Below, in pieces: positions 1 through 64,000 of a stretch of 64,000 nucleotides of DNA. Made by a program: the position numbers and the translations under genes. Positions within the stretch are counted from its first letter, which is position 1. The number at the start of each line of letters is the position of its first letter. Below the pieces are notes generated by a model. The model was not told the DNA's origin, did no database searches, and saw nothing but the letters and a program-made list of their open reading frames with translations. This stretch comes from Enterobacter oligotrophicus (GTDB lineage Bacteria > Pseudomonadota > Gammaproteobacteria > Enterobacterales > Enterobacteriaceae), in assembly GCF_009176645.1 (NCBI RefSeq), contig NZ_AP019007.1:2976001-3040000 (forward strand). Direction: 5' to 3'.

Positions 1-324
1 GTAGCCTGTCTGATGGGGTCAGGTTATTTTTCCTCCCTGTCGCAGACGCTGTTCCCGCCTCAGGAACCGAAGGATATTGACGCGGTGCTGGCTGAGTGGG
101 ACATCACTCACGCGTTACCGCATCTGGCCAACCGCCCGCTCCTGCTGTGGCATGGAGAAGCGGACGATGTGGTCCCGGCAGTCGAAACTTTTCGTCTGCA
201 GCAGGCGCTACAGCATGAAGGCCTGGATGGCAATCTTACCTGCCTGTGGGAAGCGGGTGTCCGGCACCGCATTACACCAACGGCGCTGGAGGCTACCGTC
301 GAGTTTTTCCGTCAGCATCTTTAA
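1..324 (+). CDS. yjfP: YjfP esterase, C-terminal part (5' end outside window)
   Basis: Reading frame is open from base 1 to TAA at 322-324, so only the last 107 residues of an alpha/beta-hydrolase are present. The visible part matches the end of E. coli YjfP, an esterase acting on short acyl esters. The motif [13 protein letters not shown] carries the usual acid residue and GVRHRITP the catalytic histidine; the nucleophile serine lies outside the window. Its last four bases overlap the end of ulaR, which is convergent. Identity is inferred from family similarity and from its place beside ulaR, as in E. coli. Confidence 0.88.
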
Positions 325-1076
325 ACTCGCAGCACCGTGACGCCCTGATCTTCCAGTTTCCGGAGGATCTCCGGGTTGGCATTTTTACCGGTGATCACCA
401 TGCTGATTTGTTCAGCGCGGCTGAACAGCATGCCAGCGCGTTCGCCGACTTTGCTGCTGTCGACCAGTACCACCAGCTTGCCTACGACGTTAAGCATATT
501 TTGCTCCGCCATTGCGGTAAGCATATCGGTTTTATACAGGCCGTCAGCGGTCAGACCTTTGCCGCTGGTAAACATCCAGTGTCCCGCGTAAAGGCTGTTT
601 TCGCTGTCCTGCGGGCTCAGGGTGATGGACTGGCTTTTATTGTACTGCCCTCCCATGATCACCACGCTTTCATGCTCCTGGTCGATAAGATAGTTGGCCA
701 GCGGCAGGTAATTGGTGATGATTTGCACCGGCTTTCCGCACATCTCCCGGCCCAGCAGAAATGCCGTGGAGCCGCAGTTGATTACCACGCTTTCACCGGG
801 GTTAACCAGCTGCGAAGCGGCTCTGGCGATCCGCACTTTTTCATCGTGATTCTGTGCCTGATGAATGTTCATTGGCGTCCAGCGGGGGCGCTGCTGGCTG
901 ATGGCTTCCGCACCGTTGCGAACTTTTTTGAGCTTGCCGCTTTCGTCCAGCTTGTTGATATCACGCCGCGCTGTTGCTGGGGAAATCCCTAAACGTTCTA
1001 TCACTTTCTCAACGGTGATAAACCCTGTTTGCGCCAGGAGTTCCAGTAATATTTGATGCCGTTGCGCTTCCGTCAT
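321..1076 (-). CDS. ulaR: UlaR, DeoR-type repressor of the L-ascorbate regulon
   Basis: A 251-residue DeoR-family regulator: N-terminal winged HTH (about residues 3-58, with [20 protein letters not shown] as recognition segment) and a C-terminal DeoR sensor domain (about 75-235). In E. coli the homologue represses ulaG and ulaABCDEF and releases DNA on binding L-ascorbate-6-phosphate. It is encoded on the same strand as ulaG, 110 bases downstream of it. The length equals that of E. coli UlaR, and adjacency to the complete ula set makes the assignment firm. The start ATG at 1074-1076 is in register with family members. Confidence 0.96.
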
Positions 1077-1186
1077 GAGCTATTCCGATAAGAATTGATT
1101 TGAAAAGATGATATTTGAAATAGCATGAAATTACTAAGATAAATATGGCATCGCCAGGCGTAAGGCCTGGCGACTGAAGGGCACAA

Positions 1187-2251
1187 TTACAGGAATGACT
1201 TGAACGGCAGGTCCGGTTCAATGGTGAAGCAATCATCGAAGCCACGCGGATAGTGGTACTCGAGATTGTCTTTATCCAGCGGCCAGGTGAACTTACCGCC
1301 GACCTGCCAGATGAATGGCTTGAAACCATACTTCAGACGGTCTTTTTTCATCTCCCACAGGACGCGAATTTCCTGTGGATCGGCCTGGAAGTTTGACCAG
1401 ATATCGTGGTGGAACGGAATCACCACTTTGGTGTTCAGCGCTTCCGCCATACGCAGCATATCGGCGCTGGTCATTTTGTCGGTAGTGCCGCGCGGGTTCT
1501 CACCGTATGAGCCCAGCGCCACGTCGATCTGATGCTCGTTACCGTGCTTCGCATAGTAGTTAGAGTAGTGAGAATCACCACTGTGATACAGAGAGCCGCC
1601 AGGCGTTTTGAACAGGTAGTTCACCGCACGTTCATCCATCCCGTCTGGCAGCACGCCTGCAGCTTTTTGATCGGCTGGCAGGGTGATGAGTGCGGTACGG
1701 TCAAAGGCATCGAGCGCATGGATTTCAATGTCTTTGATTTTCACCACATCGCCTGGTTTCATCACGATGCAGCGCTCTTTTGGTACGCCCCAGCCGATCC
1801 ATAAATCCACACAGGTTTGTGGGCCGATGAACGGAACGTTATCAGGGCAGTTTTGCATGACTGCGGCCGCCACGTTCACATCGATGTGATCGTTATGATC
1901 GTGAGTAGACAGCACGGCATCAATCTGACGAATAGCAAACGGATCAAGGACAAATGGCGTGGTGCGCAGGTTTGGCTGGAGCTTTTCCACGCCCGCCATG
2001 CGCTGCATCTGATGCCCTTTTTTCATCAGCGGATTACCGTGGCTCTGTTTGCCTGTGCCGCACCAGAAATCAACGCAAATATTTGCGCCACCCTCAGATT
2101 TCAGCCAGATCCCTGTGCAGCCGAGCCACCACATTGCAAAGGTGCCAGGAGCAACCTGTTCCTGCTCAATCTCTTCGTTCAGCCAGCTACCCCATTCCGG
2201 GAAGGTGCTCAGAATCCATGATTCACGGGTGATGGTATTCACTTTACTCAT
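1187..2251 (-). CDS. ulaG: UlaG, L-ascorbate-6-phosphate lactonase
   Basis: A 354-residue cytoplasmic metallo-beta-lactamase-fold enzyme that opens the lactone ring of L-ascorbate-6-phosphate to 3-keto-L-gulonate-6-phosphate, the first intracellular step of the pathway. The metal motif [10 protein letters not shown] is visible near residues 110-119, and further metal ligands are expected in [10 protein letters not shown]. The start at 2251 (MSKVNT...) gives exactly the E. coli length; an in-frame ATG 24 bases upstream would add eight residues absent from the family. It is divergent from ulaA and shares the 2252-2610 control region with it. Confidence 0.96.
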
Positions 2252-2286
2252 CGTTTGACTCCTGGTTTTAATCAAAAATAATCATA

Positions 2287-2305
2287 TGGTGATTTGTTGT
2301 GATTA
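2287..2305 (+). promoter_or_regulatory. Candidate UlaR operator, ulaG side
   Basis: The sequence TGGTGATTTGTTGTGATTA lies 36 bases upstream of the ulaG start. It matches the second copy at 2529-2547 in 15 fixed positions (TGGTGATT and GTGATTA) around a variable four-base core. Assignment to UlaR is inference from position and repetition. Confidence 0.6.
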
Positions 2306-2528
2306 ATGCTGGCACTCTTTGAACAGGTTTGCAACGGCTAAATTGCGGAATTTTACCTTTGCCACATCACAGATAATCCGTTTTTATCTTGTTAATATAT
2401 CGCTTATTAATGATTAATTACATGAATTATAAGGCTTAATTTATTTTTTGAAATCGGTAGTGAAAATCATTACTAACAACATGGAAATAAATTGCGTGAT
2501 GCGTCACAAATAATCAAATGCAATCTTG

Positions 2529-2547
2529 TGGTGATTATTTGTGATTA
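2529..2547 (+). promoter_or_regulatory. Candidate UlaR operator, ulaA side
   Basis: The sequence TGGTGATTATTTGTGATTA lies 64 bases upstream of ulaA and has the same length and orientation as the copy at 2287-2305. A reversed partial copy (2504-2516) sits just upstream of it, so this side probably has a compound operator. Confidence 0.6.
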
Positions 2548-2559
2548 CTAGAGTGATGA

Positions 2560-4011
<1,452 letters not shown>

Positions 4012-4023
4012 GGAGTTTCGATT

Positions 4024-4329
4024 ATGACCGTACGTATCCTGGCTGTGTGTGGCAATGGGCAAGGTAGCTCCATGATCATGAAGATGAAAGTGGATCAGTT
4101 TTTAACCCAGTCAAACATTGACCACACGGTGAACAGCTGCGCGGTGGGTGAATACAAAAGTGAACTGAACGGTGCAGACATCATTATCGCCTCTACCCAT
4201 ATCGCAGGTGAGATCAGCGTGACGGGCAATAAATATGTGGTGGGTGTACGCAACATGCTGTCACCGGCGGATTTTGGGCCAAAACTGCTGGAAGTGATCA
4301 AAGAGCACTTCCCACAAGACGTGAAGTAA
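4024..4329 (+). CDS. ulaB: UlaB, ascorbate PTS EIIB
   Basis: A 101-residue cytoplasmic phosphocarrier. The phosphorylation site is Cys9 in the N-terminal loop [10 protein letters not shown], the standard P-loop-like cysteine motif of EIIB proteins. It takes phosphate from UlaC and passes it to ascorbate transported by UlaA. It sits between ulaA and ulaC in the operon, with an AAGGAG ribosome binding site at 4010-4015. Confidence 0.96.
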
Positions 4330-4338
4330 GGACGCTGT

Positions 4339-4806
4339 ATGAAACTACGTGATTCGCTGGCAGAGAATAATTCCATCCTTTTACAGGCGGAAGCCAGCAC
4401 CTGGCAGGAAGCGGTAAAACTGAGCGTGGATTTGCTGGTTAAGGCTGACGTCGTCGAGCCGCGCTATTACCAGGCCATTCTGGATGGCGTTGCGCAGCAC
4501 GGCCCCTACTTTGTAATTGCACCGGGTCTGGCGATGCCGCATGGCCGCCCGGAAGAGGGCGTCAAAAAAACCGGCTTTGCCCTCGTGACGCTGAAAACGC
4601 CGCTGGTGTTTAACCATGAAGATAACGACCCGGTCGATATTCTGATCACCATGGCGGCCGTCGATGCCAATACCCATCAGGAAGTCGGCATCATGCAGAT
4701 CGTGAATCTGTTTGATGACGAAGCCAACTTTGACCGTTTACGCGCCTGCCGCACCGAGCAGGAAGTGCTGGATTTAATTGATAACGCCACTGCGGCGGCC
4801 GTTTAA
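4339..4806 (+). CDS. ulaC: UlaC, ascorbate PTS EIIA
   Basis: A 155-residue EIIA of the fructose/mannitol type. The active-site His68 is seen in [12 protein letters not shown]. It receives phosphate from HPr and donates it to UlaB. It begins nine bases after ulaB, is followed by ulaD after 12 bases, and has the same length as expected from E. coli. Confidence 0.96.
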
Positions 4807-4818
4807 GAGGAATTGAAA

Positions 4819-5469
4819 ATGTCATTACCAATGTTGCAGGTCGCGCTGGATAACCAGACGCTGTCTCACGCTTATGAAACCACCCGTCTGATTGCGGAAG
4901 AGGTGGATATCATCGAAGTTGGCACCATCCTGTGCGTGGGTGAAGGTGTTCGTGCTGTTCGTGACCTGAAGGCGCTCTATCCGCATAAAATCGTGCTGGC
5001 CGATGCCAAAATTGCCGACGCGGGCAAAATCCTCTCTCGCATGTGTTTTGAAGCTAACGCGGACTGGGTCACCGTGATCTGCTGTGCAGATATCAACACC
5101 GCGAAAGGCGCGCTGGACGTGGCAAAAGAGTTCAACGGCGACGTGCAGATTGAGCTGACCGGCTTCTGGACCTGGGAGCAGGCGCAGGAGTGGCGCGATG
5201 CGGGTATCCAGCAGGTGGTTTATCACCGTAGCCGTGATGCGCAGGCCGCAGGTGTGGCGTGGGGTGAAGCGGATATCAGCGCGATTAAACGTCTGGCCGA
5301 TATGGGCTTTAAAGTGACCGTTACCGGTGGCCTGGCGCTGGAAGATCTGCCGCTGTTCAAGGGGATTCCGATTCACGTGTTTATCGCCGGTCGTAGCATC
5401 CGTGATGCCGCCTCTCCGGTGGAAGCGGCGCGTCAGTTCAAACGCTCAATCGCTCAGCTTTGGGGCTAA
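4819..5469 (+). CDS. ulaD: UlaD, 3-keto-L-gulonate-6-phosphate decarboxylase
   Basis: A 216-residue TIM-barrel enzyme of the orotidine-phosphate-decarboxylase suprafamily. It decarboxylates 3-keto-L-gulonate-6-phosphate to L-xylulose-5-phosphate. The Mg-binding and catalytic segment [11 protein letters not shown] (around residues 60-70) and the phosphate-binding stretch near VTGGLALED are visible. The ATG at 4819 is preceded by AAGAGGAATT; an in-frame TTG at 4813 is rejected because E. coli UlaD starts with MSLPM. Confidence 0.95.
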
Positions 5470-5478
5470 GGAGCGGGT

Positions 5479-6339
5479 ATGTTGTCTAAACAGGTCCCGC
5501 TTGGCATCTATGAAAAGGCACTCCCTGCGGGGGAGTGCTGGCTGGAGCGGTTGCAACTGGCAAAAGAGCTGGGTTTCGATTTTGTCGAAATGTCAGTGGA
5601 TGAGACAGACGAACGCCTCTCCCGCCTCGACTGGAGCCGCGAACAGCGTCTGGCGCTGGTCAATGCCATCGCTGAAACCGGCGTGCGCGTGCCGTCCATG
5701 TGCCTGAGCGCCCATCGTCGTTTCCCTCTCGGGAGTGAAGATGATGCCGTGCGCGCCGAGGGGCTGGAAATCATGCGTAAAGCCATTCGTTTTGCGCAGG
5801 ATGTCGGTATCCGTGTGATCCAGCTTGCGGGTTACGACGTCTACTATCAGGAAGCTAACGACGAAACGCGACGCCGTTTTCGTGACGGCCTGAAAGAGAG
5901 CGTCGAAATGGCAAGCCGTGCGCAGGTGACGCTGGCGATGGAGATCATGGATTACCCGTTGATGAACTCCATCAGCAAGGCGCTGGGGTATGCTCACTAC
6001 CTGAATAATCCGTGGTTCCAGCTTTATCCGGATATCGGCAATTTGTCGGCGTGGGATAATGACGTACAGATGGAACTGCAGGCGGGCATGGGGCATATCG
6101 TGGCGGTACACGTCAAAGATACCCGTCCTGGCGTATTCAAGAATGTTCCGTTCGGCACCGGGGTGGTGGATTTCGAACGGTGCTTCGAGACCCTCAAACA
6201 GACCGGCTATTGCGGGCCTTATCTGATTGAGATGTGGAGCGAAACGTCGGACGACCCGGCTGCGGAAGTGGCAAAAGCACGCGACTGGGTGCGCGAGCGT
6301 ATGGCACGGGCAGGCTTACTGGAGGCTGAACATGCGTAA
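5479..6339 (+). CDS. ulaE: UlaE, L-xylulose-5-phosphate 3-epimerase
   Basis: A 286-residue AP-endonuclease-2-like TIM barrel that epimerises L-xylulose-5-phosphate to L-ribulose-5-phosphate. Metal-ligand segments typical of the family appear as [20 protein letters not shown] and [13 protein letters not shown] ribosome binding site lies nine bases upstream, right after ulaD, and the 3' end overlaps ulaF by eight bases, which suggests translational coupling. Confidence 0.95.
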
Positions 6340-7018
6340 GCTCAAACAGCAGGTCTTTGAGGCCAATATGGATCTGCCGCGCTATGGCCTGGTGACCTTC
6401 ACCTGGGGCAACGTGAGTGCTATCGATCGCGAGCAGGGGCTGATCGTGATTAAGCCAAGTGGTGTGGCCTATGACACTATGAAAGCTGACGATATGGTGG
6501 TGGTGGATCTCGATGGCAACGTCGTCGAAGGGAAGTGGCGTCCTTCTTCGGATACCGCGACTCACCTGGCGCTCTATCGGCGTTATCCTTCACTCGGCGG
6601 TGTTGTTCATACACACTCGACACATGCCACGGCCTGGGCGCAGGCCGGGCTGGCCATTCCGGCGCTCGGGACCACGCATGCGGACTACTTCTTCGGCAAT
6701 ATTCCCTGCACGCGGGCGTTAACGCAGGCTGAAGTTGAAGGCGAGTATGAACTCAATACCGGCAACGTGATTATTGAAACCCTGGGCGAGAGTGAGCCGC
6801 TGCATACACCGGGTATTGTGGTGTATCAACACGGTCCGTTTGCATGGGGAAAAGATGCTCACGATGCTGTGCATAACGCGGTGGTCATGGAGGAGGTGGC
6901 GAAAATGGCGTGGATTGCTCGCGACATTAATCCGCATCTTCAGGATATTGATGATTACCTGATGAACAAGCATTTCATGCGTAAGCATGGGCCAAATGCC
7001 TATTACGGGCAGAAGTGA
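6332..7018 (+). CDS. ulaF: UlaF, L-ribulose-5-phosphate 4-epimerase
   Basis: A 228-residue class II aldolase/adducin-fold epimerase that converts L-ribulose-5-phosphate to D-xylulose-5-phosphate, feeding the pentose phosphate pathway. The zinc-binding motif [12 protein letters not shown] (His93 and His95) and GNVSAIDRE are visible. The start at 6332 (MRKLKQ) matches AraD/UlaF paralogues and is preceded by GGAGG inside the end of ulaE. It is the last gene of ulaABCDEF. Confidence 0.95.
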
Positions 7019-7075
7019 ATAAGTGCTCTGGAATACCGAAACAGTTGTAACCGGTGGTATTTCAGGGCCATTTTC

Positions 7076-7100
7076 AAAAAAAAGCCCCCGGACAGGGGGC
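7076..7100 (-). terminator. Rho-independent terminator of yjfY
   Basis: On the minus strand a GCCCCC stem with a five-base loop and GGGGGC (7084-7100) is followed by eight T residues. It lies 56 bases beyond the yjfY stop and would also face ula transcription from the other side. Confidence 0.85.
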
Positions 7101-7155
7101 AAGTCAAACTATGGCTATATTTTTCGTTGGCTTTCCTGGTGCTAGCGTTAAAGCG

Positions 7156-7431
7156 TTATCGGTAAATATCTGCGCTTGCATGCATATTGCCGTTGCTGCC
7201 GGGTTCACGCGTTAACATCACGTGATAATATTTTGCACCCTGAGCCTCGGTCTCTTCATTAAGCGCCTGATCTGCTTCACTTTCAGTGGCGAAATTATGA
7301 TTGATATAGATTACGCCTAAGCTCTGCACATCATCCATATTTCTGGCCTGTCGGCCATCTATCTTAATGGCTGCCATTGCGTTTGCGCTGAGCAAAAGTG
7401 CAGCCATAATGGCAATTGCGATTTTTTTCAT
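7156..7431 (-). CDS. yjfY: YjfY, small periplasmic DUF1471 (YhcN/BhsA-type) protein
   Basis: A 91-residue exported protein. A signal peptide (residues 1-21: KK followed by a hydrophobic stretch and AMA) precedes a mature domain of about 70 residues whose end, EPGSNGNMHASADIYR, is characteristic of the YhcN/BhsA/McbA group of small stress-induced proteins. The start at 7431 was chosen because the signal peptide begins there; the upstream open frame has no plausible N-terminus. Its location between ulaF and rpsF is the same as in E. coli. Its function is unknown. Confidence 0.9.
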   Translation of the reverse strand: MKKIAIAIMAALLLSANAMAAIKIDGRQARNMDDVQSLGVIYINHNFATESEADQALNEETEAQGAKYYHVMLTREPGSNGNMHASADIYR

Positions 7432-7646
7432 GATATGCGCTCCACGACTGCGTGCTGTCTGACGGTTGAATGCTCTCCTTTTGGTTTCGGATGGGCTTTG
7501 ATTAAAGTGTAATCGGTTCTCTGGCGGGGATTGCTGACCATTTCTGATGCTGTTGTTCAAAAAAACAACGCTTCTCGATGTGATTAATTTTAAATCACCC
7601 ACTTAGACCAGCTTTGCGCTTTGTGCGAATTATTTGTGCGATCAGC

Positions 7647-7675
7647 TTGAGTTTCCAGGGGCACGCAAGTATTAT
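7647..7675 (+). promoter_or_regulatory. Sigma-70 promoter of the rpsF operon
   Basis: TTGAGT and TATTAT are separated by exactly 17 bases, placing transcription start near 7682, about 90 bases before rpsF. This leaves room for the autoregulatory leader. Confidence 0.75.
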
Positions 7676-7714
7676 GACGCGTCAATTTTTCAGCCGCCCT
7701 TTAACACGTTCCTT

Positions 7715-7749
7715 GCCTCCATGGGCCGCGGCTGACCCAGACAGGAGGC
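7715..7749 (+). ncRNA. S6:S18 leader (autoregulatory RNA structure of rpsF)
   Basis: An outer GCCTCC (7715-7720)/GGAGGC (7744-7749) stem encloses an inner TGGG/CCCA stem whose loop starts with CCG. This is the arrangement known for the S6:S18-binding leader, where the protein complex recognises the CCG and represses its own operon. The structure ends 25 bases before the rpsF start. Confidence 0.85.
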
Positions 7750-7756
7750 TGAATAA

Positions 7757-8170
<414 letters not shown>

Positions 8171-8176
8171 TTTCTG

Positions 8177-8723
<547 letters not shown>

Positions 8724-8752
8724 TCGGGCACGGTCCATTAATACGACTTTAA

Positions 8753-9214
<462 letters not shown>

Positions 9215-9238
9215 TTTTTTACTCTGCTCACGTCGAAG

Positions 9239-9260
9239 CGCCGGCCTTGTGCCGGCGTTT
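9239..9260 (+). terminator. Terminator of the rpsF-rplI operon
   Basis: CGCCGGC (9239-9245) and GCCGGCG (9251-9257) form a seven-base-pair GC stem with a five-base loop, followed by TTTT, GC and TTTTT, 25 bases after the rplI stop. Confidence 0.85.
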
Positions 9261-9366
9261 TGCTTTTTCAGGCTACCAGAAATGGTCGTTTGGGCTTGTA
9301 TGGTAGCTATTCCTGGCGCATTCTTTGATAATAAATTGAAACGCAATTTTATCTTTGAGATTTGCC

Positions 9367-10296
9367 ATGGATACCGCTCTGCCCACGCCTGTCTTTGCCC
9401 GTCGAAATGTGGCCTATGCCTGCGCCACGCTCTGCTGTCTGCTTTGGGGTAGCTCCTACCCGGCCATTAAAAGCGGCTATGAACTCTTCCAGATTGCGAC
9501 CGATGATATCCCGTCGAAAGTGGTATTTGCCGGATATCGATTCCTGTTTGCCGGTATGTTACTGCTGCTTTTTGCACTGGCGCAGCGTAAGCCTATCGCC
9601 AGGCTGACGGCCACACAATTCGGACAACTCACCATCCTGGGTCTGACCCAGACGGCCATTCAGTACACTTTCTTTTATATCGGGCTGGCCTATACGACCG
9701 GCGTTAACGGTTCGATCATGAATGCCACTGGCACGTTCTTCAGCGTGCTGCTGGCGCACTTTATCTACCACAACGACAAGCTCAGCTATAACAAAACGCT
9801 CGGCTGTATTCTGGGGTTTGCCGGGGTGATGCTGGTGAATTTCCACAGCGGCTTGAGCGAGTTCCACTTCGTCTGGAACGGTGATGGATTCGTGGTGCTG
9901 GCGGCCTTCATTCTCTCAGCCGCCACGCTTTATGGGAAACGCATCTCGCAGACGGTCGACCCAATGGTGATGACCGGCTGGCAGCTGGCTATCGGCGGGC
10001 TTGTGCTGGTTGTTGGCGGGTACGTAACTGGCGGAACGCTGGAGGTGCACAGCATTACCGCGGTCGCGGTGCTGGGCTATCTGACGTTGCTGTCATCCGT
10101 GGCGTTTGCGCTATGGAGCGTGCTGCTTAAGGTGAACCGCGTCAGCATGATAGCCCCGTTCAACTTCGTTGTGCCCGTGGCGGGGACGGTGCTTTCCGCC
10201 ATTTTCCTTGGCGAAAATATTCTGGATATCAAATACGCGATTGCGCTGGTGCTGGTCTGCTCGGGTATCTGGTGGGTGAATAAGCGGAGTGCCTGA
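9367..10296 (+). CDS. EamA-family (DMT) transporter
   Basis: A 309-residue inner-membrane protein with about ten hydrophobic helices arranged as two EamA repeats (roughly residues 15-145 and 165-305), the plan of drug/metabolite exporters. The first repeat has the typical LLWGSSYPAIK and the second ends with LGENILDIKYAIALVLVCSGIW. The ATG at 9367 is preferred to the upstream TTG at 9355. The gene stands alone, between the rplI terminator and a REP element; from memory, K-12 has yjfZ/ytfA here, so this is a lineage-specific neighbour. The substrate cannot be inferred. Confidence 0.8.
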   Translation: MDTALPTPVFARRNVAYACATLCCLLWGSSYPAIKSGYELFQIATDDIPSKVVFAGYRFLFAGMLLLLFALAQRKPIARLTATQFGQLTILGLTQTAIQYTFFYIGLAYTTGVNGSIMNATGTFFSVLLAHFIYHNDKLSYNKTLGCILGFAGVMLVNFHSGLSEFHFVWNGDGFVVLAAFILSAATLYGKRISQTVDPMVMTGWQLAIGGLVLVVGGYVTGGTLEVHSITAVAVLGYLTLLSSVAFALWSVLLKVNRVSMIAPFNFVVPVAGTVLSAIFLGENILDIKYAIALVLVCSGIWWVNKRSA

Positions 10297-10306
10297 GAAC
10301 AGAAGT

Positions 10307-10339
10307 GCCGGGTGGCGGCTTCGCCTTACCCGGCCTACG
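10307..10339. repeat. REP element
   Basis: A palindromic unit with arms GCCGGGT and ACCCGGC around GGCGGCTTCGCCTT, ending in the usual CTACG. It lies between the convergent EamA gene and ytfB. Confidence 0.8.
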
Positions 10340-10342
10340 CAA

Positions 10343-10978
10343 TTAACGTGCTCTGATAAAACTGCCGTCCGGCTGGCGGGTAAACAGTACCTGCTGCCCG
10401 TTTCCGGTATCGATTGTTAGCCCGGTCACCACGCCGCTGGCGTTCTGCCTGATCTGCACCATCTGACCGTTCTGCAAATTACTGAGCGGTTTTCCTGCGC
10501 CTTCAACCTGCGCCATAGCATAGACATCCGTCGCGGGGAGATTGTGGTCGCGGAACAGTTGCGCGAGGGTTTTACCCGGCTCGACGCGGTAAGAGCGCCA
10601 TTGTTGTTCAATCCCCGTGGGTTGCTGAGCTTGTGGCGCAGGGGCCTGTTCCTGCGGTTGTTCTTCCTGAACGGGTTCAGGTTCAACGGGGGCGACCTGG
10701 CCCGGATCGCCGGAAGGGGTGACCAGCTGAGTCTGCATTGGCTGTGAATCTGGCTGCGGCCGTGTTTGCGACTGGATATCCAGCTGCGCATCGCGAGTGG
10801 CTGGCATCGTGTCGACATCATCGCCGCCTGAAGGAAGCAGGAAGCCAACGATCACCAGCAGTGCGCCAATAATGATGCCTCTGCGGTGCAGGGGAGGCAG
10901 CGGGTCCATAATGCGAAAATTATCCGGCGCATGCCAGATTTTCGCCAGGGTAGGTTTCAGTTCAAATCGGCCGGGCAT
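10343..10978 (-). CDS. ytfB: YtfB, OapA/LysM-like envelope protein
   Basis: A 211-residue protein with a cytoplasmic N-terminus, one transmembrane helix (about residues 33-50, RGIIIGALLVIVGFLLP), a long Pro/Gln/Glu-rich linker (about 70-125) and a C-terminal LysM-like OapA domain (WRSYRVEPGKTLAQLF to the end). The E. coli homologue is a division-associated, glycan-binding cell-envelope protein. The C-terminal domain is almost identical to K-12, while the linker is divergent, which is normal. It is transcribed away from fklB. Confidence 0.92.
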   Translation of the reverse strand: MPGRFELKPTLAKIWHAPDNFRIMDPLPPLHRRGIIIGALLVIVGFLLPSGGDDVDTMPATRDAQLDIQSQTRPQPDSQPMQTQLVTPSGDPGQVAPVEPEPVQEEQPQEQAPAPQAQQPTGIEQQWRSYRVEPGKTLAQLFRDHNLPATDVYAMAQVEGAGKPLSNLQNGQMVQIRQNASGVVTGLTIDTGNGQQVLFTRQPDGSFIRAR

Positions 10979-11211
10979 GGCTCTCCTCCTGCTCCGCGTC
11001 TTTTTTTATCCTGTCCTGAGAAGTGTAGTTTGCTAACTGCCTGACGGGCGTAACAAAACCAGCTTTCGTGACATAAATTTGGGAAAATCCTGACTGGCCC
11101 TATTGTTTCTGTTTCGTCGCGGTTTGTCACCTTTACTTAAGACAAAGTTTTACCCATAAGGGCATGGCTGATATGCTGCCCGCTACTTTAAATGTGATGG
11201 AAGGAAAACCC

Positions 11212-11832
11212 ATGACCACCCCGACTTTTGACACTATCGAAGCGCAGGCAAGCTACGGCATCGGCTTGCAGGTAGGACAGCAGCTGAGCGAATCCGGCCT
11301 GGAAGGTCTGTTACCGGAAGCGCTGGTGGCGGGTATCGCTGACGCGCTGGCAGGCAATCATCCGGCCGTTCCGGTTGACGTTGTTCACCGTGCGCTGCGT
11401 GAAATTCACGAACGTGCTGACGCTGTGCGTCGCGCGCGCTTCGAAGAGATGGCGGCAGAAGGCGTGAAATATCTGGAAGAGAACCGTGAGCGTGAAGGCG
11501 TAAACAGCACCGAGTCTGGCCTGCAGTTCCGCGTGATCAACCAGGGCGACGGCGCTATCCCGGCGCGTACCGACCACGTTCGCGTGCACTACACCGGTAA
11601 ACTGATCGACGGTACGGTGTTCGACAGCTCCGTGGCACGCGGCGAACCGGCTGAATTCCCGGTAAATGGCGTTATCGCTGGTTGGATCGAAGCGCTGACC
11701 CTGATGCCGGTAGGCTCTAAATGGGAACTGACTATCCCACAGAACCTGGCTTACGGCGAGCGCGGCGCTGGCGCGTCCATCCCGCCATTCAGCACCCTGG
11801 TGTTTGAAGTCGAACTGCTGGAAATTCTGTAA
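11212..11832 (+). CDS. fklB: FklB, FKBP-type peptidyl-prolyl isomerase (FKBP22)
   Basis: 206 residues: an N-terminal dimerisation helix domain (about 1-90) followed by an FKBP domain with [29 protein letters not shown] and [22 protein letters not shown]. It catalyses cis-trans isomerisation of prolyl bonds. The start MTTPTFD at 11212 gives the E. coli length and has GGAAGGAAAACCC upstream; an in-frame ATG 48 bases earlier is rejected. By recollection, E. coli reads NGVIPGW where this protein has NGVIAGW. Confidence 0.95.
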
Positions 11833-12143
11833 TCGGCTTTTCTTATTTCCTCTCTCCGTCCGGGGAGAGGAAAATAGTGATAAAACCTATAGTTACGACA
11901 GAATCAACATTTTATCTTGCAAACGAAACTGTTGCGTGTATTTTTGTGAGCTGTTTCGCGCTGTATGAGTGATATGACACTCACTTTCAACATATTGTTA
12001 ACATAATATCCAAATCATAGTATTCATCCCGCCGATTCTTACCTAATATCGATTAGCCCGTACAAGGGACCGTCATTCATTGACGTATTTAAAGGCCAGA
12101 AGAGCCTTAACAACACAGACAGGCATAAACAGGAAAATAAAAC
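11833..12143. promoter_or_regulatory. fklB-cycA intergenic region and cycA leader
   Basis: 311 non-coding bases. They begin with a 12-bp hairpin (11846-11873, arms TTTCCTCTCTCC and GGGGAGAGGAAA) that probably stabilises or ends the fklB message, although no T-run follows. The distal part is the cycA leader, with a small AAGGC/GCCTT hairpin (12092-12108) and a GcvB-pairing site. The cycA promoter must lie in the AT-rich 11880-12060 stretch; I do not assign its hexamers. Confidence 0.6.
12109..12117 (+). promoter_or_regulatory. Predicted GcvB sRNA pairing site in cycA mRNA
   Basis: AACAACACA lies 27-35 bases before the cycA start and is the exact complement of part of the G/U-rich R1 region of GcvB (UGUGUUGUU). 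GcvB repression of cycA is established in E. coli. The site itself is read directly, and its function here is inferred. Confidence 0.65.
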
Positions 12144-13553
12144 ATGGTAGATCAGGTCAAAGTCGCCGCCGCAGAAGAGGCGTCGTCTGAACAGTCGCTA
12201 CGGCGCAATCTCACAAACCGTCACATTCAGCTTATTGCCATTGGGGGTGCCATCGGTACCGGGCTGTTTATGGGGTCAGGCAAAACCATCAGTCTTGCCG
12301 GGCCGTCAATCATCTTCGTTTATATGATCATCGGTTTTATGCTCTTTTTCGTGATGCGCGCAATGGGTGAATTGCTGCTCTCGAATCTCGAATACAAATC
12401 CTTCAGTGACTTTGCTTCCGACCTGCTCGGCCCCTGGGCGGGTTATTTCACCGGCTGGACCTACTGGTTCTGCTGGGTGGTTACCGGAATGGCCGATGTT
12501 GTCGCCATCACGGCCTATGCGCAGTTCTGGTTCCCCGGCCTATCGGACTGGGTGGCCTCGCTGGCGGTGATTATTCTGCTGCTGAGCCTGAACCTCGCCA
12601 CCGTTAAAATGTTCGGTGAGATGGAGTTCTGGTTCGCGATGATCAAAATCGTCGCCATCATCGCGCTGATTGTCGTCGGGCTGGTAATGGTGCTGACGCA
12701 CTTCCAGTCGCCAACCGGCGTGCAGGCGTCGTTTGCCCATCTGTGGAATGACGGCGGCTGGTTCCCGAAAGGCATCAGCGGCTTCTTTGCCGGTTTCCAG
12801 ATTGCGGTATTTGCGTTTGTGGGTATTGAGCTGGTCGGCACCACGGCGGCGGAAACCAAAGATCCGGAGAAATCCCTGCCGCGCGCCATCAACTCTATTC
12901 CGGTGCGCATCATCATGTTTTACGTGTTCGCGCTGATCATCATCATGTCCGTGACGCCGTGGAGCTCGGTGGTGCCAAGCAAGAGCCCGTTCGTTGAGCT
13001 GTTCGTGCTGGTGGGGCTGCCTGCTGCCGCGAGCCTGATTAACTTCGTGGTGTTAACTTCTGCGGCCTCTTCCGCGAACAGCGGCGTGTTCTCCACCAGC
13101 CGTATGCTGTTTGGTCTGGCGCAGGAAGGCGTTGCCCCGAGTGCGTTTGCGAAACTCTCTAAACGCGCGGTACCGGCGAAAGGGCTGACCTTCTCCTGCA
13201 TCTGTCTGCTGGGCGGTGTGGTGATGCTCTACGTCAACCCAAGCGTGATCGGTGCGTTCACCATGATCACCACGGTCTCTGCGATCCTGTTCATGTTCGT
13301 CTGGACCATCATTCTGTGTTCATACCTGGTATATCGCAAACAGCGCCCACACCTGCATGAAAAATCGATCTACAAGATGCCGCTGGGCAAGCTGATGTGC
13401 TGGGTGTGCATGGCGTTCTTCGTGTTCGTGCTGGTGCTGCTGACGCTGGAAGATGACACCCGTCAGGCGCTGATCGTCACGCCGCTGTGGTTCATCGCGC
13501 TGGGGCTGGGCTGGCTGTTTATCGGTAAGAAACGTATGGCGGGAATGCGTTAA
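12144..13553 (+). CDS. cycA: CycA, D-serine/D-alanine/glycine transporter
   Basis: A 469-residue amino acid-polyamine-organocation (APC) permease with about 12 membrane helices. The conserved APC start after the hydrophilic N-terminus, HIQLIAIGGAIGTGLFMGSG, is present near residues 29-48, with the family motif EFWFAMIKI further on. It imports glycine, D-serine, D-alanine and cycloserine by proton symport. An AGGAAAA ribosome binding site precedes the ATG. It is monocistronic, bounded by the terminator at 13574. Confidence 0.96.
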   Translation: MVDQVKVAAAEEASSEQSLRRNLTNRHIQLIAIGGAIGTGLFMGSGKTISLAGPSIIFVYMIIGFMLFFVMRAMGELLLSNLEYKSFSDFASDLLGPWAGYFTGWTYWFCWVVTGMADVVAITAYAQFWFPGLSDWVASLAVIILLLSLNLATVKMFGEMEFWFAMIKIVAIIALIVVGLVMVLTHFQSPTGVQASFAHLWNDGGWFPKGISGFFAGFQIAVFAFVGIELVGTTAAETKDPEKSLPRAINSIPVRIIMFYVFALIIIMSVTPWSSVVPSKSPFVELFVLVGLPAAASLINFVVLTSAASSANSGVFSTSRMLFGLAQEGVAPSAFAKLSKRAVPAKGLTFSCICLLGGVVMLYVNPSVIGAFTMITTVSAILFMFVWTIILCSYLVYRKQRPHLHEKSIYKMPLGKLMCWVCMAFFVFVLVLLTLEDDTRQALIVTPLWFIALGLGWLFIGKKRMAGMR

Positions 13554-13573
13554 TACGTTTGAAAGAAATGTAG

Positions 13574-13608
13574 GCCCGGTAAGCGTTAGCGCCACCGGGC
13601 TTTTTTTT
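13574..13608 (+). terminator. cycA terminator built on a REP-like palindrome
   Basis: GCCCGGT (13574-13580) and ACCGGGC (13594-13600) enclose AAGCGTTAGCGCC and are followed by eight T residues. The arms and loop resemble the REP units elsewhere in the window, so this looks like a REP that doubles as a terminator. The ytfE stop is at its edge. Confidence 0.85.
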
Positions 13609-14269
13609 ATTCCCCGGCTAATGCACGCGGGAACAGTACGTTATTCTCAAGACTGATGTGTTCCATCAGGTCGTCGATCATCTCGTTAATGCCGTTGTAC
13701 ATGGCTTTCCATGTGGTGCACGCTTCTGGCGGCGGTGTGACATTGTTGGTGGTGTGTTTGATCACTTCCAGCAGTTCACCTGCATCGTCATGCTCGCTTT
13801 CCATCACGCTAATCGGGCCCATCGCCTGGCTGCCCATTCCCTGTTTGATCATCGGGAAGAGGATCTGCTCTTCTTTCATCATGTGGCTGGAAAGCTCTTC
13901 ATGCAGCATGGTCAGGTATTTCGCCAGACCGCGCGGTACGGAAGGTTTGTCGGCGTGAACACGCTCAACTTTGGTTGCCTGCAGGATCAGCTCCGGCAGT
14001 TGTTCACGGTGGCGATCGTGGTAACGCACAATGATATGGTCGATGATTTCTGCAAGCGGCGCGGTGCGCCAGTCCTTCTCAATGGGCTGCTCGGCCAGCT
14101 GTGCCAGCTCTGCTTCGATCACTTCGACATCCAGCTCCTTGCGCGAGGCAGCGCGCGCCAGGGTTTGTTTGCCGCCACAGCAGTAATCCATATCGTATTT
14201 ACGGAACAACGCAGAAGCGCGAGGGATGGAGAGCGCCAGCTCGCCGAGGGGTTGGTCGCGGAAGGCCAT
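13607..14269 (-). CDS. ytfE: YtfE, di-iron protein for repair of iron-sulfur clusters (RIC)
   Basis: 220 residues: an N-terminal ScdA-type domain with the CCGG motif ([10 protein letters not shown], about residues 29-38) and a C-terminal hemerythrin-like domain whose His/Glu ligands occur in [37 protein letters not shown] and MEHISLENN. It repairs iron-sulfur clusters damaged by nitric oxide or oxidants. A perfect NsrR operator lies 27-49 bases upstream, consistent with NO induction. Confidence 0.96.
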
Positions 14270-14295
14270 AGCAGTTACCTCATCATCAAAAATAT

Positions 14296-14318
14296 AAGAT
14301 GCATTTTAAATGCATCTT
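14296..14318. promoter_or_regulatory. NsrR operator of ytfE
   Basis: A perfect 11-1-11 inverted repeat, AAGATGCATTT, one T, and AAATGCATCTT, matching the known NsrR consensus of enterobacteria. It lies upstream of the ytfE start on the minus strand, where the promoter should be. Confidence 0.9.
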
Positions 14319-14447
14319 TATGTGAAGGCTATAACCCTTTAGTGGCAAGGGTGAAAATACGACGTTGATCACAAAAAATGGGCGGTATTAACGTACTGAA
14401 TAAATTCAGGAAAGGACTTTAGAAAGTTTTTAAAGGTGGAGAAACAG

Positions 14448-14474
14448 TAAACAACCCGCCGTGCCTGCCGATAG
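14448..14474 (+). promoter_or_regulatory. FliA (sigma-28) promoter of the first chemoreceptor gene
   Basis: TAAACAAC, exactly 11 bases, then GCCGATAG. This fits the flagellar class III consensus TAAA-N15-GCCGATAA and predicts a transcript starting about 30 bases before the gene at 14515. Confidence 0.85.
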
Positions 14475-14514
14475 AGACACGTCAGACAACACCTGCATAT
14501 AAAAAAGGCAACGC

Positions 14515-16164
14515 ATGTTTAAACGTATAAAAGTCATTACTCTCCTGGTCTCAGTGCTGCTTGTGCTCGGCGTCATGCAAATGATTTCCGCAGGCATATT
14601 CATTAATGCACTCAATAACGACAAAGATAACTTCACCGTTTCTCAGGTTTCCAGCCAAAACGTGGCGGAGTTTACCGACGCCTGGATCAGCCTGAACCAG
14701 GCACGCGTGACCCTGAACCGTGGCATGTTGCGCCTGCAAAGCAGCATGGCCTCTCAGATTAACGGCGGACAACTGAATGAGCTGGTCAACACCGCGAAAA
14801 ACCTGCTGGCAGACGCACAGGTTCATTACGATAAATACTATGCGCTGCCGGAAACGCCGGGTCTGGATGAGAAGCTGTCGGACCAGTTAGAAGAACAATA
14901 CCGCCTTTACTCTGCAACGCTGACGCAAATGAACGTTCTGCTGAGCCAGGGCAACCTGGAGGATATGTTCAAACAGAACGCCGAACAGAAACAGACGGCG
15001 ATGCAAAAGGTCTATCGCGAATGGCGCGAAGCACAGGCCGCGCTCACGAATAAAGGCATTCAGGATAATGAAAGCGACTATAAGCGCATCCTGTGGGTCC
15101 TTTCGGCGGTGATGCTTCTGGTGGTTGCGGTGATTATCTCCAGCTGGATCGCGATGCGCCGCGTGCTGCTGCTGCCTCTGCAGGATGTTATCAGCCATAT
15201 CCGCGCCATTGCGGCAGGCGATTTAACCCAGCCGATTCAGGCAGAGGGAAATAATGAAATGGCGATCCTGGCGCGCAACGTTCAGGAGATGCAAACCTCG
15301 CTGGCGAATACGGTGGGCGTGGTACGTGAAGGTGCCGATACCATTTACACCGGTGCAGGCGAGATTTCTGCGGGCAGCAACGATCTCTCTTCCCGCACCG
15401 AACAGCAGGCCGCCTCTCTGGAAGAGACCGCAGCCAGCATGGAACAGCTGACTGCAACCGTGAAGCAAAATGCCGATAATGCGCGTCAGGCTTCACGTCT
15501 GGCGCTTGACGCCTCCTCAACGGCGAAGAAGGGCGGTAACGTGGTGGAAGGCGTGGTGCGCACCATGGACGAAATCGCCACCAGTTCCAGTAAAATCGCG
15601 CAAATTACTAACGTGATCGACGGTATTGCCTTCCAGACCAACATCCTGGCGCTGAACGCGGCGGTGGAAGCGGCGCGTGCAGGTGAACAAGGTCGCGGCT
15701 TTGCGGTGGTGGCGGGTGAAGTGCGTACCCTGGCCCAGCGTAGTGCTCAGGCGGCGAAAGAGATCAAAGCGCTGATCGATGATTCCGGCGAGCGCGTCAG
15801 CGCGGGTTCTCAGCTTGTGAACGAAGCAGGTGAGACGATGGCGGAAATCGTCAATGCGGTCACGCGCGTGACCGATATTATGGGCGAAATTGCATCTGCC
15901 TCTGACGAGCAGAGCCGCGGTATTGATCAGGTAGGCCAGGCGGTGGCAGAGATGGATCGCGTGACCCAGCAGAACGCCTCGCTGGTGGAGGAATCTGCGG
16001 CGGCAGCGGCAGCGCTGGAAGATCAGGCTGCACGCCTGAACGAAGCGGTGGCGGTGTTCAAAATAACGCGTAATCAGGCGGTCAAAGCGGCACCGGTGAA
16101 AACCTATGTGCCAAAAGCGCAGCCCGTAGCGGCGGCGTCAGAAGGGAACTGGGAAACGTTTTAA
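14515..16164 (+). CDS. Tsr-like methyl-accepting chemotaxis receptor
   Basis: 549 residues: TM1 (about 8-30), a periplasmic TarH four-helix ligand domain (31-190), TM2 (about 193-212), HAMP (about 213-265), a methylation/signalling domain with the hairpin-tip motif [30 protein letters not shown], and a C-terminal NWETF pentapeptide that tethers CheR/CheB. Aligned without gaps to E. coli Tsr from memory, the amino-acid-binding residues Arg64, Asn68, Arg69, Arg73 and Phe152 are kept, but Phe151 is Met and Thr156 is Ala. The receptor therefore probably binds an amino acid-like ligand with altered selectivity. The gene lies alone between ytfE and ytfF, a site empty in K-12, and has a FliA promoter. 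Confidence 0.9.
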
Positions 16165-16170
16165 TATCAT

Positions 16171-16246
16171 GCCGGGTGGCGCTGGCGCTTACCCGGCCTA
16201 CGAAACGGCTACTTGTAGGCCGGGTAAGGCGCAGCCGCCACCCGGC
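16171..16246. repeat. Pair of inverted REP units (BIME)
   Basis: Units at 16171-16203 (GCCGGGTGGCGCTGG...CCCGGCCTACG) and 16215-16246 (GTAGGCCGGGTAAGGCGCAG...CCCGGC) face each other across 11 bases between the convergent chemoreceptor gene and ytfF. Confidence 0.85.
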
Positions 16247-16253
16247 AAAAAGC

Positions 16254-17219
16254 TCACACCTCCGACGCCGGAACGACCCTCGGTTTTTCCGGCTTCGCTC
16301 TCACCGCAATCACCACACCAACCACCAGAAGAAAGATCCCACAGGCCGTTAACAGCGGCGGCACGCTCTGGCGCATCAGGAAGGTATAAAGCAGCCCGGC
16401 CAGCGTCTCAAAGACAATCAACGGCCCCAGGATCACCGTCGGCAGTTTCTGGCTGGCAATATTCCAGCACAGCGCGCCCACCCACGAGCACAGCACCGCA
16501 ATGGCCACCATCAAACCAACAAACACCCACGGGCGCGGCCCAAAGGGTAACGCGAACTCCGGTTGCTGCTGGCCTAACCAGATAGTTGCTCCTGCGTAAC
16601 CCACAAGAGAAACCGGCAGCGTCACCAGCGCCTGCGCCGTCGCCCACATCATCGGATGTTTATCCGGGTTCTCCCGCAGCCAGCGCGCGTTGCGCAGGGC
16701 ATACCATGCCCAGCACACCACGGAAATAAACGCCAGCAAGATGCCGGAACCGTAACGCCATAAGCTGAAATCATCCAGCCCGTGGCGCAGCTCGGCAATG
16801 TTCACACACACCAGCCCTACGGCGATGCACACCAGTGCAGGAGCCATTTTTGACCACGCCAGCTTGCCGTCACGGTGGCTGTAAAGCAGGTTCGCGAAGA
16901 CAGGGATCACCACCGGCAGTGTACCGATAATCATGGTCGACACCGGCGCGCCCGTGCGCTGAATGGCACTCGCGAGGCAGACGTAATAGATAAGGTTGCC
17001 CATCATGGTCAACGCCAGCGCGGTTACCCAGTCCTGGCGGCTAAGCTGACGCAGGCGCGTGCACCCCAGCCACGCCAGCGGCAGGGCAATCAGCCCCAGC
17101 GCCAGGTAACGTCCGGTGGACTGCAGTATTGCCGGGTACTCCGGCACTATCAACGGGCCGACAAAAATCAGCCCCCACATCAAACCTGCAAGCAGGGCAT
17201 ACAACACACCGCTAATCAT
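16254..17219 (-). CDS. ytfF: YtfF, EamA/DMT-type membrane transporter
   Basis: A 321-residue inner-membrane protein with about ten helices in two EamA repeats. It matches E. coli YtfF, of unknown substrate, in length and sequence (MISGVLYALLAGLMWGLIFVG start; VIAVRAKPEKP near the end). The start ATG at 17219 has GGATGGA a few bases upstream; a GTG 12 bases further up is in frame but would overlap that ribosome binding site. It lies 75 bases downstream of an AraC-type gene on the same strand and may be co-regulated with it. Confidence 0.9.
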   Translation of the reverse strand: MISGVLYALLAGLMWGLIFVGPLIVPEYPAILQSTGRYLALGLIALPLAWLGCTRLRQLSRQDWVTALALTMMGNLIYYVCLASAIQRTGAPVSTMIIGTLPVVIPVFANLLYSHRDGKLAWSKMAPALVCIAVGLVCVNIAELRHGLDDFSLWRYGSGILLAFISVVCWAWYALRNARWLRENPDKHPMMWATAQALVTLPVSLVGYAGATIWLGQQQPEFALPFGPRPWVFVGLMVAIAVLCSWVGALCWNIASQKLPTVILGPLIVFETLAGLLYTFLMRQSVPPLLTACGIFLLVVGVVIAVRAKPEKPRVVPASEV

Positions 17220-17294
17220 TTTTCCATCCACATTGATTTACTCTGCATTCAGTGTAGGAGGGCAAAATGTGTGCGTATTGTATGAGATTGCGCA

Positions 17295-18119
17295 TTAACG
17301 CGGCGTAACCTGTTTCTGGTAACGTACCGGCGTAATGCCGTAACGGTGCGTGAATGCGCGGGTGAGATGGGACTGATCGGTCAATCCGGTGGCGGCAGCC
17401 ACTTCGGCGGCGGGCATACCGTGGGTGAGGAAGGCTTTGGCGCGCCACAGGCGGATCGCCATCAGCATCTGATGCGGCGTCACATGGAAATGGGCTTTGA
17501 ACTGGCGCTGGAAATGGTACGGGCTGAGCGAGACGACGTTTGCCAGCTCGTCCAGCGTCAGAGGGTGCATATAGTTGTCATGCAAATACTCGCGCACGCG
17601 TTCAAAGCGATGTGCGCCTTCTTGCTTCACCGGCGCGTGGCGGGCGAGCGGCTGGAAGGTCTCAATGAGATCCAGCAGTAAGCCTTTTTGCGCCAGCGGG
17701 TCGTCCGTATGCCACAGACCGTAAATCAGCCGGCCGATTTGCTGCGAACGCTGCGGGTCGTAGCGAGTGACGTCGCTGAACCACCAGTGACGCAGGCCGG
17801 TCATCTCTTCCAGCAGGTCGGGTTCGATGTAGACCATCCGGTAGCGCCAGCCGCCTTCGGTCGCAGATTCACCGGTGTGGATCTCGTCCGGATTCATGGT
17901 GACGACGGATTTTTCAGGGGCGAGGTGCTGTGTTCCGCGATAGCGAAAGCGTTCGGCACCGGTTTCAATAGTGCCGATACCGAAGGCTTCGTGGGTGTGG
18001 GGCTCAAAGGCGTATTCAGAGATATGTGCGTGATAGAGTTCCAGGCCCGGCAACTGCGCCAGATGGCGAAAGCGTGCGCTGTCTCTCTCATCAATGAACT
18101 GTTCCGGTACGCCTTGCAC
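17295..18119 (-). CDS. AraC-family transcriptional regulator
   Basis: 274 residues: an N-terminal cupin-like effector domain (about 25-100, with FEPHTHEAFGIGTIETG) and a C-terminal double HTH (about 170-272; first helix pair LTLDELANVVSLSPYHFQRQF, second AAEVAAATGLTDQSHLTRAF). The start is GTG at 18117-18119, chosen because AAGGAGG stands seven bases before it. It lies upstream of ytfF on the same strand, so control of this exporter gene is plausible. From memory, K-12 has no gene here. A perfect 11-8-11 inverted repeat lies just upstream and may be its own operator. Confidence 0.82.
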   Translation of the reverse strand: MQGVPEQFIDERDSARFRHLAQLPGLELYHAHISEYAFEPHTHEAFGIGTIETGAERFRYRGTQHLAPEKSVVTMNPDEIHTGESATEGGWRYRMVYIEPDLLEEMTGLRHWWFSDVTRYDPQRSQQIGRLIYGLWHTDDPLAQKGLLLDLIETFQPLARHAPVKQEGAHRFERVREYLHDNYMHPLTLDELANVVSLSPYHFQRQFKAHFHVTPHQMLMAIRLWRAKAFLTHGMPAAEVAAATGLTDQSHLTRAFTHRYGITPVRYQKQVTPR

Positions 18120-18134
18120 GGTGAGCCTCCTTGT

Positions 18135-18164
18135 GGGTCATCTCTCCATTATCAGAGATGACCC
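18135..18164. promoter_or_regulatory. Perfect inverted repeat before the AraC-type gene
   Basis: Arms GGGTCATCTCT (18135-18145) and AGAGATGACCC (18154-18164) are separated by eight bases. On the minus strand the centre contains GATAAT, a possible -10 element of the regulator gene that starts 16 bases downstream. It could be an operator or an RNA hairpin; no T-run follows on either strand. Confidence 0.5.
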
Positions 18165-18200
18165 GAGGGGATGCCACAAGAAATAACCAATTTTTAACAA

Positions 18201-19049
18201 TTACAGGATGGCGTTGACGCTTTCCGCCAGCGGCGTGGTCGGGCGACCAATCAATTTGCTGAGCGTATGGCTGTCATCGAACAGGCCTCCTTTGGACGCA
18301 CCCGCGTCGGAATCTGCCAGCATATCCGCCAGCCCGGCAGGCAGGCCAACGCCCTTCAGCGCGGCGGCAAAATCGTCTTCGCTGAGGTTCTGATAGGCTA
18401 CCGGCTTCCCGCTCTGTTTACTGAGTTCTGCTGCCAGCTCGCTCAGCGTCCAGGCATGATCGCCCGCCAGTTCATACACCTTACCTGCGTGCCCCTCTTC
18501 AGCAATAACTTTCGCTGCTGCCGCGGCGTAATCCGCACGGGTGGCAGAAGCGATTTTGCCGTCACCCGCCGCGCCAATAAACACACCGTGCTCCAGGGCT
18601 GGCGGTGCGCTTGCCAGGTAGTTTTCGGTGTACCAGCCGTTGCGCAACAGGGCATAAGGTATGCCAGATTCCGCCAGCGCTTTTTCGGTGGCAACGTGCT
18701 CAACGTGCAGACCGAGCGGGGATTTATCGGCATGCAGCAGGCTGGTGTAGGCGATGAATTTCACGCCTGCCGCTCTGGCGGCGTTAATCACATTCTGATG
18801 CTGCACGGCGCGCTGGCCCACTTCGCTGGAAGAGATCAGCAGCAGCTTATTTACGCCGTTCAGTGCGGTGGCGAATGCCGCCTGGTCGGTATAATCCGCC
18901 TGACGAACGACAATACCTTTCTGGTGCAATGCGTCGGCTTTTGCCGGGTTACGCACAATGGCGACAATCTGGTTGGCCGGAACGGTTTTCAGCAGTTCTT
19001 CGATAACGTGTTGACCAAGCTGGCCGGTAGCGCCGGTAATCGCGATCAT
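18201..19049 (-). CDS. qorB: QorB (YtfG), NAD(P)H:quinone oxidoreductase 2
   Basis: A 282-residue atypical short-chain dehydrogenase of the NmrA type. The N-terminal GATGQLGQHVIEELL is the NAD(P)-binding glycine motif. The E. coli enzyme reduces quinones with NADPH. The start at 19049 (MIAITGATG) is the family start; upstream in-frame codons are discarded. It is divergent from ytfH, an HxlR regulator, with an 84-base shared promoter region, as in E. coli. Confidence 0.93.
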   Translation of the reverse strand: MIAITGATGQLGQHVIEELLKTVPANQIVAIVRNPAKADALHQKGIVVRQADYTDQAAFATALNGVNKLLLISSSEVGQRAVQHQNVINAARAAGVKFIAYTSLLHADKSPLGLHVEHVATEKALAESGIPYALLRNGWYTENYLASAPPALEHGVFIGAAGDGKIASATRADYAAAAAKVIAEEGHAGKVYELAGDHAWTLSELAAELSKQSGKPVAYQNLSEDDFAAALKGVGLPAGLADMLADSDAGASKGGLFDDSHTLSKLIGRPTTPLAESVNAIL

Positions 19050-19109
19050 GATGAATCTCCTTCGTGTTTGTCTGGTGTTGTGGCACACTATCACCATCAC
19101 TAACTTTTA

Positions 19110-19134
19110 GTAAGTACGTACAAAAAGGTAAGTA
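19110..19134. promoter_or_regulatory. qorB / ytfH operator-like repeats
   Basis: GTAAGTA occurs twice in direct orientation (19110-19116 and 19128-19134), 18 bases apart, with the palindrome GTACGTAC (19114-19121) overlapping the first copy. The second copy abuts the ytfH start. Placement suggests binding by the YtfH (HxlR) protein; this is inference. Confidence 0.5.
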
Positions 19135-19520
19135 TGAAAACGACGATACCGACCCTCAGCGAGCAACTGCGCGATGGCAATCTTTTCGCGGAGCAATGCC
19201 CTTCACGCGACGTGCTTAAGCATGTCACCAGCCGCTGGGGCGTGCTGATCCTGGTGGCGTTACGTCAGGGTACGCATCGTTTTAGCGATTTGCGCCGCAA
19301 GATGGGCGGTGTCAGCGAGAAGATGCTGGCTCAGTCGTTACAGGCGCTGGAACAAGATGGCTTTGTCGATCGCGTTTCGTATCCGGTCGTGCCACCGCAC
19401 GTGGAGTATAGCCTGACGCCGCTCGGTATGGCGGTGAGCGAGAAAGTGGCCGCGCTGGCGGACTGGATAGAGGTCAATACGCCGCAGGTGCTGGCGAATA
19501 GGGATGAGCGGGCGGCCTAA
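19134..19520 (+). CDS. ytfH: YtfH, HxlR-family transcriptional regulator
   Basis: A 128-residue winged-helix protein of the HxlR type. The signature CPSRDVLKHVTSRWGVLILVAL (around 22-43), RFSDLRRKMGGVSEKMLAQSLQALEQDGFV and VEYSLTPLG are present. CP near the N-terminus includes the cysteine at which redox- or electrophile-sensing HxlR proteins react. It is divergent from the quinone reductase qorB, so it probably represses qorB and itself and responds to quinones. Confidence 0.92.
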   Translation: MKTTIPTLSEQLRDGNLFAEQCPSRDVLKHVTSRWGVLILVALRQGTHRFSDLRRKMGGVSEKMLAQSLQALEQDGFVDRVSYPVVPPHVEYSLTPLGMAVSEKVAALADWIEVNTPQVLANRDERAA

Positions 19521-19522
19521 AC

Positions 19523-19601
19523 GCCGGGGGGCGGCTTCGCCTTACCCGGCCTGCGGGTTCGAGGATTTCGGGTAGGCCGGGTAAGCGCAGCGCCACCCGG
19601 C
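19523..19601. repeat. Pair of inverted REP units
   Basis: Units at 19523-19556 and 19572-19601 (GTAGGCCGGGTAAGCGCAGC...ACCCGGC) lie in the short gap between convergent ytfH and cpdB. Confidence 0.82.
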
Positions 19602-19611
19602 ACAACCACCG

Positions 19612-21555
19612 TTACTTACTCAAATCCACCTGATAAATCGCGAACCCGATATCGTCGGTCGCGACTTTACTCATTGGATACTGTGCCTTGTCTTTAATAA
19701 ACGCAGCCGCCTTATCAGACGGTGACGTTTCAAAACGGATATCCAGCTTCGTTTTGCTGTGGATCGGGGCCAGACGCCAGTTGTTATCCACCGCCGGGTG
19801 AATTTCGCCCGCCTTTTTCGACTCCGCGCTGATCCACGCTGCCAGCACCGAACGGTTCTCATCCGGTGACGCAAAGGCGATATGGCTATCACCCGTGCCG
19901 GCAAACTTACCGCCATACGCGCGGTAGTTATTCGTCACTACAAGGAAGGTGGCATCCGGGTCAATCGCCTTGCCGTTGAAGGTCAGGTTTTTGATACGCT
20001 CCGCCTGCGGATTAACGGCCTGGCACTCGCCGTCATATTTCGCTGGCTGCGTAACATCAATCTGATAATCCACGCCGTCGATTACGTCGAAGTTATAGGT
20101 GCGGAAACCGTCCCAGTTAATCAGCGACTGTGGCTTACTGCTGTTCGGATCTATCTGGTTAAACTGTCCGGCGGAGCACTCGAGCCACTCTTTCACCTCT
20201 TTGCCGGTCGCTTTTACGACTACCAGCGTGTTCGGATAGAGATAAAGATCGGCAGCATTACGGAAGGTCAACTGGCCTTTTTCGACTTCAACGTAGCTTG
20301 CCGGGTCATTTTTTCGGCCACCCACTTTGAACGGCGCAGCAGCAGAAAGTACCGGCAGTTTTGCCAGATCCGGATCGCCCTGAATGAAATGCTCGGCATA
20401 GGCTTTCTGCGCCATGTTGACTACCTGCACGGTCGGGTCATCCTGTACCAGCGCCAGGAAGCTGTACATGTTGTCGGCTGATTTTCCGATCGGCTTGCTG
20501 ACGAATTCGCGGGTGGCGTCGTGGTCATGCTTCAGCACGTTGACCAGCTTTTTATCTTCTTCTGCCAGCGATTTTTTGGCCGCGGCATCGTAAATCGGAC
20601 GCGCTTCGGCTTTAGACTGGGTAACCTTCCAGCTACCGCCGTCGTTATTCAGCACCAGATCCACCACACCCAGATGGTCGCCCCACATGCCAGGCATCAC
20701 AGACGGCACGCCGTTAAGTGTCCCTTTTTCGATATCCGCCCCTTTGATGCTGGCGAAATCTTTGCCTGGGAAGACCGCGTGGGCGTGACCAAACAGAATC
20801 GCATCCACCCCCGGAACTTCACTCAGATAATAAACCGAGTTCTCCGCCATGACCTGATAAGGATCTGCCGACAGGCCGGAATGGGCAACAACGACAACCA
20901 GATCCGCTCCTTTTGCACGCATCTCCGGCACATATTTTCGTGCGGTTTCGGTGATGTCGTTAACGGTGACTTTCCCGCTGAGGTTGGCTTTATCCCACGT
21001 CATGATCTGCGGCGGCACAAAACCGATATAGCCAATCTTCAGCGTCTGCGTTTTACCATCCTGATCGACGACCTCGGTCTCTTTAATCAGGTACGGCGTA
21101 AATAACGGCTTTTTGGTCTTAACGTCGATAATATTGGCGTTAACGTAAGGGAATTTCGCGCCAGCCAGCGCATCGTGAAGGTATCTCAGGCCGTAGTTAA
21201 ACTCGTGGTTACCCAGGTTGCCGACGGTATAATCCAGCGTATTCATCGCTTTATACACTGGGTGGATCTCACCTTTTTTCAGCCCCTTCGCGGCCATGTA
21301 ATCGCCGAGCGGGCTACCCTGGATTAAGTCGCCATTATCCACCAGCACGCTGTTTTTCACTTCGCTGCGGGCGGCGTTAAGTAAACTTGCTGTGCGTACC
21401 AGTCCGAATTTTTCCGTAGGGGTATCTTTGTAGTAATCGAAGTCCATCATGTTACTGTGCAGGTCGGTGGTTTCCAGAATACGGAGATCTACCGTCGCCG
21501 CCTGAACGCTTGCCGCAATCAGCGTCGCCAGGAGCGTTGCGCTAAACTTAATCAT
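19612..21555 (-). CDS. cpdB: CpdB, periplasmic 2',3'-cyclic-nucleotide phosphodiesterase / 3'-nucleotidase
   Basis: A 647-residue exported enzyme: a signal peptide (about 1-19, [19 protein letters not shown]), a metallophosphatase domain (about 22-330: [52 protein letters not shown]) and a 5'-nucleotidase C-terminal domain. It releases nucleosides from cyclic or 3'-nucleotides in the periplasm. The start at 21555 gives the E. coli length and has GAGGAGT-like sequence upstream; 38 upstream in-frame codons are rejected. It is divergent from cysQ. Confidence 0.95.
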
Positions 21556-21745
21556 CTGAGGAGTCCTTTTTTCGATCCAGGCCACAAAAGAATATGTATC
21601 TCTTTTTTGTTGCTTACGGGAGTGTGAATCCTGCCAGAAAAAAGCACGCTTAAACCGGAATTGCTTCACAGATAGCGGAATTGTTCACATTACGATATAA
21701 CTAAAACAATAAGTTATGCCCACTGCGTTAACGAAGAGGTGGAGA

Positions 21746-22486
21746 ATGTTAGATAAGATTTGTCAGCTCGCACGGGATGCGGGTGATGCCATTATGCAAG
21801 TGTACGACGGTGCAAAACCAATAGACGTTGTCAGCAAAGCGGATGACTCTCCGGTCACCGCGGCGGATATTGCGGCGCACGGCGTGATCCTGAAAGGGCT
21901 ACAGGCGCTGACGCCTGATATTCCGGTCCTCTCAGAAGAGGCCCCGCAAAGCTGGGACGAACGCCAGCACTGGCAGCGTTACTGGCTGGTCGATCCGCTG
22001 GACGGCACCAAAGAGTTCATCAAGCGTAACGGTGAATTTACCGTGAATATTGCCCTGATTGAAAAAGGGAAAGCGGTACTGGGTGTGGTCTATGCGCCAG
22101 TGATGAAAGTGATGTACAGCGCTGCGGAAGGCAAAGCCTGGAAGGAAGAGTGCGGTGTACGTAAGCAGATTCAGGTGCGTGATGCGCGTCCACCGCTGGT
22201 GGTTATCAGCCGCTCGCACAGCGACAGCGAACTGCAGGAGTACCTGCAGCAACTGGGCGAGCATCAGACGACGTCAATTGGCTCATCGCTGAAGTTTTGC
22301 CTGGTGGCAGAGGGGCAGGCGCAGCTTTATCCGCGCTTTGGGCCAACCAACGTCTGGGATACGGCGGCAGGACACGCCGTTGCCGCCGCCGCCGGTGCGC
22401 ATGTGCATGACTGGCAGGGGAAGCCGCTTGACTATACCCCGCGCGAATCATTCCTCAATCCTGGCTTCCGGGTGTCGCTCTACTGA
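21746..22486 (+). CDS. cysQ: CysQ, 3'(2'),5'-bisphosphate nucleotidase
   Basis: A 246-residue inositol-monophosphatase-fold enzyme that removes the 3'-phosphate of PAP (and PAPS) made during sulfate assimilation. Metal and active-site motifs are [15 protein letters not shown] and [16 protein letters not shown]. The ATG at 21746 has GAGGTGGAGA upstream; an earlier in-frame ATG would add ten residues not found in the family. Its last seven bases overlap convergent ytfJ. Confidence 0.95.
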
Positions 22487-23037
22487 CTGAGCAGCTTGTG
22501 CAGCAGAGCAACCACCTGCTGCACCTCTTCCTGGGTCAATGCCCCGTCTTTTGCCCACTGCACCCGGCCATCTTTATCCAGCACGATAATTGCCGAACTC
22601 TCTTCTTCCAGTTGCCAGGCTTTACGCGTCACGCCGTTACTGTCGACAATAAATTGCGACCACGGGTAGAGCTTCTTATTGCTCTCAAGGCTTGAACGGA
22701 CAAACATACCGGAGCCTGGGATGGCATCGTCGGTGTTAACAATCGTGGTGGTCTGGTAGCGGTCATGTGGGAATTTTGCGGCCTTGATCGCTTCTACCAG
22801 GGTTGCATTTTTCTCTTTTGCGGATGTACGACCGGCAATGTGTTGTACAACTCTCACTTTCCCTGCGAGCTGCGCGCTATTCCAGGGTTTATAGCTAAAC
22901 TTATCATTGTCGAGAATCAATTCTCCCCGGTCAGCAATGCCGACTGGCGGTACACGTTGTCCTTTTTCAATGTTGTGAGCGCAAGCCCACAGGGGCAGCA
23001 ACAGGCATGCTGCTGCAAGGATGTTACGTAGGGTCAT
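22480..23037 (-). CDS. ytfJ: YtfJ, periplasmic thioredoxin-like protein of unknown function
   Basis: 185 residues with an N-terminal signal sequence (about 1-20, ending WACA or just after). The mature part matches the YtfJ family, which has a thioredoxin-like fold but no CXXC pair here. The E. coli homologue is an uncharacterised periplasmic protein. It is convergent with cysQ and divergent from ytfK. Confidence 0.9.
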
Positions 23038-23361
23038 GGTGTTTCCTTATTGTATGCAGGTGATCCGACCACTTGGTCTTACGCTTTTAATCATAAGTGC
23101 GATCAATGTGGTTTTCCCGCAATCCCGATGCCAGTTTGCGGGCGAACGCACATATCCATGAAAAAACGACGGCTTATACTGCCCTCCGTCACGGTTTGCA
23201 AAGATTATTCTGAATAATTGTAATCAAACGGTAAATAAACTTATGCACACTGGGTAACTTCGAGGTTCTGGTCTATAGTCATTGAGCAATAAAATTTGCG
23301 CTCAGGACAGTCGGGCCGATTGTGGCACCGCAAGAGCGTATGATTCGCAGGAGATACAAGA
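23038..23361. promoter_or_regulatory. Intergenic region ytfJ / ytfK
   Basis: 324 bases without an open frame between divergent genes. TATAGT at 23274-23279 is a possible ytfK -10 element, but no good -35 partner stands 16-18 bases before it. An AGGAGA ribosome binding site for ytfK is at 23348-23353. I see no other clear structure. Confidence 0.4.
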
Positions 23362-23568
23362 ATGAAAATTTTCCAACGCTACAACCCGCTTCAGGTGGCG
23401 AAGTACGTGAAGATCCTGTTCCGTGGACGGTTGTACATCAAGGATGTTGGCGCTTTTGAGTTCGATAAGGGCAAAATCCTTATCCCAAAAGTGAAGGACA
23501 AACAGCACTTTTCTGTGATGTCCGAAGTCAACCGTCAGGTTATGCGTCTGCAGACTGAGATGGCTTAA
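23362..23568 (+). CDS. ytfK: YtfK, DUF1107 stringent-response modulator
   Basis: A 68-residue basic cytoplasmic protein almost identical to E. coli YtfK. In E. coli YtfK binds SpoT and shifts it toward (p)ppGpp synthesis during phosphate or fatty-acid starvation. The gene is monocistronic and ends at the 23595-23617 hairpin. I did not find a clear PhoB box upstream. Confidence 0.95.
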
Positions 23569-23594
23569 CCAACGTGCTATGCAGTAGTTAAAAG

Positions 23595-23617
23595 AACGGC
23601 TCCCGATGGGAGCCGTT
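23595..23617. terminator. Hairpin between ytfK and ytfL
   Basis: A ten-base-pair stem, AACGGCTCCC and GGGAGCCGTT, with a three-base loop. Read on the minus strand it is followed by CTTTTAA and so could end ytfL transcripts; read on the plus strand the T content is weak (TTGATGTTTG). Confidence 0.75.
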
Positions 23618-23641
23618 GATGTTTGTGGGGTATACAAAGCA

Positions 23642-24979
23642 TTACGCCGACACCTTCTCCTCAGCATCCGGCAGCTTCGGCACCAGCATGGTCGGTTTGT
23701 TATCAATACGCGTCACCAGCAACTGGTCGATGCGGTAGTTATCGATATCCACCACTTCAAACTTGAAGCCGGAGAATTTCACCGAGTCAGTGCGTTTCGG
23801 GATCTTACGCAGCATAAACATCATAAACCCGCCGATAGTCTCGTAATTGCCGGACTGCGGGAATTCATCGATATCCAGCACACGCATCACGTCCTCAATC
23901 GGCGTACCGCCGTCGATAAGCCATGAATTCTCGTCACGCTGAACAATCTGCTCTTCCAGCCCCTGGCCGACCAGGTCGCCCATCAGCGTCGTCATGACGT
24001 CGTTAAGCGTGATGATACCCACCACCAGAGCGTACTCGTTCATGATAACCGCGAAGTCTTCACCCGCTGTTTTGAAACTTTCCAGCGCTTCTGAGAGCGT
24101 CAGGGTGTCTGGCACGATCAGGGTATTGCGGATCTGCACGCCGCTGTTGAGCGCCAGGCTCTGGTTCGCCAGCACACGATTCAACAGATCTTTCGAGTCC
24201 ACATAGCCGATGATATGGTCGATATCTTCATTACAAACCAGGAACTTGGAGTGCGGATGCTCCGCCACTTTGTTCTTCAGGCTCTGTTCGTCTTCATGCA
24301 GATCAAACCAGATCACGCTCTCACGGCCCGTCATGGAAGAGGGGACGGTACGGGATTCCAGTTCAAACACATTTTCAATTAACTCATGCTCTTGTTTGCG
24401 CAGCACCCCGGCCAGCGCACCCGCTTCCACTACTGCATAAATGTCATCGGAGGTAATGTCATCTTTACGCACCATCGGCAGCTTGAAGATACGGAAAATC
24501 ACGTTTGCCAGGCCGTTAAAGAACCACACCAGCGGGCGGAACACGAACAGGCAGAAGCGCATCGGGTTGATGATACGCAAAGCCACAGCTTCTGGCGCAA
24601 TCATACCGATGCGTTTCGGGGTCAGATCGGCAAACAGGATGAACAAGCCAGTGACCAGCGAGAAGGAGAGAATAAAGCTCAGCTGCTCGGCAAGCTCAGC
24701 GGACATGTACGGAATAAACAGGCTGTGAAATGCCGGAGAAAACGCTGCATCGCCCACGATACCGCCGAGAATGGCGACCGCGTTCAGGCCAATCTGCACC
24801 ACGGTGAAGAACATGCCTGGGTTTTCCTGCATTTTCAGAATGCGCATGGCATTGATGTTGCCTTCGTCGGCAAGCAGCTTAAGTTTGATTTTTCGGGACG
24901 CGGCCAGCGAGATCTCTGATATCGAGAAAAATGCACTGACGGCAATAAGACAAAGTATTACTAAAATACTGTTTAACAT
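23642..24979 (-). CDS. ytfL: YtfL (PaeA), CNNM/CBS membrane protein, polyamine exporter
   Basis: 445 residues: an N-terminal DUF21/CNNM membrane domain with about four helices (1-190), two CBS domains (about 205-330) and a C-terminal CorC/HlyC domain (about 345-435). The homologue in Salmonella and E. coli, PaeA, is reported to protect cells from cadaverine and putrescine in stationary phase, probably by export. From memory, in K-12 the next gene upstream is msrA; here about 7 kb of accessory DNA separates them. Confidence 0.92.
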   Translation of the reverse strand: MLNSILVILCLIAVSAFFSISEISLAASRKIKLKLLADEGNINAMRILKMQENPGMFFTVVQIGLNAVAILGGIVGDAAFSPAFHSLFIPYMSAELAEQLSFILSFSLVTGLFILFADLTPKRIGMIAPEAVALRIINPMRFCLFVFRPLVWFFNGLANVIFRIFKLPMVRKDDITSDDIYAVVEAGALAGVLRKQEHELIENVFELESRTVPSSMTGRESVIWFDLHEDEQSLKNKVAEHPHSKFLVCNEDIDHIIGYVDSKDLLNRVLANQSLALNSGVQIRNTLIVPDTLTLSEALESFKTAGEDFAVIMNEYALVVGIITLNDVMTTLMGDLVGQGLEEQIVQRDENSWLIDGGTPIEDVMRVLDIDEFPQSGNYETIGGFMMFMLRKIPKRTDSVKFSGFKFEVVDIDNYRIDQLLVTRIDNKPTMLVPKLPDAEEKVSA

Positions 24980-25130
24980 AGTTTATCCGGCTTCTCGCCA
25001 GATCCTCGGAAGGGAAGTTGATTACATTTGTGTGAAAACACATTGAACGTCAGCTCGTAGCGTTGAGCTGATTATTTCAGCGGGTAGTATAGCGTAAAGG
25101 CGTGTAAATCTGCCAGAGGTCACGTTTTTA

Positions 25131-25167
25131 GCAAAAACAGGCCGGACAGGCAGGGAACCGGTCCGGC
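25131..25167 (-). terminator. Terminator of the oxidoreductase-symporter operon
   Basis: On the minus strand GCCGGAC (25167-25161) pairs with GTCCGGC (25147-25141) and is followed by CTGTTTTTGC. It starts nine bases past the symporter stop and marks the left end of the accessory transcription unit. Confidence 0.75.
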
Positions 25168-25175
25168 GCGTGTTG

Positions 25176-26723
25176 CTATTCTGCTGCTGATAACTTCACG
25201 GTTTTAACCGTGCGCCGCGTGGCTGCTCCACCCCACACTTCGTCATACTCGTAGCCCGTCAACTGCCTGATCACCACGCGGGTATGTTCATCACAGTCGC
25301 GGTAATCGCCACCCAGCTTGCGGCGGGCAATTTCTTTGAGAAGGACTTTGTGCGTGTCGCGGGTGAGTTTGAATTTGTAAGTGGTGAAGAAGCTCACCGC
25401 CAGCAAGGCTGCCGTGGCAAAAATCATCAGCCCGATAATCGCCCCCAGCGCACTCTCAGGTTGTGCACCGCTGCCTTTTACAAAACCGGACTCCTGCAAC
25501 ACCAGGCCGATAATCATGATGGCAATCGCGACGGTGCTTTTGCGGGTCAGTACCATTACACCGGCAAAAATCCCTTCGCGGCGCTGCTGCGTGACCATCT
25601 CGTCGATATCAGGAATAAAGCTGTAGATATTCCACGGGATATAATACAGACCAGAGCGTGCGGCCCCCAACAGGATAAAGACCGCCGAGAACAATAGCGT
25701 CGGCACCTGCGTTTTGGTCAGGTAGATCGTAAACAGGAACAGCAGCACGCAGAAAATACAGCCGTAAGAGAGGCGCAGGGCGGCGGATGGCGTCATGTTT
25801 AGCCGGTTCAATAGCAGCATAAATCCGTAAGTGCCCGGCACCGAAGCAAAGGCCGCAATACTCAGCCAGCCCGACACCGCCGCGGCGTCCTGGCTCAGGC
25901 AATAAACCACGTAATAGGTAAAGACGGAACCGAATACGTCCATCGCCGTGAACGAGAAGATATAAATCAGAATATGCAGACGGAAGGCGCGTATCCGGAA
26001 TGACGAAAAGAGATCCAGCACCAGATATTTGAGGTGATTGCCAATGCCACTGCTGCGCTGATTATCCACTTTGAAGTCGGACTCCTGATGCACATCTTTT
26101 GCTTCCCAGGTGGTGTACCAGGTAATAAAGACCGCAATACAAAAGACACAGGAAAATATCAGCCCGGTCAGGGTGTAGGTAAACGAATTATCCTTACCGG
26201 TAAATTGCATAATGACACCGGGAACCGATACCGCAAGAAAACCGCCCAGCTGCGAGCAGATCATTCGCACACCAGAGAGGCGGCTACGCTCTTCGTAGCG
26301 GTTGGTCATTTCGGCCGCCAGGGTTTCCCACGGCACCAGCACCATCGCCGACAGCAGTTCAATAGAGAGGTAGGTCCCCAGATAATACCAGTAGCCCATA
26401 TCGGTCAACCACAGCAGGGCGTACAGGAACATTAACGGTGAACTCAGTAATAAAAAGAAGCGGCGACGTCCAAATTTACGGCCCAACCACGTATCGCCAA
26501 AATTATCGGTGATATAACCCATAATCGGGCTTAATAGCGCATCAATAACGCGGGCGATGGCAAATATTGAGCCAGCTTCAACGACGGACAGTCCGCAATA
26601 CGTGGTATAAAAAAATAGCAGCCAGGTGCCGATAATGGCGAAAGCGCCTCCGCCAAACAGATCGGTTATGCCGTAGCCAAGCGCCACGCCATAACCAACT
26701 CTACGTTCAGTTGGTTTGACCAT
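25176..26723 (-). CDS. GPH-family (MelB-like) sugar symporter
   Basis: 515 residues with about 12 membrane helices and the glycoside-pentoside-hexuronide cation symporter pattern: GYGITDLFGGGAF at the N-terminus, then GYITDNFGDTWLGRKFGRRR between helices 2 and 3. The cytoplasmic C-terminal tail is about 60 residues. Such proteins import glycosides, pentosides, hexuronides or similar sugars with Na+ or H+. It is the last gene of a five-gene minus-strand unit whose other members are four Gfo/Idh/MocA oxidoreductases, so it very likely brings in their substrate. The substrate cannot be named from sequence. Confidence 0.85.
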   Translation of the reverse strand: MVKPTERRVGYGVALGYGITDLFGGGAFAIIGTWLLFFYTTYCGLSVVEAGSIFAIARVIDALLSPIMGYITDNFGDTWLGRKFGRRRFFLLLSSPLMFLYALLWLTDMGYWYYLGTYLSIELLSAMVLVPWETLAAEMTNRYEERSRLSGVRMICSQLGGFLAVSVPGVIMQFTGKDNSFTYTLTGLIFSCVFCIAVFITWYTTWEAKDVHQESDFKVDNQRSSGIGNHLKYLVLDLFSSFRIRAFRLHILIYIFSFTAMDVFGSVFTYYVVYCLSQDAAAVSGWLSIAAFASVPGTYGFMLLLNRLNMTPSAALRLSYGCIFCVLLFLFTIYLTKTQVPTLLFSAVFILLGAARSGLYYIPWNIYSFIPDIDEMVTQQRREGIFAGVMVLTRKSTVAIAIMIIGLVLQESGFVKGSGAQPESALGAIIGLMIFATAALLAVSFFTTYKFKLTRDTHKVLLKEIARRKLGGDYRDCDEHTRVVIRQLTGYEYDEVWGGAATRRTVKTVKLSAAE

Positions 26724-26751
26724 AATATTATCCAGTGTAGGGTAGCTATTA

Positions 26752-26772
26752 ACCCGTTTTCGGGTCGTTTTT
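26752..26772. other. Intercistronic hairpin between oxidoreductase and symporter genes
   Basis: ACCCG and CGGGT enclose a four-base loop. On the minus-strand mRNA the stem (ACCCG, AAAA, CGGGT) lies 29 bases upstream of the symporter start and might act as a processing or attenuation site. On the plus strand it is followed by CGTTTTTT and looks like a terminator, but no plus-strand gene precedes it. Confidence 0.4.
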
Positions 26773-26800
26773 TATTAACTGCTGGAATACAAATTACGTT

Positions 26801-27823
26801 CTACTTATTTATCTCTATCCATTGCCTTAATTGAGATGACCGATAAATAGCCTCCACAAGCGTGAGTGATTTTCCGGCTTCACGGATATCGGTGTAATCC
26901 GTTATTTCCGGATGATGAATGGCGTGATAAAAACGGCGGATCGCCTGTTGATGGCCGATCCCCCAGTAGCTTTTGGCTGTGCCGTCAGGCGGGGCGTCGC
27001 TCTCCAGTTTTAACCGCTCGCCAGGCGTGATGCGCCACAGCGCGTTATCGTTGAGCTGCAATGTGCCGTGTTCACAGTGGATTTCCAGCAGAAGAGGGGA
27101 GTCCGTGGTGTGGCAGGTACTGGCATAAAACAGGCCCCGCGCGCCATTTGCAAAGTGCAGCGTCGCCATCGCGCTGTCTTCCCCTTCGGTGACGTCGGCC
27201 AGTTCACCGCTATCGACAACGCCTTTCAGCCGCGTGACGCCACCGGCGAACCATTGCATCAGATCGAGCGTATGGATTGCCTGGTTGATCAACAGGCTTC
27301 CGCCCTCTGTTGCCAGGCGGCCACGCCACGGGCTTTCCGTGTAGTAAATGCCTGAGCGGGACCAGGTCAGGACGGCCCTGATGCCCAGCATTTTACCCAA
27401 ACTTCCTTCGGCCAGCTCTTTGCGGATGCGCAGGCTGGTTGGGTTAAGTCGGTTCTGATAGCACACGCCAAGTTTACCGGACGCCTGCGCAGCGGCGGCG
27501 GCAATGTCAGCAAGCTCGCTGCCGTTCATGCCCACCGGTTTTTCGCAGAAAACGTGCTTCCCGGCGGCGAGCGCCGCCAGGATCATGTTTTTATGCTCAA
27601 AATGAGGCGTGCAGATATGCACCACGTCAATGGCATCATCCAGCAGCATTTCCCGGTAATCCTGATAAAAGCGGCACTGATAGTTCATCGCCAGCCTCAG
27701 CCCTTTAACGCTATCAGTATCCACCAGCGCGCGCAGTGCTACGTTAGGGATCTGACGCAGGGCATTCACATGGCAACCATGAATAGCTCCGCCTCCGATA
27801 ATCGCCGTGTTCAGGATCGTCAT
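26801..27823 (-). CDS. Gfo/Idh/MocA oxidoreductase, paralogue 1
   Basis: 340 residues: an N-terminal Rossmann domain (IIGGGAIHGCHVNAL, about 8-22), the CEKPVG motif (about 93-98) that holds the catalytic lysine, and a C-terminal substrate domain with GGSLLINQAIHTLDLMQWF providing the conserved histidine. Family members oxidise or reduce sugar or inositol hydroxyls with NAD(P). It starts 13 bases after the stop of the paralogue at 27836 and is fourth in the operon. The chemistry is predicted only to family level. Confidence 0.85.
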   Translation of the reverse strand: MTILNTAIIGGGAIHGCHVNALRQIPNVALRALVDTDSVKGLRLAMNYQCRFYQDYREMLLDDAIDVVHICTPHFEHKNMILAALAAGKHVFCEKPVGMNGSELADIAAAAAQASGKLGVCYQNRLNPTSLRIRKELAEGSLGKMLGIRAVLTWSRSGIYYTESPWRGRLATEGGSLLINQAIHTLDLMQWFAGGVTRLKGVVDSGELADVTEGEDSAMATLHFANGARGLFYASTCHTTDSPLLLEIHCEHGTLQLNDNALWRITPGERLKLESDAPPDGTAKSYWGIGHQQAIRRFYHAIHHPEITDYTDIREAGKSLTLVEAIYRSSQLRQWIEINK

Positions 27824-27835
27824 TTCTGCCTCCTC

Positions 27836-28903
27836 TTATCCCGCTGCGTTGGCTTGCATTTGTGCTTTTACGCACAGCTCCGCAGCCTTAAAGGCATGCG
27901 CCTGGGTCATGGCATGTTCGGTGCGGTGCAGGCAGTCGAGGATCAGTTCGCCAAAGAACGGGAACCCGACCTGTCCGGCCACCGGATAGCGGAATTCTCC
28001 CTCTTTATTGACGAGGTACACCACATCCTGCTCACCACGGGTCAAGTCGACATATTTGCGGATTTCGATATAGCCCTCTGTGCCGAGCAGCGTCAGGCGG
28101 CCATCTCCCCAGGTTGAAAGTCCGTCAGGCGTGAACCAGTCGCAGCGGAAATAACCGCTGGCACCGTTCTCGCCTTTGAGCATCGCGTCGCCGAAATCCT
28201 CGAAGGCCGGATACTGCGGGTGATTGACGTTGCGCACCTGGCTGGCGACCACGCACGCATCGCTGTTGCCGGTGTAAAACAGGAACTGTTCAATCTGATG
28301 GCTGCCGATATCACACAGGATGCCGCCAAAGTAACGACGATCATAGAACCAGTCCGGGCGGCCTTGTCCTTCACGGTGTGGGCCAGTGCCGAGCGTTTGC
28401 ACTACGCGGCCAATTGCCCCTTGCTGCACCAGTTGACCAGCAAAGACCGCGCTCTCCACGTGCAGGCGTTCGCTGTAATACACCGCGTATTTTTTCCCGG
28501 TTTTTTCAACCATCGCTTTTGCGTCTGCCAGTTGTTCAAGGGTGGTAAGCGGCGCTTTGTCCGTGAAGTAGTCCTTGCCCGCAGCCATCGATTTCAGCCC
28601 CAGCGCGCAACGCTCAGACGGGATGGCGGCACCGGCCACCAGACGAACCTCGTCATCGTTGAGAATAACGTCCAGTGAACTGGCGGCCATGACCTGCGGA
28701 TACTGCTGGATGAATTTATCCACTTTGGCCGGATCGGGATCGTAGACCCACTTCAGCGTGGCACCCGCTTCAATCAACCCGTTACACATTCCGTAGATAT
28801 GGCCGTGGTCGAGTGCCGCGGCGGCAAAAATGAATTCACCTTCATGGACAACCGGCTGCGGTTTGCCGACCGGGGCGTAGTTCATTCCATCATTCTTATT
28901 CAT
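27836..28903 (-). CDS. Gfo/Idh/MocA oxidoreductase, paralogue 2 (DKAP variant)
   Basis: 355 residues, the most divergent of the four. The glycine-rich loop is replaced by AAALDHGHIYGMCNGL and the usual EKP by FTDKAPLT, keeping the lysine but not the glutamate. The C-terminal histidine segment CDIGSHQIEQFLFY is intact. A leading segment of about 20 residues precedes the first beta strand. It begins two bases after the stop of the gene at 28906, so translation is probably coupled. It may act on a different substrate state, such as a keto-sugar, but this is inference. Confidence 0.82.
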   Translation of the reverse strand: MNKNDGMNYAPVGKPQPVVHEGEFIFAAAALDHGHIYGMCNGLIEAGATLKWVYDPDPAKVDKFIQQYPQVMAASSLDVILNDDEVRLVAGAAIPSERCALGLKSMAAGKDYFTDKAPLTTLEQLADAKAMVEKTGKKYAVYYSERLHVESAVFAGQLVQQGAIGRVVQTLGTGPHREGQGRPDWFYDRRYFGGILCDIGSHQIEQFLFYTGNSDACVVASQVRNVNHPQYPAFEDFGDAMLKGENGASGYFRCDWFTPDGLSTWGDGRLTLLGTEGYIEIRKYVDLTRGEQDVVYLVNKEGEFRYPVAGQVGFPFFGELILDCLHRTEHAMTQAHAFKAAELCVKAQMQANAAG

Positions 28904-28905
28904 GG

Positions 28906-30084
28906 TTACATTCCTCGATCCAGATCTTTGCCGAGAGGGATTGCGCCCACTTCGCTAAAGTTGGCGACGCTTGCGGATTTCTCATAAAAACGGGGGGCGA
29001 GGGCGTTAGTCCCGCCGGTACGGTAAAACGGATCGCTGCGGTCAATCGGTAGCGACACCACGCTGCGGGTAATGGCCGATTTATAGATAGCGGTAATCAG
29101 TTCCAGCGAACGCTTGCCCTGTACGCCGTCCACCAGCGGGGCGGTACGGCGCTCGATAGCCTGCAGCAGGTCGTTAATCTGCCCGGTGTGCAGCGTCCAG
29201 GTGAGTTTCGGGGTCTCATGAAAAACGGCGTTAAGTAAGGCTTCACGTTGCAGGTCGTGGGTCTCTTGCGGGAAACCGTTATCGGCGCTGACGCTGGCAA
29301 ACGCCTGCCACGGCGCAGAGATACGCGCTTTATCGCCCTGAATAATGATTTTCTGATCTTCGCCGTGATGCACCACCGAGGCGGTCAGTTGGGTGAGCGC
29401 GCCGCCGGGGTATTTGAAAATGGCGGCGCTGAGATCTTCCACCTCGGCGTTGTCATGCGCCACGTTGGTCATCATCGCCACCACTTCAGACGGGAAGCCA
29501 AGCATCCACTGGATGGCGTCGATATGGTGTACCGCATGGTTGAGCGTGCAGCCGCCCCCCTCTTTTTCCCAGGTACCGCGCCACCACAGGTCGTAATAGC
29601 AGTCCCCGCGCCACCAGAACGAATCCACCTGCGCGTGGCAAATATTGCCCGCCAGCCCGGAATCCAGCGCCGCTTTTAAGCGCCAGAATGCGTCGGTAAA
29701 ACGGTTCTGCGCAATGATCGAGAGAATCTTTCCGCTCGCCTGCTGTGCCGCAATCATCGCGTCGCACTCTTCCAGCGAGGCTGCCATCGGTTTTTCGCAC
29801 AGCACATGGCAACCGGCGTGGAGCGCGTCGATACTGATTTCTGCGTGTACGTAGGGCGGCGTGCAGACATCGACGATATCAAGTTCTGGCTCTGCGGCCA
29901 GCATCTGCTGGTGGCTCTCATACACGCGGGCTTCCGTCAGGCCATAGCGTGCTTTTTTCTCTTCTGCTTTTTCCGGGTAGATATCCACCAGCGCGACAAT
30001 CCGGCAGCGCTGACCAAACTGCAAATAGCCCTGAATATGGTTATGCGAGATATTCCCTGTTCCCACGATAGCGACATTTAACAT
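28906..30084 (-). CDS. Gfo/Idh/MocA oxidoreductase, paralogue 3
   Basis: 392 residues with VAIVGTGNISHNHIQGYL as cofactor loop, CEKPMAAS and NHAVHHIDAIQWMLG as signature motifs, and a C-terminal extension of about 50 residues rich in polar residues. The start at 30084 is preferred: GGAG lies about nine bases upstream and the Rossmann fold starts at once; a further-upstream ATG would overlap the preceding gene by 20 bases. It is second in the operon. Confidence 0.84.
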   Translation of the reverse strand: MLNVAIVGTGNISHNHIQGYLQFGQRCRIVALVDIYPEKAEEKKARYGLTEARVYESHQQMLAAEPELDIVDVCTPPYVHAEISIDALHAGCHVLCEKPMAASLEECDAMIAAQQASGKILSIIAQNRFTDAFWRLKAALDSGLAGNICHAQVDSFWWRGDCYYDLWWRGTWEKEGGGCTLNHAVHHIDAIQWMLGFPSEVVAMMTNVAHDNAEVEDLSAAIFKYPGGALTQLTASVVHHGEDQKIIIQGDKARISAPWQAFASVSADNGFPQETHDLQREALLNAVFHETPKLTWTLHTGQINDLLQAIERRTAPLVDGVQGKRSLELITAIYKSAITRSVVSLPIDRSDPFYRTGGTNALAPRFYEKSASVANFSEVGAIPLGKDLDRGM

Positions 30085-30100
30085 TATGCATTCTCCGGTG

Positions 30101-31252
30101 TTACCAGGTGCCTGAGGCATCCAGCGTTCGGCTTATTGTCTCTTTATCAACAGAGGTAGCGATGCGCTGCTGGAGCAGGCGCAGATACTGTTTTTCGTTC
30201 AGCGGCAGCTCAACCCAGTCGTCCGTCCAGGTGGAAAGGTGCATGGCATTGGACAGCGTCAGCCCGCGGATACCTTCCAGACCTGGCGCAATCAGCGACT
30301 CACCGCGCAGTACGGCGGCGCAGAAATTGGCGGTAATGACGTGATGTTCGCTATATTCAGGCGCAACCGGAATGGACACCTCCCAGCATTCGGGCTCACC
30401 AAAGCCGTTCTGCCAGCGGGCATTAAATGCAGTCTCTGATTCACGCAACCGCCAGTAGCGCAGTTTGCCCGCTTCAACGACCACTTTGCCGCGATCGCCC
30501 ACAATCTCCAGACGGTTGGTTCCCGGTGTTTCTGCGACGGTGGTAATAAACACGCCTGTCGCACCGTTGGCGTACTCCGCATAGGCGGTCACTTCGTCTT
30601 CCACTTCGATATCGCGATGCTTACCGAACTGGCAAAACGCACGCAGACGGATCGGCATGCCCACCAGCCATTGCCAGAGATCGAGCTGATGCGGGTCCTG
30701 ATTGAGCAGCACACCGCCGCCTTCGCCTTTCCAGGTGGCGCGCCAGCCGCCGGAGTTGTAGTAGCTTTGCGAGCGATACCAGTTGGTAATGATCCAGTTA
30801 GAGCGACGGATCTCGCCCAGCTCGCCGCTGTCGATCAGATCTTTAACCTTCTGATAAAGCGGGTTAGGGCGCTGGTTATACATGATGCCAAACACCACGT
30901 CGCATTCGCGCGCGCAGGCGTTCATCTCCTGCACCTGCGCCGTATAAACGCCCGCCGGTTTCTCACACAGGGTGTGGATGCCGTTACGCATTGCCAGCAT
31001 CGACAGGCGCGGGTGGTCGTAATGGGGCGTCGCGACAATGACCGCGTCGATAAGCCCGCTCTGGAGCATCTCCTGCGCGTCGCTGAAAAGAGGAACGGAG
31101 CCCACCAGTTGGCGAATGGCAGCGTGCTTTTCCGGTGCATTATCGCAAACCGCCGTCAGACAGGCGTCACTGACGGTCCCCGCCAGTAAATAGCGCGCGT
31201 GGACCGTACCGATATTACCTATACCAATAATGCCAAAACGTACCTTTTCCAT
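30101..31252 (-). CDS. Gfo/Idh/MocA oxidoreductase, paralogue 4 (first gene of operon)
   Basis: 383 residues: GIIGIGNIGTVHARYL cofactor loop, CEKPAGV, and LLNQDPHQLDLWQWLVG, where the histidine is preceded by an aspartate instead of the more usual small residue. It is the promoter-proximal gene, divergent from the LacI-type regulator across 192 bases with two palindromes. The aromatic-rich stretch near NWYRSQSYYNSGGWRATW suggests a sugar-binding face. The exact reaction is unknown. Confidence 0.84.
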   Translation of the reverse strand: MEKVRFGIIGIGNIGTVHARYLLAGTVSDACLTAVCDNAPEKHAAIRQLVGSVPLFSDAQEMLQSGLIDAVIVATPHYDHPRLSMLAMRNGIHTLCEKPAGVYTAQVQEMNACARECDVVFGIMYNQRPNPLYQKVKDLIDSGELGEIRRSNWIITNWYRSQSYYNSGGWRATWKGEGGGVLLNQDPHQLDLWQWLVGMPIRLRAFCQFGKHRDIEVEDEVTAYAEYANGATGVFITTVAETPGTNRLEIVGDRGKVVVEAGKLRYWRLRESETAFNARWQNGFGEPECWEVSIPVAPEYSEHHVITANFCAAVLRGESLIAPGLEGIRGLTLSNAMHLSTWTDDWVELPLNEKQYLRLLQQRIATSVDKETISRTLDASGTW

Positions 31253-31444
31253 GTCACACCTTAATTTCAGTCGAAAAGAGTGATGACCGGAAAATAGGAA
31301 AGGTGAGCAACCGCGACAATGTGTTTTTGTGAGAATACTCGCAAGGTCAATAAGTAAACTCTAACCATTTTGAAATTTCGTTTTAAAATCAAAGCGCTGT
31401 TTCTGCAAATATTTGCAAAAACTGATTGAGAGCGAGGTCACATT
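31253..31444. promoter_or_regulatory. Divergent control region of the oxidoreductase operon and LacI-type gene
   Basis: 192 bases containing an imperfect 18-base palindrome, TTGTGAGAATACTCGCAA (31327-31344, seven of nine arm positions symmetric), and a perfect 14-base palindrome, TGCAAATATTTGCA (31404-31417). Both have the size of LacI-family operators and flank the AT-rich middle where both promoters should be. Binding by the adjacent regulator is inferred. Confidence 0.6.
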
Positions 31445-32503
31445 ATGGCGGGCAAGTTAAAAATGGAGGAAATCGCGTCCCTGACGGGGTATTCCGTCAG
31501 CACGGTGTCGAGGGTGCTCAGCGGCAAATCCTACACCAGCGATAAGGCTCGCGAGGCAATAGTGCGCACCGCGCGGGAATTAGGCGTACTGGAGTCGATG
31601 GCGAGCGGGCGATTGCTGATTAACGGCATCGCGGTATTTGCCCCGGAAAGAACCTTCCAGGGGCGCGGCGATATTTTTTATCTGGAAGTCACTAAAGGTA
31701 TTGCCGAAGCCAGCGCGCCACATAATGTCTGGGTCAGTTATTGCGGATTAGAAGAACAGCACGCCGATGTGAAATTATTTATGGAAAAGGCCAGCCATAA
31801 AAATATTAATGCGATCATTATCATTGGCACAGATGATTCCACCATATTCAAACTGGCGAGTACGCTTAATAAGCCCTGTGTCTTAATTAATTCTGTCGAC
31901 CGGGATCGCGTGCTGGATTCCGTTTCGCCTGACCATCGCGCCATTGGTTTTACCGCCATGCAGTACCTTTTTGAGCAAGGGCACCGCCGTGTATTGACGC
32001 TGACCTGTCTGCGCCGCGAGACGTTATATGCCCGGCTGGACGGGATTAAAGAGGCGTACCGCCATTTTCACGTTGCCTTCGAGCCGCAGCGGGATTTGCT
32101 GGTGACGGAGTGGTTTACCGCCGAAGAGGCCGAGCGAGCGCTGGATGCGTGGCTGGTTAGCCACGACAGACAGCAGTGGCCGGACGTTATCTTCCCGAAC
32201 AGCACCAGCATGACGGAGGGTGTACTCAGGGCTTTGCAGCGTCATGGACTGCGTGTGCCGGACGATATTTCGATCATCACCACCGATTTTGCGTGGAATT
32301 TAGAACATCGTCTGGAAAAACCGGTCACGGGCGTCACTGTACCCTGCCGCGATTTGGGTATAGAAGCCGTGCATCTGCTGCAGACGCGGCTCAACAGGGC
32401 GCAGGCACCGGTGTATAACCTTCTGTTGCAGGGAAAGGTGGTGGATTACGGGTCGGTGACCAATGCAACGCGCCACGCGGCTCGCGTGGCGCTAAACCAG
32501 TAA
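31445..32503 (+). CDS. LacI-family transcriptional regulator
   Basis: 352 residues: HTH (about 6-25, MEEIASLTGYSVSTVSRVLS) with hinge helix, then a periplasmic-binding-protein-like sensor (about 60-340) in which DDISIITTDF is recognisable. It is divergent from the four-oxidoreductase/symporter operon and probably represses it until a sugar ligand binds. Its TAA is immediately followed, with no intervening base, by the end of convergent msrA. GAGAGCGAGGT precedes the ATG. Confidence 0.86.
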   Translation: MAGKLKMEEIASLTGYSVSTVSRVLSGKSYTSDKAREAIVRTARELGVLESMASGRLLINGIAVFAPERTFQGRGDIFYLEVTKGIAEASAPHNVWVSYCGLEEQHADVKLFMEKASHKNINAIIIIGTDDSTIFKLASTLNKPCVLINSVDRDRVLDSVSPDHRAIGFTAMQYLFEQGHRRVLTLTCLRRETLYARLDGIKEAYRHFHVAFEPQRDLLVTEWFTAEEAERALDAWLVSHDRQQWPDVIFPNSTSMTEGVLRALQRHGLRVPDDISIITTDFAWNLEHRLEKPVTGVTVPCRDLGIEAVHLLQTRLNRAQAPVYNLLLQGKVVDYGSVTNATRHAARVALNQ

Positions 32504-33145
32504 TCAGGCCAGCTGTGGCGGCAGGCAAACGCCAATACCGCCGATACCACAGTAACCGTAGGGGTTTTTATGCAGATACTGCTGGTGATCGTCCTCGGCA
32601 TAGTAAAACGGCTTCGCAGTGGCGATTTCCGTTGTTACCTGACGTTTATCTCCTGCGGCATGCATCGCCTCCTGGAAGCGCGCCAGGCTGGCGCGGGCGG
32701 CGGTATCCTGCTCCGGGGTCAGCGGATAGATGGCAGAGCGATACTGCGTGCCGTGGTCGTTGCCCTGACGCATACCCTGCGCCGGGTCGTGGTTTTCCCA
32801 GAATACCTGCAGCAGTTGTTCATAGCTGATGATGCTCGGGTCATACACCACACGTACTGCCTCCGCATGGCCGGTGTCACCGGAACACACTTCGCGGTAG
32901 GTTGGGTTTGGTGTATAGCCCCCGGTGTATCCCGCTGCGGTGCTGTAAACGCCAGGCAATTGCCAGAACAAACGTTCAACTCCCCAGAAACAGCCCATCG
33001 CGAACAGGGCGATCTCCATTCCATCAGGAACGTTTGTCATTGAATGGTTGTTTACGGCGTGTAAGGTCGCCACAGGCATTGGGGTATTCCGTCCCGGTAA
33101 TGCATCGGCTTGTGAAACCAGATGCTTTTTGTCGAATAAACTCAC
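32504..33145 (-). CDS. msrA: MsrA, peptide methionine-(S)-sulfoxide reductase
   Basis: A 213-residue cytoplasmic repair enzyme. The catalytic Cys52 lies in [15 protein letters not shown], and resolving cysteines are near the C-terminus ([13 protein letters not shown]). It reduces the S-sulfoxide of methionine using thioredoxin. The conserved [21 protein letters not shown] segment is present. It is transcribed away from tamA. Confidence 0.96.
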
Positions 33146-33369
33146 GGTGGGGCCTCCCAGGTAGCGATGTTTTGGTTAAGGTTGTCATGGCGCGTTTAAT
33201 TGAACACAATAAAAGCGCTGAATGAGTCTAGATTTAATCATAAGAAATATTTGGGTGTTAGACCCTTTTTCAACCCGCTAATTGGGTTTTTGGCTGAAAG
33301 GCCGTATTGAGTCGCGGAGCGGCACATCATTTGCTTCCAGGGTGGAAACAGGGATATTCAGGAGAAAAC

Positions 33370-35103
33370 GTGACAAAGATCCGCCAGTTATGTTTGGTCA
33401 GTCTATTGCTGACAAGCGGGGTTGCCAGCGCGGCGAATGTCCGTTTGCAGGTTGAGGGGTTATCCGGGGCGCTGGAAAAAAACGTGCGTGCGCAGCTGTC
33501 AACAATCCAGAGTGATGAAGTGACGCCGGACCGGCGTTTTCGCGCGCGCGTTGATGATGCGATCCGTGAAGGGCTAAAGGCGCTGGGGTATTACGAACCC
33601 ACCATTGATTTCGATTTACGTCCACCTCCGGCCAAAGGGCGGCAGGTGCTGATTGCCCGTGTCTCGCCGGGTGAGCCGGTATTGATTGGTGGCACCAACG
33701 TGGTGCTGCGCGGCGGTGCGCGCACGGACCGGGATTACCTGGATCTTCTTAGCACGCGCCCTAACGTTGGCACCGTGCTGAATCACGGTGATTACGATCG
33801 CTTCAAAAAGTCCTTAACCAGCGTCTCGCTACGTAAAGGCTACTTCGACAGCCAGTTCAATAAAAGCCAGTTGGGTGTGGCGCTGGACAGGCGTCAGGCG
33901 TTCTGGGATATCGATTACGACAGCGGCCAGCGCTACCGCTTTGGTGATGTGACGTTTGAAGGATCGCAAATCCGCGAAGAGTATCTGCAAAACCTGGTGC
34001 CCTTCAAAAAGGGTGATTACTACCAGTCAAGCGACCTGGGCGAGCTGAACCGTCGTTTGTCGGCAACCGGCTGGTTTAACTCGGTCGTTGTTGCACCGGA
34101 GTTCGATAAAGCGCGTAAAACCAAAGTGTTGCCGCTGCATGGCGTGGTTTCGCCGCGCACCGAGAACACCATTGAGACCGGCGTCGGCTACTCGACGGAC
34201 GTCGGCCCGCGCGTGAAGGCGACGTGGAAAAAACCGTGGATGAACTCCTACGGCCACAGCCTGACCACCAGCGCCAGCATCTCCGCGCCGGAACAACAGC
34301 TCGATTTCAGCTACAAAATGCCGCTGCTGAAAAACCCGCTTGAGCAGTATTACCTGGTTCAGGGCGGCTTCAAACGGACCGATCTGAACGATACCGAGGC
34401 GGATTCAACCACGCTTGCCGTGTCGCGTTACTGGGATCTTTCCAGCGGCTGGCAGCGCGCGATAAACCTGCGCTGGAGCCTTGACCACTTTACCCAGGCC
34501 AACGTCACTAACACGACGATGCTGCTGTACCCTGGCGTGATGATCAGCCGTACCCGTTCGCGCGGCGGGCTGATGCCCACCTGGGGTGATTCCCAGCGTT
34601 ACTCTATCGACTACTCCAACACCATGTGGGGTTCCGACGTGGACTTCACGGTGGTGCAGGCGCAAAACGTCTGGATACGAACGCTCTACGACAAACACCG
34701 CTTTGTGGTGCGCGGCAACCTCGGCTGGATTGAAACGGATGATTTCGAGCGCGTTCCACCGGACCTGCGTTTCTTCGCCGGGGGCGACCGCAGCATTCGC
34801 GGGTATAAATACAAATCGATCTCACCGGAAAACGAAAAAGGCCAACTGACAGGGGCATCAAAACTGGCGACCGGATCGCTGGAGTATCAGTACAACGTCA
34901 GCGGAAAATGGTGGGGTGCGATGTTCGTTGATGGTGGCGAAGCGGTGAACGACATCCGCCAAAGTGACTTCAAAACTGGCGCGGGTGTGGGTGTGCGCTG
35001 GCAGTCCCCGGTTGGGCCAATCAAGCTCGATTTCGCCGTGCCGGTGGGTGATAAAGATGAACACGGTTTACAGTTTTACATCGGTCTGGGGCCTGAATTA
35101 TGA
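33370..35103 (+). CDS. tamA: TamA, outer-membrane Omp85 subunit of the TAM complex
   Basis: 577 residues with a signal peptide (about 1-22, ending GVASA), three POTRA domains (about 23-265) and a C-terminal 16-strand barrel. The Omp85 motif [15 protein letters not shown] is near residue 480. TamA works with TamB in envelope assembly and lipid transport. GTG at 33370 is chosen as start: AGGAGA stands four bases before it and the length equals that of E. coli TamA; upstream in-frame codons lack a ribosome binding site. It overlaps tamB by four bases (ATGA). Confidence 0.95.
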
Positions 35104-38100
35104 GTTTATGGAAGAAGATAAGCCTCGGAGTGCTGATTTTTATCATGCTGCTGCTCGGTACGGTGGCGTTTCTGGTGGGCACCACCACCGGCCTGCACCT
35201 GCTGTTTAATGCCGCGAACCGTTGGGTGCCGGGGCTGGAAATTGGCCAGGTGACGGGCGGCTGGCGCGATCTGCGTCTGAAAAATATTCGTTATGAACAG
35301 CCAGGCGTGGCGGTGAATGCGGGCGAGTTCCATCTGGCGGTGAAGCTGGGCTGTCTGCGGGACAGCAAGCTGTGCGTGAACGATCTGTCGTTAAAAGATG
35401 TGAACGTAGCGATAGATTCGAAAAAAATGCCGAAATCTGCGCCCGTGGAAGAAGAGGACAGCGGCCCGCTGAACCTCTCCACGCCGTACCCGATCGCGCT
35501 TTACCGTGTGGCACTGGATAACGTCAATATCAAAATCGACGACACCACCGTCTCGGTGATGGACTTCACCTCCGGCCTGCGCTGGCAGGAGAAAAATCTG
35601 ACCCTGACGCCAACCTCCCTGCAGGGGCTGCTGATTGCGCTGCCGAAAGTTGCGGACGTGGCCCAGGACGAGATTGTCGAGCCGAAGATCCAGAACCCGC
35701 AACCGGAAGAGAAACCGCTGGGCGAAACGCTGAAAGATCTCTTCTCAAAACCGGTACTGCCGGAGATGACCGACGTTCATCTGCCGCTGAACCTTAACAT
35801 TGAGGAATTCAAAGGCGAGCAGCTGCGTCTGACGGGCGATACCGATCTGACGGTCTATAACATGCTGCTTAAAGTCAGCAGCATTGACGGCAATATGAAG
35901 CTCGATGCGCTGGATATCGACACTAATCAGGGCTCCGTTAACGCGTCGGGGAACGCGTTGCTGCGCGACAACTGGCCGGTGGATATTACGCTGAACAGCG
36001 CGCTCAATATCGATCCGCTTAAGGGCGAGAAGGTGAAGCTGAAAGTCGGTGGTGCGCTGCGCGAGAAGCTGGAGTTTGGCGTTAACCTCTCCGGCCCGGT
36101 GGATATGGTTCTGCGCGGGCAAACCCAGCTGGCAGAGGCCGGTTTACCGCTTAACCTTGAAATCGTCAGCCAGCAGCTCTACTGGCCATTCACCGGCGAA
36201 AAACAGTTCCAGGCCGATGACCTGAAGCTGAACCTGAGCGGCAAAATGACCGATTACACGCTGTCGTTCCGCACGGCAGTGAAGGGGCAGGGCGTGCCGC
36301 CAGCGGATATCACCCTGGATGCGAAGGGGAATGAGTTACAGGTTAATCTCGACAAGCTGACCGTGGCGGCGCTGGAAGGGAAAACCGAACTGACAGCACT
36401 GCTCGACTGGCAGCAGGCGATCAGCTGGCGCGGTGAACTGAAGCTCACAGGTATCAACACCGCCAAAGAGGTGCCGGACTGGCCGTCAAAACTTGATGGC
36501 CTGATTAAAACGCGCGGCAGCCTGTACGGTGGAACATGGCAGATGGACGTGCCGGAAATCAAACTCACCGGCAACGTGAAGCAGAACAAGGTAAACGTTG
36601 ACGGTTCGGTGAAGGGCAACAGTTATCTGCAGTGGGTGATCCCCGGCCTGCACGTGGCGCTGGGGCGCAACACGGCGGATATCAAAGGTGAGCTGGGCGT
36701 GAAAGATCTCGACCTGGATGCCACCATTGACGCGCCGAATCTGGATAACGCCCTGCCGGGTCTTGGCGGCACGGCGAAAGGGCTGCTGAAGGTGCGCGGC
36801 ACGGTGGATGCGCCACAGCTGCTGGCGGATATCACCGCCAGTAACCTGCGGTGGCAGGCGCTGTCCATTGCGCGCGTTCGTGTTGAAGGGGATGTGAAAT
36901 CGACCGATCAAATCGGCGGCAACCTGAACCTGCGCGTGGAGCGTATTTCTCAGCCGGATGTGAATATCAATCTGGTGACGCTGGACGCCAAAGGCAACGA
37001 AAAGCAGCACGATCTCCAGTTGCGTGTACAGGGTGAGCCGGTATCCGGGCAATTGCACCTTTCCGGGAGTTTCGATCGTAAAGAGACGCGCTGGAAGGGG
37101 ACGCTGGATAACACCCGCTTCAGTACGCCAGTCGGCCCACTGGTGCTGTCGCGTTCCATCGCTCTGGATTACCGTAACGCCGAGCAGAAGATCAGCATAG
37201 GACCGCACTGCTGGACCAACCCGAACGCTGAGCTGTGTGTGCCACAAACCATTGATGCAGGCGCTGAAGGGCGTGCGCAGGTTAATCTCAACCGCTTCGA
37301 CCTGGCGATGCTGAAGCCGTTTATGCCGGACACCACGCAGGCGAGCGGTGTCTTTAGCGGTAAAGCGGATGTGGCGTGGGACACCACCAAAGAGGGGCTG
37401 CCGCAGGGCAGCGTCACGCTCTCCGGGCGCAACGTGAAGGTGACGCAGGAGGTAAACGACGCGCCGCTGCCAGTAGCGTTCGATACCCTCAGTCTGAACG
37501 CGGATCTGCATAACAACCGCGCTGAGCTGGGGTGGATGATCCGTCTGACCAATAACGGCCAGTTCGACGGACAGGTGCAAGTTACCGATCCGCAAGGACG
37601 ACGTAACCTCGGCGGCAACGTGAATATCCGCAACTTCAACCTGGCAATGGTGAACCCGATTTTCTCGCGCGGGGAGAAAGCCGCAGGAACGCTGAATGCC
37701 AATCTGCGTCTGGCGGGTGATGCGCAAAGCCCGCAACTGTTCGGACAGATGCGGCTGAGCGGTATCGATATCGACGGCAACTTTATGCCGTTTGATATGC
37801 AGCCGAGCCAGCTTGCCATGAACTTTAACGGCAGAAGCTCGACGCTTACCGGGTCGGTGCTGACTCAGCAGGGACAAATCAACCTGAGCGGTGATGCCGA
37901 CTGGAGTCAGCTTGATAACTGGCGTGCCCGCATCGCCGCGAAGGGCAGCCGGGTACGCATCACGGTGCCGCCGATGGTGCGCCTCGACGTGTCGCCGGAC
38001 GTGGTCTTTGAAGCCACGCCAAGCCTCTTTACGCTGGACGGACGTGTGGACGTGCCGTGGGCGCGTATCGTGGTTCATGAGGTGCCGGAAAGCGCGGTCG

Positions 38101-38876
38101 GCGTCTCCAGTGATGAAGTTATGCTCAATGAAAATCTGAAACCTGTCGAACAGCAGAGCGCAGGCATACCGATCAATAGTAATCTTATCGTGCACGTGGG
38201 GAATAACGTGCGTTTGGATGCGTTTGGGCTGAAGGCGAGACTCACGGGCGACCTGAAAGTGGCGCAGGATAAACAAGGGCTTGGCCTGAACGGACAGATC
38301 AACATTCCTGAAGGGCGTTTCCATGCCTACGGTCAGGATTTGATTGTGCGTAAAGGCGAGCTGCTGTTCTCCGGCCCACCGGATCAGCCCCTGCTGAATA
38401 TTGAGGCGATTCGTAACCCGGAAGCGACCGAAGACGATGTGATCGCTGGCGTGCGCGTGACCGGCTCTGCTGATGAACCGAAGGCGGAAATCTTCTCCGA
38501 CCCGGCGATGTCACAACAGGAAGCGCTGTCTTACCTGCTGCGTGGACAGGGCCTGGAGAGCGGTCAAAGCGACAGTGCGGCGATGACATCAATGTTAGTG
38601 GGGCTGGGGGTTGCACAAAGTGGTCAGGTTGTGGGTAAAATCGGCGAGACGTTCGGCGTAAGCAATCTGGCGCTGGACACCCAGGGCGTGGGTGACTCCT
38701 CGCAGGTGGTGGTCAGCGGCTATGTACTGCCGGGTCTGCAGGTAAAATATGGTGTGGGTATCTTTGACTCACTGGCAACACTCACGCTACGCTACCGCCT
38801 GATGCCCAAGCTATATCTGGAAGCAGTGTCCGGCGTAGACCAGGCACTTGATCTGCTCTATCAGTTTGAGTTTTAG
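35100..38876 (+). CDS. tamB: TamB, AsmA-like inner-membrane partner of TamA
   Basis: 1258 residues, as in E. coli. One N-terminal transmembrane anchor (about 7-28, [19 protein letters not shown]) is followed by a very long beta-rich periplasmic region of AsmA-like repeats forming a lipid-conducting groove, and the conserved C-terminal DUF490/TamB domain (about 915-1258, ending LDLLYQFEF) that meets TamA. Involved in phospholipid transport and outer-membrane assembly. A 1.8-kb antisense open frame opposite this gene is a composition artefact. Confidence 0.95.
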
Positions 38877-38878
38877 CA

Positions 38879-39223
38879 ATGCGAATATTTGTTTACGGCA
38901 GTTTACGAACCAAGCAAGGCAACAGCCACTGGATGACCAACGCCCAGTTGCTGGGAAATTACAATATTGAGAACTACCAGTTGTACAGTCTGGGCCACTA
39001 TCCAGGCGCGGTTCCGGGGAACGGAACGGTACAGGGTGAGGTTTATCGTATTGATAATGCTACGCTTGCCGAACTTGATGCCTTGCGCACCAGGGGCGGT
39101 GAATACGCACGCCAGTTGATCCAGACGCCGTACGGAAGTGCGTGGATGTACGTCTACCAGCGTCCGGTCGAGGGGCTGACGCGGATTGAAAGCGGTAACT
39201 GGTTAGACAGAGACCAGTACTGA
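38879..39223 (+). CDS. ytfP: YtfP, gamma-glutamylcyclotransferase-like protein
   Basis: A 114-residue GGCT/AIG2-like protein beginning MRIFVYGSLRTKQGN, which forms the YGSL substrate loop of the fold. The catalytic acid in similar enzymes is a Glu around residue 70 (TLAELDALRTRGGEYARQ region). Substrate unknown; the E. coli structure has been solved but the function has not. It starts two bases after tamB and is the last gene of tamA-tamB-ytfP. Confidence 0.92.
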   Translation: MRIFVYGSLRTKQGNSHWMTNAQLLGNYNIENYQLYSLGHYPGAVPGNGTVQGEVYRIDNATLAELDALRTRGGEYARQLIQTPYGSAWMYVYQRPVEGLTRIESGNWLDRDQY

Positions 39224-39231
39224 TAAACGAT

Positions 39232-39260
39232 AACGCCACCGAAAGGTGGCGTTGTTTTTT
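39232..39260 (+). terminator. Terminator of tamA-tamB-ytfP
   Basis: AACGCCACC (39232-39240) and GGTGGCGTT (39245-39253) form a nine-base-pair stem with a four-base loop, followed by G and six T residues. Confidence 0.92.
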
Positions 39261-39399
39261 GCGAGTTAACTCGCAGCCTGATGTGTAATGTCCTTCTGCA
39301 TTACTTTTTTCCTTCGTGCTCCTTTCCTGATTTTTCATCATTGCGATATCTCGCTGGCGTTCGGCTGATTTGAAGCGTACAACATCATTCTCACCGCAT

Positions 39400-39420
39400 G
39401 AGTTATACTATGTATAACTC
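39400..39420. promoter_or_regulatory. chpSB operator palindrome
   Basis: A perfect 9-3-9 inverted repeat: GAGTTATAC, TAT, GTATAACTC. It includes possible -10 sequences (TATACT or TATAAC) and ends directly before the ChpS ribosome binding site, as expected for an autoregulatory site of the ChpS-ChpB complex. Confidence 0.75.
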
Positions 39421-39431
39421 TGGAGGTGTTT

Positions 39432-39683
39432 ATGCGTATAACCATTAAGAAATGGGGCAACAGTGCGGGTATGGTCATTCCTGGTGTGGTAATGAAAGAG
39501 CTTGGCCTGAAGCCAGGCCAGAGTATGGAGGCTCATGTGACGAATCATCAGTTAGTGCTCACTCCGGTGAGCAAACAGTATTCTCTTGAGGAGTTACTGG
39601 CGCAATGCGATATGTCTGCACCTGAGATCAGCGAGCAGGACGTATGGGGATGTTCTGGACCTGCAGGTGATGAAGTATGGTAA
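39432..39683 (+). CDS. chpS: ChpS, antitoxin of the ChpS-ChpB pair
   Basis: An 83-residue AbrB/MazE-type antitoxin. The N-terminal swapped-hairpin DNA-binding domain (MRITIKKWGNSAGMVIPG) and a C-terminal toxin-neutralising tail (QYSLEELLAQCDM... DEVW) are as in E. coli. The ATG at 39432 has TGGAGG five bases upstream; a GTG six bases earlier is part of the ribosome binding site. It overlaps chpB by seven bases. Confidence 0.94.
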   Translation: MRITIKKWGNSAGMVIPGVVMKELGLKPGQSMEAHVTNHQLVLTPVSKQYSLEELLAQCDMSAPEISEQDVWGCSGPAGDEVW

Positions 39684-40027
39684 AGCGGCCTTGCTTCGAA
39701 CGAGGCGACATCGTGTTGGTGGGTTTTGATCCTGCGAGCGGTCATGAGCAAAAGGGCGCTGGTCGACCGGCGCTCGTGCTGTCTGTTAGTGCGTTCAACC
39801 AACTGGGTATGACGCTGGTTGCGCCCGTAACGCAAGGGGGAAATTTTGCCCGTTATGCAGGCTTCAGCGTGCCGCTGTCATGCGAAGAAGGGCAAAGCCA
39901 GGGGATCATCCTTGTGAACCAAATCCGCATAATGGACTTAAACGCACGTCAGGCAAAGCGAATTGCTGTCGCTTCAGATGAAACAGTTGAGGATGTACTG
40001 CTTCGGCTACAGGCGGTGGTGAGTTAA
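39677..40027 (+). CDS. chpB: ChpB, MazF-like mRNA interferase toxin
   Basis: A 116-residue PemK/MazF-family endoribonuclease (FERGDIVLVGFDPASGHEQKGAGRPALVLS, with the conserved core PVTQGGNFARYAGF). It cleaves mRNA at short A/C-containing sites and is neutralised by ChpS. Length and sequence are those of E. coli ChpB, so the pair looks intact. Located between ytfP and ppa as in E. coli. Confidence 0.94.
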   Translation: MVKRPCFERGDIVLVGFDPASGHEQKGAGRPALVLSVSAFNQLGMTLVAPVTQGGNFARYAGFSVPLSCEEGQSQGIILVNQIRIMDLNARQAKRIAVASDETVEDVLLRLQAVVS

Positions 40028-40054
40028 TACGCCTGAAAACATTTCACCAGCCAC

Positions 40055-40077
40055 AAAAAAGCCCCGACGCGCGGGGC
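40055..40077 (-). terminator. Terminator of ppa
   Basis: On the minus strand GCCCCGCGCGTCGGGGC (40077-40061) forms a six-pair stem and is followed by six T residues (40060-40055). Confidence 0.88.
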
Positions 40078-40098
40078 CTTAATGAACAGCAGTAAGAA

Positions 40099-40629
40099 TT
40101 ACTTCTTAGCCGCACGCTCGAAGGACGCGATGATTTCTGCTTTTGCAGCTTCAGCGTTGTCCCAGCCATCAACTTTAACCCACTTGCCTTTTTCGAGGTC
40201 TTTGTAGTGCTCGAAGAAGTGAGCGATCTGTGCTTTCAGCAGCTCTGGCAGGTCATTCACATCTTTAATGTGATCGTACTCTTTGCTCAGCTTGGTGTGC
40301 GGAACAGCAACCAGCTTCGCATCTTCACCGGCTTCGTCGGTCATTTTCAGAACGCCAACCGGACGGCAGCGGATCACAGAACCTGGCTGCAGCGGGTACG
40401 GCGTTGGGACCAGCACGTCAACCGGGTCACCGTCCAGAGACAGGGTGTGGTTGATGTAGCCGTAGTTGCACGGATAGAACATCGCGGTAGACATGAAACG
40501 GTCAACAAACAGCGCTCCCGTGTCTTTGTCGATTTCGTATTTGATTGGATCGGCATTGGCCGGGATTTCGATAACAACGTAGATGTCTTCTGGCAGTTCT
40601 TTACCCGCAGGGACGTTGAGTAAGCTCAT
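40099..40629 (-). CDS. ppa: Ppa, inorganic pyrophosphatase
   Basis: A 176-residue type I soluble pyrophosphatase that hydrolyses PPi and drives biosynthetic reactions. Metal-ligand motif DGDPVDVLV is visible near residue 65, along with the conserved EDAKLVAVP and KDLEKGKWV segments. The start at 40629 (MSLLNVPAG) matches the E. coli protein; 17 upstream in-frame codons are excluded. Confidence 0.97.
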
Positions 40630-40937
40630 GTCTGTGTCCTTTAAATTGGATGGGAAACAAGTGGCAGGTATTATAGCCAACTGACGCTGAATGTCTCCGC
40701 CTGTTTTCGCCTTCTCTCCCTGTTCGTCTCACTTTTCAGACCGATTCCATGACTGGAAAATCCATAAACTCAGCTGCATTTTAAATGCGGAAATGAAAGC
40801 GATTACAAACTTGTGATTAACGTTTCATTCACTTTTCTGAAGTGTGATGTAACGCAATCCGTTACATATTTCATTGGCTATAGTTTTTTCGCAGAACATC
40901 TTTTAACCAACAATAAACCCCCTACGAGGACGTTCAT
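40630..40937. promoter_or_regulatory. Intergenic region ppa / ytfQ
   Basis: 308 non-coding bases between divergent genes. The ytfQ side has a perfect 8-5-8 palindrome (40847-40867) and half-site-like TGTGA motifs (40812 and 40844 areas) that could belong to CRP sites with poor right halves. The ppa promoter should be near 40640-40720; I do not assign hexamers. Confidence 0.55.
40847..40867. promoter_or_regulatory. Palindromic operator candidate of ytfQ
   Basis: Arms ATGTAACG and CGTTACAT with spacer CAATC, a perfect 8-5-8 inverted repeat about 70 bases before ytfQ. Its size and spacing fit a LacI/GalR-type repressor; in E. coli GalR has been linked to ytfQ. Which protein binds here is not shown by the sequence. 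Confidence 0.55.
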
Positions 40938-41894
40938 ATGTGGAAGCGCTTACTTCTTGTCACAGCAGTTTCAGCAGCCATGTCGTCTATGGCATTCGCT
41001 GCTCCATTAACCGTAGGATTTTCGCAGGTTGGCTCCGAGTCTGGCTGGCGCGCGGCTGAAACCAACGTAGCGAAAAGCGAGGCCCAGAAACGCGGCATCA
41101 CGCTGAAAATCGCGGACGGGCAGCAAAAACAAGAGAACCAGATCAAAGCCGTGCGTTCCTTTATCGCGCAGGGCGTTGATGCCATCTTCATTGCTCCTGT
41201 CGTGGCAACGGGCTGGGAGCCGGTGTTGAAGGAAGCCAAAGATGCTGAAATTCCGGTCTTCCTCCTTGACCGTTCCATTGATGTAAAAGACAAATCTCTC
41301 TATATGACCACCGTTACGGCCGACAACGTGCTGGAAGGCAAACTGATTGGCGACTGGCTGGTAAAACAGGTCGACGGCAAGCCGTGTAACGTGGTTGAAC
41401 TGCAGGGCACCGTGGGTGCGAGCGTGGCTATCGACCGTAAGAAAGGCTTTGCGGAAGCTATCGCTAAAGCGCCAAATATCAAAATTATCCGTTCTCAGTC
41501 CGGTGACTTTACCCGCAGTAAGGGCAAAGAGGTCATGGAAAGTTTTATCAAAGCTGAAAACAACGGCAAAAACATCTGCATGGTTTACGCCCACAACGAT
41601 GACATGGTGATCGGTGCTATCCAGGCCATTAAAGAAGCGGGCCTGAAGCCGGGCAAAGATATCCTCACTGGCTCTATCGACGGTGTACCTGACATCTATA
41701 AAGCGATGATGGACGGTGAAGCGAACGCCAGCGTTGAGCTGACGCCAAACATGGCCGGCCCGGCATTCGATGCGCTGGAGAAGTTCAAGAAAGACGGCAC
41801 CAAACCGGAACAGCTGACCATCACCAAATCCACACTCTACCTGCCTGACACGGCGAAAGAAGAGTTAGAGAAGAAGAAAAATATGGGTTACTAA
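40938..41894 (+). CDS. ytfQ: YtfQ, periplasmic galactofuranose-binding protein
   Basis: A 318-residue periplasmic-binding protein of the ribose/galactose type with a signal peptide (about 1-21, ending AFA). The first mature strand PLTVGFSQVGSESGWRAAE and the hinge region are typical. E. coli YtfQ binds galactofuranose and galactopyranose for uptake by YtfRT-YjfF. Gene order and length are as in E. coli. A repeat of about 117 bases separates it from ytfR, which could lower expression of the downstream genes relative to the binding protein. Confidence 0.95.
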   Translation: MWKRLLLVTAVSAAMSSMAFAAPLTVGFSQVGSESGWRAAETNVAKSEAQKRGITLKIADGQQKQENQIKAVRSFIAQGVDAIFIAPVVATGWEPVLKEAKDAEIPVFLLDRSIDVKDKSLYMTTVTADNVLEGKLIGDWLVKQVDGKPCNVVELQGTVGASVAIDRKKGFAEAIAKAPNIKIIRSQSGDFTRSKGKEVMESFIKAENNGKNICMVYAHNDDMVIGAIQAIKEAGLKPGKDILTGSIDGVPDIYKAMMDGEANASVELTPNMAGPAFDALEKFKKDGTKPEQLTITKSTLYLPDTAKEELEKKKNMGY

Positions 41895-41895
41895 G

Positions 41896-42012
41896 CCCCT
41901 CACCCTAGCCCTCTCCCCGGAGGGGAGAGGGAAAAAGGCGGGTTGGGTAGAAAATTAAAGGCTGGCACGAATAGTCCCCTCTCCCCTCCGGGGAGAGGGT
42001 CAGGGTGAGGGG
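41896..42012. repeat. Nested palindromic repeat, long form
   Basis: Outer arms CCCCTCACCC (41896-41905) and GGGTGAGGGG (42003-42012) enclose two CCCTCTCCCC/GGGGAGAGGG hairpins (41909-41931 and 41977-41999) with a 45-base unrelated spacer. The right end provides the GAGGGGG ribosome binding site of ytfR. Related elements are at 58469-58515 and 62126-62231. Confidence 0.8.
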
Positions 42013-42019
42013 GAAAACC

Positions 42020-43522
42020 ATGACCACAGAACAACACCAGGAAATCCTCCGCACAGAGGGCTTGAGCAAATTCTTTCCCGGCGTAAAAGCGCTGGATAAT
42101 GTCGATTTCAGTCTGCGGCGCGGCGAGATCATGGCGTTACTCGGTGAGAACGGCGCGGGGAAATCGACGCTAATCAAAGCCCTGACCGGCGTTTATCATG
42201 CCGATCGCGGCACTATCTGGCTGGAAGGCAACGCCATTTCGCCCAAAAATACCGCCCATGCCCAACAACTGGGCATCGGAACGGTGTATCAGGAAGTCAA
42301 CCTGCTGCCGAACATGTCGGTGGCGGATAACCTGTTTATTGGCCGTGAGCCAAGACGTTTTGGCCTGCTCCGTCGCAAAGAGATGGAAGCGCGGGCCACA
42401 ACGCTGATGGAATCTTACGGCTTCTCCCTCGACGTGCGTGAACCGCTGAACCGCTTCTCCGTGGCGATGCAGCAGATTGTCGCCATCTGCCGCGCTATCG
42501 ATCTCTCGGCCAAAGTGTTAATCCTTGATGAACCGACCGCCAGCCTTGATACGCAGGAGGTAGAGATGCTTTTCACCCTGATGCGTCAGTTGCGCGATCA
42601 GGGGGTTAGCCTGATCTTCGTGACTCACTTCCTCGATCAGGTCTATGAAGTGAGCGATCGCATCACGGTACTGCGTAACGGCAGTTTTGTTGGCTGCCGT
42701 GAAACCCGCGAGCTGCCGCAGATCGAGCTGGTCAAAATGATGCTGGGACGCGAGCTGGAGACCAACGCGCTACAGCGTGCAGGGCGCACGTTGCTGAGTG
42801 AAAAACCGGTCGCTGCGTTTAGCCATTTCGGCAAGAAAGGGGTGATCGCGCCGTTTAACCTGGAGGTGCGGCCCGGCGAAATTGTCGGTCTGGCAGGGTT
42901 GCTGGGTTCAGGCCGTACCGAAACCGCCGAAGTGATCTTCGGGATCAAGCCTGCCGACAGCGGCAGCGCACTGATTAAAGGCAAACCGCAAACGCTGCGA
43001 TCGCCGCATCAGGCCTCGTGTCTGGGCGTTGGCTTCTGCCCGGAAGACCGAAAAACGGACGGCATTATTGCCGCCGCCTCGGTGCGGGAAAATATCATTC
43101 TGGCATTGCAGGCCCAGCGCGGCTGGCTGCGGCCCATCCCGCGTAAAGAGCAGAACGCCATTGCCGAGCGCTTTATCCGCCAGTTGGGAATTCGTACCCC
43201 GAGCGCCGAACAGCCAATCGAATTTCTCTCCGGTGGTAACCAGCAGAAGGTGCTGCTCTCGCGCTGGCTGCTGACCAAACCGCAGTTCCTGATCCTTGAT
43301 GAACCGACACGTGGCATTGATGTTGGCGCACACGCGGAAATTATCCGCCTGATTGAAACGCTGTGTGCCGACGGGCTGGCGCTGCTGGTCATTTCATCTG
43401 AGCTGGAGGAGCTGGTGGGCTATGCCGATCGCGTCATTATCATGCGCGATCGCAAGCAGGTGGCCGAGATCCCGCTGGAGAAATTGTCCGTTCCGGCGAT
43501 CATGAATGCCATCGCGGCATAA
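42020..43522 (+). CDS. ytfR: YtfR, ATPase of the galactofuranose ABC transporter
   Basis: A 500-residue double ABC ATPase of the sugar type. First domain: Walker A GENGAGKST (about 41-49), signature-like region RFSVAMQQIVAICRA, Walker B LILDEPTAS. Second domain (about 260-495): degenerate P-loop GLLGSGRTE, signature LSGGNQQKV, Walker B LILDEPTRGID. It energises uptake with YtfT and YjfF. The start at 42020 equals the E. coli start. Its Shine-Dalgarno lies inside the end of the preceding repeat. Confidence 0.95.
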   Translation: MTTEQHQEILRTEGLSKFFPGVKALDNVDFSLRRGEIMALLGENGAGKSTLIKALTGVYHADRGTIWLEGNAISPKNTAHAQQLGIGTVYQEVNLLPNMSVADNLFIGREPRRFGLLRRKEMEARATTLMESYGFSLDVREPLNRFSVAMQQIVAICRAIDLSAKVLILDEPTASLDTQEVEMLFTLMRQLRDQGVSLIFVTHFLDQVYEVSDRITVLRNGSFVGCRETRELPQIELVKMMLGRELETNALQRAGRTLLSEKPVAAFSHFGKKGVIAPFNLEVRPGEIVGLAGLLGSGRTETAEVIFGIKPADSGSALIKGKPQTLRSPHQASCLGVGFCPEDRKTDGIIAAASVRENIILALQAQRGWLRPIPRKEQNAIAERFIRQLGIRTPSAEQPIEFLSGGNQQKVLLSRWLLTKPQFLILDEPTRGIDVGAHAEIIRLIETLCADGLALLVISSELEELVGYADRVIIMRDRKQVAEIPLEKLSVPAIMNAIAA

Positions 43523-43532
43523 GGAGTTAATC

Positions 43533-44558
43533 GTGATGCCCCGTTCGCTTCCGCAAACTGGAGAATCAAAGCGCCGCTTCAACTGGCCGACCGGCACGCC
43601 GCAAATCGCTGCGCTGTTGCTGGTGCTGCTGGTTGATAGCCTGGTCGCGCCGCATTTCTTCCAGATTATTGTGCAGGATGGCCGCCTGTTCGGCAGTCCG
43701 ATAGATATTTTAAACCGTGCCGCTCCCGTGGCGCTGCTGGCGATTGGGATGACGCTGGTGATTGCCACCGGCGGGATTGACCTCTCCGTTGGGGCGGTGA
43801 TGGCTATTGCGGGGGCGACGGCGGCCTCAATGACCGTCGCCGGGCATAGTCTGCCAGTGGTGCTGCTGGCCGCGTTAGGCACCGGCGTGCTGGCCGGGCT
43901 GTGGAACGGCATTCTGGTGGCGATCCTCAAGATCCAGCCGTTTGTCGCCACGCTGATTCTGATGGTGGCCGGACGCGGTGTGGCGCAGCTCATCACGTCC
44001 GGGCAGATCGTCACGTTTAACTCCCCGAGCCTCGCGTGGATCGGCAGCGGTAACCTCCTGTTCTTCCCGACGCCGGTGATCATTGCCCTGGTAACCTTGC
44101 TCGTCTTCTGGCTTTTCACGCGCAAAACGGCACTGGGTATGTTTATTGAAGCGGTGGGGATCAACATTCGTGCCGCGAAAAACGCCGGGGTAAATACGCG
44201 GCTGATGGTGATGCTGACCTACGTCCTGAGCGGCGTCTGTGCCGCCATCGCGGGCATCATTGTGGCGGCAGATATTCGCGGGGCTGATGCCAATAACGCC
44301 GGTTTATGGCTGGAGCTGGATGCGATCCTGGCGGTGGTCATCGGCGGCGGTTCGCTGATGGGCGGACGCTTCAACCTGCTGCTTTCCGTTGTCGGGGCGC
44401 TGATTATCCAGGGGATGAATACCGGGATTCTGCTCTCCGGGTTCCAGCCGGAACTCAATCAGGTGGTGAAAGCGGTGGTCGTGCTCTGTGTGCTGATCGT
44501 CCAGTCGCCGCGCTTTGTTAGCATCATTAAGGGGGTCCGCGGTCATGATAAAACGTAA
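43533..44558 (+). CDS. ytfT: YtfT, permease of the galactofuranose ABC transporter
   Basis: A 341-residue inner-membrane permease of the BPD_transp_2 (RbsC) type with eight to ten helices; the family motif GGIDLSVGAVMAIAG is present. AAGGAG (43521-43526) precedes both GTG 43533 and ATG 43536; GTG gives the E. coli length, but the ATG is an equally possible start. It follows ytfR by ten bases and overlaps yjfF by 14. Confidence 0.94.
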   Translation: MMPRSLPQTGESKRRFNWPTGTPQIAALLLVLLVDSLVAPHFFQIIVQDGRLFGSPIDILNRAAPVALLAIGMTLVIATGGIDLSVGAVMAIAGATAASMTVAGHSLPVVLLAALGTGVLAGLWNGILVAILKIQPFVATLILMVAGRGVAQLITSGQIVTFNSPSLAWIGSGNLLFFPTPVIIALVTLLVFWLFTRKTALGMFIEAVGINIRAAKNAGVNTRLMVMLTYVLSGVCAAIAGIIVAADIRGADANNAGLWLELDAILAVVIGGGSLMGGRFNLLLSVVGALIIQGMNTGILLSGFQPELNQVVKAVVVLCVLIVQSPRFVSIIKGVRGHDKT

Positions 44559-45543
44559 TTTACCGTTGATGATTACGCTGGGCGTGTTTGTGCTGGGCTA
44601 CCTCTATTGTCTGACCCAGTTCCCCGGTTTCGCCTCCACGCGTGTGATTTGCAACATCCTGACCGATAACGCCTTTTTAGGTATTATCGCCGTTGGTATG
44701 ACCTTTGTGATCCTCTCCGGCGGGATTGACCTTTCCGTTGGTTCGGTGATTGCCTTTACCGGCGTGTTCCTTGCCAAAGCGATTGGCTTCTGGGGGATTT
44801 CTCCGCTGCTGGCCTTCCCGCTGGTGCTGGTGATGGGCTGCGCCTTTGGTGCTTTTATGGGGCTTCTGATCGACGCGCTAAAAATTCCGGCCTTTATTAT
44901 CACCCTTGCCGGGATGTTCTTCCTGCGCGGCGTCAGTTATCTGGTGTCCGAAGAGTCGATTCCGATTAACCACCCGATCTACGACACGCTTTCCAGCCTG
45001 GCGTGGAAAATCCCCGGCGGCGGACGCCTGAGTGCGATGGGGCTGTTAATGCTCGGCGTGGTCGTGATTGGGATCTTCCTCGCCCATCGTACCCGGTTTG
45101 GTAATCAGGTGTACGCCATTGGCGGCAGCGCGACTTCGGCAAACCTGATGGGGATTTCCACCCGCAGCACTACCATTCGTATTTATATGCTTTCAACGGG
45201 GCTGGCGACGCTCGCGGGAATCGTGTTCTCGATTTACACCCAGGCGGGCTACGCGCTGGCAGGTGTCGGCGTGGAGCTGGATGCGATTGCCTCGGTAGTG
45301 ATTGGCGGCACGCTGCTTAGCGGCGGCGTCGGCACGGTGCTGGGCACGCTGTTTGGCGTGGCGATCCAGGGGCTGATTCAGACCTATATCAATTTTGACG
45401 GCACGCTCAGTTCCTGGTGGACCAAAATCGCCATCGGCATTTTGTTGTTTATTTTTATTGCGCTACAGCGCGGTCTGACGGTGCTCTGGGAGAACCGTCA
45501 GAGCTCGCCTGTAACACGTGTAAGTACATCTTCAACAAAGTGA
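44545..45543 (+). CDS. yjfF: YjfF, second permease of the galactofuranose ABC transporter
   Basis: A 332-residue BPD_transp_2 permease paralogous to YtfT, with FVILSGGIDLSVGSVIAFTG and a long stretch of hydrophobic helices. It forms the heterodimeric membrane channel with YtfT. The start at 44545 (MIKRNLPLM) lies inside the end of ytfT and has GGGGGTCC upstream. It is the last gene of ytfQRT-yjfF. Confidence 0.94.
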   Translation: MIKRNLPLMITLGVFVLGYLYCLTQFPGFASTRVICNILTDNAFLGIIAVGMTFVILSGGIDLSVGSVIAFTGVFLAKAIGFWGISPLLAFPLVLVMGCAFGAFMGLLIDALKIPAFIITLAGMFFLRGVSYLVSEESIPINHPIYDTLSSLAWKIPGGGRLSAMGLLMLGVVVIGIFLAHRTRFGNQVYAIGGSATSANLMGISTRSTTIRIYMLSTGLATLAGIVFSIYTQAGYALAGVGVELDAIASVVIGGTLLSGGVGTVLGTLFGVAIQGLIQTYINFDGTLSSWWTKIAIGILLFIFIALQRGLTVLWENRQSSPVTRVSTSSTK

Positions 45544-45568
45544 TAACATACTGAATTTGCTTAAAGTC

Positions 45569-45595
45569 TAAACATTTTCCGGTCGCGGCCGATAT
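45569..45595 (+). promoter_or_regulatory. FliA (sigma-28) promoter of the second chemoreceptor gene
   Basis: TAAACATT, exactly 11 bases, then GCCGATAT. It has the same architecture as the element at 14448-14474 and lies 45 bases before the gene. Confidence 0.85.
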
Positions 45596-45639
45596 TCTCT
45601 TTTTATGCCCAGAAATATCTCGCTACCGGAAATAACATC

Positions 45640-47208
45640 ATGCTTAAAACGCTATCGATTCGTACCGGCTTGCTTTCTTTACTGGCCGTTATGACCCTTC
45701 TGCTGCTGATTGTCAGCGGCATTGGTATTTATGCCCTCACACAGAGTTCCAGTTCGCTGCAGCGCATCAACCACCTTCAGGGTGAGCAGATGGTGCGGCT
45801 GAATTCTGGCTATACGCTGATCCTGCGCGCGCGCAATGAAGCGGGCCAGGCCGTCCGTATGATGGAAATCGGCATGCTGGACGATGCCGCGAAATCGGTG
45901 AAAAACATCAATCAGGAAATCGTCCAGGCACAGAAAACGCTGAAAGGTGTGATCGACGACGGCGTGGCGGATGAGCAGGGACAAAAGCTGCTGGATAAGG
46001 TGGCAAAGAGCCTCGCGGCGTACAATCAGCAGGGCATCAACCCGATGCTGAAAGCGCTGAACGAGCAAAGCGCGGACGGCTATTACGATTTGCTGGAGAA
46101 CTCGCTGATCCCGGTGGCGAAGCAGTTTGATAATGATATGCAGGCGTTTCAGACGTGGAGCGAAGCGCGCGGGAAGGCGGAAGTGAGTGCCGTGCAGGCG
46201 AGCAAAACCCGCGTACTGATCCTGATTATCGTCGCGGCGCTGCTGACGGCTGGCATTATTGTGCTCGCCTGGCTGGTGTTGCGCCATATGCTGCTGAAGC
46301 CGCTGTCGGCGTCGATTGCCCAGTTGGAGCACGTGGCGGCCGGTGATTTAACCCATACGCTGAACGCGCCTGCGAGCCAGGAGTTTAATCGGCTCAATGC
46401 GGCTATTGAAGAGATGCGTCAGTCGCTGATGGGGTCGGTCCTGCGCGTGCGTGATGCCAGTTCGCAGATTGATACCGGCAGCCGCGAACTGACGGCGGGG
46501 AACATGAACCTTGCGCAGCGCACCGAGTCCACGGCGACGTCGCTGGAACAGACGGCCGCCAGTATGGAACAGATCACCGCCACGGTGAAACTCAATGCGG
46601 ATAACGCCGAGCAGGCGCACCAGCTGGCGAAATCCGTTTCTGATACCGCCGATCACGGCAGCGAAATGGTCTGCTATGTGATTGAAAAAATGCGCGATAT
46701 TTCCGGCAGTTCGGCGCGCATTGCCGACATCCTGAGCGTGATTGACGGTATCGCGTTCCAGACGAACATCCTGGCGCTGAACGCATCCGTGGAAGCCGCG
46801 CGTGCGGGTGAGCAGGGGCGCGGGTTTGCAGTTGTCGCGGGGGAAGTGCGTAACCTTGCCAGCCGCAGTGCCGATGCCGCGAAAGAGATCCGCTCGCTTA
46901 TCAGTGATTCGCAAACCCACGTTAACGAGGGCAGTGAGCTGGCACAGCAGGCCGGTGAGACGATGGATGAGATCGCGACCGAAGTGCTGCGTATGACCAA
47001 ACTGATGCGTGAAATTGCGACCGCGTCTCAGGAACAGAGTCGTGGCATTGAGCAGGTGAATATCGCCGTGAATCAGATGGATGAAACTGCGCAGCAAAAC
47101 GCGGCGCTGGTACAGCAATCTTCGGCAGCGACACGCTCGCTGGAGGAGCAGTCACGCGAACTGATGGAGGCGATGGCGTCATTTAAACTGACGGCTCAGA
47201 CTGCCTGA
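45640..47208 (+). CDS. Methyl-accepting chemotaxis receptor lacking a C-terminal tether
   Basis: 522 residues: TM1 (about 9-32), TarH-type periplasmic domain (33-185), TM2 (about 190-213), HAMP (about 214-268) and a signalling domain with [24 protein letters not shown] at the tip (note Ser for Ala). It ends MASFKLTAQTA, with no NWETF pentapeptide, so CheR/CheB must reach it through other receptors. The ligand is unknown; position beside the galactofuranose transporter makes a sugar possible but this is weak. The locus between yjfF and fbp has no such gene in K-12. Confidence 0.88.
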   Translation: MLKTLSIRTGLLSLLAVMTLLLLIVSGIGIYALTQSSSSLQRINHLQGEQMVRLNSGYTLILRARNEAGQAVRMMEIGMLDDAAKSVKNINQEIVQAQKTLKGVIDDGVADEQGQKLLDKVAKSLAAYNQQGINPMLKALNEQSADGYYDLLENSLIPVAKQFDNDMQAFQTWSEARGKAEVSAVQASKTRVLILIIVAALLTAGIIVLAWLVLRHMLLKPLSASIAQLEHVAAGDLTHTLNAPASQEFNRLNAAIEEMRQSLMGSVLRVRDASSQIDTGSRELTAGNMNLAQRTESTATSLEQTAASMEQITATVKLNADNAEQAHQLAKSVSDTADHGSEMVCYVIEKMRDISGSSARIADILSVIDGIAFQTNILALNASVEAARAGEQGRGFAVVAGEVRNLASRSADAAKEIRSLISDSQTHVNEGSELAQQAGETMDEIATEVLRMTKLMREIATASQEQSRGIEQVNIAVNQMDETAQQNAALVQQSSAATRSLEEQSRELMEAMASFKLTAQTA

Positions 47209-47213
47209 CGGGG

Positions 47214-47237
47214 AAAAGGGGAGCCAGAGGGCTCCCC
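47214..47237 (-). terminator. Terminator of fbp
   Basis: GGGGAGCC and GGCTCCCC form an eight-base-pair stem with a four-base loop; on the minus strand TTTT follows. It may also serve the chemoreceptor gene from the other side, but less well. Confidence 0.8.
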
Positions 47238-47248
47238 TGGGCAGTGTG

Positions 47249-48247
47249 TTACGCGTCCGGGAATTCCCGGATAAAGCGTTCAACGTCTTCAACCATGTGG
47301 TTGTTGCCGACGAAGAACGAACGGCGCTGGTGCAGGCTTTCCGGCACGATATCCAGAATGCGCTCTTTACCATCGCTCGCCTTGCCGCCCGCCTGTTCAG
47401 CCAGGAATGCCATTGGGTTGCATTCGTACAGCAGACGCAGTTTTCCGTCCGGGTGGCTGGCGGTGCTTGGATAGAGGTAGATACCGCCTTTTAGCAGGTT
47501 ACGGTGGAAGTCCGCCACCAGCGAGCCAATATAGCGGGAGGTGTACGGGCGCTGGGTCGACTTATCTTCTTCCTGGCAGAATTTGATGTACTTCTTCACG
47601 CCATTCGGGAATTTGATGTAGTTGCCTTCGTTGATGGAGTAGGTGTTGCCCTTCTCCGGGAAGCGCATACGTTCCTGGCACAGGCAGAACACGCCCAGCG
47701 ACGGATCGTAGGTGAAAGCGTGTACACCGCAACCGGTGGTGTAGACCAGCATGGTGGAGGAGCCGTAAACAACGTAACCGGCGGCAACCTGCTGGCTACC
47801 CGGCTGCAGGAAATCCTCTTCGGTGACCCGCGTACCCACCGGCGTAACGCGACGGTAAATAGAGAAAATGGTTCCAACAGAGACGTTAACGTCGATGTTG
47901 GAGGAGCCGTCGAGAGGGTCCATCAGAACAACGTATTTTGCGTGTTCACACCCTTCGAAAACGACAATCTCATCTTCTTCTTCAGAGGCGATACCCGCAA
48001 CGATGTCGCGCGCGCGCAGTGCTGCTTTCAGTTTTTCATTCGCGAACAGGTCAAGTTTTTGCTGAACCTCGCCCTGAACGTTCTCGGCACCGCTGGCACC
48101 CAGGATATCGACCAGACCGGCCTTGTTGATATCACGGTGGATGATCTTAGCGCCCAGCTTTATTGCCGACAGCAAAGCAGTGAGCTCACCGGTAGCATGA
48201 GAGAACTCGTGCTGCTTTTCGACAATAAATTCACCTAACGTTTTCAT
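47249..48247 (-). CDS. fbp: Fbp, class I fructose-1,6-bisphosphatase
   Basis: 332 residues, the E. coli length. The Mg-binding motif [12 protein letters not shown] (about 110-121) and the region [12 protein letters not shown] identify the sugar-phosphatase fold. It catalyses the committed step of gluconeogenesis, is inhibited by AMP and activated by PEP/citrate. It is divergent from mpl. Confidence 0.97.
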
Positions 48248-48426
48248 AACACTTTCCCTGCATCTTATGTTGAGTAAAGCGGTTGATGTCCAACAATCTT
48301 AACAAACATTCAAATATTAGCGCAGAGGTGAATCGCGCCAGCAAAATACGGATTTACCTGAAATGCGTTTCACAGCCGCTGACATGTGAGTAAAATGTGC
48401 GCCACATTGAAGAAGGATAGTGACGT

Positions 48427-49800
48427 ATGCGCATTCATATATTGGGGATTTGTGGCACTTTCATGGGCGGACTGGCAATGCTGGCGCGCTCGCTGGGCCA
48501 TGAGGTGACAGGTTCGGACGCCAATGTGTATCCGCCGATGAGTACGCTTCTTGAGAAAGAAGGGATCTCACTCATTCAGGGATATGATGCCAGCCAACTG
48601 GACCCGCAGCCGGATCTGGTCATCATTGGCAACGCGATGACCCGCGGTAACCCGTGTGTAGAAGCGGTGCTGGAACGCAATATTCCGTTTATGTCTGGCC
48701 CACAGTGGCTGCATGATTTCGTGCTGCGCGACCGCTGGGTTGTCGCCGTGGCCGGTACGCATGGCAAAACCACCACTGCCGGAATGGCAACCTGGATACT
48801 TGAAGCCTGCGGCTACAAGCCGGGCTTTGTGATTGGCGGAGTGCCGGGCAATTTTGATGTTTCTGCACGCCTGGGCGACAGCCCGTTCTTTGTGATCGAG
48901 GCCGACGAGTACGACTGTGCGTTCTTCGACAAGCGTTCCAAGTTCGTACATTACTGCCCGCGCACGCTGATCCTCAATAACCTTGAATTCGATCATGCGG
49001 ATATCTTCGACGATCTGAAAGCGATCCAGAAACAGTTCCACCACCTGGTGCGCATCGTTCCGGGTCAGGGCCGCATCATCCTGCCGGAGAACGACATCAA
49101 CCTGAAGCAGACGATGGCGATGGGGTGCTGGAGCGAGCAGGAACTGGTGGGCGAGCAGGGCCACTGGCAGGCGAAAAAACTCAATACAGACGCCTCCGAG
49201 TGGGAAGTGCTGCTCGACGGCGAAAAAGTGGGTGAGGTGAAATGGGGCCTGGTGGGTGAACACAACATGCACAATGGCCTGATGGCAATTGCCGCGGCGC
49301 GTCATGTGGGCGTTCAGCCTGCGGATGCCGCTCATGCGTTGGGCACGTTTATCAACGCCCGTCGCCGTCTGGAGCTGCGCGGTGAAGCCAACGGCGTGAC
49401 GGTGTATGACGATTTCGCGCATCACCCAACGGCGATTCTGGCAACGCTTGCCGCCCTGCGTGGCAAAGTGGGCGGAACCGCGCGCATTCTGGCGGTGCTG
49501 GAACCGCGTTCTAACACCATGAAAATGGGCATCTGCAAAGATGACCTCGCACCGTCCTTAGGACGTGCCGACGAAGTCTTCCTGCTGCAGCCGCAGCATA
49601 TTCCGTGGCAGGTGGCTGAAGTGGCCGACGCCTGCATTCAGCCTGCGCACTGGAGTGCGGACGTTGATGCGCTCGCGGATATGGTGGTAAAAGCGGCACA
49701 GCCTGGCGACCATATTCTGGTGATGAGTAACGGCGGTTTTGGTGGGATTCATCAGAAGCTGCTGGACGGCCTGGCGAAGAAAGCCGCGGCCGCAGAGTAA
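48427..49800 (+). CDS. mpl: Mpl, UDP-MurNAc:tripeptide ligase of murein recycling
   Basis: A 457-residue Mur-ligase-family enzyme that attaches recycled L-Ala-gamma-D-Glu-meso-DAP to UDP-MurNAc. The N-terminal Rossmann segment MRIHILGICGTFMGGLAMLA, the ATP P-loop AGTHGKTTTAGM (about 112-123) and the domain III motif EPRSNTMKMG are present. The gene stands alone, with an AAGGATAGTG stretch before the ATG, and ends beside a REP pair. Confidence 0.96.
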   Translation: MRIHILGICGTFMGGLAMLARSLGHEVTGSDANVYPPMSTLLEKEGISLIQGYDASQLDPQPDLVIIGNAMTRGNPCVEAVLERNIPFMSGPQWLHDFVLRDRWVVAVAGTHGKTTTAGMATWILEACGYKPGFVIGGVPGNFDVSARLGDSPFFVIEADEYDCAFFDKRSKFVHYCPRTLILNNLEFDHADIFDDLKAIQKQFHHLVRIVPGQGRIILPENDINLKQTMAMGCWSEQELVGEQGHWQAKKLNTDASEWEVLLDGEKVGEVKWGLVGEHNMHNGLMAIAAARHVGVQPADAAHALGTFINARRRLELRGEANGVTVYDDFAHHPTAILATLAALRGKVGGTARILAVLEPRSNTMKMGICKDDLAPSLGRADEVFLLQPQHIPWQVAEVADACIQPAHWSADVDALADMVVKAAQPGDHILVMSNGGFGGIHQKLLDGLAKKAAAAE

Positions 49801-49806
49801 AAAAAA

Positions 49807-49890
49807 GCCCGGTGGCGCTCGCGCTTACCGGGCCTACATTCTTTCGCACGACCTTGTAGGCCGGATAAGGCGTTTACGCCGCCATCCGGC
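49807..49890. repeat. Two REP units between mpl and darP
   Basis: Units at 49807-49837 (GCCCGGTGGCGCTCGCGC... CGGGCCTAC) and 49856-49890 (GTAGGCCGGATAAGGCGTTT...ATCCGGC). The first follows AAAAAAA, so on the minus strand its stem is followed by a T-run and may terminate darP read-through. Confidence 0.82.
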
Positions 49891-49905
49891 GCAAAACCGC
49901 ACAGA

Positions 49906-50457
49906 TTACTCTTCGTTCTCAGACAGCTCGCGCAGGTACTGGAAAATCAGACGCGCAGACTTCGGCGGCTTGTTCCCTTCTTTCTCTTTCTTCGCGTTGC
50001 GGATAAGCGATCGCAACTGCTGGCGATCGGCGTCCGGCCACAGGTTCAGCACTTCCGGTACGGCGTCATCACCCTGTTCAATCAGACGATCGCGGATTTG
50101 CTCCAGTTTATGGAACAGCGCAACCTGCTGGTTGTGGCGGTTTTTCAGCTTGTCCAGCGCCTGACGGATTGGCTCGACGTCACGCTGACGCAGCATTTTA
50201 CCGATAAGCTGAAGCTGGCGACGGCGGCCTTCTTTTTTGATTTTCTGTGCCAGTTCAATGGCATCTCGCAGATCCTGGTCGAGCGGGATCTTATCCAGCG
50301 CGTTTTTACCCAGATCTACCATTTCTGCGCCAAGCTGTTTTAACTCTTCGGCGTCACGTTTAATTTCACTTTTACTGACCCAGATGATCTCATCATCTTC
50401 GTCTTCGATGTCATCACCGGGAACGTCGTCGAGCCAGTCTTCGGGCTGCTTAGTCAT
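49906..50457 (-). CDS. darP: DarP (YjgA), ribosome biogenesis factor
   Basis: A 183-residue, highly charged, mostly helical protein matching E. coli YjgA/DarP, which associates with late 50S intermediates and helps large-subunit maturation. The N-terminus is acidic ([17 protein letters not shown]) and the C-terminus basic. Divergent from pmbA, as in E. coli. Confidence 0.94.
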
Positions 50458-50552
50458 GTCAGGCTCCTTAAAAAAAGAGGCTAATGTTACCAGTTAAGAC
50501 GCGCACTGAAAAACGGTTCTCTGTTAGACTTCAGTTAACTCTCTCTTACAGT

Positions 50553-51905
50553 ATGGCATTTGCGATGAAAGTAACCTCACAAGTTGAAGCGCAGCGTAAG
50601 ATTCTGGAAGAAGCCGTTTCCACCGCGCTGACGCTCGCTTCAGGTAAATCAGATGGCGCGGAAGTGGCGGTCAGCAAAACCACCGGCATTAGCGTGAGCA
50701 CCCGCTATGGCGAAGTGGAAAATGTGGAATTCAACAGCGATGGCGCACTGGGGATCACGGTGTATCACCAGAACCGCAAAGGTAGCGCATCCTCCACCGA
50801 TCTCAGTCCGGATGCCATCGCCCGTACGGTTCAGGCGGCGCTGGATATTGCGCGCTACACCTCACCCGATCCTTACGCAGGCGTTGCGGATAAAGATCTG
50901 CTGGCGTTTGATGCACCGGATCTCGATCTTTTCCACCCGGCGGAGGTCACGCCTGACGAGGCGATCGAACTGGCAGCCCGTGCCGAACAAGCCTCTCTTA
51001 AGGCCGATAAACGCATCACGAATACCGAAGGCGGCAGTTTTAACAGCCACTACGGCATCAAAGTGTTTGGCAATAGCCACGGCATGCTGCAGGGTTACTG
51101 CTCCACCCGCCATTCGCTCTCAAGCTGTGTGATCGCCGAAGAGAACGGCGATATGGAGCGTGACTACGCCTATACCATTGGGCGCGCGCTGGGCGATTTG
51201 CAATCTCCTGAGTGGGTCGGTGCTGAGTGCGCGCAGCGTACCCTTTCACGTTTATCTCCACGCAAATTGTCCACCATGAAGGCCCCGGTGATTTTTGCCA
51301 ATGAAGTGGCCACCGGCCTGTTTGGTCATCTGGTGGGCGCGATTGCGGGCGGATCGGTTTACCGTAAATCCACTTTCCTGCTCGACTCGCTGGGCAAGCA
51401 AATTCTGCCGGAATGGCTGACCATCGAAGAGCATCCGCATCTGCTGAAAGGGTTGGCTTCCACCCCGTTCGACAGCGAAGGCGTGCGTACCGAACGTCGC
51501 GATATCATCAAAGACGGCGTACTGACCCAGTGGCTGCTGACTAACTACTCTGCGCGCAAGCTGGGGCTGAAAAGCACCGGTCACGCGGGCGGTATTCATA
51601 ACTGGCGCATTGCCGGACAGGGCCTGAGCTTTGAGCAGATGCTGAAAGAGATGGGCACCGGTCTGGTGGTCACCGAGTTAATGGGGCAGGGCGTGAGCGG
51701 CATTACTGGCGACTACTCTCGCGGTGCGGCAGGCTTCTGGGTTGAAAACGGCGAAATTCAGTATCCGGTAAGCGAAATTACCATCGCCGGTAATCTGAAG
51801 GATATGTGGCGCAATATTGTTACGGTCGGTAACGATATTGAAACACGCAGCAATATACAGTGTGGTTCAGTGCTTCTGCCGGAGATGAAAATCGCCGGAC
51901 AGTAA
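50553..51905 (+). CDS. pmbA: PmbA (TldE), partner subunit of the TldD/TldE metalloprotease
   Basis: 450 residues, identical in length to E. coli PmbA. With TldD it forms a heterodimeric zinc protease that degrades the CcdA antitoxin and processes microcin B17. The conserved [19 protein letters not shown] and the C-terminal [11 protein letters not shown] to MKIAGQ are present; the catalytic HExxxH belongs to TldD, not to this subunit. The ATG at 50553 (MAFAMKV) corresponds to the E. coli start, though no strong Shine-Dalgarno is visible, and ATG 50565 is an alternative. Confidence 0.94.
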
Positions 51906-51946
51906 GACGTGAAAAGCGTTATTAATAATAAAAAAGGAAGTGAGCA

Positions 51947-52333
51947 ATGCGTAAACACCTGTTAGCGATCGTCGCAGCGTCAACGCTGGTTCTTGGTTCT
52001 TCTGCGTTTGCTGCCGATCTTGAAGACAACATGGATATCCTCAGTGAAAACCTGAAGGTCGTTCAGAAAACCGACAATGCGACGGAAATGAAAGACGCAC
52101 TGACGAAGATGCGTGAAGCGGCGCTGGACGCGCAAAAAGCCACACCACCGAAGCTGGAAAACCAGGCACCTGATAGCGCCGGGATGAAAGATTTCCGCCA
52201 CGGTTTTGACGTGCTGGTCGGCCAGATCGACGGTGCGCTGAAGCTGGCGAATGAAGGCAAAGTGAAGGAAGCCCAGACGGCAGCCGACCTGATAGTGGCA
52301 ACACGCAACACGTATCACAAAAAGTACCGCTAA
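51947..52333 (+). CDS. cybC: Cytochrome b562, periplasmic four-helix haem protein
   Basis: 128 residues: a signal peptide of 22 residues (ending SSAFA) and a 106-residue mature four-helix bundle. The haem ligands Met7 and His102 of the mature protein are both present (ADLEDNM and TYHKKYR), so the protein should be functional; in many K-12 annotations cybC is truncated. AAAGGAAGTGAG precedes the ATG. It is the last core gene before the accessory block. Confidence 0.95.
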
Positions 52334-52367
52334 TTGGGTGCCTGAGCTGTACGTCTTTTTTCCGTGT

Positions 52368-52392
52368 GCGGAGGCGCACTAAGCGCCCCCGC
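52368..52392. other. Hairpin beyond the hok-type gene
   Basis: GCGGAGGCGC and GCGCCCCCGC form a ten-base-pair stem (one G-U) around ACTAA. It starts 12 bases past the toxin stop on the minus strand. In hok mRNAs a 3' structure folds back on the leader; this could be its equivalent. No T-run follows on either strand, so it is not called a terminator. Confidence 0.45.
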
Positions 52393-52403
52393 ATGCTTGC
52401 TCC

Positions 52404-52559
52404 CTACTTTCCGGAGCGACAATCCATCCGCGCTGTCACTTCAAGCGAGCCGTTTCGAAAACGGATCTCGCACAGTGTTTTCCTCGTCACCAGTGTTAAG
52501 ATGATTATTGTCAAAGAAATAATCATCAAAACCCCGATACTTGGGTTTCTGCGTTTCAT
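52404..52559 (-). CDS. Hok-family toxin (type I toxin-antitoxin)
   Basis: A 51-residue protein read directly from the minus strand. Basic N-terminus MKRRNPS, one membrane helix (about 8-24, IGVLMIISLTIIILTLV), then TRKTLCEIRFRNGSLEVTA and a C-terminal CRSGK. This is the Hok/Gef pattern (LTRKSLCEIR...GHREV..., ...SGK in plasmid R1 Hok). Such peptides depolarise the inner membrane. AAGGAGG stands five bases before the ATG. Upstream features of hok mRNAs are present: a GAGAC/GTCTC 5' hairpin, an overlapping upstream frame ending at the start codon (ATGA), and a sok-like antisense hairpin. Located between cybC and a ten-gene cluster. Confidence 0.88.
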   Translation of the reverse strand: MKRRNPSIGVLMIISLTIIILTLVTRKTLCEIRFRNGSLEVTARMDCRSGK

Positions 52560-52843
52560 GGATGCCTCCTTGCTTTAAGCGGGCGAGGTAGCAAACTCCA
52601 CGGTCCGACGTGTCGTTTCGAGCCCCCGCCCTGATTTTTTATCAGGCGGGGCTTTCCACTTTCCGTCCCATGCATGAGACGGTCAGTCTCAAGCACCCGT
52701 CGCCACTCTAGCGAATCCCCATAAGAAAACCTTATCCACATCACATTTCTACGAGCCTGCTCGAAATCTTTTTCGCTGTGATTGACCCTTATTTGCCGCT
52801 GAATAGCGTGATATTCATCACGTAAATATGGCCATTTATCCAT
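52556..52843 (-). CDS. Open frame upstream of and coupled to the hok-type gene (mok-like)
   Basis: A frame of 95 codons (ATG at 52843; a GTG lies two codons earlier) that ends TGA overlapping the toxin ATG. In hok systems a mok frame is translated first and couples hok translation, and the last 39 codons here, from an internal ATG in the leader (rest of frame GTESGKPRLIKNQGGGSKR...), fit that role. The first part (MDKWPYLRDEYHAIQRQ, then SEKDFEQARRNVMWIRF) looks like ordinary protein but I recognise no family, and the Shine-Dalgarno is weak. It could be chance open frame upstream of the toxin promoter. Confidence 0.35.
   Translation of the reverse strand: MDKWPYLRDEYHAIQRQIRVNHSEKDFEQARRNVMWIRFSYGDSLEWRRVLETDRLMHGTESGKPRLIKNQGGGSKRHVGPWSLLPRPLKARRHP
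52595..52657 (+). ncRNA. Sok-like antisense RNA candidate
   Basis: On the strand opposite the toxin leader, TGAT and CCCCGCC (52624-52635) pair with ATCAGGCGGGG (52641-52651), with one bulged C and a T loop, followed by CTTTCC. This lies 60-100 bases upstream of the toxin start, the position of sok relative to hok. The 5' end is a guess; I could not assign a good sigma-70 promoter (TTGCTT at 52570-52575 lacks a well-spaced -10). Confidence 0.4.
52676..52690 (-). other. 5' hairpin of the hok-type mRNA
   Basis: On the minus strand GAGAC, TGACC, GTCTC preceded by GTGCTT and followed by ATG. Plasmid R1 hok mRNA has an equivalent GAGGC...GCCTC stem in the same CTTGAG context, recalled from memory. 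Confidence 0.5.
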
Positions 52844-52857
52844 ATTCACCGTATTTA

Positions 52858-52873
52858 TGTGGCACAGATCACT
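52858..52873. promoter_or_regulatory. CRP-like site upstream of the ten-gene cluster
   Basis: TGTGG-N6-TCACT, eight of ten positions of the TGTGA-N6-TCACA core, about 120 bases before the first gene. Catabolite control would suit a carbohydrate operon. Confidence 0.5.
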
Positions 52874-52886
52874 GCTGCTGCTCGCC

Positions 52887-52906
52887 TTTCCACTTTGAAG
52901 TGGAAA
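52887..52906. promoter_or_regulatory. Palindromic operator candidate of the ten-gene cluster
   Basis: Perfect 9-2-9 inverted repeat, TTTCCACTT, TG, AAGTGGAAA, 86 bases before the first start codon. The only regulator gene in the cluster, at 59703, is of the PRD activator type, which generally binds such sites upstream of the promoter. Assignment is inference. Confidence 0.65.
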
Positions 52907-52992
52907 ACAACTCGCTACAAACCCTCCACCGTGAACGTTAGTTTTATCCCAGAGCCATTAATGGGGTAAGACCAGTGATTAACGGAGCGGTA

Positions 52993-53313
52993 ATGAACGA
53001 CGTTGGGGAACAGGCGGTGCAAACAGAACAGCTCGCGAACACCATGCTGCAGCAGGTCTATGCCCTGCTGGCCCGGCACAACATCATCCCCAATGCAGTA
53101 CAGGAACAGATGCTGACCTCCCACGTCCGCGCGATGGCGCACCGGTCCGTGACCGGCGAGCCGCTGCCGGAGGTTGAAGCGGAGCTGTTCGATGAAATTT
53201 CACCTGATTCAATGCGGCTTGCCCGTGAAGTGGTCGCGCAGTTTGGCAACCTTCCTGATGAAGAAGCCTGGCTGCTCTCCGTTCACTTCGAAGTCGCGAA
53301 AGACAACCTTTAA
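52993..53313 (+). CDS. Single-PRD protein (EF_0829-type)
   Basis: 106 residues forming one PTS regulation domain without any DNA-binding part. The two histidines typical of a PRD are His44 (LTSHVRAMAHR) and His98 (LLSVHFEVAKD). PRDs are phosphorylated by HPr or EIIB proteins, so this may sense or relay PTS state. The ATG at 52993 has GGAG five bases upstream and is preferred to GTG 52975. It is the first gene of the cluster, followed after ten bases by the SFCGS gene. Homologues head the same gene group in Enterococcus and Salmonella, by recollection. Confidence 0.82.
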   Translation: MNDVGEQAVQTEQLANTMLQQVYALLARHNIIPNAVQEQMLTSHVRAMAHRSVTGEPLPEVEAELFDEISPDSMRLAREVVAQFGNLPDEEAWLLSVHFEVAKDNL

Positions 53314-53323
53314 GGAGCAACAC

Positions 53324-53686
53324 ATGGAACAGATTACAGTCGTGATTGGCGATCGCCTGGGTAAAGGTCAGAAAGTGGCTGCGGGTGTGGAAAAAGCAGG
53401 TGGACGCGCGGTTGTCGTGCCGGGTATGGCAGCAGATATGAAACTGGGCGACGTAATGAAAGCGGAAAACGCCACTTTCGGTATCTCTTTCTGCGGCAGC
53501 GGCGGCGCGGGGGCTATTACCGCGCAAACCAAATATGGCTACAAAGCGAAATACGGTATGCGTTCAGTGGATGAAGGCGTCACCGCCATCAACGAAGGCT
53601 GCAACGTGCTGGGCTTTGGCTTTATGGATAAAGAAGAGCTGGGCGAGCGTCTGGTACAGGCGTGGCAGAAGAAGCACGGCGCGTAA
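53324..53686 (+). CDS. Glycine-rich SFCGS family protein
   Basis: A 120-residue cytoplasmic protein named after the motif ISFCGSGGAGAITAQT (Cys57) that I can see directly. The N-terminus MEQITVVIGDRLGKGQKVAAG resembles a nucleotide- or phosphate-binding start. The function is unknown. The isolated cysteine in a small-residue loop recalls the phosphorylated cysteine loop of PTS EIIB proteins, but no homology is claimed. TAAGGAG lies seven bases before the ATG at 53324. Confidence 0.85.
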   Translation: MEQITVVIGDRLGKGQKVAAGVEKAGGRAVVVPGMAADMKLGDVMKAENATFGISFCGSGGAGAITAQTKYGYKAKYGMRSVDEGVTAINEGCNVLGFGFMDKEELGERLVQAWQKKHGA

Positions 53687-53688
53687 GT

Positions 53689-53988
53689 ATGAAAGAACAG
53701 TTCACAACCACGGTGAGAGTGAAGGGGAAGGGCGACGCCAAAGCGCGCGCCTTTGCTGATGCACTCAACCACGTTCAGGCCGCGGTGATGAAAGCCTCAC
53801 CGCATATCTTACTGCGTATTGAGCCACAGGATGTGCAGGTTGTTCAGGCGCAAGAAGCGGTGCGTAAAGAAGCATTTCTGTTCTTCTTTCTGCGCCGGGA
53901 AAGACGCACCTACAGCGTGGAGCTGGATGTGACCGTCAACGTGACTGCTATCAATCTCGACCAGGTGGATTTCGTCACGCAACGCTGA
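53689..53988 (+). CDS. DUF4312-type small protein
   Basis: 99 residues with alternating beta-strand-like segments (FTTTVRVKGKGDAKARAFADALNHVQ; YSVELDVTVNVTAINLDQVDF). Recognised by context and size as the DUF4312 (EF_0831-like) member of this gene group; function unknown. ATG 53689 begins two bases after the SFCGS stop, so the two are probably translated together. No good separate ribosome binding site is visible, which supports coupling. Confidence 0.78.
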   Translation: MKEQFTTTVRVKGKGDAKARAFADALNHVQAAVMKASPHILLRIEPQDVQVVQAQEAVRKEAFLFFFLRRERRTYSVELDVTVNVTAINLDQVDFVTQR

Positions 53989-54010
53989 TTATTCATAAAA
54001 GGGCAGACTG

Positions 54011-54787
54011 ATGTTCTTAATTATTTTAATAAAATCGCTCATCATTGGCGGCCTGGTTGGCGTCGGTGTAGGAGCCGGGGCTGCACGCATGTTTCATGCG
54101 CCTACCACTCAGGGTATGGGCGCGTTTCGCACATTGGGGGAACTGAACTCCTGTGAAGGGGACCCGGCATCCCACTTCTCCTTTGGGTTAGGTTTCTTCT
54201 TTAACGCCTGGGCCTCTTCCGTGGCCGCGGGTGCCTTCACACAGGACGTTGACCACCGCATCATCCCGAACTGGGGGGCGGCGGCGCTGATGATCAAAAA
54301 CCGTAACGTCGGTGAAACACTGCATGACCCGCGCAAAATGGCAATTGCCTGCGGCATCATCGGCATGATTGTTGTGACCTTCCTTAACCTGACCGCCTCT
54401 TCCGTTCCGGCCGCACTCCAGGTGACCGCCGTGAAGGTACTGGTGCCTGCGGCTAACCTGCTGGTGAACACCGTGATGCCAGTGATCTTCTGGCTGGCGG
54501 CCATCGACGCAGGTAAAAAATCCGGCTTCTGGGCCACCATCTTTGGTGGTGCTGCACAGCTGATCATGGGTAACGCCGTACCGGGGCTGGTACTGGGTAT
54601 TCTGATTGGTAAAGGTGTTGAAGAGAGCGGCTGGAACCACGTCACCAAAGTGATGATGGCGGCCATCGTCCTGCTGTTCGTGCTGAGCGGTTTCTTCCGC
54701 GGCTTCGACATGAAGATGATCGAATCCTTCCATCTGACCGTGCCGAACTGGCTCGACATGATCCACAACTCGCTCAGCGGTAAATAA
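54011..54787 (+). CDS. DUF4311-type polytopic membrane protein
   Basis: 258 residues with about seven hydrophobic segments, starting MFLIILIKSLIIGGLVGVGVG. A conserved-looking polar stretch LNSCEGDPASHFSFGLGFFFNAW lies after the first helix. Identified as the DUF4311 (EF_0832-like) protein by gene context and composition. It is adjacent to a second membrane protein, and together they look like the two membrane components of a transporter. Function is not established. Confidence 0.8.
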   Translation: MFLIILIKSLIIGGLVGVGVGAGAARMFHAPTTQGMGAFRTLGELNSCEGDPASHFSFGLGFFFNAWASSVAAGAFTQDVDHRIIPNWGAAALMIKNRNVGETLHDPRKMAIACGIIGMIVVTFLNLTASSVPAALQVTAVKVLVPAANLLVNTVMPVIFWLAAIDAGKKSGFWATIFGGAAQLIMGNAVPGLVLGILIGKGVEESGWNHVTKVMMAAIVLLFVLSGFFRGFDMKMIESFHLTVPNWLDMIHNSLSGK

Positions 54788-54800
54788 CAGGAGCCTCGAC

Positions 54801-55442
54801 ATGGAACAAAATAAAGGTTTTTGGTATGCCGACTGGTCGTTCCCGATCTTCGTTGGCCTGCTCTCCTCCGGTGTGTTCGCCGGGACGCACATGTACTACC
54901 TGTACGGCATCGGCGCGTTTAACGAAGTGGCCTTCGTGGCGATGCTGAAAGCAGGCATCGATACCGGCGTGTACGGCGCGGTGGCGGCGTTCGGCGCGAG
55001 CTTCCTGTTCGCCCGTATTATTGAAGGATCGCTGGTCGGTATTCTTGATATCGGCGGCGCGATCCAGACCGGTGTAGGCCTCGGCGTTCCGGCGCTGCTG
55101 CTGGGTGCGGGCATCATGTTCCCGGTGACCAACTTTATTGCCTCGCTGATTACCGGCCTGGTGATTGGTCTGGCGATTGGTTACGTCATTATCCTGGCGC
55201 GTAAGTTCACCATCAATCAGAGCAACTCCACCTACGGGGCAGACGTGATGATGGGCGCGGGTAACGCCTCTGGCCGCTTCCTCGGGCCGTTGATTATCCT
55301 CAGCGCCATGACCGCCTCCATTCCCATCGGCGTCGGTTCCCTGGTTGGCGCACTGCTGTTCTATATCTGGCAGAAGCCTATTACCGGTGGTGCCATCCTC
55401 GGCGCAATGATTTTAGGCTGGCTGTTCCCGGTCGCCCTTTAA
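54801..55442 (+). CDS. DUF4310-type polytopic membrane protein
   Basis: 213 residues with about six hydrophobic segments. The loop NQSNSTYGADVMMGAGNASGRFLG near residues 135-158 is polar and glycine-rich, like a substrate loop in PTS EIIC proteins, though no family link is shown. Identified as the DUF4310 (EF_0833-like) protein by context. It starts 13 bases after the DUF4311 gene with AGGAG upstream. Confidence 0.8.
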   Translation: MEQNKGFWYADWSFPIFVGLLSSGVFAGTHMYYLYGIGAFNEVAFVAMLKAGIDTGVYGAVAAFGASFLFARIIEGSLVGILDIGGAIQTGVGLGVPALLLGAGIMFPVTNFIASLITGLVIGLAIGYVIILARKFTINQSNSTYGADVMMGAGNASGRFLGPLIILSAMTASIPIGVGSLVGALLFYIWQKPITGGAILGAMILGWLFPVAL

Positions 55443-55484
55443 TACCTGCGGGCGCATCTGCGCCCGCCTTATCAGGAGATCCCC

Positions 55485-56618
55485 ATGTTTGATTTACTCC
55501 TGCGCCGTGCGCGCCTTACCGACGATACCCTGACCGATATCGCCATTCAGGACGGGAAAATCGCGGCGCTTGGCGAGATTGACGCGCCCGCTCATAAAAC
55601 GGTTGAGCTGAACGGCGAAGTGTTCGTCAGCGCAGGCTGGATTGACTCTCACGTTCACTGCTACCCGAATTCGCCGATTTACCATGACGAGCCGGACAGC
55701 GTAGGCATTGCTACGGGCGTGACCACCGTTGTGGACGCAGGCAGTACCGGCGCGGACGACGTGGACGATTTTTATGACATCACCCGCAAAGCCTCCACCG
55801 AAGTCTTTGCCCTGCTGAACATCTCCCGCGTGGGGCTGATTGCCCAGAACGAACTGGCCAATATGGCCAACATTGACGCTGATGCGGTGAAGCAGGCGGT
55901 TAAACGCCACCCTGATTTTATTGTCGGCCTGAAAGCGCGCATGAGCAGCAGCGTGGTCGGTGAAAACGGCATTACGCCGCTGGAACGCGCGAAAGCGATC
56001 CAGAAAGAGAACGGCGATCTGCCGTTGATGGTGCACATCGGCAATAACCCGCCGAACCTCGACGAAATTGCCGGGCTGCTGAGTTCTGGTGACATCATCA
56101 CCCACTGCTACAACGGCAAACCGAACCGCATTCTGACGCCTTCCGGCGAACTGCGTGCGTCCATCACGTCTGCGCTGAAACGCGGCGTGCGTCTGGACGT
56201 CGGCCACGGCACGGCGAGCTTTAGCTTTGAGGTGGCGAAACGCGCCATCGCGATGGGCATTCTGCCGCACACCATTAGCTCGGATATCTACTGCCGCAAC
56301 CGTATCAACGGCCCGGTGGGCAGCCTGGCAAGCGTGATGTCGAAATTCCTCGCTATTGGCATGTCACTGCCGCAGGTCATTGCGTGCGTGACCGCGAACG
56401 CCGCCGACGGCCTGCGCCTGACGCGCAAAGGGCGTATTGAGCCAGGGCTCGACGCCGACCTGACGCTGTTCACCATTAAACGCCAGCCGACGGTGCTGAC
56501 GGATGCTGAAAACGACAGCCTGCAGGCTGAACACATTCTGGTGCCGCTTGCCGCGATCCGCGCGGGCAAGGGCTACATGACCGAACAAGGGAGCACGGAA
56601 CATGCCTTCGATTTATGA
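55485..56618 (+). CDS. Amidohydrolase/deacetylase (EF_0837-type)
   Basis: A 377-residue metal-dependent amidohydrolase. Metal ligands visible: DSHVHCYP (His56, His58), a lysine likely to be carbamylated (GLKARMS, Lys150), VHIGN (His184), THCYNGK (His207) and SSDIYC (Asp267). It should remove an acyl group or open a cyclic amide, most simply N-deacetylating an amino sugar acid before the ammonia-lyase encoded next. AGGAGAT lies before the ATG, and it overlaps the next gene by 17 bases. Confidence 0.84.
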   Translation: MFDLLLRRARLTDDTLTDIAIQDGKIAALGEIDAPAHKTVELNGEVFVSAGWIDSHVHCYPNSPIYHDEPDSVGIATGVTTVVDAGSTGADDVDDFYDITRKASTEVFALLNISRVGLIAQNELANMANIDADAVKQAVKRHPDFIVGLKARMSSSVVGENGITPLERAKAIQKENGDLPLMVHIGNNPPNLDEIAGLLSSGDIITHCYNGKPNRILTPSGELRASITSALKRGVRLDVGHGTASFSFEVAKRAIAMGILPHTISSDIYCRNRINGPVGSLASVMSKFLAIGMSLPQVIACVTANAADGLRLTRKGRIEPGLDADLTLFTIKRQPTVLTDAENDSLQAEHILVPLAAIRAGKGYMTEQGSTEHAFDL

Positions 56619-57720
56619 GAAGTACCACTTAAAGCAAGTTATCAATACCTCTGGCCGCATGACGGCGCTGGGCGTCTCCACGCCGCGCCCGGAAGTGGTG
56701 CAGGCGGCGATGGACGGGATGAACCACTATTTTGAGATGAAGGATCTGGTCAACAAAACCGGCGAATACATCGCGAAACTGCTGGATGTGGAAGGGGCGA
56801 CGGTGGTTTCCTGTGCGTCGGCAGGCATTGCCCAGTCCGTGGCGGCGGTGCTGGTAAAAGACAGCGACTGGCTGCTGGAAAACCTGCATGTCACCCCGAT
56901 TGAGAACAACGAAATCGTTCTGCCGAAAGGCCACAACGTCAACTTTGGCGCGCCGGTCGGCACGATGGTGGCGCTGGGCGGCGGTAAGCTGGTAGAAGCA
57001 GGCTACGCTAATGAGTGCTCTGCCGATCAGCTGGCGGCGGCGATCACCCCACGCACCGCGGCGATCCTCTACATCAAATCTCACCACTGCGTGCAGAAAA
57101 GCATGCTCAGCGTGGAGCAAGCGGCAGTGGTGGCGCGTAAACACGATCTGCCGCTGATCGTCGATGCTGCAGCAGAAGAAGATCTGCATGTTTATTACCG
57201 CTCCGGTGCTGACCTGGTGATCTACAGCGGCGCGAAGGCGATCGAAGGGCCAACCAGCGGGCTGGTGATCGGTAAAGCTCAATATGTTGAGTGGGTAAAA
57301 CGCCAGACGGCGGGCATTGGCCGTGCCATGAAGGTGGGCAAAGAGGGCATCCTCGGCCTGACCTGCGCCATCGAACACTACCTCACGGCGACCAAAGAGA
57401 GCGGTGCCGAGATGGTCGCCAAAATGACGCCGTTTATCGACGCGCTGAATACCCTGAACGGCGTCACGGCGCGCGTGGTCTGGGACAGCGCCGGTCGTGA
57501 CATCGCCCGCACCGAGATCAAGTTCGACGAAGCCACCACGGGTGTCGGCACTGGCGAACTGGTGAATGCGCTGAAGCAGGGTGAATACGCCATTTACTTC
57601 CGTGGCTACAAGGCCAACGAAGGGATTATCGAAGCGGATGTGCGCAGCGTGAACGCTGATCAGCTGAACATCGTGTACCGCCGCATTAGCGAAGTGTTAG
57701 GACAGGAGAAAAACGCATGA
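56602..57720 (+). CDS. DgaE-like PLP-dependent ammonia-lyase
   Basis: A 372-residue SelA-like fold-type I PLP enzyme. The Schiff-base lysine is Lys212 in LVIYSGAKAIEGPTSG and the cofactor aspartate Asp188 in PLIVDAAAEED. Salmonella DgaE converts D-glucosaminate-6-phosphate to 2-keto-3-deoxygluconate-6-phosphate and ammonia; this protein is the obvious counterpart, though the amino acid stereochemistry of its substrate is unknown. It overlaps the amidohydrolase gene and, by ATGA, the aldolase gene, so the three are made together. Confidence 0.84.
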   Translation: MPSIYEKYHLKQVINTSGRMTALGVSTPRPEVVQAAMDGMNHYFEMKDLVNKTGEYIAKLLDVEGATVVSCASAGIAQSVAAVLVKDSDWLLENLHVTPIENNEIVLPKGHNVNFGAPVGTMVALGGGKLVEAGYANECSADQLAAAITPRTAAILYIKSHHCVQKSMLSVEQAAVVARKHDLPLIVDAAAEEDLHVYYRSGADLVIYSGAKAIEGPTSGLVIGKAQYVEWVKRQTAGIGRAMKVGKEGILGLTCAIEHYLTATKESGAEMVAKMTPFIDALNTLNGVTARVVWDSAGRDIARTEIKFDEATTGVGTGELVNALKQGEYAIYFRGYKANEGIIEADVRSVNADQLNIVYRRISEVLGQEKNA

Positions 57721-58457
57721 AACTGACCCCCAATTTTTACCGTGACCGCGTCTGCCTGAACGTACTGGCTGGCTCTAAGGCCAACGCCAGCGCCATTTAT
57801 GAGGCGGCGGAAGGTCATGTGCTGGTGGGCGTGCTCTCCAAAAACTACCCGGACGTAGCGAGCGCGGTCGCGGATATGCGTGAGTACGCGGCACTGATTG
57901 ATAATGCGCTCTCTGTGGGTCTGGGCGCGGGCGATCCAAACCAGTCGGCGATGGTGAGTGAAATTTCCCGCCAGGTGCAGCCGCAGCACGTCAACCAGGT
58001 CTTCACCGGCGTGGCCACCAGCCGCGCGCTGCTGGGGCAGAATGATTCCGTCGTCAACGGTCTGGTCTCTCCGACTGGCACCGTCGGGATGGTGAAAATC
58101 TCCACAGGCCCGCTGAGCAGCGCAGCTATGGACGGCATTGTGCCGGTTGAAACCGCGATTGCCCTGCTGAAAGATTTCGGCGGCAGCTCGATCAAATACT
58201 TCCCGATGGGTGGCCTGAAGTGCCGTGATGAGTACAAAGCAGTGGCGGAAGCCTGCGCCCGTCACGATTTCTGGCTGGAGCCGACCGGCGGTATCGATCT
58301 GGAAAACTTCGAAGAGATCCTGCAGATTGCGCTGGATGCAGGCGTGAGCAAAATCATTCCACATATTTACAGCTCGATCATCGACAAAGCCAGCGGCGAC
58401 ACACGCCCGGAAGATGTGCGCACGCTGCTTGAAATGACGAAGAAGCTGGTTAAATAG
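57717..58457 (+). CDS. DgaF-like KDGP aldolase
   Basis: A 246-residue class I aldolase of the EF_0839/DgaF type. The Schiff-base lysine is probably Lys160 (SSIKYFPMGGLK), as in KDPG aldolases. It would split 2-keto-3-deoxygluconate-6-phosphate to pyruvate and glyceraldehyde-3-phosphate. It overlaps the ammonia-lyase gene by ATGA and is followed by a palindromic repeat. Confidence 0.85.
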   Translation: MKLTPNFYRDRVCLNVLAGSKANASAIYEAAEGHVLVGVLSKNYPDVASAVADMREYAALIDNALSVGLGAGDPNQSAMVSEISRQVQPQHVNQVFTGVATSRALLGQNDSVVNGLVSPTGTVGMVKISTGPLSSAAMDGIVPVETAIALLKDFGGSSIKYFPMGGLKCRDEYKAVAEACARHDFWLEPTGGIDLENFEEILQIALDAGVSKIIPHIYSSIIDKASGDTRPEDVRTLLEMTKKLVK

Positions 58458-58468
58458 CAAAAACAACA

Positions 58469-58515
58469 CCCCTCACCCTAACCCTCTCCCAAAGGGAGAG
58501 GGCCGGGGTGAGGGG
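58469..58515. repeat. Nested palindromic repeat, short form
   Basis: CCCCTCACCC, TAA, CCCTCTCCC, AAA, GGGAGAGGG, CCG, GGGTGAGGGG: a single 47-base double-stem hairpin. It sits between the aldolase and lactonase genes and may end or weaken transcription before the last two genes. Compare 41896-42012 and 62126-62231. Confidence 0.85.
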
Positions 58516-58546
58516 AAACACACCGCACAAACCTGAAGGAGCCACC

Positions 58547-59683
58547 ATGCACACCCGAAACCTGCTTGTCGCTTCACTCTCTTTACTGGCTACCGCCGCT
58601 GTCGCTCAAACCCAGTATGCCTGGGTCGGCACCTATAATCCGAACGGTGAAGGGCTGTACCGCTTCACCGTCGATCCACAAACCGGTGCGCTCGGTAATA
58701 AGACGCTGGTGAGCAAGTTGCCGAACGCCGCGCAACTGGCCGTCTCGCACGACGGCAAAACGCTTTATCTGGCAAGTGAAGTAGAGCAGGGCGTGGTGCA
58801 GGCGCTGCGGGTGGGCGAGAACGGCGAACTGAGTGAGCTGAATCAGGTTTCCTCCGGCGGTGCGGGGCCGGTTTATCTCTCTCTGACACCGAACGGCCAG
58901 CACCTGCTGGTGGCGAACTACGTCAGCGGATCGATTGCCGTTCTGCCGATCAAAACAGACGGTAGTCTGGGTGACGCGACGGACACACATCAGGATCAAG
59001 GTGAACCGGGTGCGGCGAAACCGGAAGCCGCTGTTGAGGGTAGCTTCGCCATCAGCGATCACAACGGCCCCCATGCGCACATGATCGCCGCCGATCCGAG
59101 CGGGAAGTCTGTTTTTTCTACCGATCTGGGGCTGGATCGTATCTATCAGTACCGCTTTGACGATCAAAGCGGAAAGCTGACGCCGAACGATCCGCCATTT
59201 ATCAATGCTTCCTCAAAAGGGGCGGGGCCGCGCCATTTTGTCTTTACGCCGAAAGGTGATGCCCTGTGGCTGATTAACGAAGAGGCGTCTACGCTCACCC
59301 ATTATGTGATGGACAGTCAGGGGCGGCTGAAAGAGGGGAAAACGATCTCAGCCCTGCCGGAAGGTTACAAAGGCACCAGTTTTGCCGCTGGATTGGTACT
59401 GAGTGTGGATGGAAAACAGCTGTACGTAGCTAACCGTTTGCATAACAGCATCGGGCACTTTACCGTAACAGCGGATGGCACGCTGACGCATCAGGATGAT
59501 GTCTGGACGCGTGGCGACTACCCGCGCACCCTGACGCTCGATAAACAGGGGCGCTGGCTGTACGTCATGAATCAGCGTAGCGACAACATTACCCGTTTCC
59601 GCGTTGGGCGGGACGGCAAACTGAGTTTTGAACCGGACTATACGCCGGTCGGCAGTCCATCCCAGATGGTTATTTCACCCTAA
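58547..59683 (+). CDS. Exported lactonase-type seven-bladed beta-propeller
   Basis: 378 residues of the YbhE/6-phosphogluconolactonase-like family (repeated blades with QTGAL, KGAGPRHFVFTPKGD, YPRTLTLDKQGRWLYVMNQ). Unlike cytoplasmic Pgl it begins with a signal peptide (MHTRNLLVASLSLLATAAVAQ), so it acts in the periplasm, perhaps hydrolysing a sugar-acid lactone before uptake. GAAGGAG is seven bases before the ATG at 58547. It is separated from the aldolase by a repeat but lies between it and the regulator. Confidence 0.83.
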   Translation: MHTRNLLVASLSLLATAAVAQTQYAWVGTYNPNGEGLYRFTVDPQTGALGNKTLVSKLPNAAQLAVSHDGKTLYLASEVEQGVVQALRVGENGELSELNQVSSGGAGPVYLSLTPNGQHLLVANYVSGSIAVLPIKTDGSLGDATDTHQDQGEPGAAKPEAAVEGSFAISDHNGPHAHMIAADPSGKSVFSTDLGLDRIYQYRFDDQSGKLTPNDPPFINASSKGAGPRHFVFTPKGDALWLINEEASTLTHYVMDSQGRLKEGKTISALPEGYKGTSFAAGLVLSVDGKQLYVANRLHNSIGHFTVTADGTLTHQDDVWTRGDYPRTLTLDKQGRWLYVMNQRSDNITRFRVGRDGKLSFEPDYTPVGSPSQMVISP

Positions 59684-59702
59684 GCAGTAAGAGGACAACC
59701 CC

Positions 59703-61613
59703 GTGCGATTTCCGAACCAACGTTTAGCGCAACTTTTCGATCTGTTGCAAAACGAGACGCTGCCGCAGGACGAACTGGCGCAGCGGCTGTCGGTTTCCAC
59801 GCGAACCGTCCGTGCTGATATCACCGCCCTGAACGCGCTGCTGGCGAGCCACGGCGCGCAGTTTATTCTGAGCCGCGGCAATGGCTACCAGCTTAGAATT
59901 GACGATGCAGCGCGTTATCAGCAACTTCAGGAGTCTCACCCGCGCACCTTGCGTATCCCCCGGACGGGGCCTGAGCGCGTGCACTATCTGGTGGTGCGTT
60001 TTCTTACCTCGGCATTTTCCCTTAAGCTCGAAGATCTGGCGGATGAGTGGTTTGTCAGCCGTGCCACGCTGCAAAGCGACATGGTGGAAGTGCGCGAGTG
60101 GTTTCACCGTTACAACCTGACGCTGGAAACCCGCCCGCGCCACGGCATGAAGCTGTTTGGCAGCGAGATGGCGACCCGCGCCTGCCTGACTGACCTGCTC
60201 TGGGAGCTGGCGCAGCAGGACAGCCTGAACCCGCTGGTGACCGACGTGGCGCTGAATGCGGGTGTAGCTGAACAGATGGTGCCTGTACTGCACGACGCGC
60301 TTACGCGCCATCACATCCGCCTCACCGACGAAGGTGAACTGTTCCTGCGTCTGTATTGTGCGGTGTCGGTCCGCCGCATCAGCGAAGGCTACCCGCTGCC
60401 GGAATTCCATGCGGAGGATGTGGAAGAGAACGTCCGCGAGGCGGCGAAAGATATCGCGGTGACGATTCAACAACTGGCGGGCAAAGCGCTTTCTCCGTCG
60501 GAAGAGAGCTGGCTGTGCGTCCACATTGCCGCCCGTCAGATTCAGGAGATTGCGCCAAGCGCGATTAACGCCGACGACGATGAAGCGCTGGTGAACTATA
60601 TTCTGCGCTACATCAACACCCACTATAATTACAACCTGCTCAGCGACGAACAACTGCATGCGGATCTGCTCACGCACATCAAAACCATGATCACCCGCGT
60701 GCGCTATCAAATCATGATCCCGAATCCGCTGCTGGATAACATCAAGCAGCACTACCCGATGGCCTGGGACATGACGCTCGCGGCGGTCTCTAGTTGGGGC
60801 AAATACACGCCGTACGTGATCAGCGAAAACGAGATTGGCTTCCTGGTGCTGCATATCGGCGTCGGGCTGGAGCGTCACTACAACATTGGTTACCAGCGTC
60901 AGCCGCGCGTGCTGCTGGTGTGCGACGCCGGTAACGCGATGGTGCGCATGATCGAGGCGGTACTGCAGCGCAAATACCCGCAGATAGAGATCACCCGTAC
61001 ACTCACCTTACGCGAGTATGAACTGGCCGAATCCATCGGCGAAGACTTCGTGATTTCAACTGCCCGCGTGAGCGAAAAATCTAAACCGGCGGTGATGATC
61101 GCCCCGTTCCCGACCGATTATCAGTTAGAACAGATCGGCAAGCTGGTGCTGGTGGACAGAACACGTCCGTGGATGCTGGATAAATATTTCGACGCCGCCC
61201 ATTTCCGTATTATCGATAAGCCGATTGACCAGCAAACCCTGTTCCGCGAACTGTGCGAACAGCTTGAAAGCGAAGGCTTTGTTGGCGCGGAGTTCCTGGA
61301 GTCCGTCGTCGAGCGTGAGGCCATCGTCAGCACCATGCTGGGTGACGGCATTGCACTGCCGCACTCCCTCGGGCTGCTGGCGCAGAAAACGGTGGTCTAT
61401 ACCGTGCTGGCCCCGCAGGGCATTAAATGGGGAGACGAAACCGCGCATGTGATCTTCCTGCTCGCCATCAGCAAAAGCGAGTACGAAGAGGCGATGGCGA
61501 TTTACGATATTTTCGTCACCTTCCTGCGCGAACGTGCCATGACGCGGCTGTGTAGTTGCGGGGATTTTGCCGAGTTTAAGGCGGTGGCAATGGAGAGTTT
61601 GAGCCGGTTTTGA
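59703..61613 (+). CDS. BglG/MtlR-type PRD transcriptional regulator with EIIB and EIIA modules
   Basis: 636 residues: N-terminal HTH (about 5-62, LPQDELAQRLSVSTRTVRAD), a second HTH/Mga-like part (about 88-165), PRD1 (about 170-285, His274), PRD2 (about 295-395, His325 and His384), an EIIB-like domain with Cys407 (LLVCDAGNAM) and an EIIA-like domain (about 495-636) with His554 (GIALPHS). Such proteins are activators whose PRDs are phosphorylated by the PTS. There is no AAA+ domain, so it is not a LevR/DgaR sigma-54 activator. It is the last gene of the cluster and presumably controls it through the palindrome at 52887. Confidence 0.87.
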   Translation: MRFPNQRLAQLFDLLQNETLPQDELAQRLSVSTRTVRADITALNALLASHGAQFILSRGNGYQLRIDDAARYQQLQESHPRTLRIPRTGPERVHYLVVRFLTSAFSLKLEDLADEWFVSRATLQSDMVEVREWFHRYNLTLETRPRHGMKLFGSEMATRACLTDLLWELAQQDSLNPLVTDVALNAGVAEQMVPVLHDALTRHHIRLTDEGELFLRLYCAVSVRRISEGYPLPEFHAEDVEENVREAAKDIAVTIQQLAGKALSPSEESWLCVHIAARQIQEIAPSAINADDDEALVNYILRYINTHYNYNLLSDEQLHADLLTHIKTMITRVRYQIMIPNPLLDNIKQHYPMAWDMTLAAVSSWGKYTPYVISENEIGFLVLHIGVGLERHYNIGYQRQPRVLLVCDAGNAMVRMIEAVLQRKYPQIEITRTLTLREYELAESIGEDFVISTARVSEKSKPAVMIAPFPTDYQLEQIGKLVLVDRTRPWMLDKYFDAAHFRIIDKPIDQQTLFRELCEQLESEGFVGAEFLESVVEREAIVSTMLGDGIALPHSLGLLAQKTVVYTVLAPQGIKWGDETAHVIFLLAISKSEYEEAMAIYDIFVTFLRERAMTRLCSCGDFAEFKAVAMESLSRF

Positions 61614-61619
61614 GGGAAG

Positions 61620-61640
61620 GGCGGATGAAAAATATCCGCT
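61620..61640. terminator. Possible weak terminator after the regulator gene
   Basis: GCGGAT and ATCCGC form a six-base-pair stem around seven bases, followed by TCTTAGTT. It lies in the short gap between the convergent regulator gene and nrdG. Confidence 0.4.
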
Positions 61641-61645
61641 CTTAG

Positions 61646-62110
61646 TTAACGCAAATGATGCACAACCTGGTTACTGCTGCCGCGCCAGATAAGCATAGGG
61701 TCTTTTAAATCCTGCACAAACTTGCCGTCGACCAGCACGTTAATCAGATCCACCACTTCCATTTGATGCGCATTCAGTTCATCCAGTTTGTAGCCCGTCC
61801 AGACCCAGATGTCTTTGCCCTCACATTCGCGGCGAATGCGTTTTACCAGCTTCAGGATCTCCGGCACGTTTTGCGGATGGAGCGGGTCACCGCCGGAGAG
61901 CGAGATCCCCTGGCGTTTGATACGCGTGTCGTTCAGATCGTTAATGATCCGGTCTTCCATCTCAGCGGTAAACGGCATGCCTGAATTTAAGCGCCAGGTG
62001 CTTTTGTTGTAGCAGCCGGGGCACTCGTGAACGCAGCCTGATACAAACAGGGTACAGCGGGTGCCGGGTCCGTTGACGATGTCGACGGGGTAGTACTGGT
62101 GATAATTCAT
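61646..62110 (-). CDS. nrdG: NrdG, radical SAM activase of anaerobic ribonucleotide reductase
   Basis: 154 residues. The 4Fe-4S cluster motif CVHECPGC (CX3CX2C, about residues 26-33) is visible, and SGGDPLHPQN is the SAM-binding GGE-like stretch. It generates the glycyl radical on NrdD. It lies downstream of nrdD on the same strand, with a 106-base palindromic repeat between the two. Confidence 0.96.
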   Translation of the reverse strand: MNYHQYYPVDIVNGPGTRCTLFVSGCVHECPGCYNKSTWRLNSGMPFTAEMEDRIINDLNDTRIKRQGISLSGGDPLHPQNVPEILKLVKRIRRECEGKDIWVWTGYKLDELNAHQMEVVDLINVLVDGKFVQDLKDPMLIWRGSSNQVVHHLR

Positions 62111-62125
62111 AGCGTTAACCTGATG

Positions 62126-62231
62126 CCCTCACCCCGGCCCTCTCCCACAGGGAGAGGGAGAAAACTGGGGCCGGCATAACAATGTGCTCGATCGGTTCCC
62201 TCTCCCTTGAGGGAGAGGGGTAGGGTGAGGG
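62126..62231. repeat. Nested palindromic repeat between nrdD and nrdG
   Basis: Outer arms CCCTCACCC (62126-62134) and GGGTGAGGG (62223-62231) enclose two CCCTCTCCC/GGGAGAGGG hairpins (62138-62158 and 62198-62219) and an unrelated 39-base spacer. It has the same plan as the element between ytfQ and ytfR. Confidence 0.82.
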
Positions 62232-62250
62232 GGAGAACCCGGCAAAGCAC

Positions 62251-64000
<1,750 letters not shown>

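Follow-up and report, generated by a model that had tools for sequence, protein, structure and literature searches.

A conserved five-gene set of Enterobacter oligotrophicus as a candidate PTS-type permease for N-acylated amino-sugar acids

The window analysed here, a stretch of 64,000 nucleotides of Enterobacter oligotrophicus (contig NZ_AP019007.1, positions 2,976,001 to 3,040,000), contains a single tight operon in which the genes for a lone PRD protein, a protein of the SFCGS family, DUF4312, DUF4311 and DUF4310 are accompanied by those for a deacetylase, an ammonia lyase of the DgaE family, a KDGP aldolase, a lactonase and a PRD regulator (table 1). Re-translation of the open reading frames reproduced the place and length that a preliminary description of this DNA had given for the five leading genes, including the two histidines of the lone PRD protein, and their tight packing is reflected in intergenic gaps of 2 to 22 bases. 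Profile matches also bear out the enzymes announced after the five genes, namely amidohydrolase, DgaE and KDGP aldolase, and the PTS-controlled regulator of PRD/EIIA type at the end of the operon. The lactonase lying between aldolase and regulator is an addition to that earlier list. Upstream there are two CRP-like sites, scored against the CRP consensus; the best such site matches at least 8 of 10 positions in all of the 80 Enterobacterales loci examined, which are related and not independent, compared with 6 of 80 single-base shuffles.

Table 1. Features of the operon and of its upstream region (positions counted from the first letter of the window)
Feature	Position	Strand	Basis
CRP-like palindrome CGTGATATTCATCACG, upstream of operon	52807..52822		8/10 consensus positions
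Second CRP-like site TGTGGCACAGATCACT	52858..52873		8/10 consensus positions
Lone PRD protein, 106 aa, H44 and H98	52993..53313	+	TIGR03582, 139.6 bits
SFCGS protein, 120 aa, Cys57 in SFCGSGG	53324..53686	+	PF14272/TIGR03577
DUF4312 protein, 99 aa, soluble, proposed accessory	53689..53988	+	PF14189, 117.6 bits
DUF4311 protein, 258 aa, about 6 hydrophobic segments	54011..54787	+	PF14188, 405.3 bits; hydropathy
DUF4310 protein, 213 aa, about 6 hydrophobic segments	54801..55442	+	PF14187, 359.2 bits; hydropathy
Amidohydrolase/deacetylase, EF_0837 family	55485..56618	+	TIGR03583, 579.9 bits (cut-off 432.15)
PLP ammonia lyase, DgaE family	56602..57720	+	TIGR01437, 607.2 bits
KDGP aldolase, DgaF family	57717..58457	+	NF047796, 395.8 bits (cut-off 300)
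Lactonase, 7-bladed propeller	58547..59683	+	PF10282, 319.6 bits
PRD regulator, 636 aa	59703..61613	+	PF00874, two stretches; PF00359, 64.1 bits

The five leading proteins, encoded by adjacent genes, each exceed the curated cut-off of their own family (TIGR03582, PF14272/TIGR03577, PF14189/TIGR03578, PF14188/TIGR03580 and PF14187/TIGR03579). The lone PRD protein is assigned through TIGR03582 only, since its Pfam PRD score of 19.1 bits lies below the cut-off of 23. The genes presumably correspond to STM4441-4448, and PADLOC returned zero matches for the three proteins tested. All five models are hypothetical equivalogs, in agreement with the earlier remark that these families lack an assigned function, and among the papers listed from open-access PMC no title, abstract opening or passage seen gave them a functional assignment.

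All of the 80 Enterobacterales loci examined contain an eight-gene core in identical order, with a coverage above 60% required of every gene; two Bartonella plasmids carry this core too, and the gene set is not a chance assembly. The five genes are adjacent in Bartonella and in Enterococcus faecalis too, the latter locus bearing out their co-occurrence in EF_0829-EF_0839 as given in the preliminary description. SFCGS, DUF4310, DUF4311 and DUF4312 are found in Enterobacterales, Vibrionaceae, Aeromonas, Chromobacterium, Bartonella and Enterococcus; a megablast match to the set was not found in E. coli genomes, and 279 pattern-matching stretches of viral contigs encoded no relative.

The enzymes encoded downstream delimit the metabolic context of the set. 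The amidohydrolase matches PDB entry 8wzy over residues 1-376 with 722.9 bits, and the aldolase scores above the cut-off of the KDPG-aldolase equivalog. The ammonia lyase remains under the 600-bit cut-off of the dga equivalog (379.3 bits); in alignments its residues R303, R334 and R348 correspond to R301, R332 and R346 of Salmonella DGL, the phosphate site of which was placed by manual docking (PMC9529869). All three phosphate-side arginines are likewise unchanged in the E. faecalis, Bartonella and Klebsiella enzymes. The lactonase, found in 44 of the 80 loci, begins with MHTRNLLVASLSLLATAAVAQ, which by eye resembles a signal peptide; the protein has one hydrophobic segment (residues 6-24) and is predicted to be exported.

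The predicted fold of the SFCGS protein is an RpiB/LacAB-like Rossmann fold. In the structural comparison with PTS EIIB components proposed in the preliminary description, its nearest neighbours are isomerases of the RpiB/LacAB type and not EIIB. The lactose EIIB 3nbm ranks 45 in Foldseek against SFCGS (E 6.8e-3, TMq 0.39), and no other EIIB appears among the best 50 rows of either Foldseek or VIA-align. Cys57 is retained in 118 of the 120 relatives listed and is invariant across six sequences that include YhfU. A profile alignment with one RpiB sequence places it opposite Cys66 of E. coli RpiB, while RpiB His99 falls on position 90 of SFCGS, which is N, A, Q, E, G or K and never His in 75 sequences. 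C66 and H99 are the catalytic residues of E. coli RpiB; of this pair, SFCGS retains the cysteine and has the histidine replaced in 75 of 75 cases. Moreover, RpiB extends to residue 149 and carries Arg133 and Arg137, which bind phosphate, whereas SFCGS stops at residue 120. We propose that SFCGS is a phosphocysteine carrier in the role of an EIIB.

For the membrane pair we propose that DUF4311 forms the first and DUF4310 the second half of a permease pore, and in-frame DUF4310-DUF4311 fusions do occur in the protein database (P0011, P0012, P0041 and P0048). A joint model of both proteins had a mean pLDDT of 46.9, too low for reading a fold. With hmmscan against Pfam at E up to 10, neither the proteins of the window nor those of E. 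faecalis matched a known EIIC family, and DUF4311 had no significant match among PDB sequences. Its weak Pfam matches, to DUF2232 (E 0.0074) and LrgA (E 0.042), are below cut-off, as is that of the E. faecalis protein to DUF2232 (E 0.034). DUF4311 matches in two further genomes, L009 and L010, were weak and below cut-off and were discarded; the one in L009 falls in a protein that by its sequence is DjlA-like with a DnaJ domain, and is due to chance. An alignment of five DUF4312 sequences shows neither a conserved His nor a conserved Cys. The earlier equation of the two soluble proteins with EIIA and EIIB is not supported, given also the RpiB/LacAB affinity of SFCGS. Histidines are available elsewhere: when six sequences are aligned, E. 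coli YhfY and the Cetobacterium PRD among them, H44 of the lone PRD protein occupies one of the 4 invariant columns, and the EIIA domain of Mtl/Fru type in the regulator has an LPH motif with H554.

In the dga operon of Salmonella, the slot taken here by the DUF set holds a transporter, and gene context supports the claim that the one replaces the other. None of the ten operon proteins is a mannose-family EIIA, EIIB, EIIC or EIID. Related operons fill the same slot variously, in a comparison drawn from plasmid records with incomplete gene tables (11 of 14 matching records) that represent few independent lineages: the KDGP-aldolase operon of L. paracasei has a mannose-type PTS and no kinase, that of Priestia a gluconate:H+ symporter and a PfkB-type kinase, and Alicyclobacillus, the aldolase of which is only 32% identical, an ABC importer and a xylulokinase-type kinase. 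In Klebsiella and Bartonella the slot is filled by the DUF set alone, without a kinase. Three kinase queries gave no PfkB-type match in the 80 Enterobacterales loci, for which the search covered this type only, nor in the L. paracasei, Bartonella (L093) and L094 loci. In Bartonella the last gene of the cluster encodes an HPr-EI fusion that has both active-site histidine motifs; no further PTS permease is annotated in the incomplete gene table of that plasmid. The fusion could serve the PRD regulators only. No other candidate importer lies inside the Bartonella cluster; elsewhere on the plasmid two MFS and two ABC genes are annotated, within a block that also contains TonB-dependent receptors. 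For phosphorylating uptake the evidence from E. faecalis is mixed, as its DUF set is accompanied by a lactose/cellobiose-type EIIC, a 99-residue protein, MupG and a PfkB kinase. C. difficile and Niallia, in which no DUF set was seen, have the EIIC-MupG-kinase module as well, and its composition shows that the presence of a kinase does not preclude an EIIC.

How could these elements work together? The explanation we favour, with a confidence somewhat above even, is that the five genes encode a PEP-dependent permease of PTS type that belongs to a family not yet described and takes up an N-acylated amino-sugar acid, N-acetyl-D-glucosaminate being the most plausible. The phosphoryl group would pass from EI and HPr to a histidine protein, for which the lone PRD and the regulator's EIIA domain are the two candidates, and from there to Cys57 of SFCGS, acting as EIIB; DUF4311 and DUF4310 together would form the membrane channel, in the role of EIIC, with DUF4312 as an accessory subunit. 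The cargo would arrive inside as its 6-phosphate, to be deacetylated by the amidohydrolase of EF_0837 type, deaminated to KDGP by DgaE and cleaved by the aldolase, with pyruvate and glyceraldehyde 3-phosphate as products; in loci that have the lactonase, the exported enzyme may open a sugar lactone outside the inner membrane. The conserved gene set, the lack of a PfkB-type kinase nearby, the phosphate-site residues, the HPr-EI fusion of Bartonella and the predicted fold of SFCGS come from the analysis itself; every step of transport and of phosphoryl transfer, and the identity of the cargo, is what we infer from them. A narrower version, which we regard as quite doubtful, makes the lone PRD the histidine phosphocarrier instead of a regulator, in a relay from HPr~P to His44, to Cys57 and to the sugar acid in a membrane protein unrelated to known EIICs, with the same trio operating in the yhf operon. 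The new PTS-like transporter class suggested in the preliminary description is partly supported, by the slot, the lack of a nearby PfkB-type kinase and the Bartonella fusion, but not in its assignment of parts to EIIA and EIIB.

The same genes might instead encode a transporter whose cargo enters unphosphorylated, the role of the PTS being limited to regulation through the PRD proteins, with DgaE working on the free acid and a kinase elsewhere phosphorylating KDG or glucosaminate. This we find unlikely, while giving it appreciable weight: in known systems the PTS exerts regulation on PRD proteins, as described for the LevR-like DgaR (PMC4987338), the PfkB kinase of E. faecalis adjoins the set, and the searches above found no EIIC or EIIB homology. 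However, DgaE has kept its phosphate arginines, PfkB-type matches are missing from the 80 loci and from Bartonella while the symporter-type relative has one, and a conserved Cys57 protein would be left unexplained.

If SFCGS, possibly with DUF4312, were an isomerase of RpiB/LacAB type, the membrane pair alone would be an ordinary secondary carrier. The predicted fold and the alignment of Cys57 with Cys66 agree with this idea, which is nonetheless improbable in view of the invariably replaced His99, of a proposed pathway that has no aldose-ketose step and of the fact that two types of operon, which differ in their enzymes, both combine SFCGS-like proteins with membrane proteins. Even less probable is that the membrane pair constitutes a sensor or a membrane-bound step while the real importer lies elsewhere in the genome; the uninformative joint model and the lack of a family that assigns a function would allow it, whereas the Bartonella cluster, with its MFS and ABC genes set apart beside receptors, speaks against it.

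The classification of PTS permeases recognises a small number of EIIC folds. If our favoured reading of a phosphorylating permease is correct, an RpiB-fold phosphocysteine carrier working with unrelated membrane proteins would add a class to them, four families (SFCGS, DUF4310, DUF4311 and DUF4312) would acquire a function with a named cargo class, the N-acetylated amino-sugar acids, and a role would be suggested for the uncharacterised yhfT, yhfU and yhfY of E. coli. The plan of these three genes is like that of the operon described here: a lone PRD protein, a Cys protein whose glycine loop resembles that of SFCGS, and a membrane protein. In Cetobacterium the three are adjacent in that order; in E. 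coli yhfX, yhfW and php separate the PRD gene from that of the Cys protein. The yhf operon differs in having other enzymes, no annotated DUF4312 and a single membrane protein, YhfT, with about 12 hydrophobic segments against 6 plus 6 in DUF4311 and DUF4310. Homology between the two sets is weakly supported. The conserved Cys is common to SFCGS and YhfU/DUF2620, which align over 105 columns with a score of 19.7, reached by 2/150 and 1/150 shuffles (hhalign probability 3.7%); DUF4310 and YhfT align over 67 columns with 28.4, reached by 0/150 and 1/150 (8.6%). Against the C-terminal half of YhfT, the local score of DUF4310 (27.7) was reached by none of 80 shuffles and the global one by 60 of 60. 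DUF4311 does not match YhfT, its score being reached by 59 of 80 shuffles (hhalign probability 0.15%), and was rejected also against the N-terminal half, where shuffles reached its local score in 60 of 80 cases and its global score in 53 of 60. A YhfT match at one further locus, L105, was weak and lay in an unrelated-looking protein.

In the glucitol PTS, too, the membrane component is spread over two proteins (IIC2 and IIBC1), and SrlE carries a cysteine, in a DCGG motif, that becomes phosphorylated. In 3 of 3 alphaproteobacterial glucitol PTS operons examined, ptsP follows the EIIA gene, as in the Bartonella cluster. As a parent of the set this system was discarded, SFCGS, DUF4311, DUF4310 and DUF4312 giving only background, like reversed profiles, against SrlE-B, SrlA, SrlE-C and SrlB. 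The Salmonella dga operon has DgaE, DgaF and a regulator of PRD type in common with the operon of E. oligotrophicus, which has SFCGS, DUF4312, DUF4311 and DUF4310 in place of the PTS genes and a deacetylase in addition; the mannose-family PTS DgaABCD is described as importing its cargo as D-glucosaminate-6-phosphate (PMC9529869; PMC4987338). The families found here are identical to those of the sets EF_0829-EF_0839 and AHA_3910-3917 (TIGR03577 to TIGR03583), and it is to this group that the operon of E. oligotrophicus belongs.

In the single-contig genome of Enterobacter oligotrophicus (4.48 Mb), the five genes that the preliminary description had claimed, with their sizes and spacing, are all found in the window, where they belong to a plus-strand run between cytochrome b562 and nrdG, both named after a like-ordered Klebsiella locus. 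The five TIGR families they match (table below) are hypothetical equivalogs according to NCBI. After DUF4310 follow, in order, an EF_0837-type amidohydrolase, a DgaE-family lyase, a KDGP aldolase (the only match to its family in the genome), a lactonase and, last, a regulator that carries an EIIA-type domain besides two PRD stretches.

Coordinates and family matches of the features discussed
Feature	Record	Position	Remark
CRP-like palindromes, two	window	52807-52873	upstream of lone PRD
Lone PRD	window		TIGR03582
SFCGS	window		PF14272/TIGR03577
DUF4312	window		PF14189/TIGR03578
DUF4311	window	54011-54784	PF14188/TIGR03580
DUF4310	window		PF14187/TIGR03579
Lactonase	window	58547-59683	N-terminus signal-peptide-like
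Regulator, end	window	61613	
nrdG, start	window	61646	
RelB/RelE-type toxin-antitoxin pair	Klebsiella L094	16669-17185	regulator on one side, nrdG on the other
KDGP aldolase region	E. faecalis L092	16498-17252	no single open frame; unlisted as gene
Internal deletion, DUF4310 to aldolase	Aeromonas L126 (A. caviae record)	6905-7444	match ends after 36 residues; aldolase match from residue 98 nearby
EIIC-MupG-amidohydrolase-DgaE-KDGP aldolase-PfkB kinase module, recurrent in Bacillota	C. difficile L120	4142-10738	
Same module	Niallia L123	2119-9753	
Same module	E. faecalis L092	11548-18263	
yhf operon	L098	4436-11845	lone PRD, Cys protein, membrane protein, as in window
yhf operon	L107	5294-13657	as L098

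Salmonella DGL (DgaE) acts on PTS-delivered D-glucosaminate-6-phosphate, whose phosphate, placed by manual docking, lies near Arg301, Arg332 and Arg346 (PMC9529869). By alignment their counterparts in the window are R303, R334 and R348, invariant also in E. faecalis, Bartonella and Klebsiella; the window aldolase scores over the KDPG aldolase equivalog cut-off, whereas its DgaE falls under the cut-off of the dga enzyme equivalog. Because the phosphate-side arginines are kept and the aldolase passes that cut-off, the substrate should already be phosphorylated on arrival at DgaE, and a family profile search gave no kinase match among the operon's ten proteins. The best reading, towards which we lean with moderate confidence, is that the DUF set (SFCGS, DUF4312, DUF4311 and DUF4310 with the lone PRD) is a phosphorylating, PTS-dependent permease; to this extent the transporter proposed in the preliminary description is partly supported, with a changed assignment of its parts.

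What else occupies the transporter slot of KDGP-aldolase operons bears on the source of the phosphate. An aldolase protein search of the plasmid collection gave 14 records, 11 of which were examined, with K. pneumoniae, L. paracasei and Listeria each represented by the first of two records. According to the plasmid gene tables, which are incomplete, the DUF set occurs without a kinase in Klebsiella and both Bartonella plasmids, as does a mannose-type PTS in L. paracasei; Priestia has a sugar kinase with a gluconate:H+ symporter, C. difficile and Niallia have MupG, a PfkB kinase and a lactose/cellobiose-type EIIC, and E. faecalis combines the DUF set with the EIIC-MupG-kinase module. In two more distant records (31-32% identity), Listeria has an ascorbate-type PTS with no kinase annotated, and Alicyclobacillus a xylulokinase with an ABC transporter. 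Kinase queries of PfkB type only (the E. faecalis, C. difficile and Priestia enzymes) found no match in Bartonella L093, Klebsiella or L. paracasei, nor in 80 Enterobacterales loci, among which the EIIC queries had one match each. In survey and queries together, then, a kinase is found beside a symporter, an ABC transporter or MupG but not beside a DUF set standing alone; the comparison covers few independent lineages, and E. faecalis is mixed. The Bacillota module may itself serve a MurNAc-containing disaccharide, the second half of which would be an amino-sugar acid.

Next after the cluster on each Bartonella plasmid comes a protein of 671 residues (the two copies are 99.7% identical), which in L093 comprises HPr and EI domains; its HPr motif (around His19) and its EI motif (around His295) are both intact. 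Elsewhere on the HY406 plasmid (55.7 kb), no further gene carries a PTS annotation. This protein fits an HPr~P-dependent permease; it might conceivably serve the regulator only. A similar arrangement is seen in glucitol PTS operons of alphaproteobacterial plasmids, where ptsP comes after the EIIA gene in all three examined (L113, L114, L116) and the N-terminal parts of its products align with the Bartonella protein from the HPr domain on (29-33% identity); five other plasmid glucitol operons had no ptsP in the displayed stretch, and one had an HPr gene. For the histidine carrier, DUF4312, previously likened to EIIA, is unlikely, because its five compared sequences share neither a His nor a Cys and none of the genes annotated in yhf operons corresponds to it. 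Within the constant trio of PRD, Cys protein and membrane protein, the likelier candidate is the lone PRD, the alternative being the regulator's EIIA domain (LPH); the antiterminator that neighbours the E. faecalis set showed no such domain.

The joint model of DUF4311 and DUF4310 (mean pLDDT 46.9, pTM 0.39) is too poor for reading the fold, perhaps due to an alignment of close relatives only. DUF4311 residues 29-88 are strikingly conserved and rich in polar residues, and DUF4310 has a conserved ST(Y/F)GADVMMGAGN stretch; both would fit substrate loops. Weak Pfam matches of DUF4311, at E 0.0074 for DUF2232 and E 0.042 for LrgA, stay under cut-off. Because a deacetylase precedes DgaE, the gene content points to an N-acetylated acid as cargo, and because of the lactonase N-terminus, to an acid that forms from a lactone on the outer side of the inner membrane; the simplest candidate would be N-acetyl-D-glucosaminate.

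DUF4311 relatives lie on 474 stretches of the genome collection. The best 80 are, by record titles, all Enterobacterales, mainly Enterobacteriaceae; every one of them keeps the full eight-gene core, PRD through aldolase, in the same order, the regulator is present in 78 (the other two are contig ends), the lactonase in only 44, gene order being otherwise alike, and the best upstream CRP-like site scores at least 8/10 in 80/80. No megablast match to the set was found in E. coli genomes. The distribution is patchy, since in even samples DUF4311 occurs in 7 of 299 Pseudomonadota genomes (the window's own counted, all of the window's family) and DUF4310 in 1 of 369 of the class, the window's own. 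Protein searches (best 120 of 1440, 1471 and 1126) extend the set to Vibrionaceae, Aeromonas, Yersiniaceae, Chromobacterium and others; it is also in E. faecalis and Bartonella. Four database proteins (P0011, P0012, P0041, P0048) are single-chain DUF4311-DUF4310 fusions, in all of which one or both partners are incomplete at the start or junction, and the A. caviae record is a DUF set with an internal deletion into the aldolase, by which the end of the permease and two enzymes are lost.

As names, these families and the fact that they co-occur were already known. Salmonella STM4441-2 are presumably genes of this operon type. They are listed with crp, and with a plus for a permissive gut community, in one study (PMC11000858); two others mention a possible association of EF0839 with the metabolism of amino sugars and with fitness in nutrient medium (PMC7701990) and, among urine-induced inserts, one carrying the putative ef_0839 or ef_2975 promoter (PMC2912369). 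In the literature found, no paper assigns a function to these families, and neither the function proposed here, the RpiB fold predicted for SFCGS, the Bartonella HPr-EI case nor the yhf parallel appears.

This parallel concerns the E. coli yhf operon, in which the DUF2620 protein YhfU adjoins the membrane protein YhfT and which also has a lone PRD, YhfY. E. faecalis SFCGS has a weak DUF2620 match (E 0.034, residues 5-103, under cut-off). Profile comparison favours a link between SFCGS and YhfU (105 columns), with a score reached by 2/150 and 1/150 shuffles but an hhalign probability of only 3.7%, and one between the N-terminal part of DUF4310 and YhfT (67 columns), with 0/150 and 1/150 but only 8.6%; DUF4311 against YhfT gave nothing, and global alignments of either protein with YhfT no match. 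By hydropathy, the membrane pair has 6+6 hydrophobic segments against 12 in YhfT. The YhfU Cys is kept in 9/9 sequences and is one of nine invariant columns in six sequences spanning the SFCGS and YhfU groups; PRD His44 is likewise invariant in six spanning window-type and yhf-type groups, although YhfY, unlike the window PRD, does not keep the second histidine. From such sequence comparisons, a relation between the two modules is plausible but unproven. In E. coli three enzyme genes separate the PRD from YhfU, unlike in the window, whereas the Cetobacterium yhf operon has PRD, DUF2620 and YhfT in the window's order.
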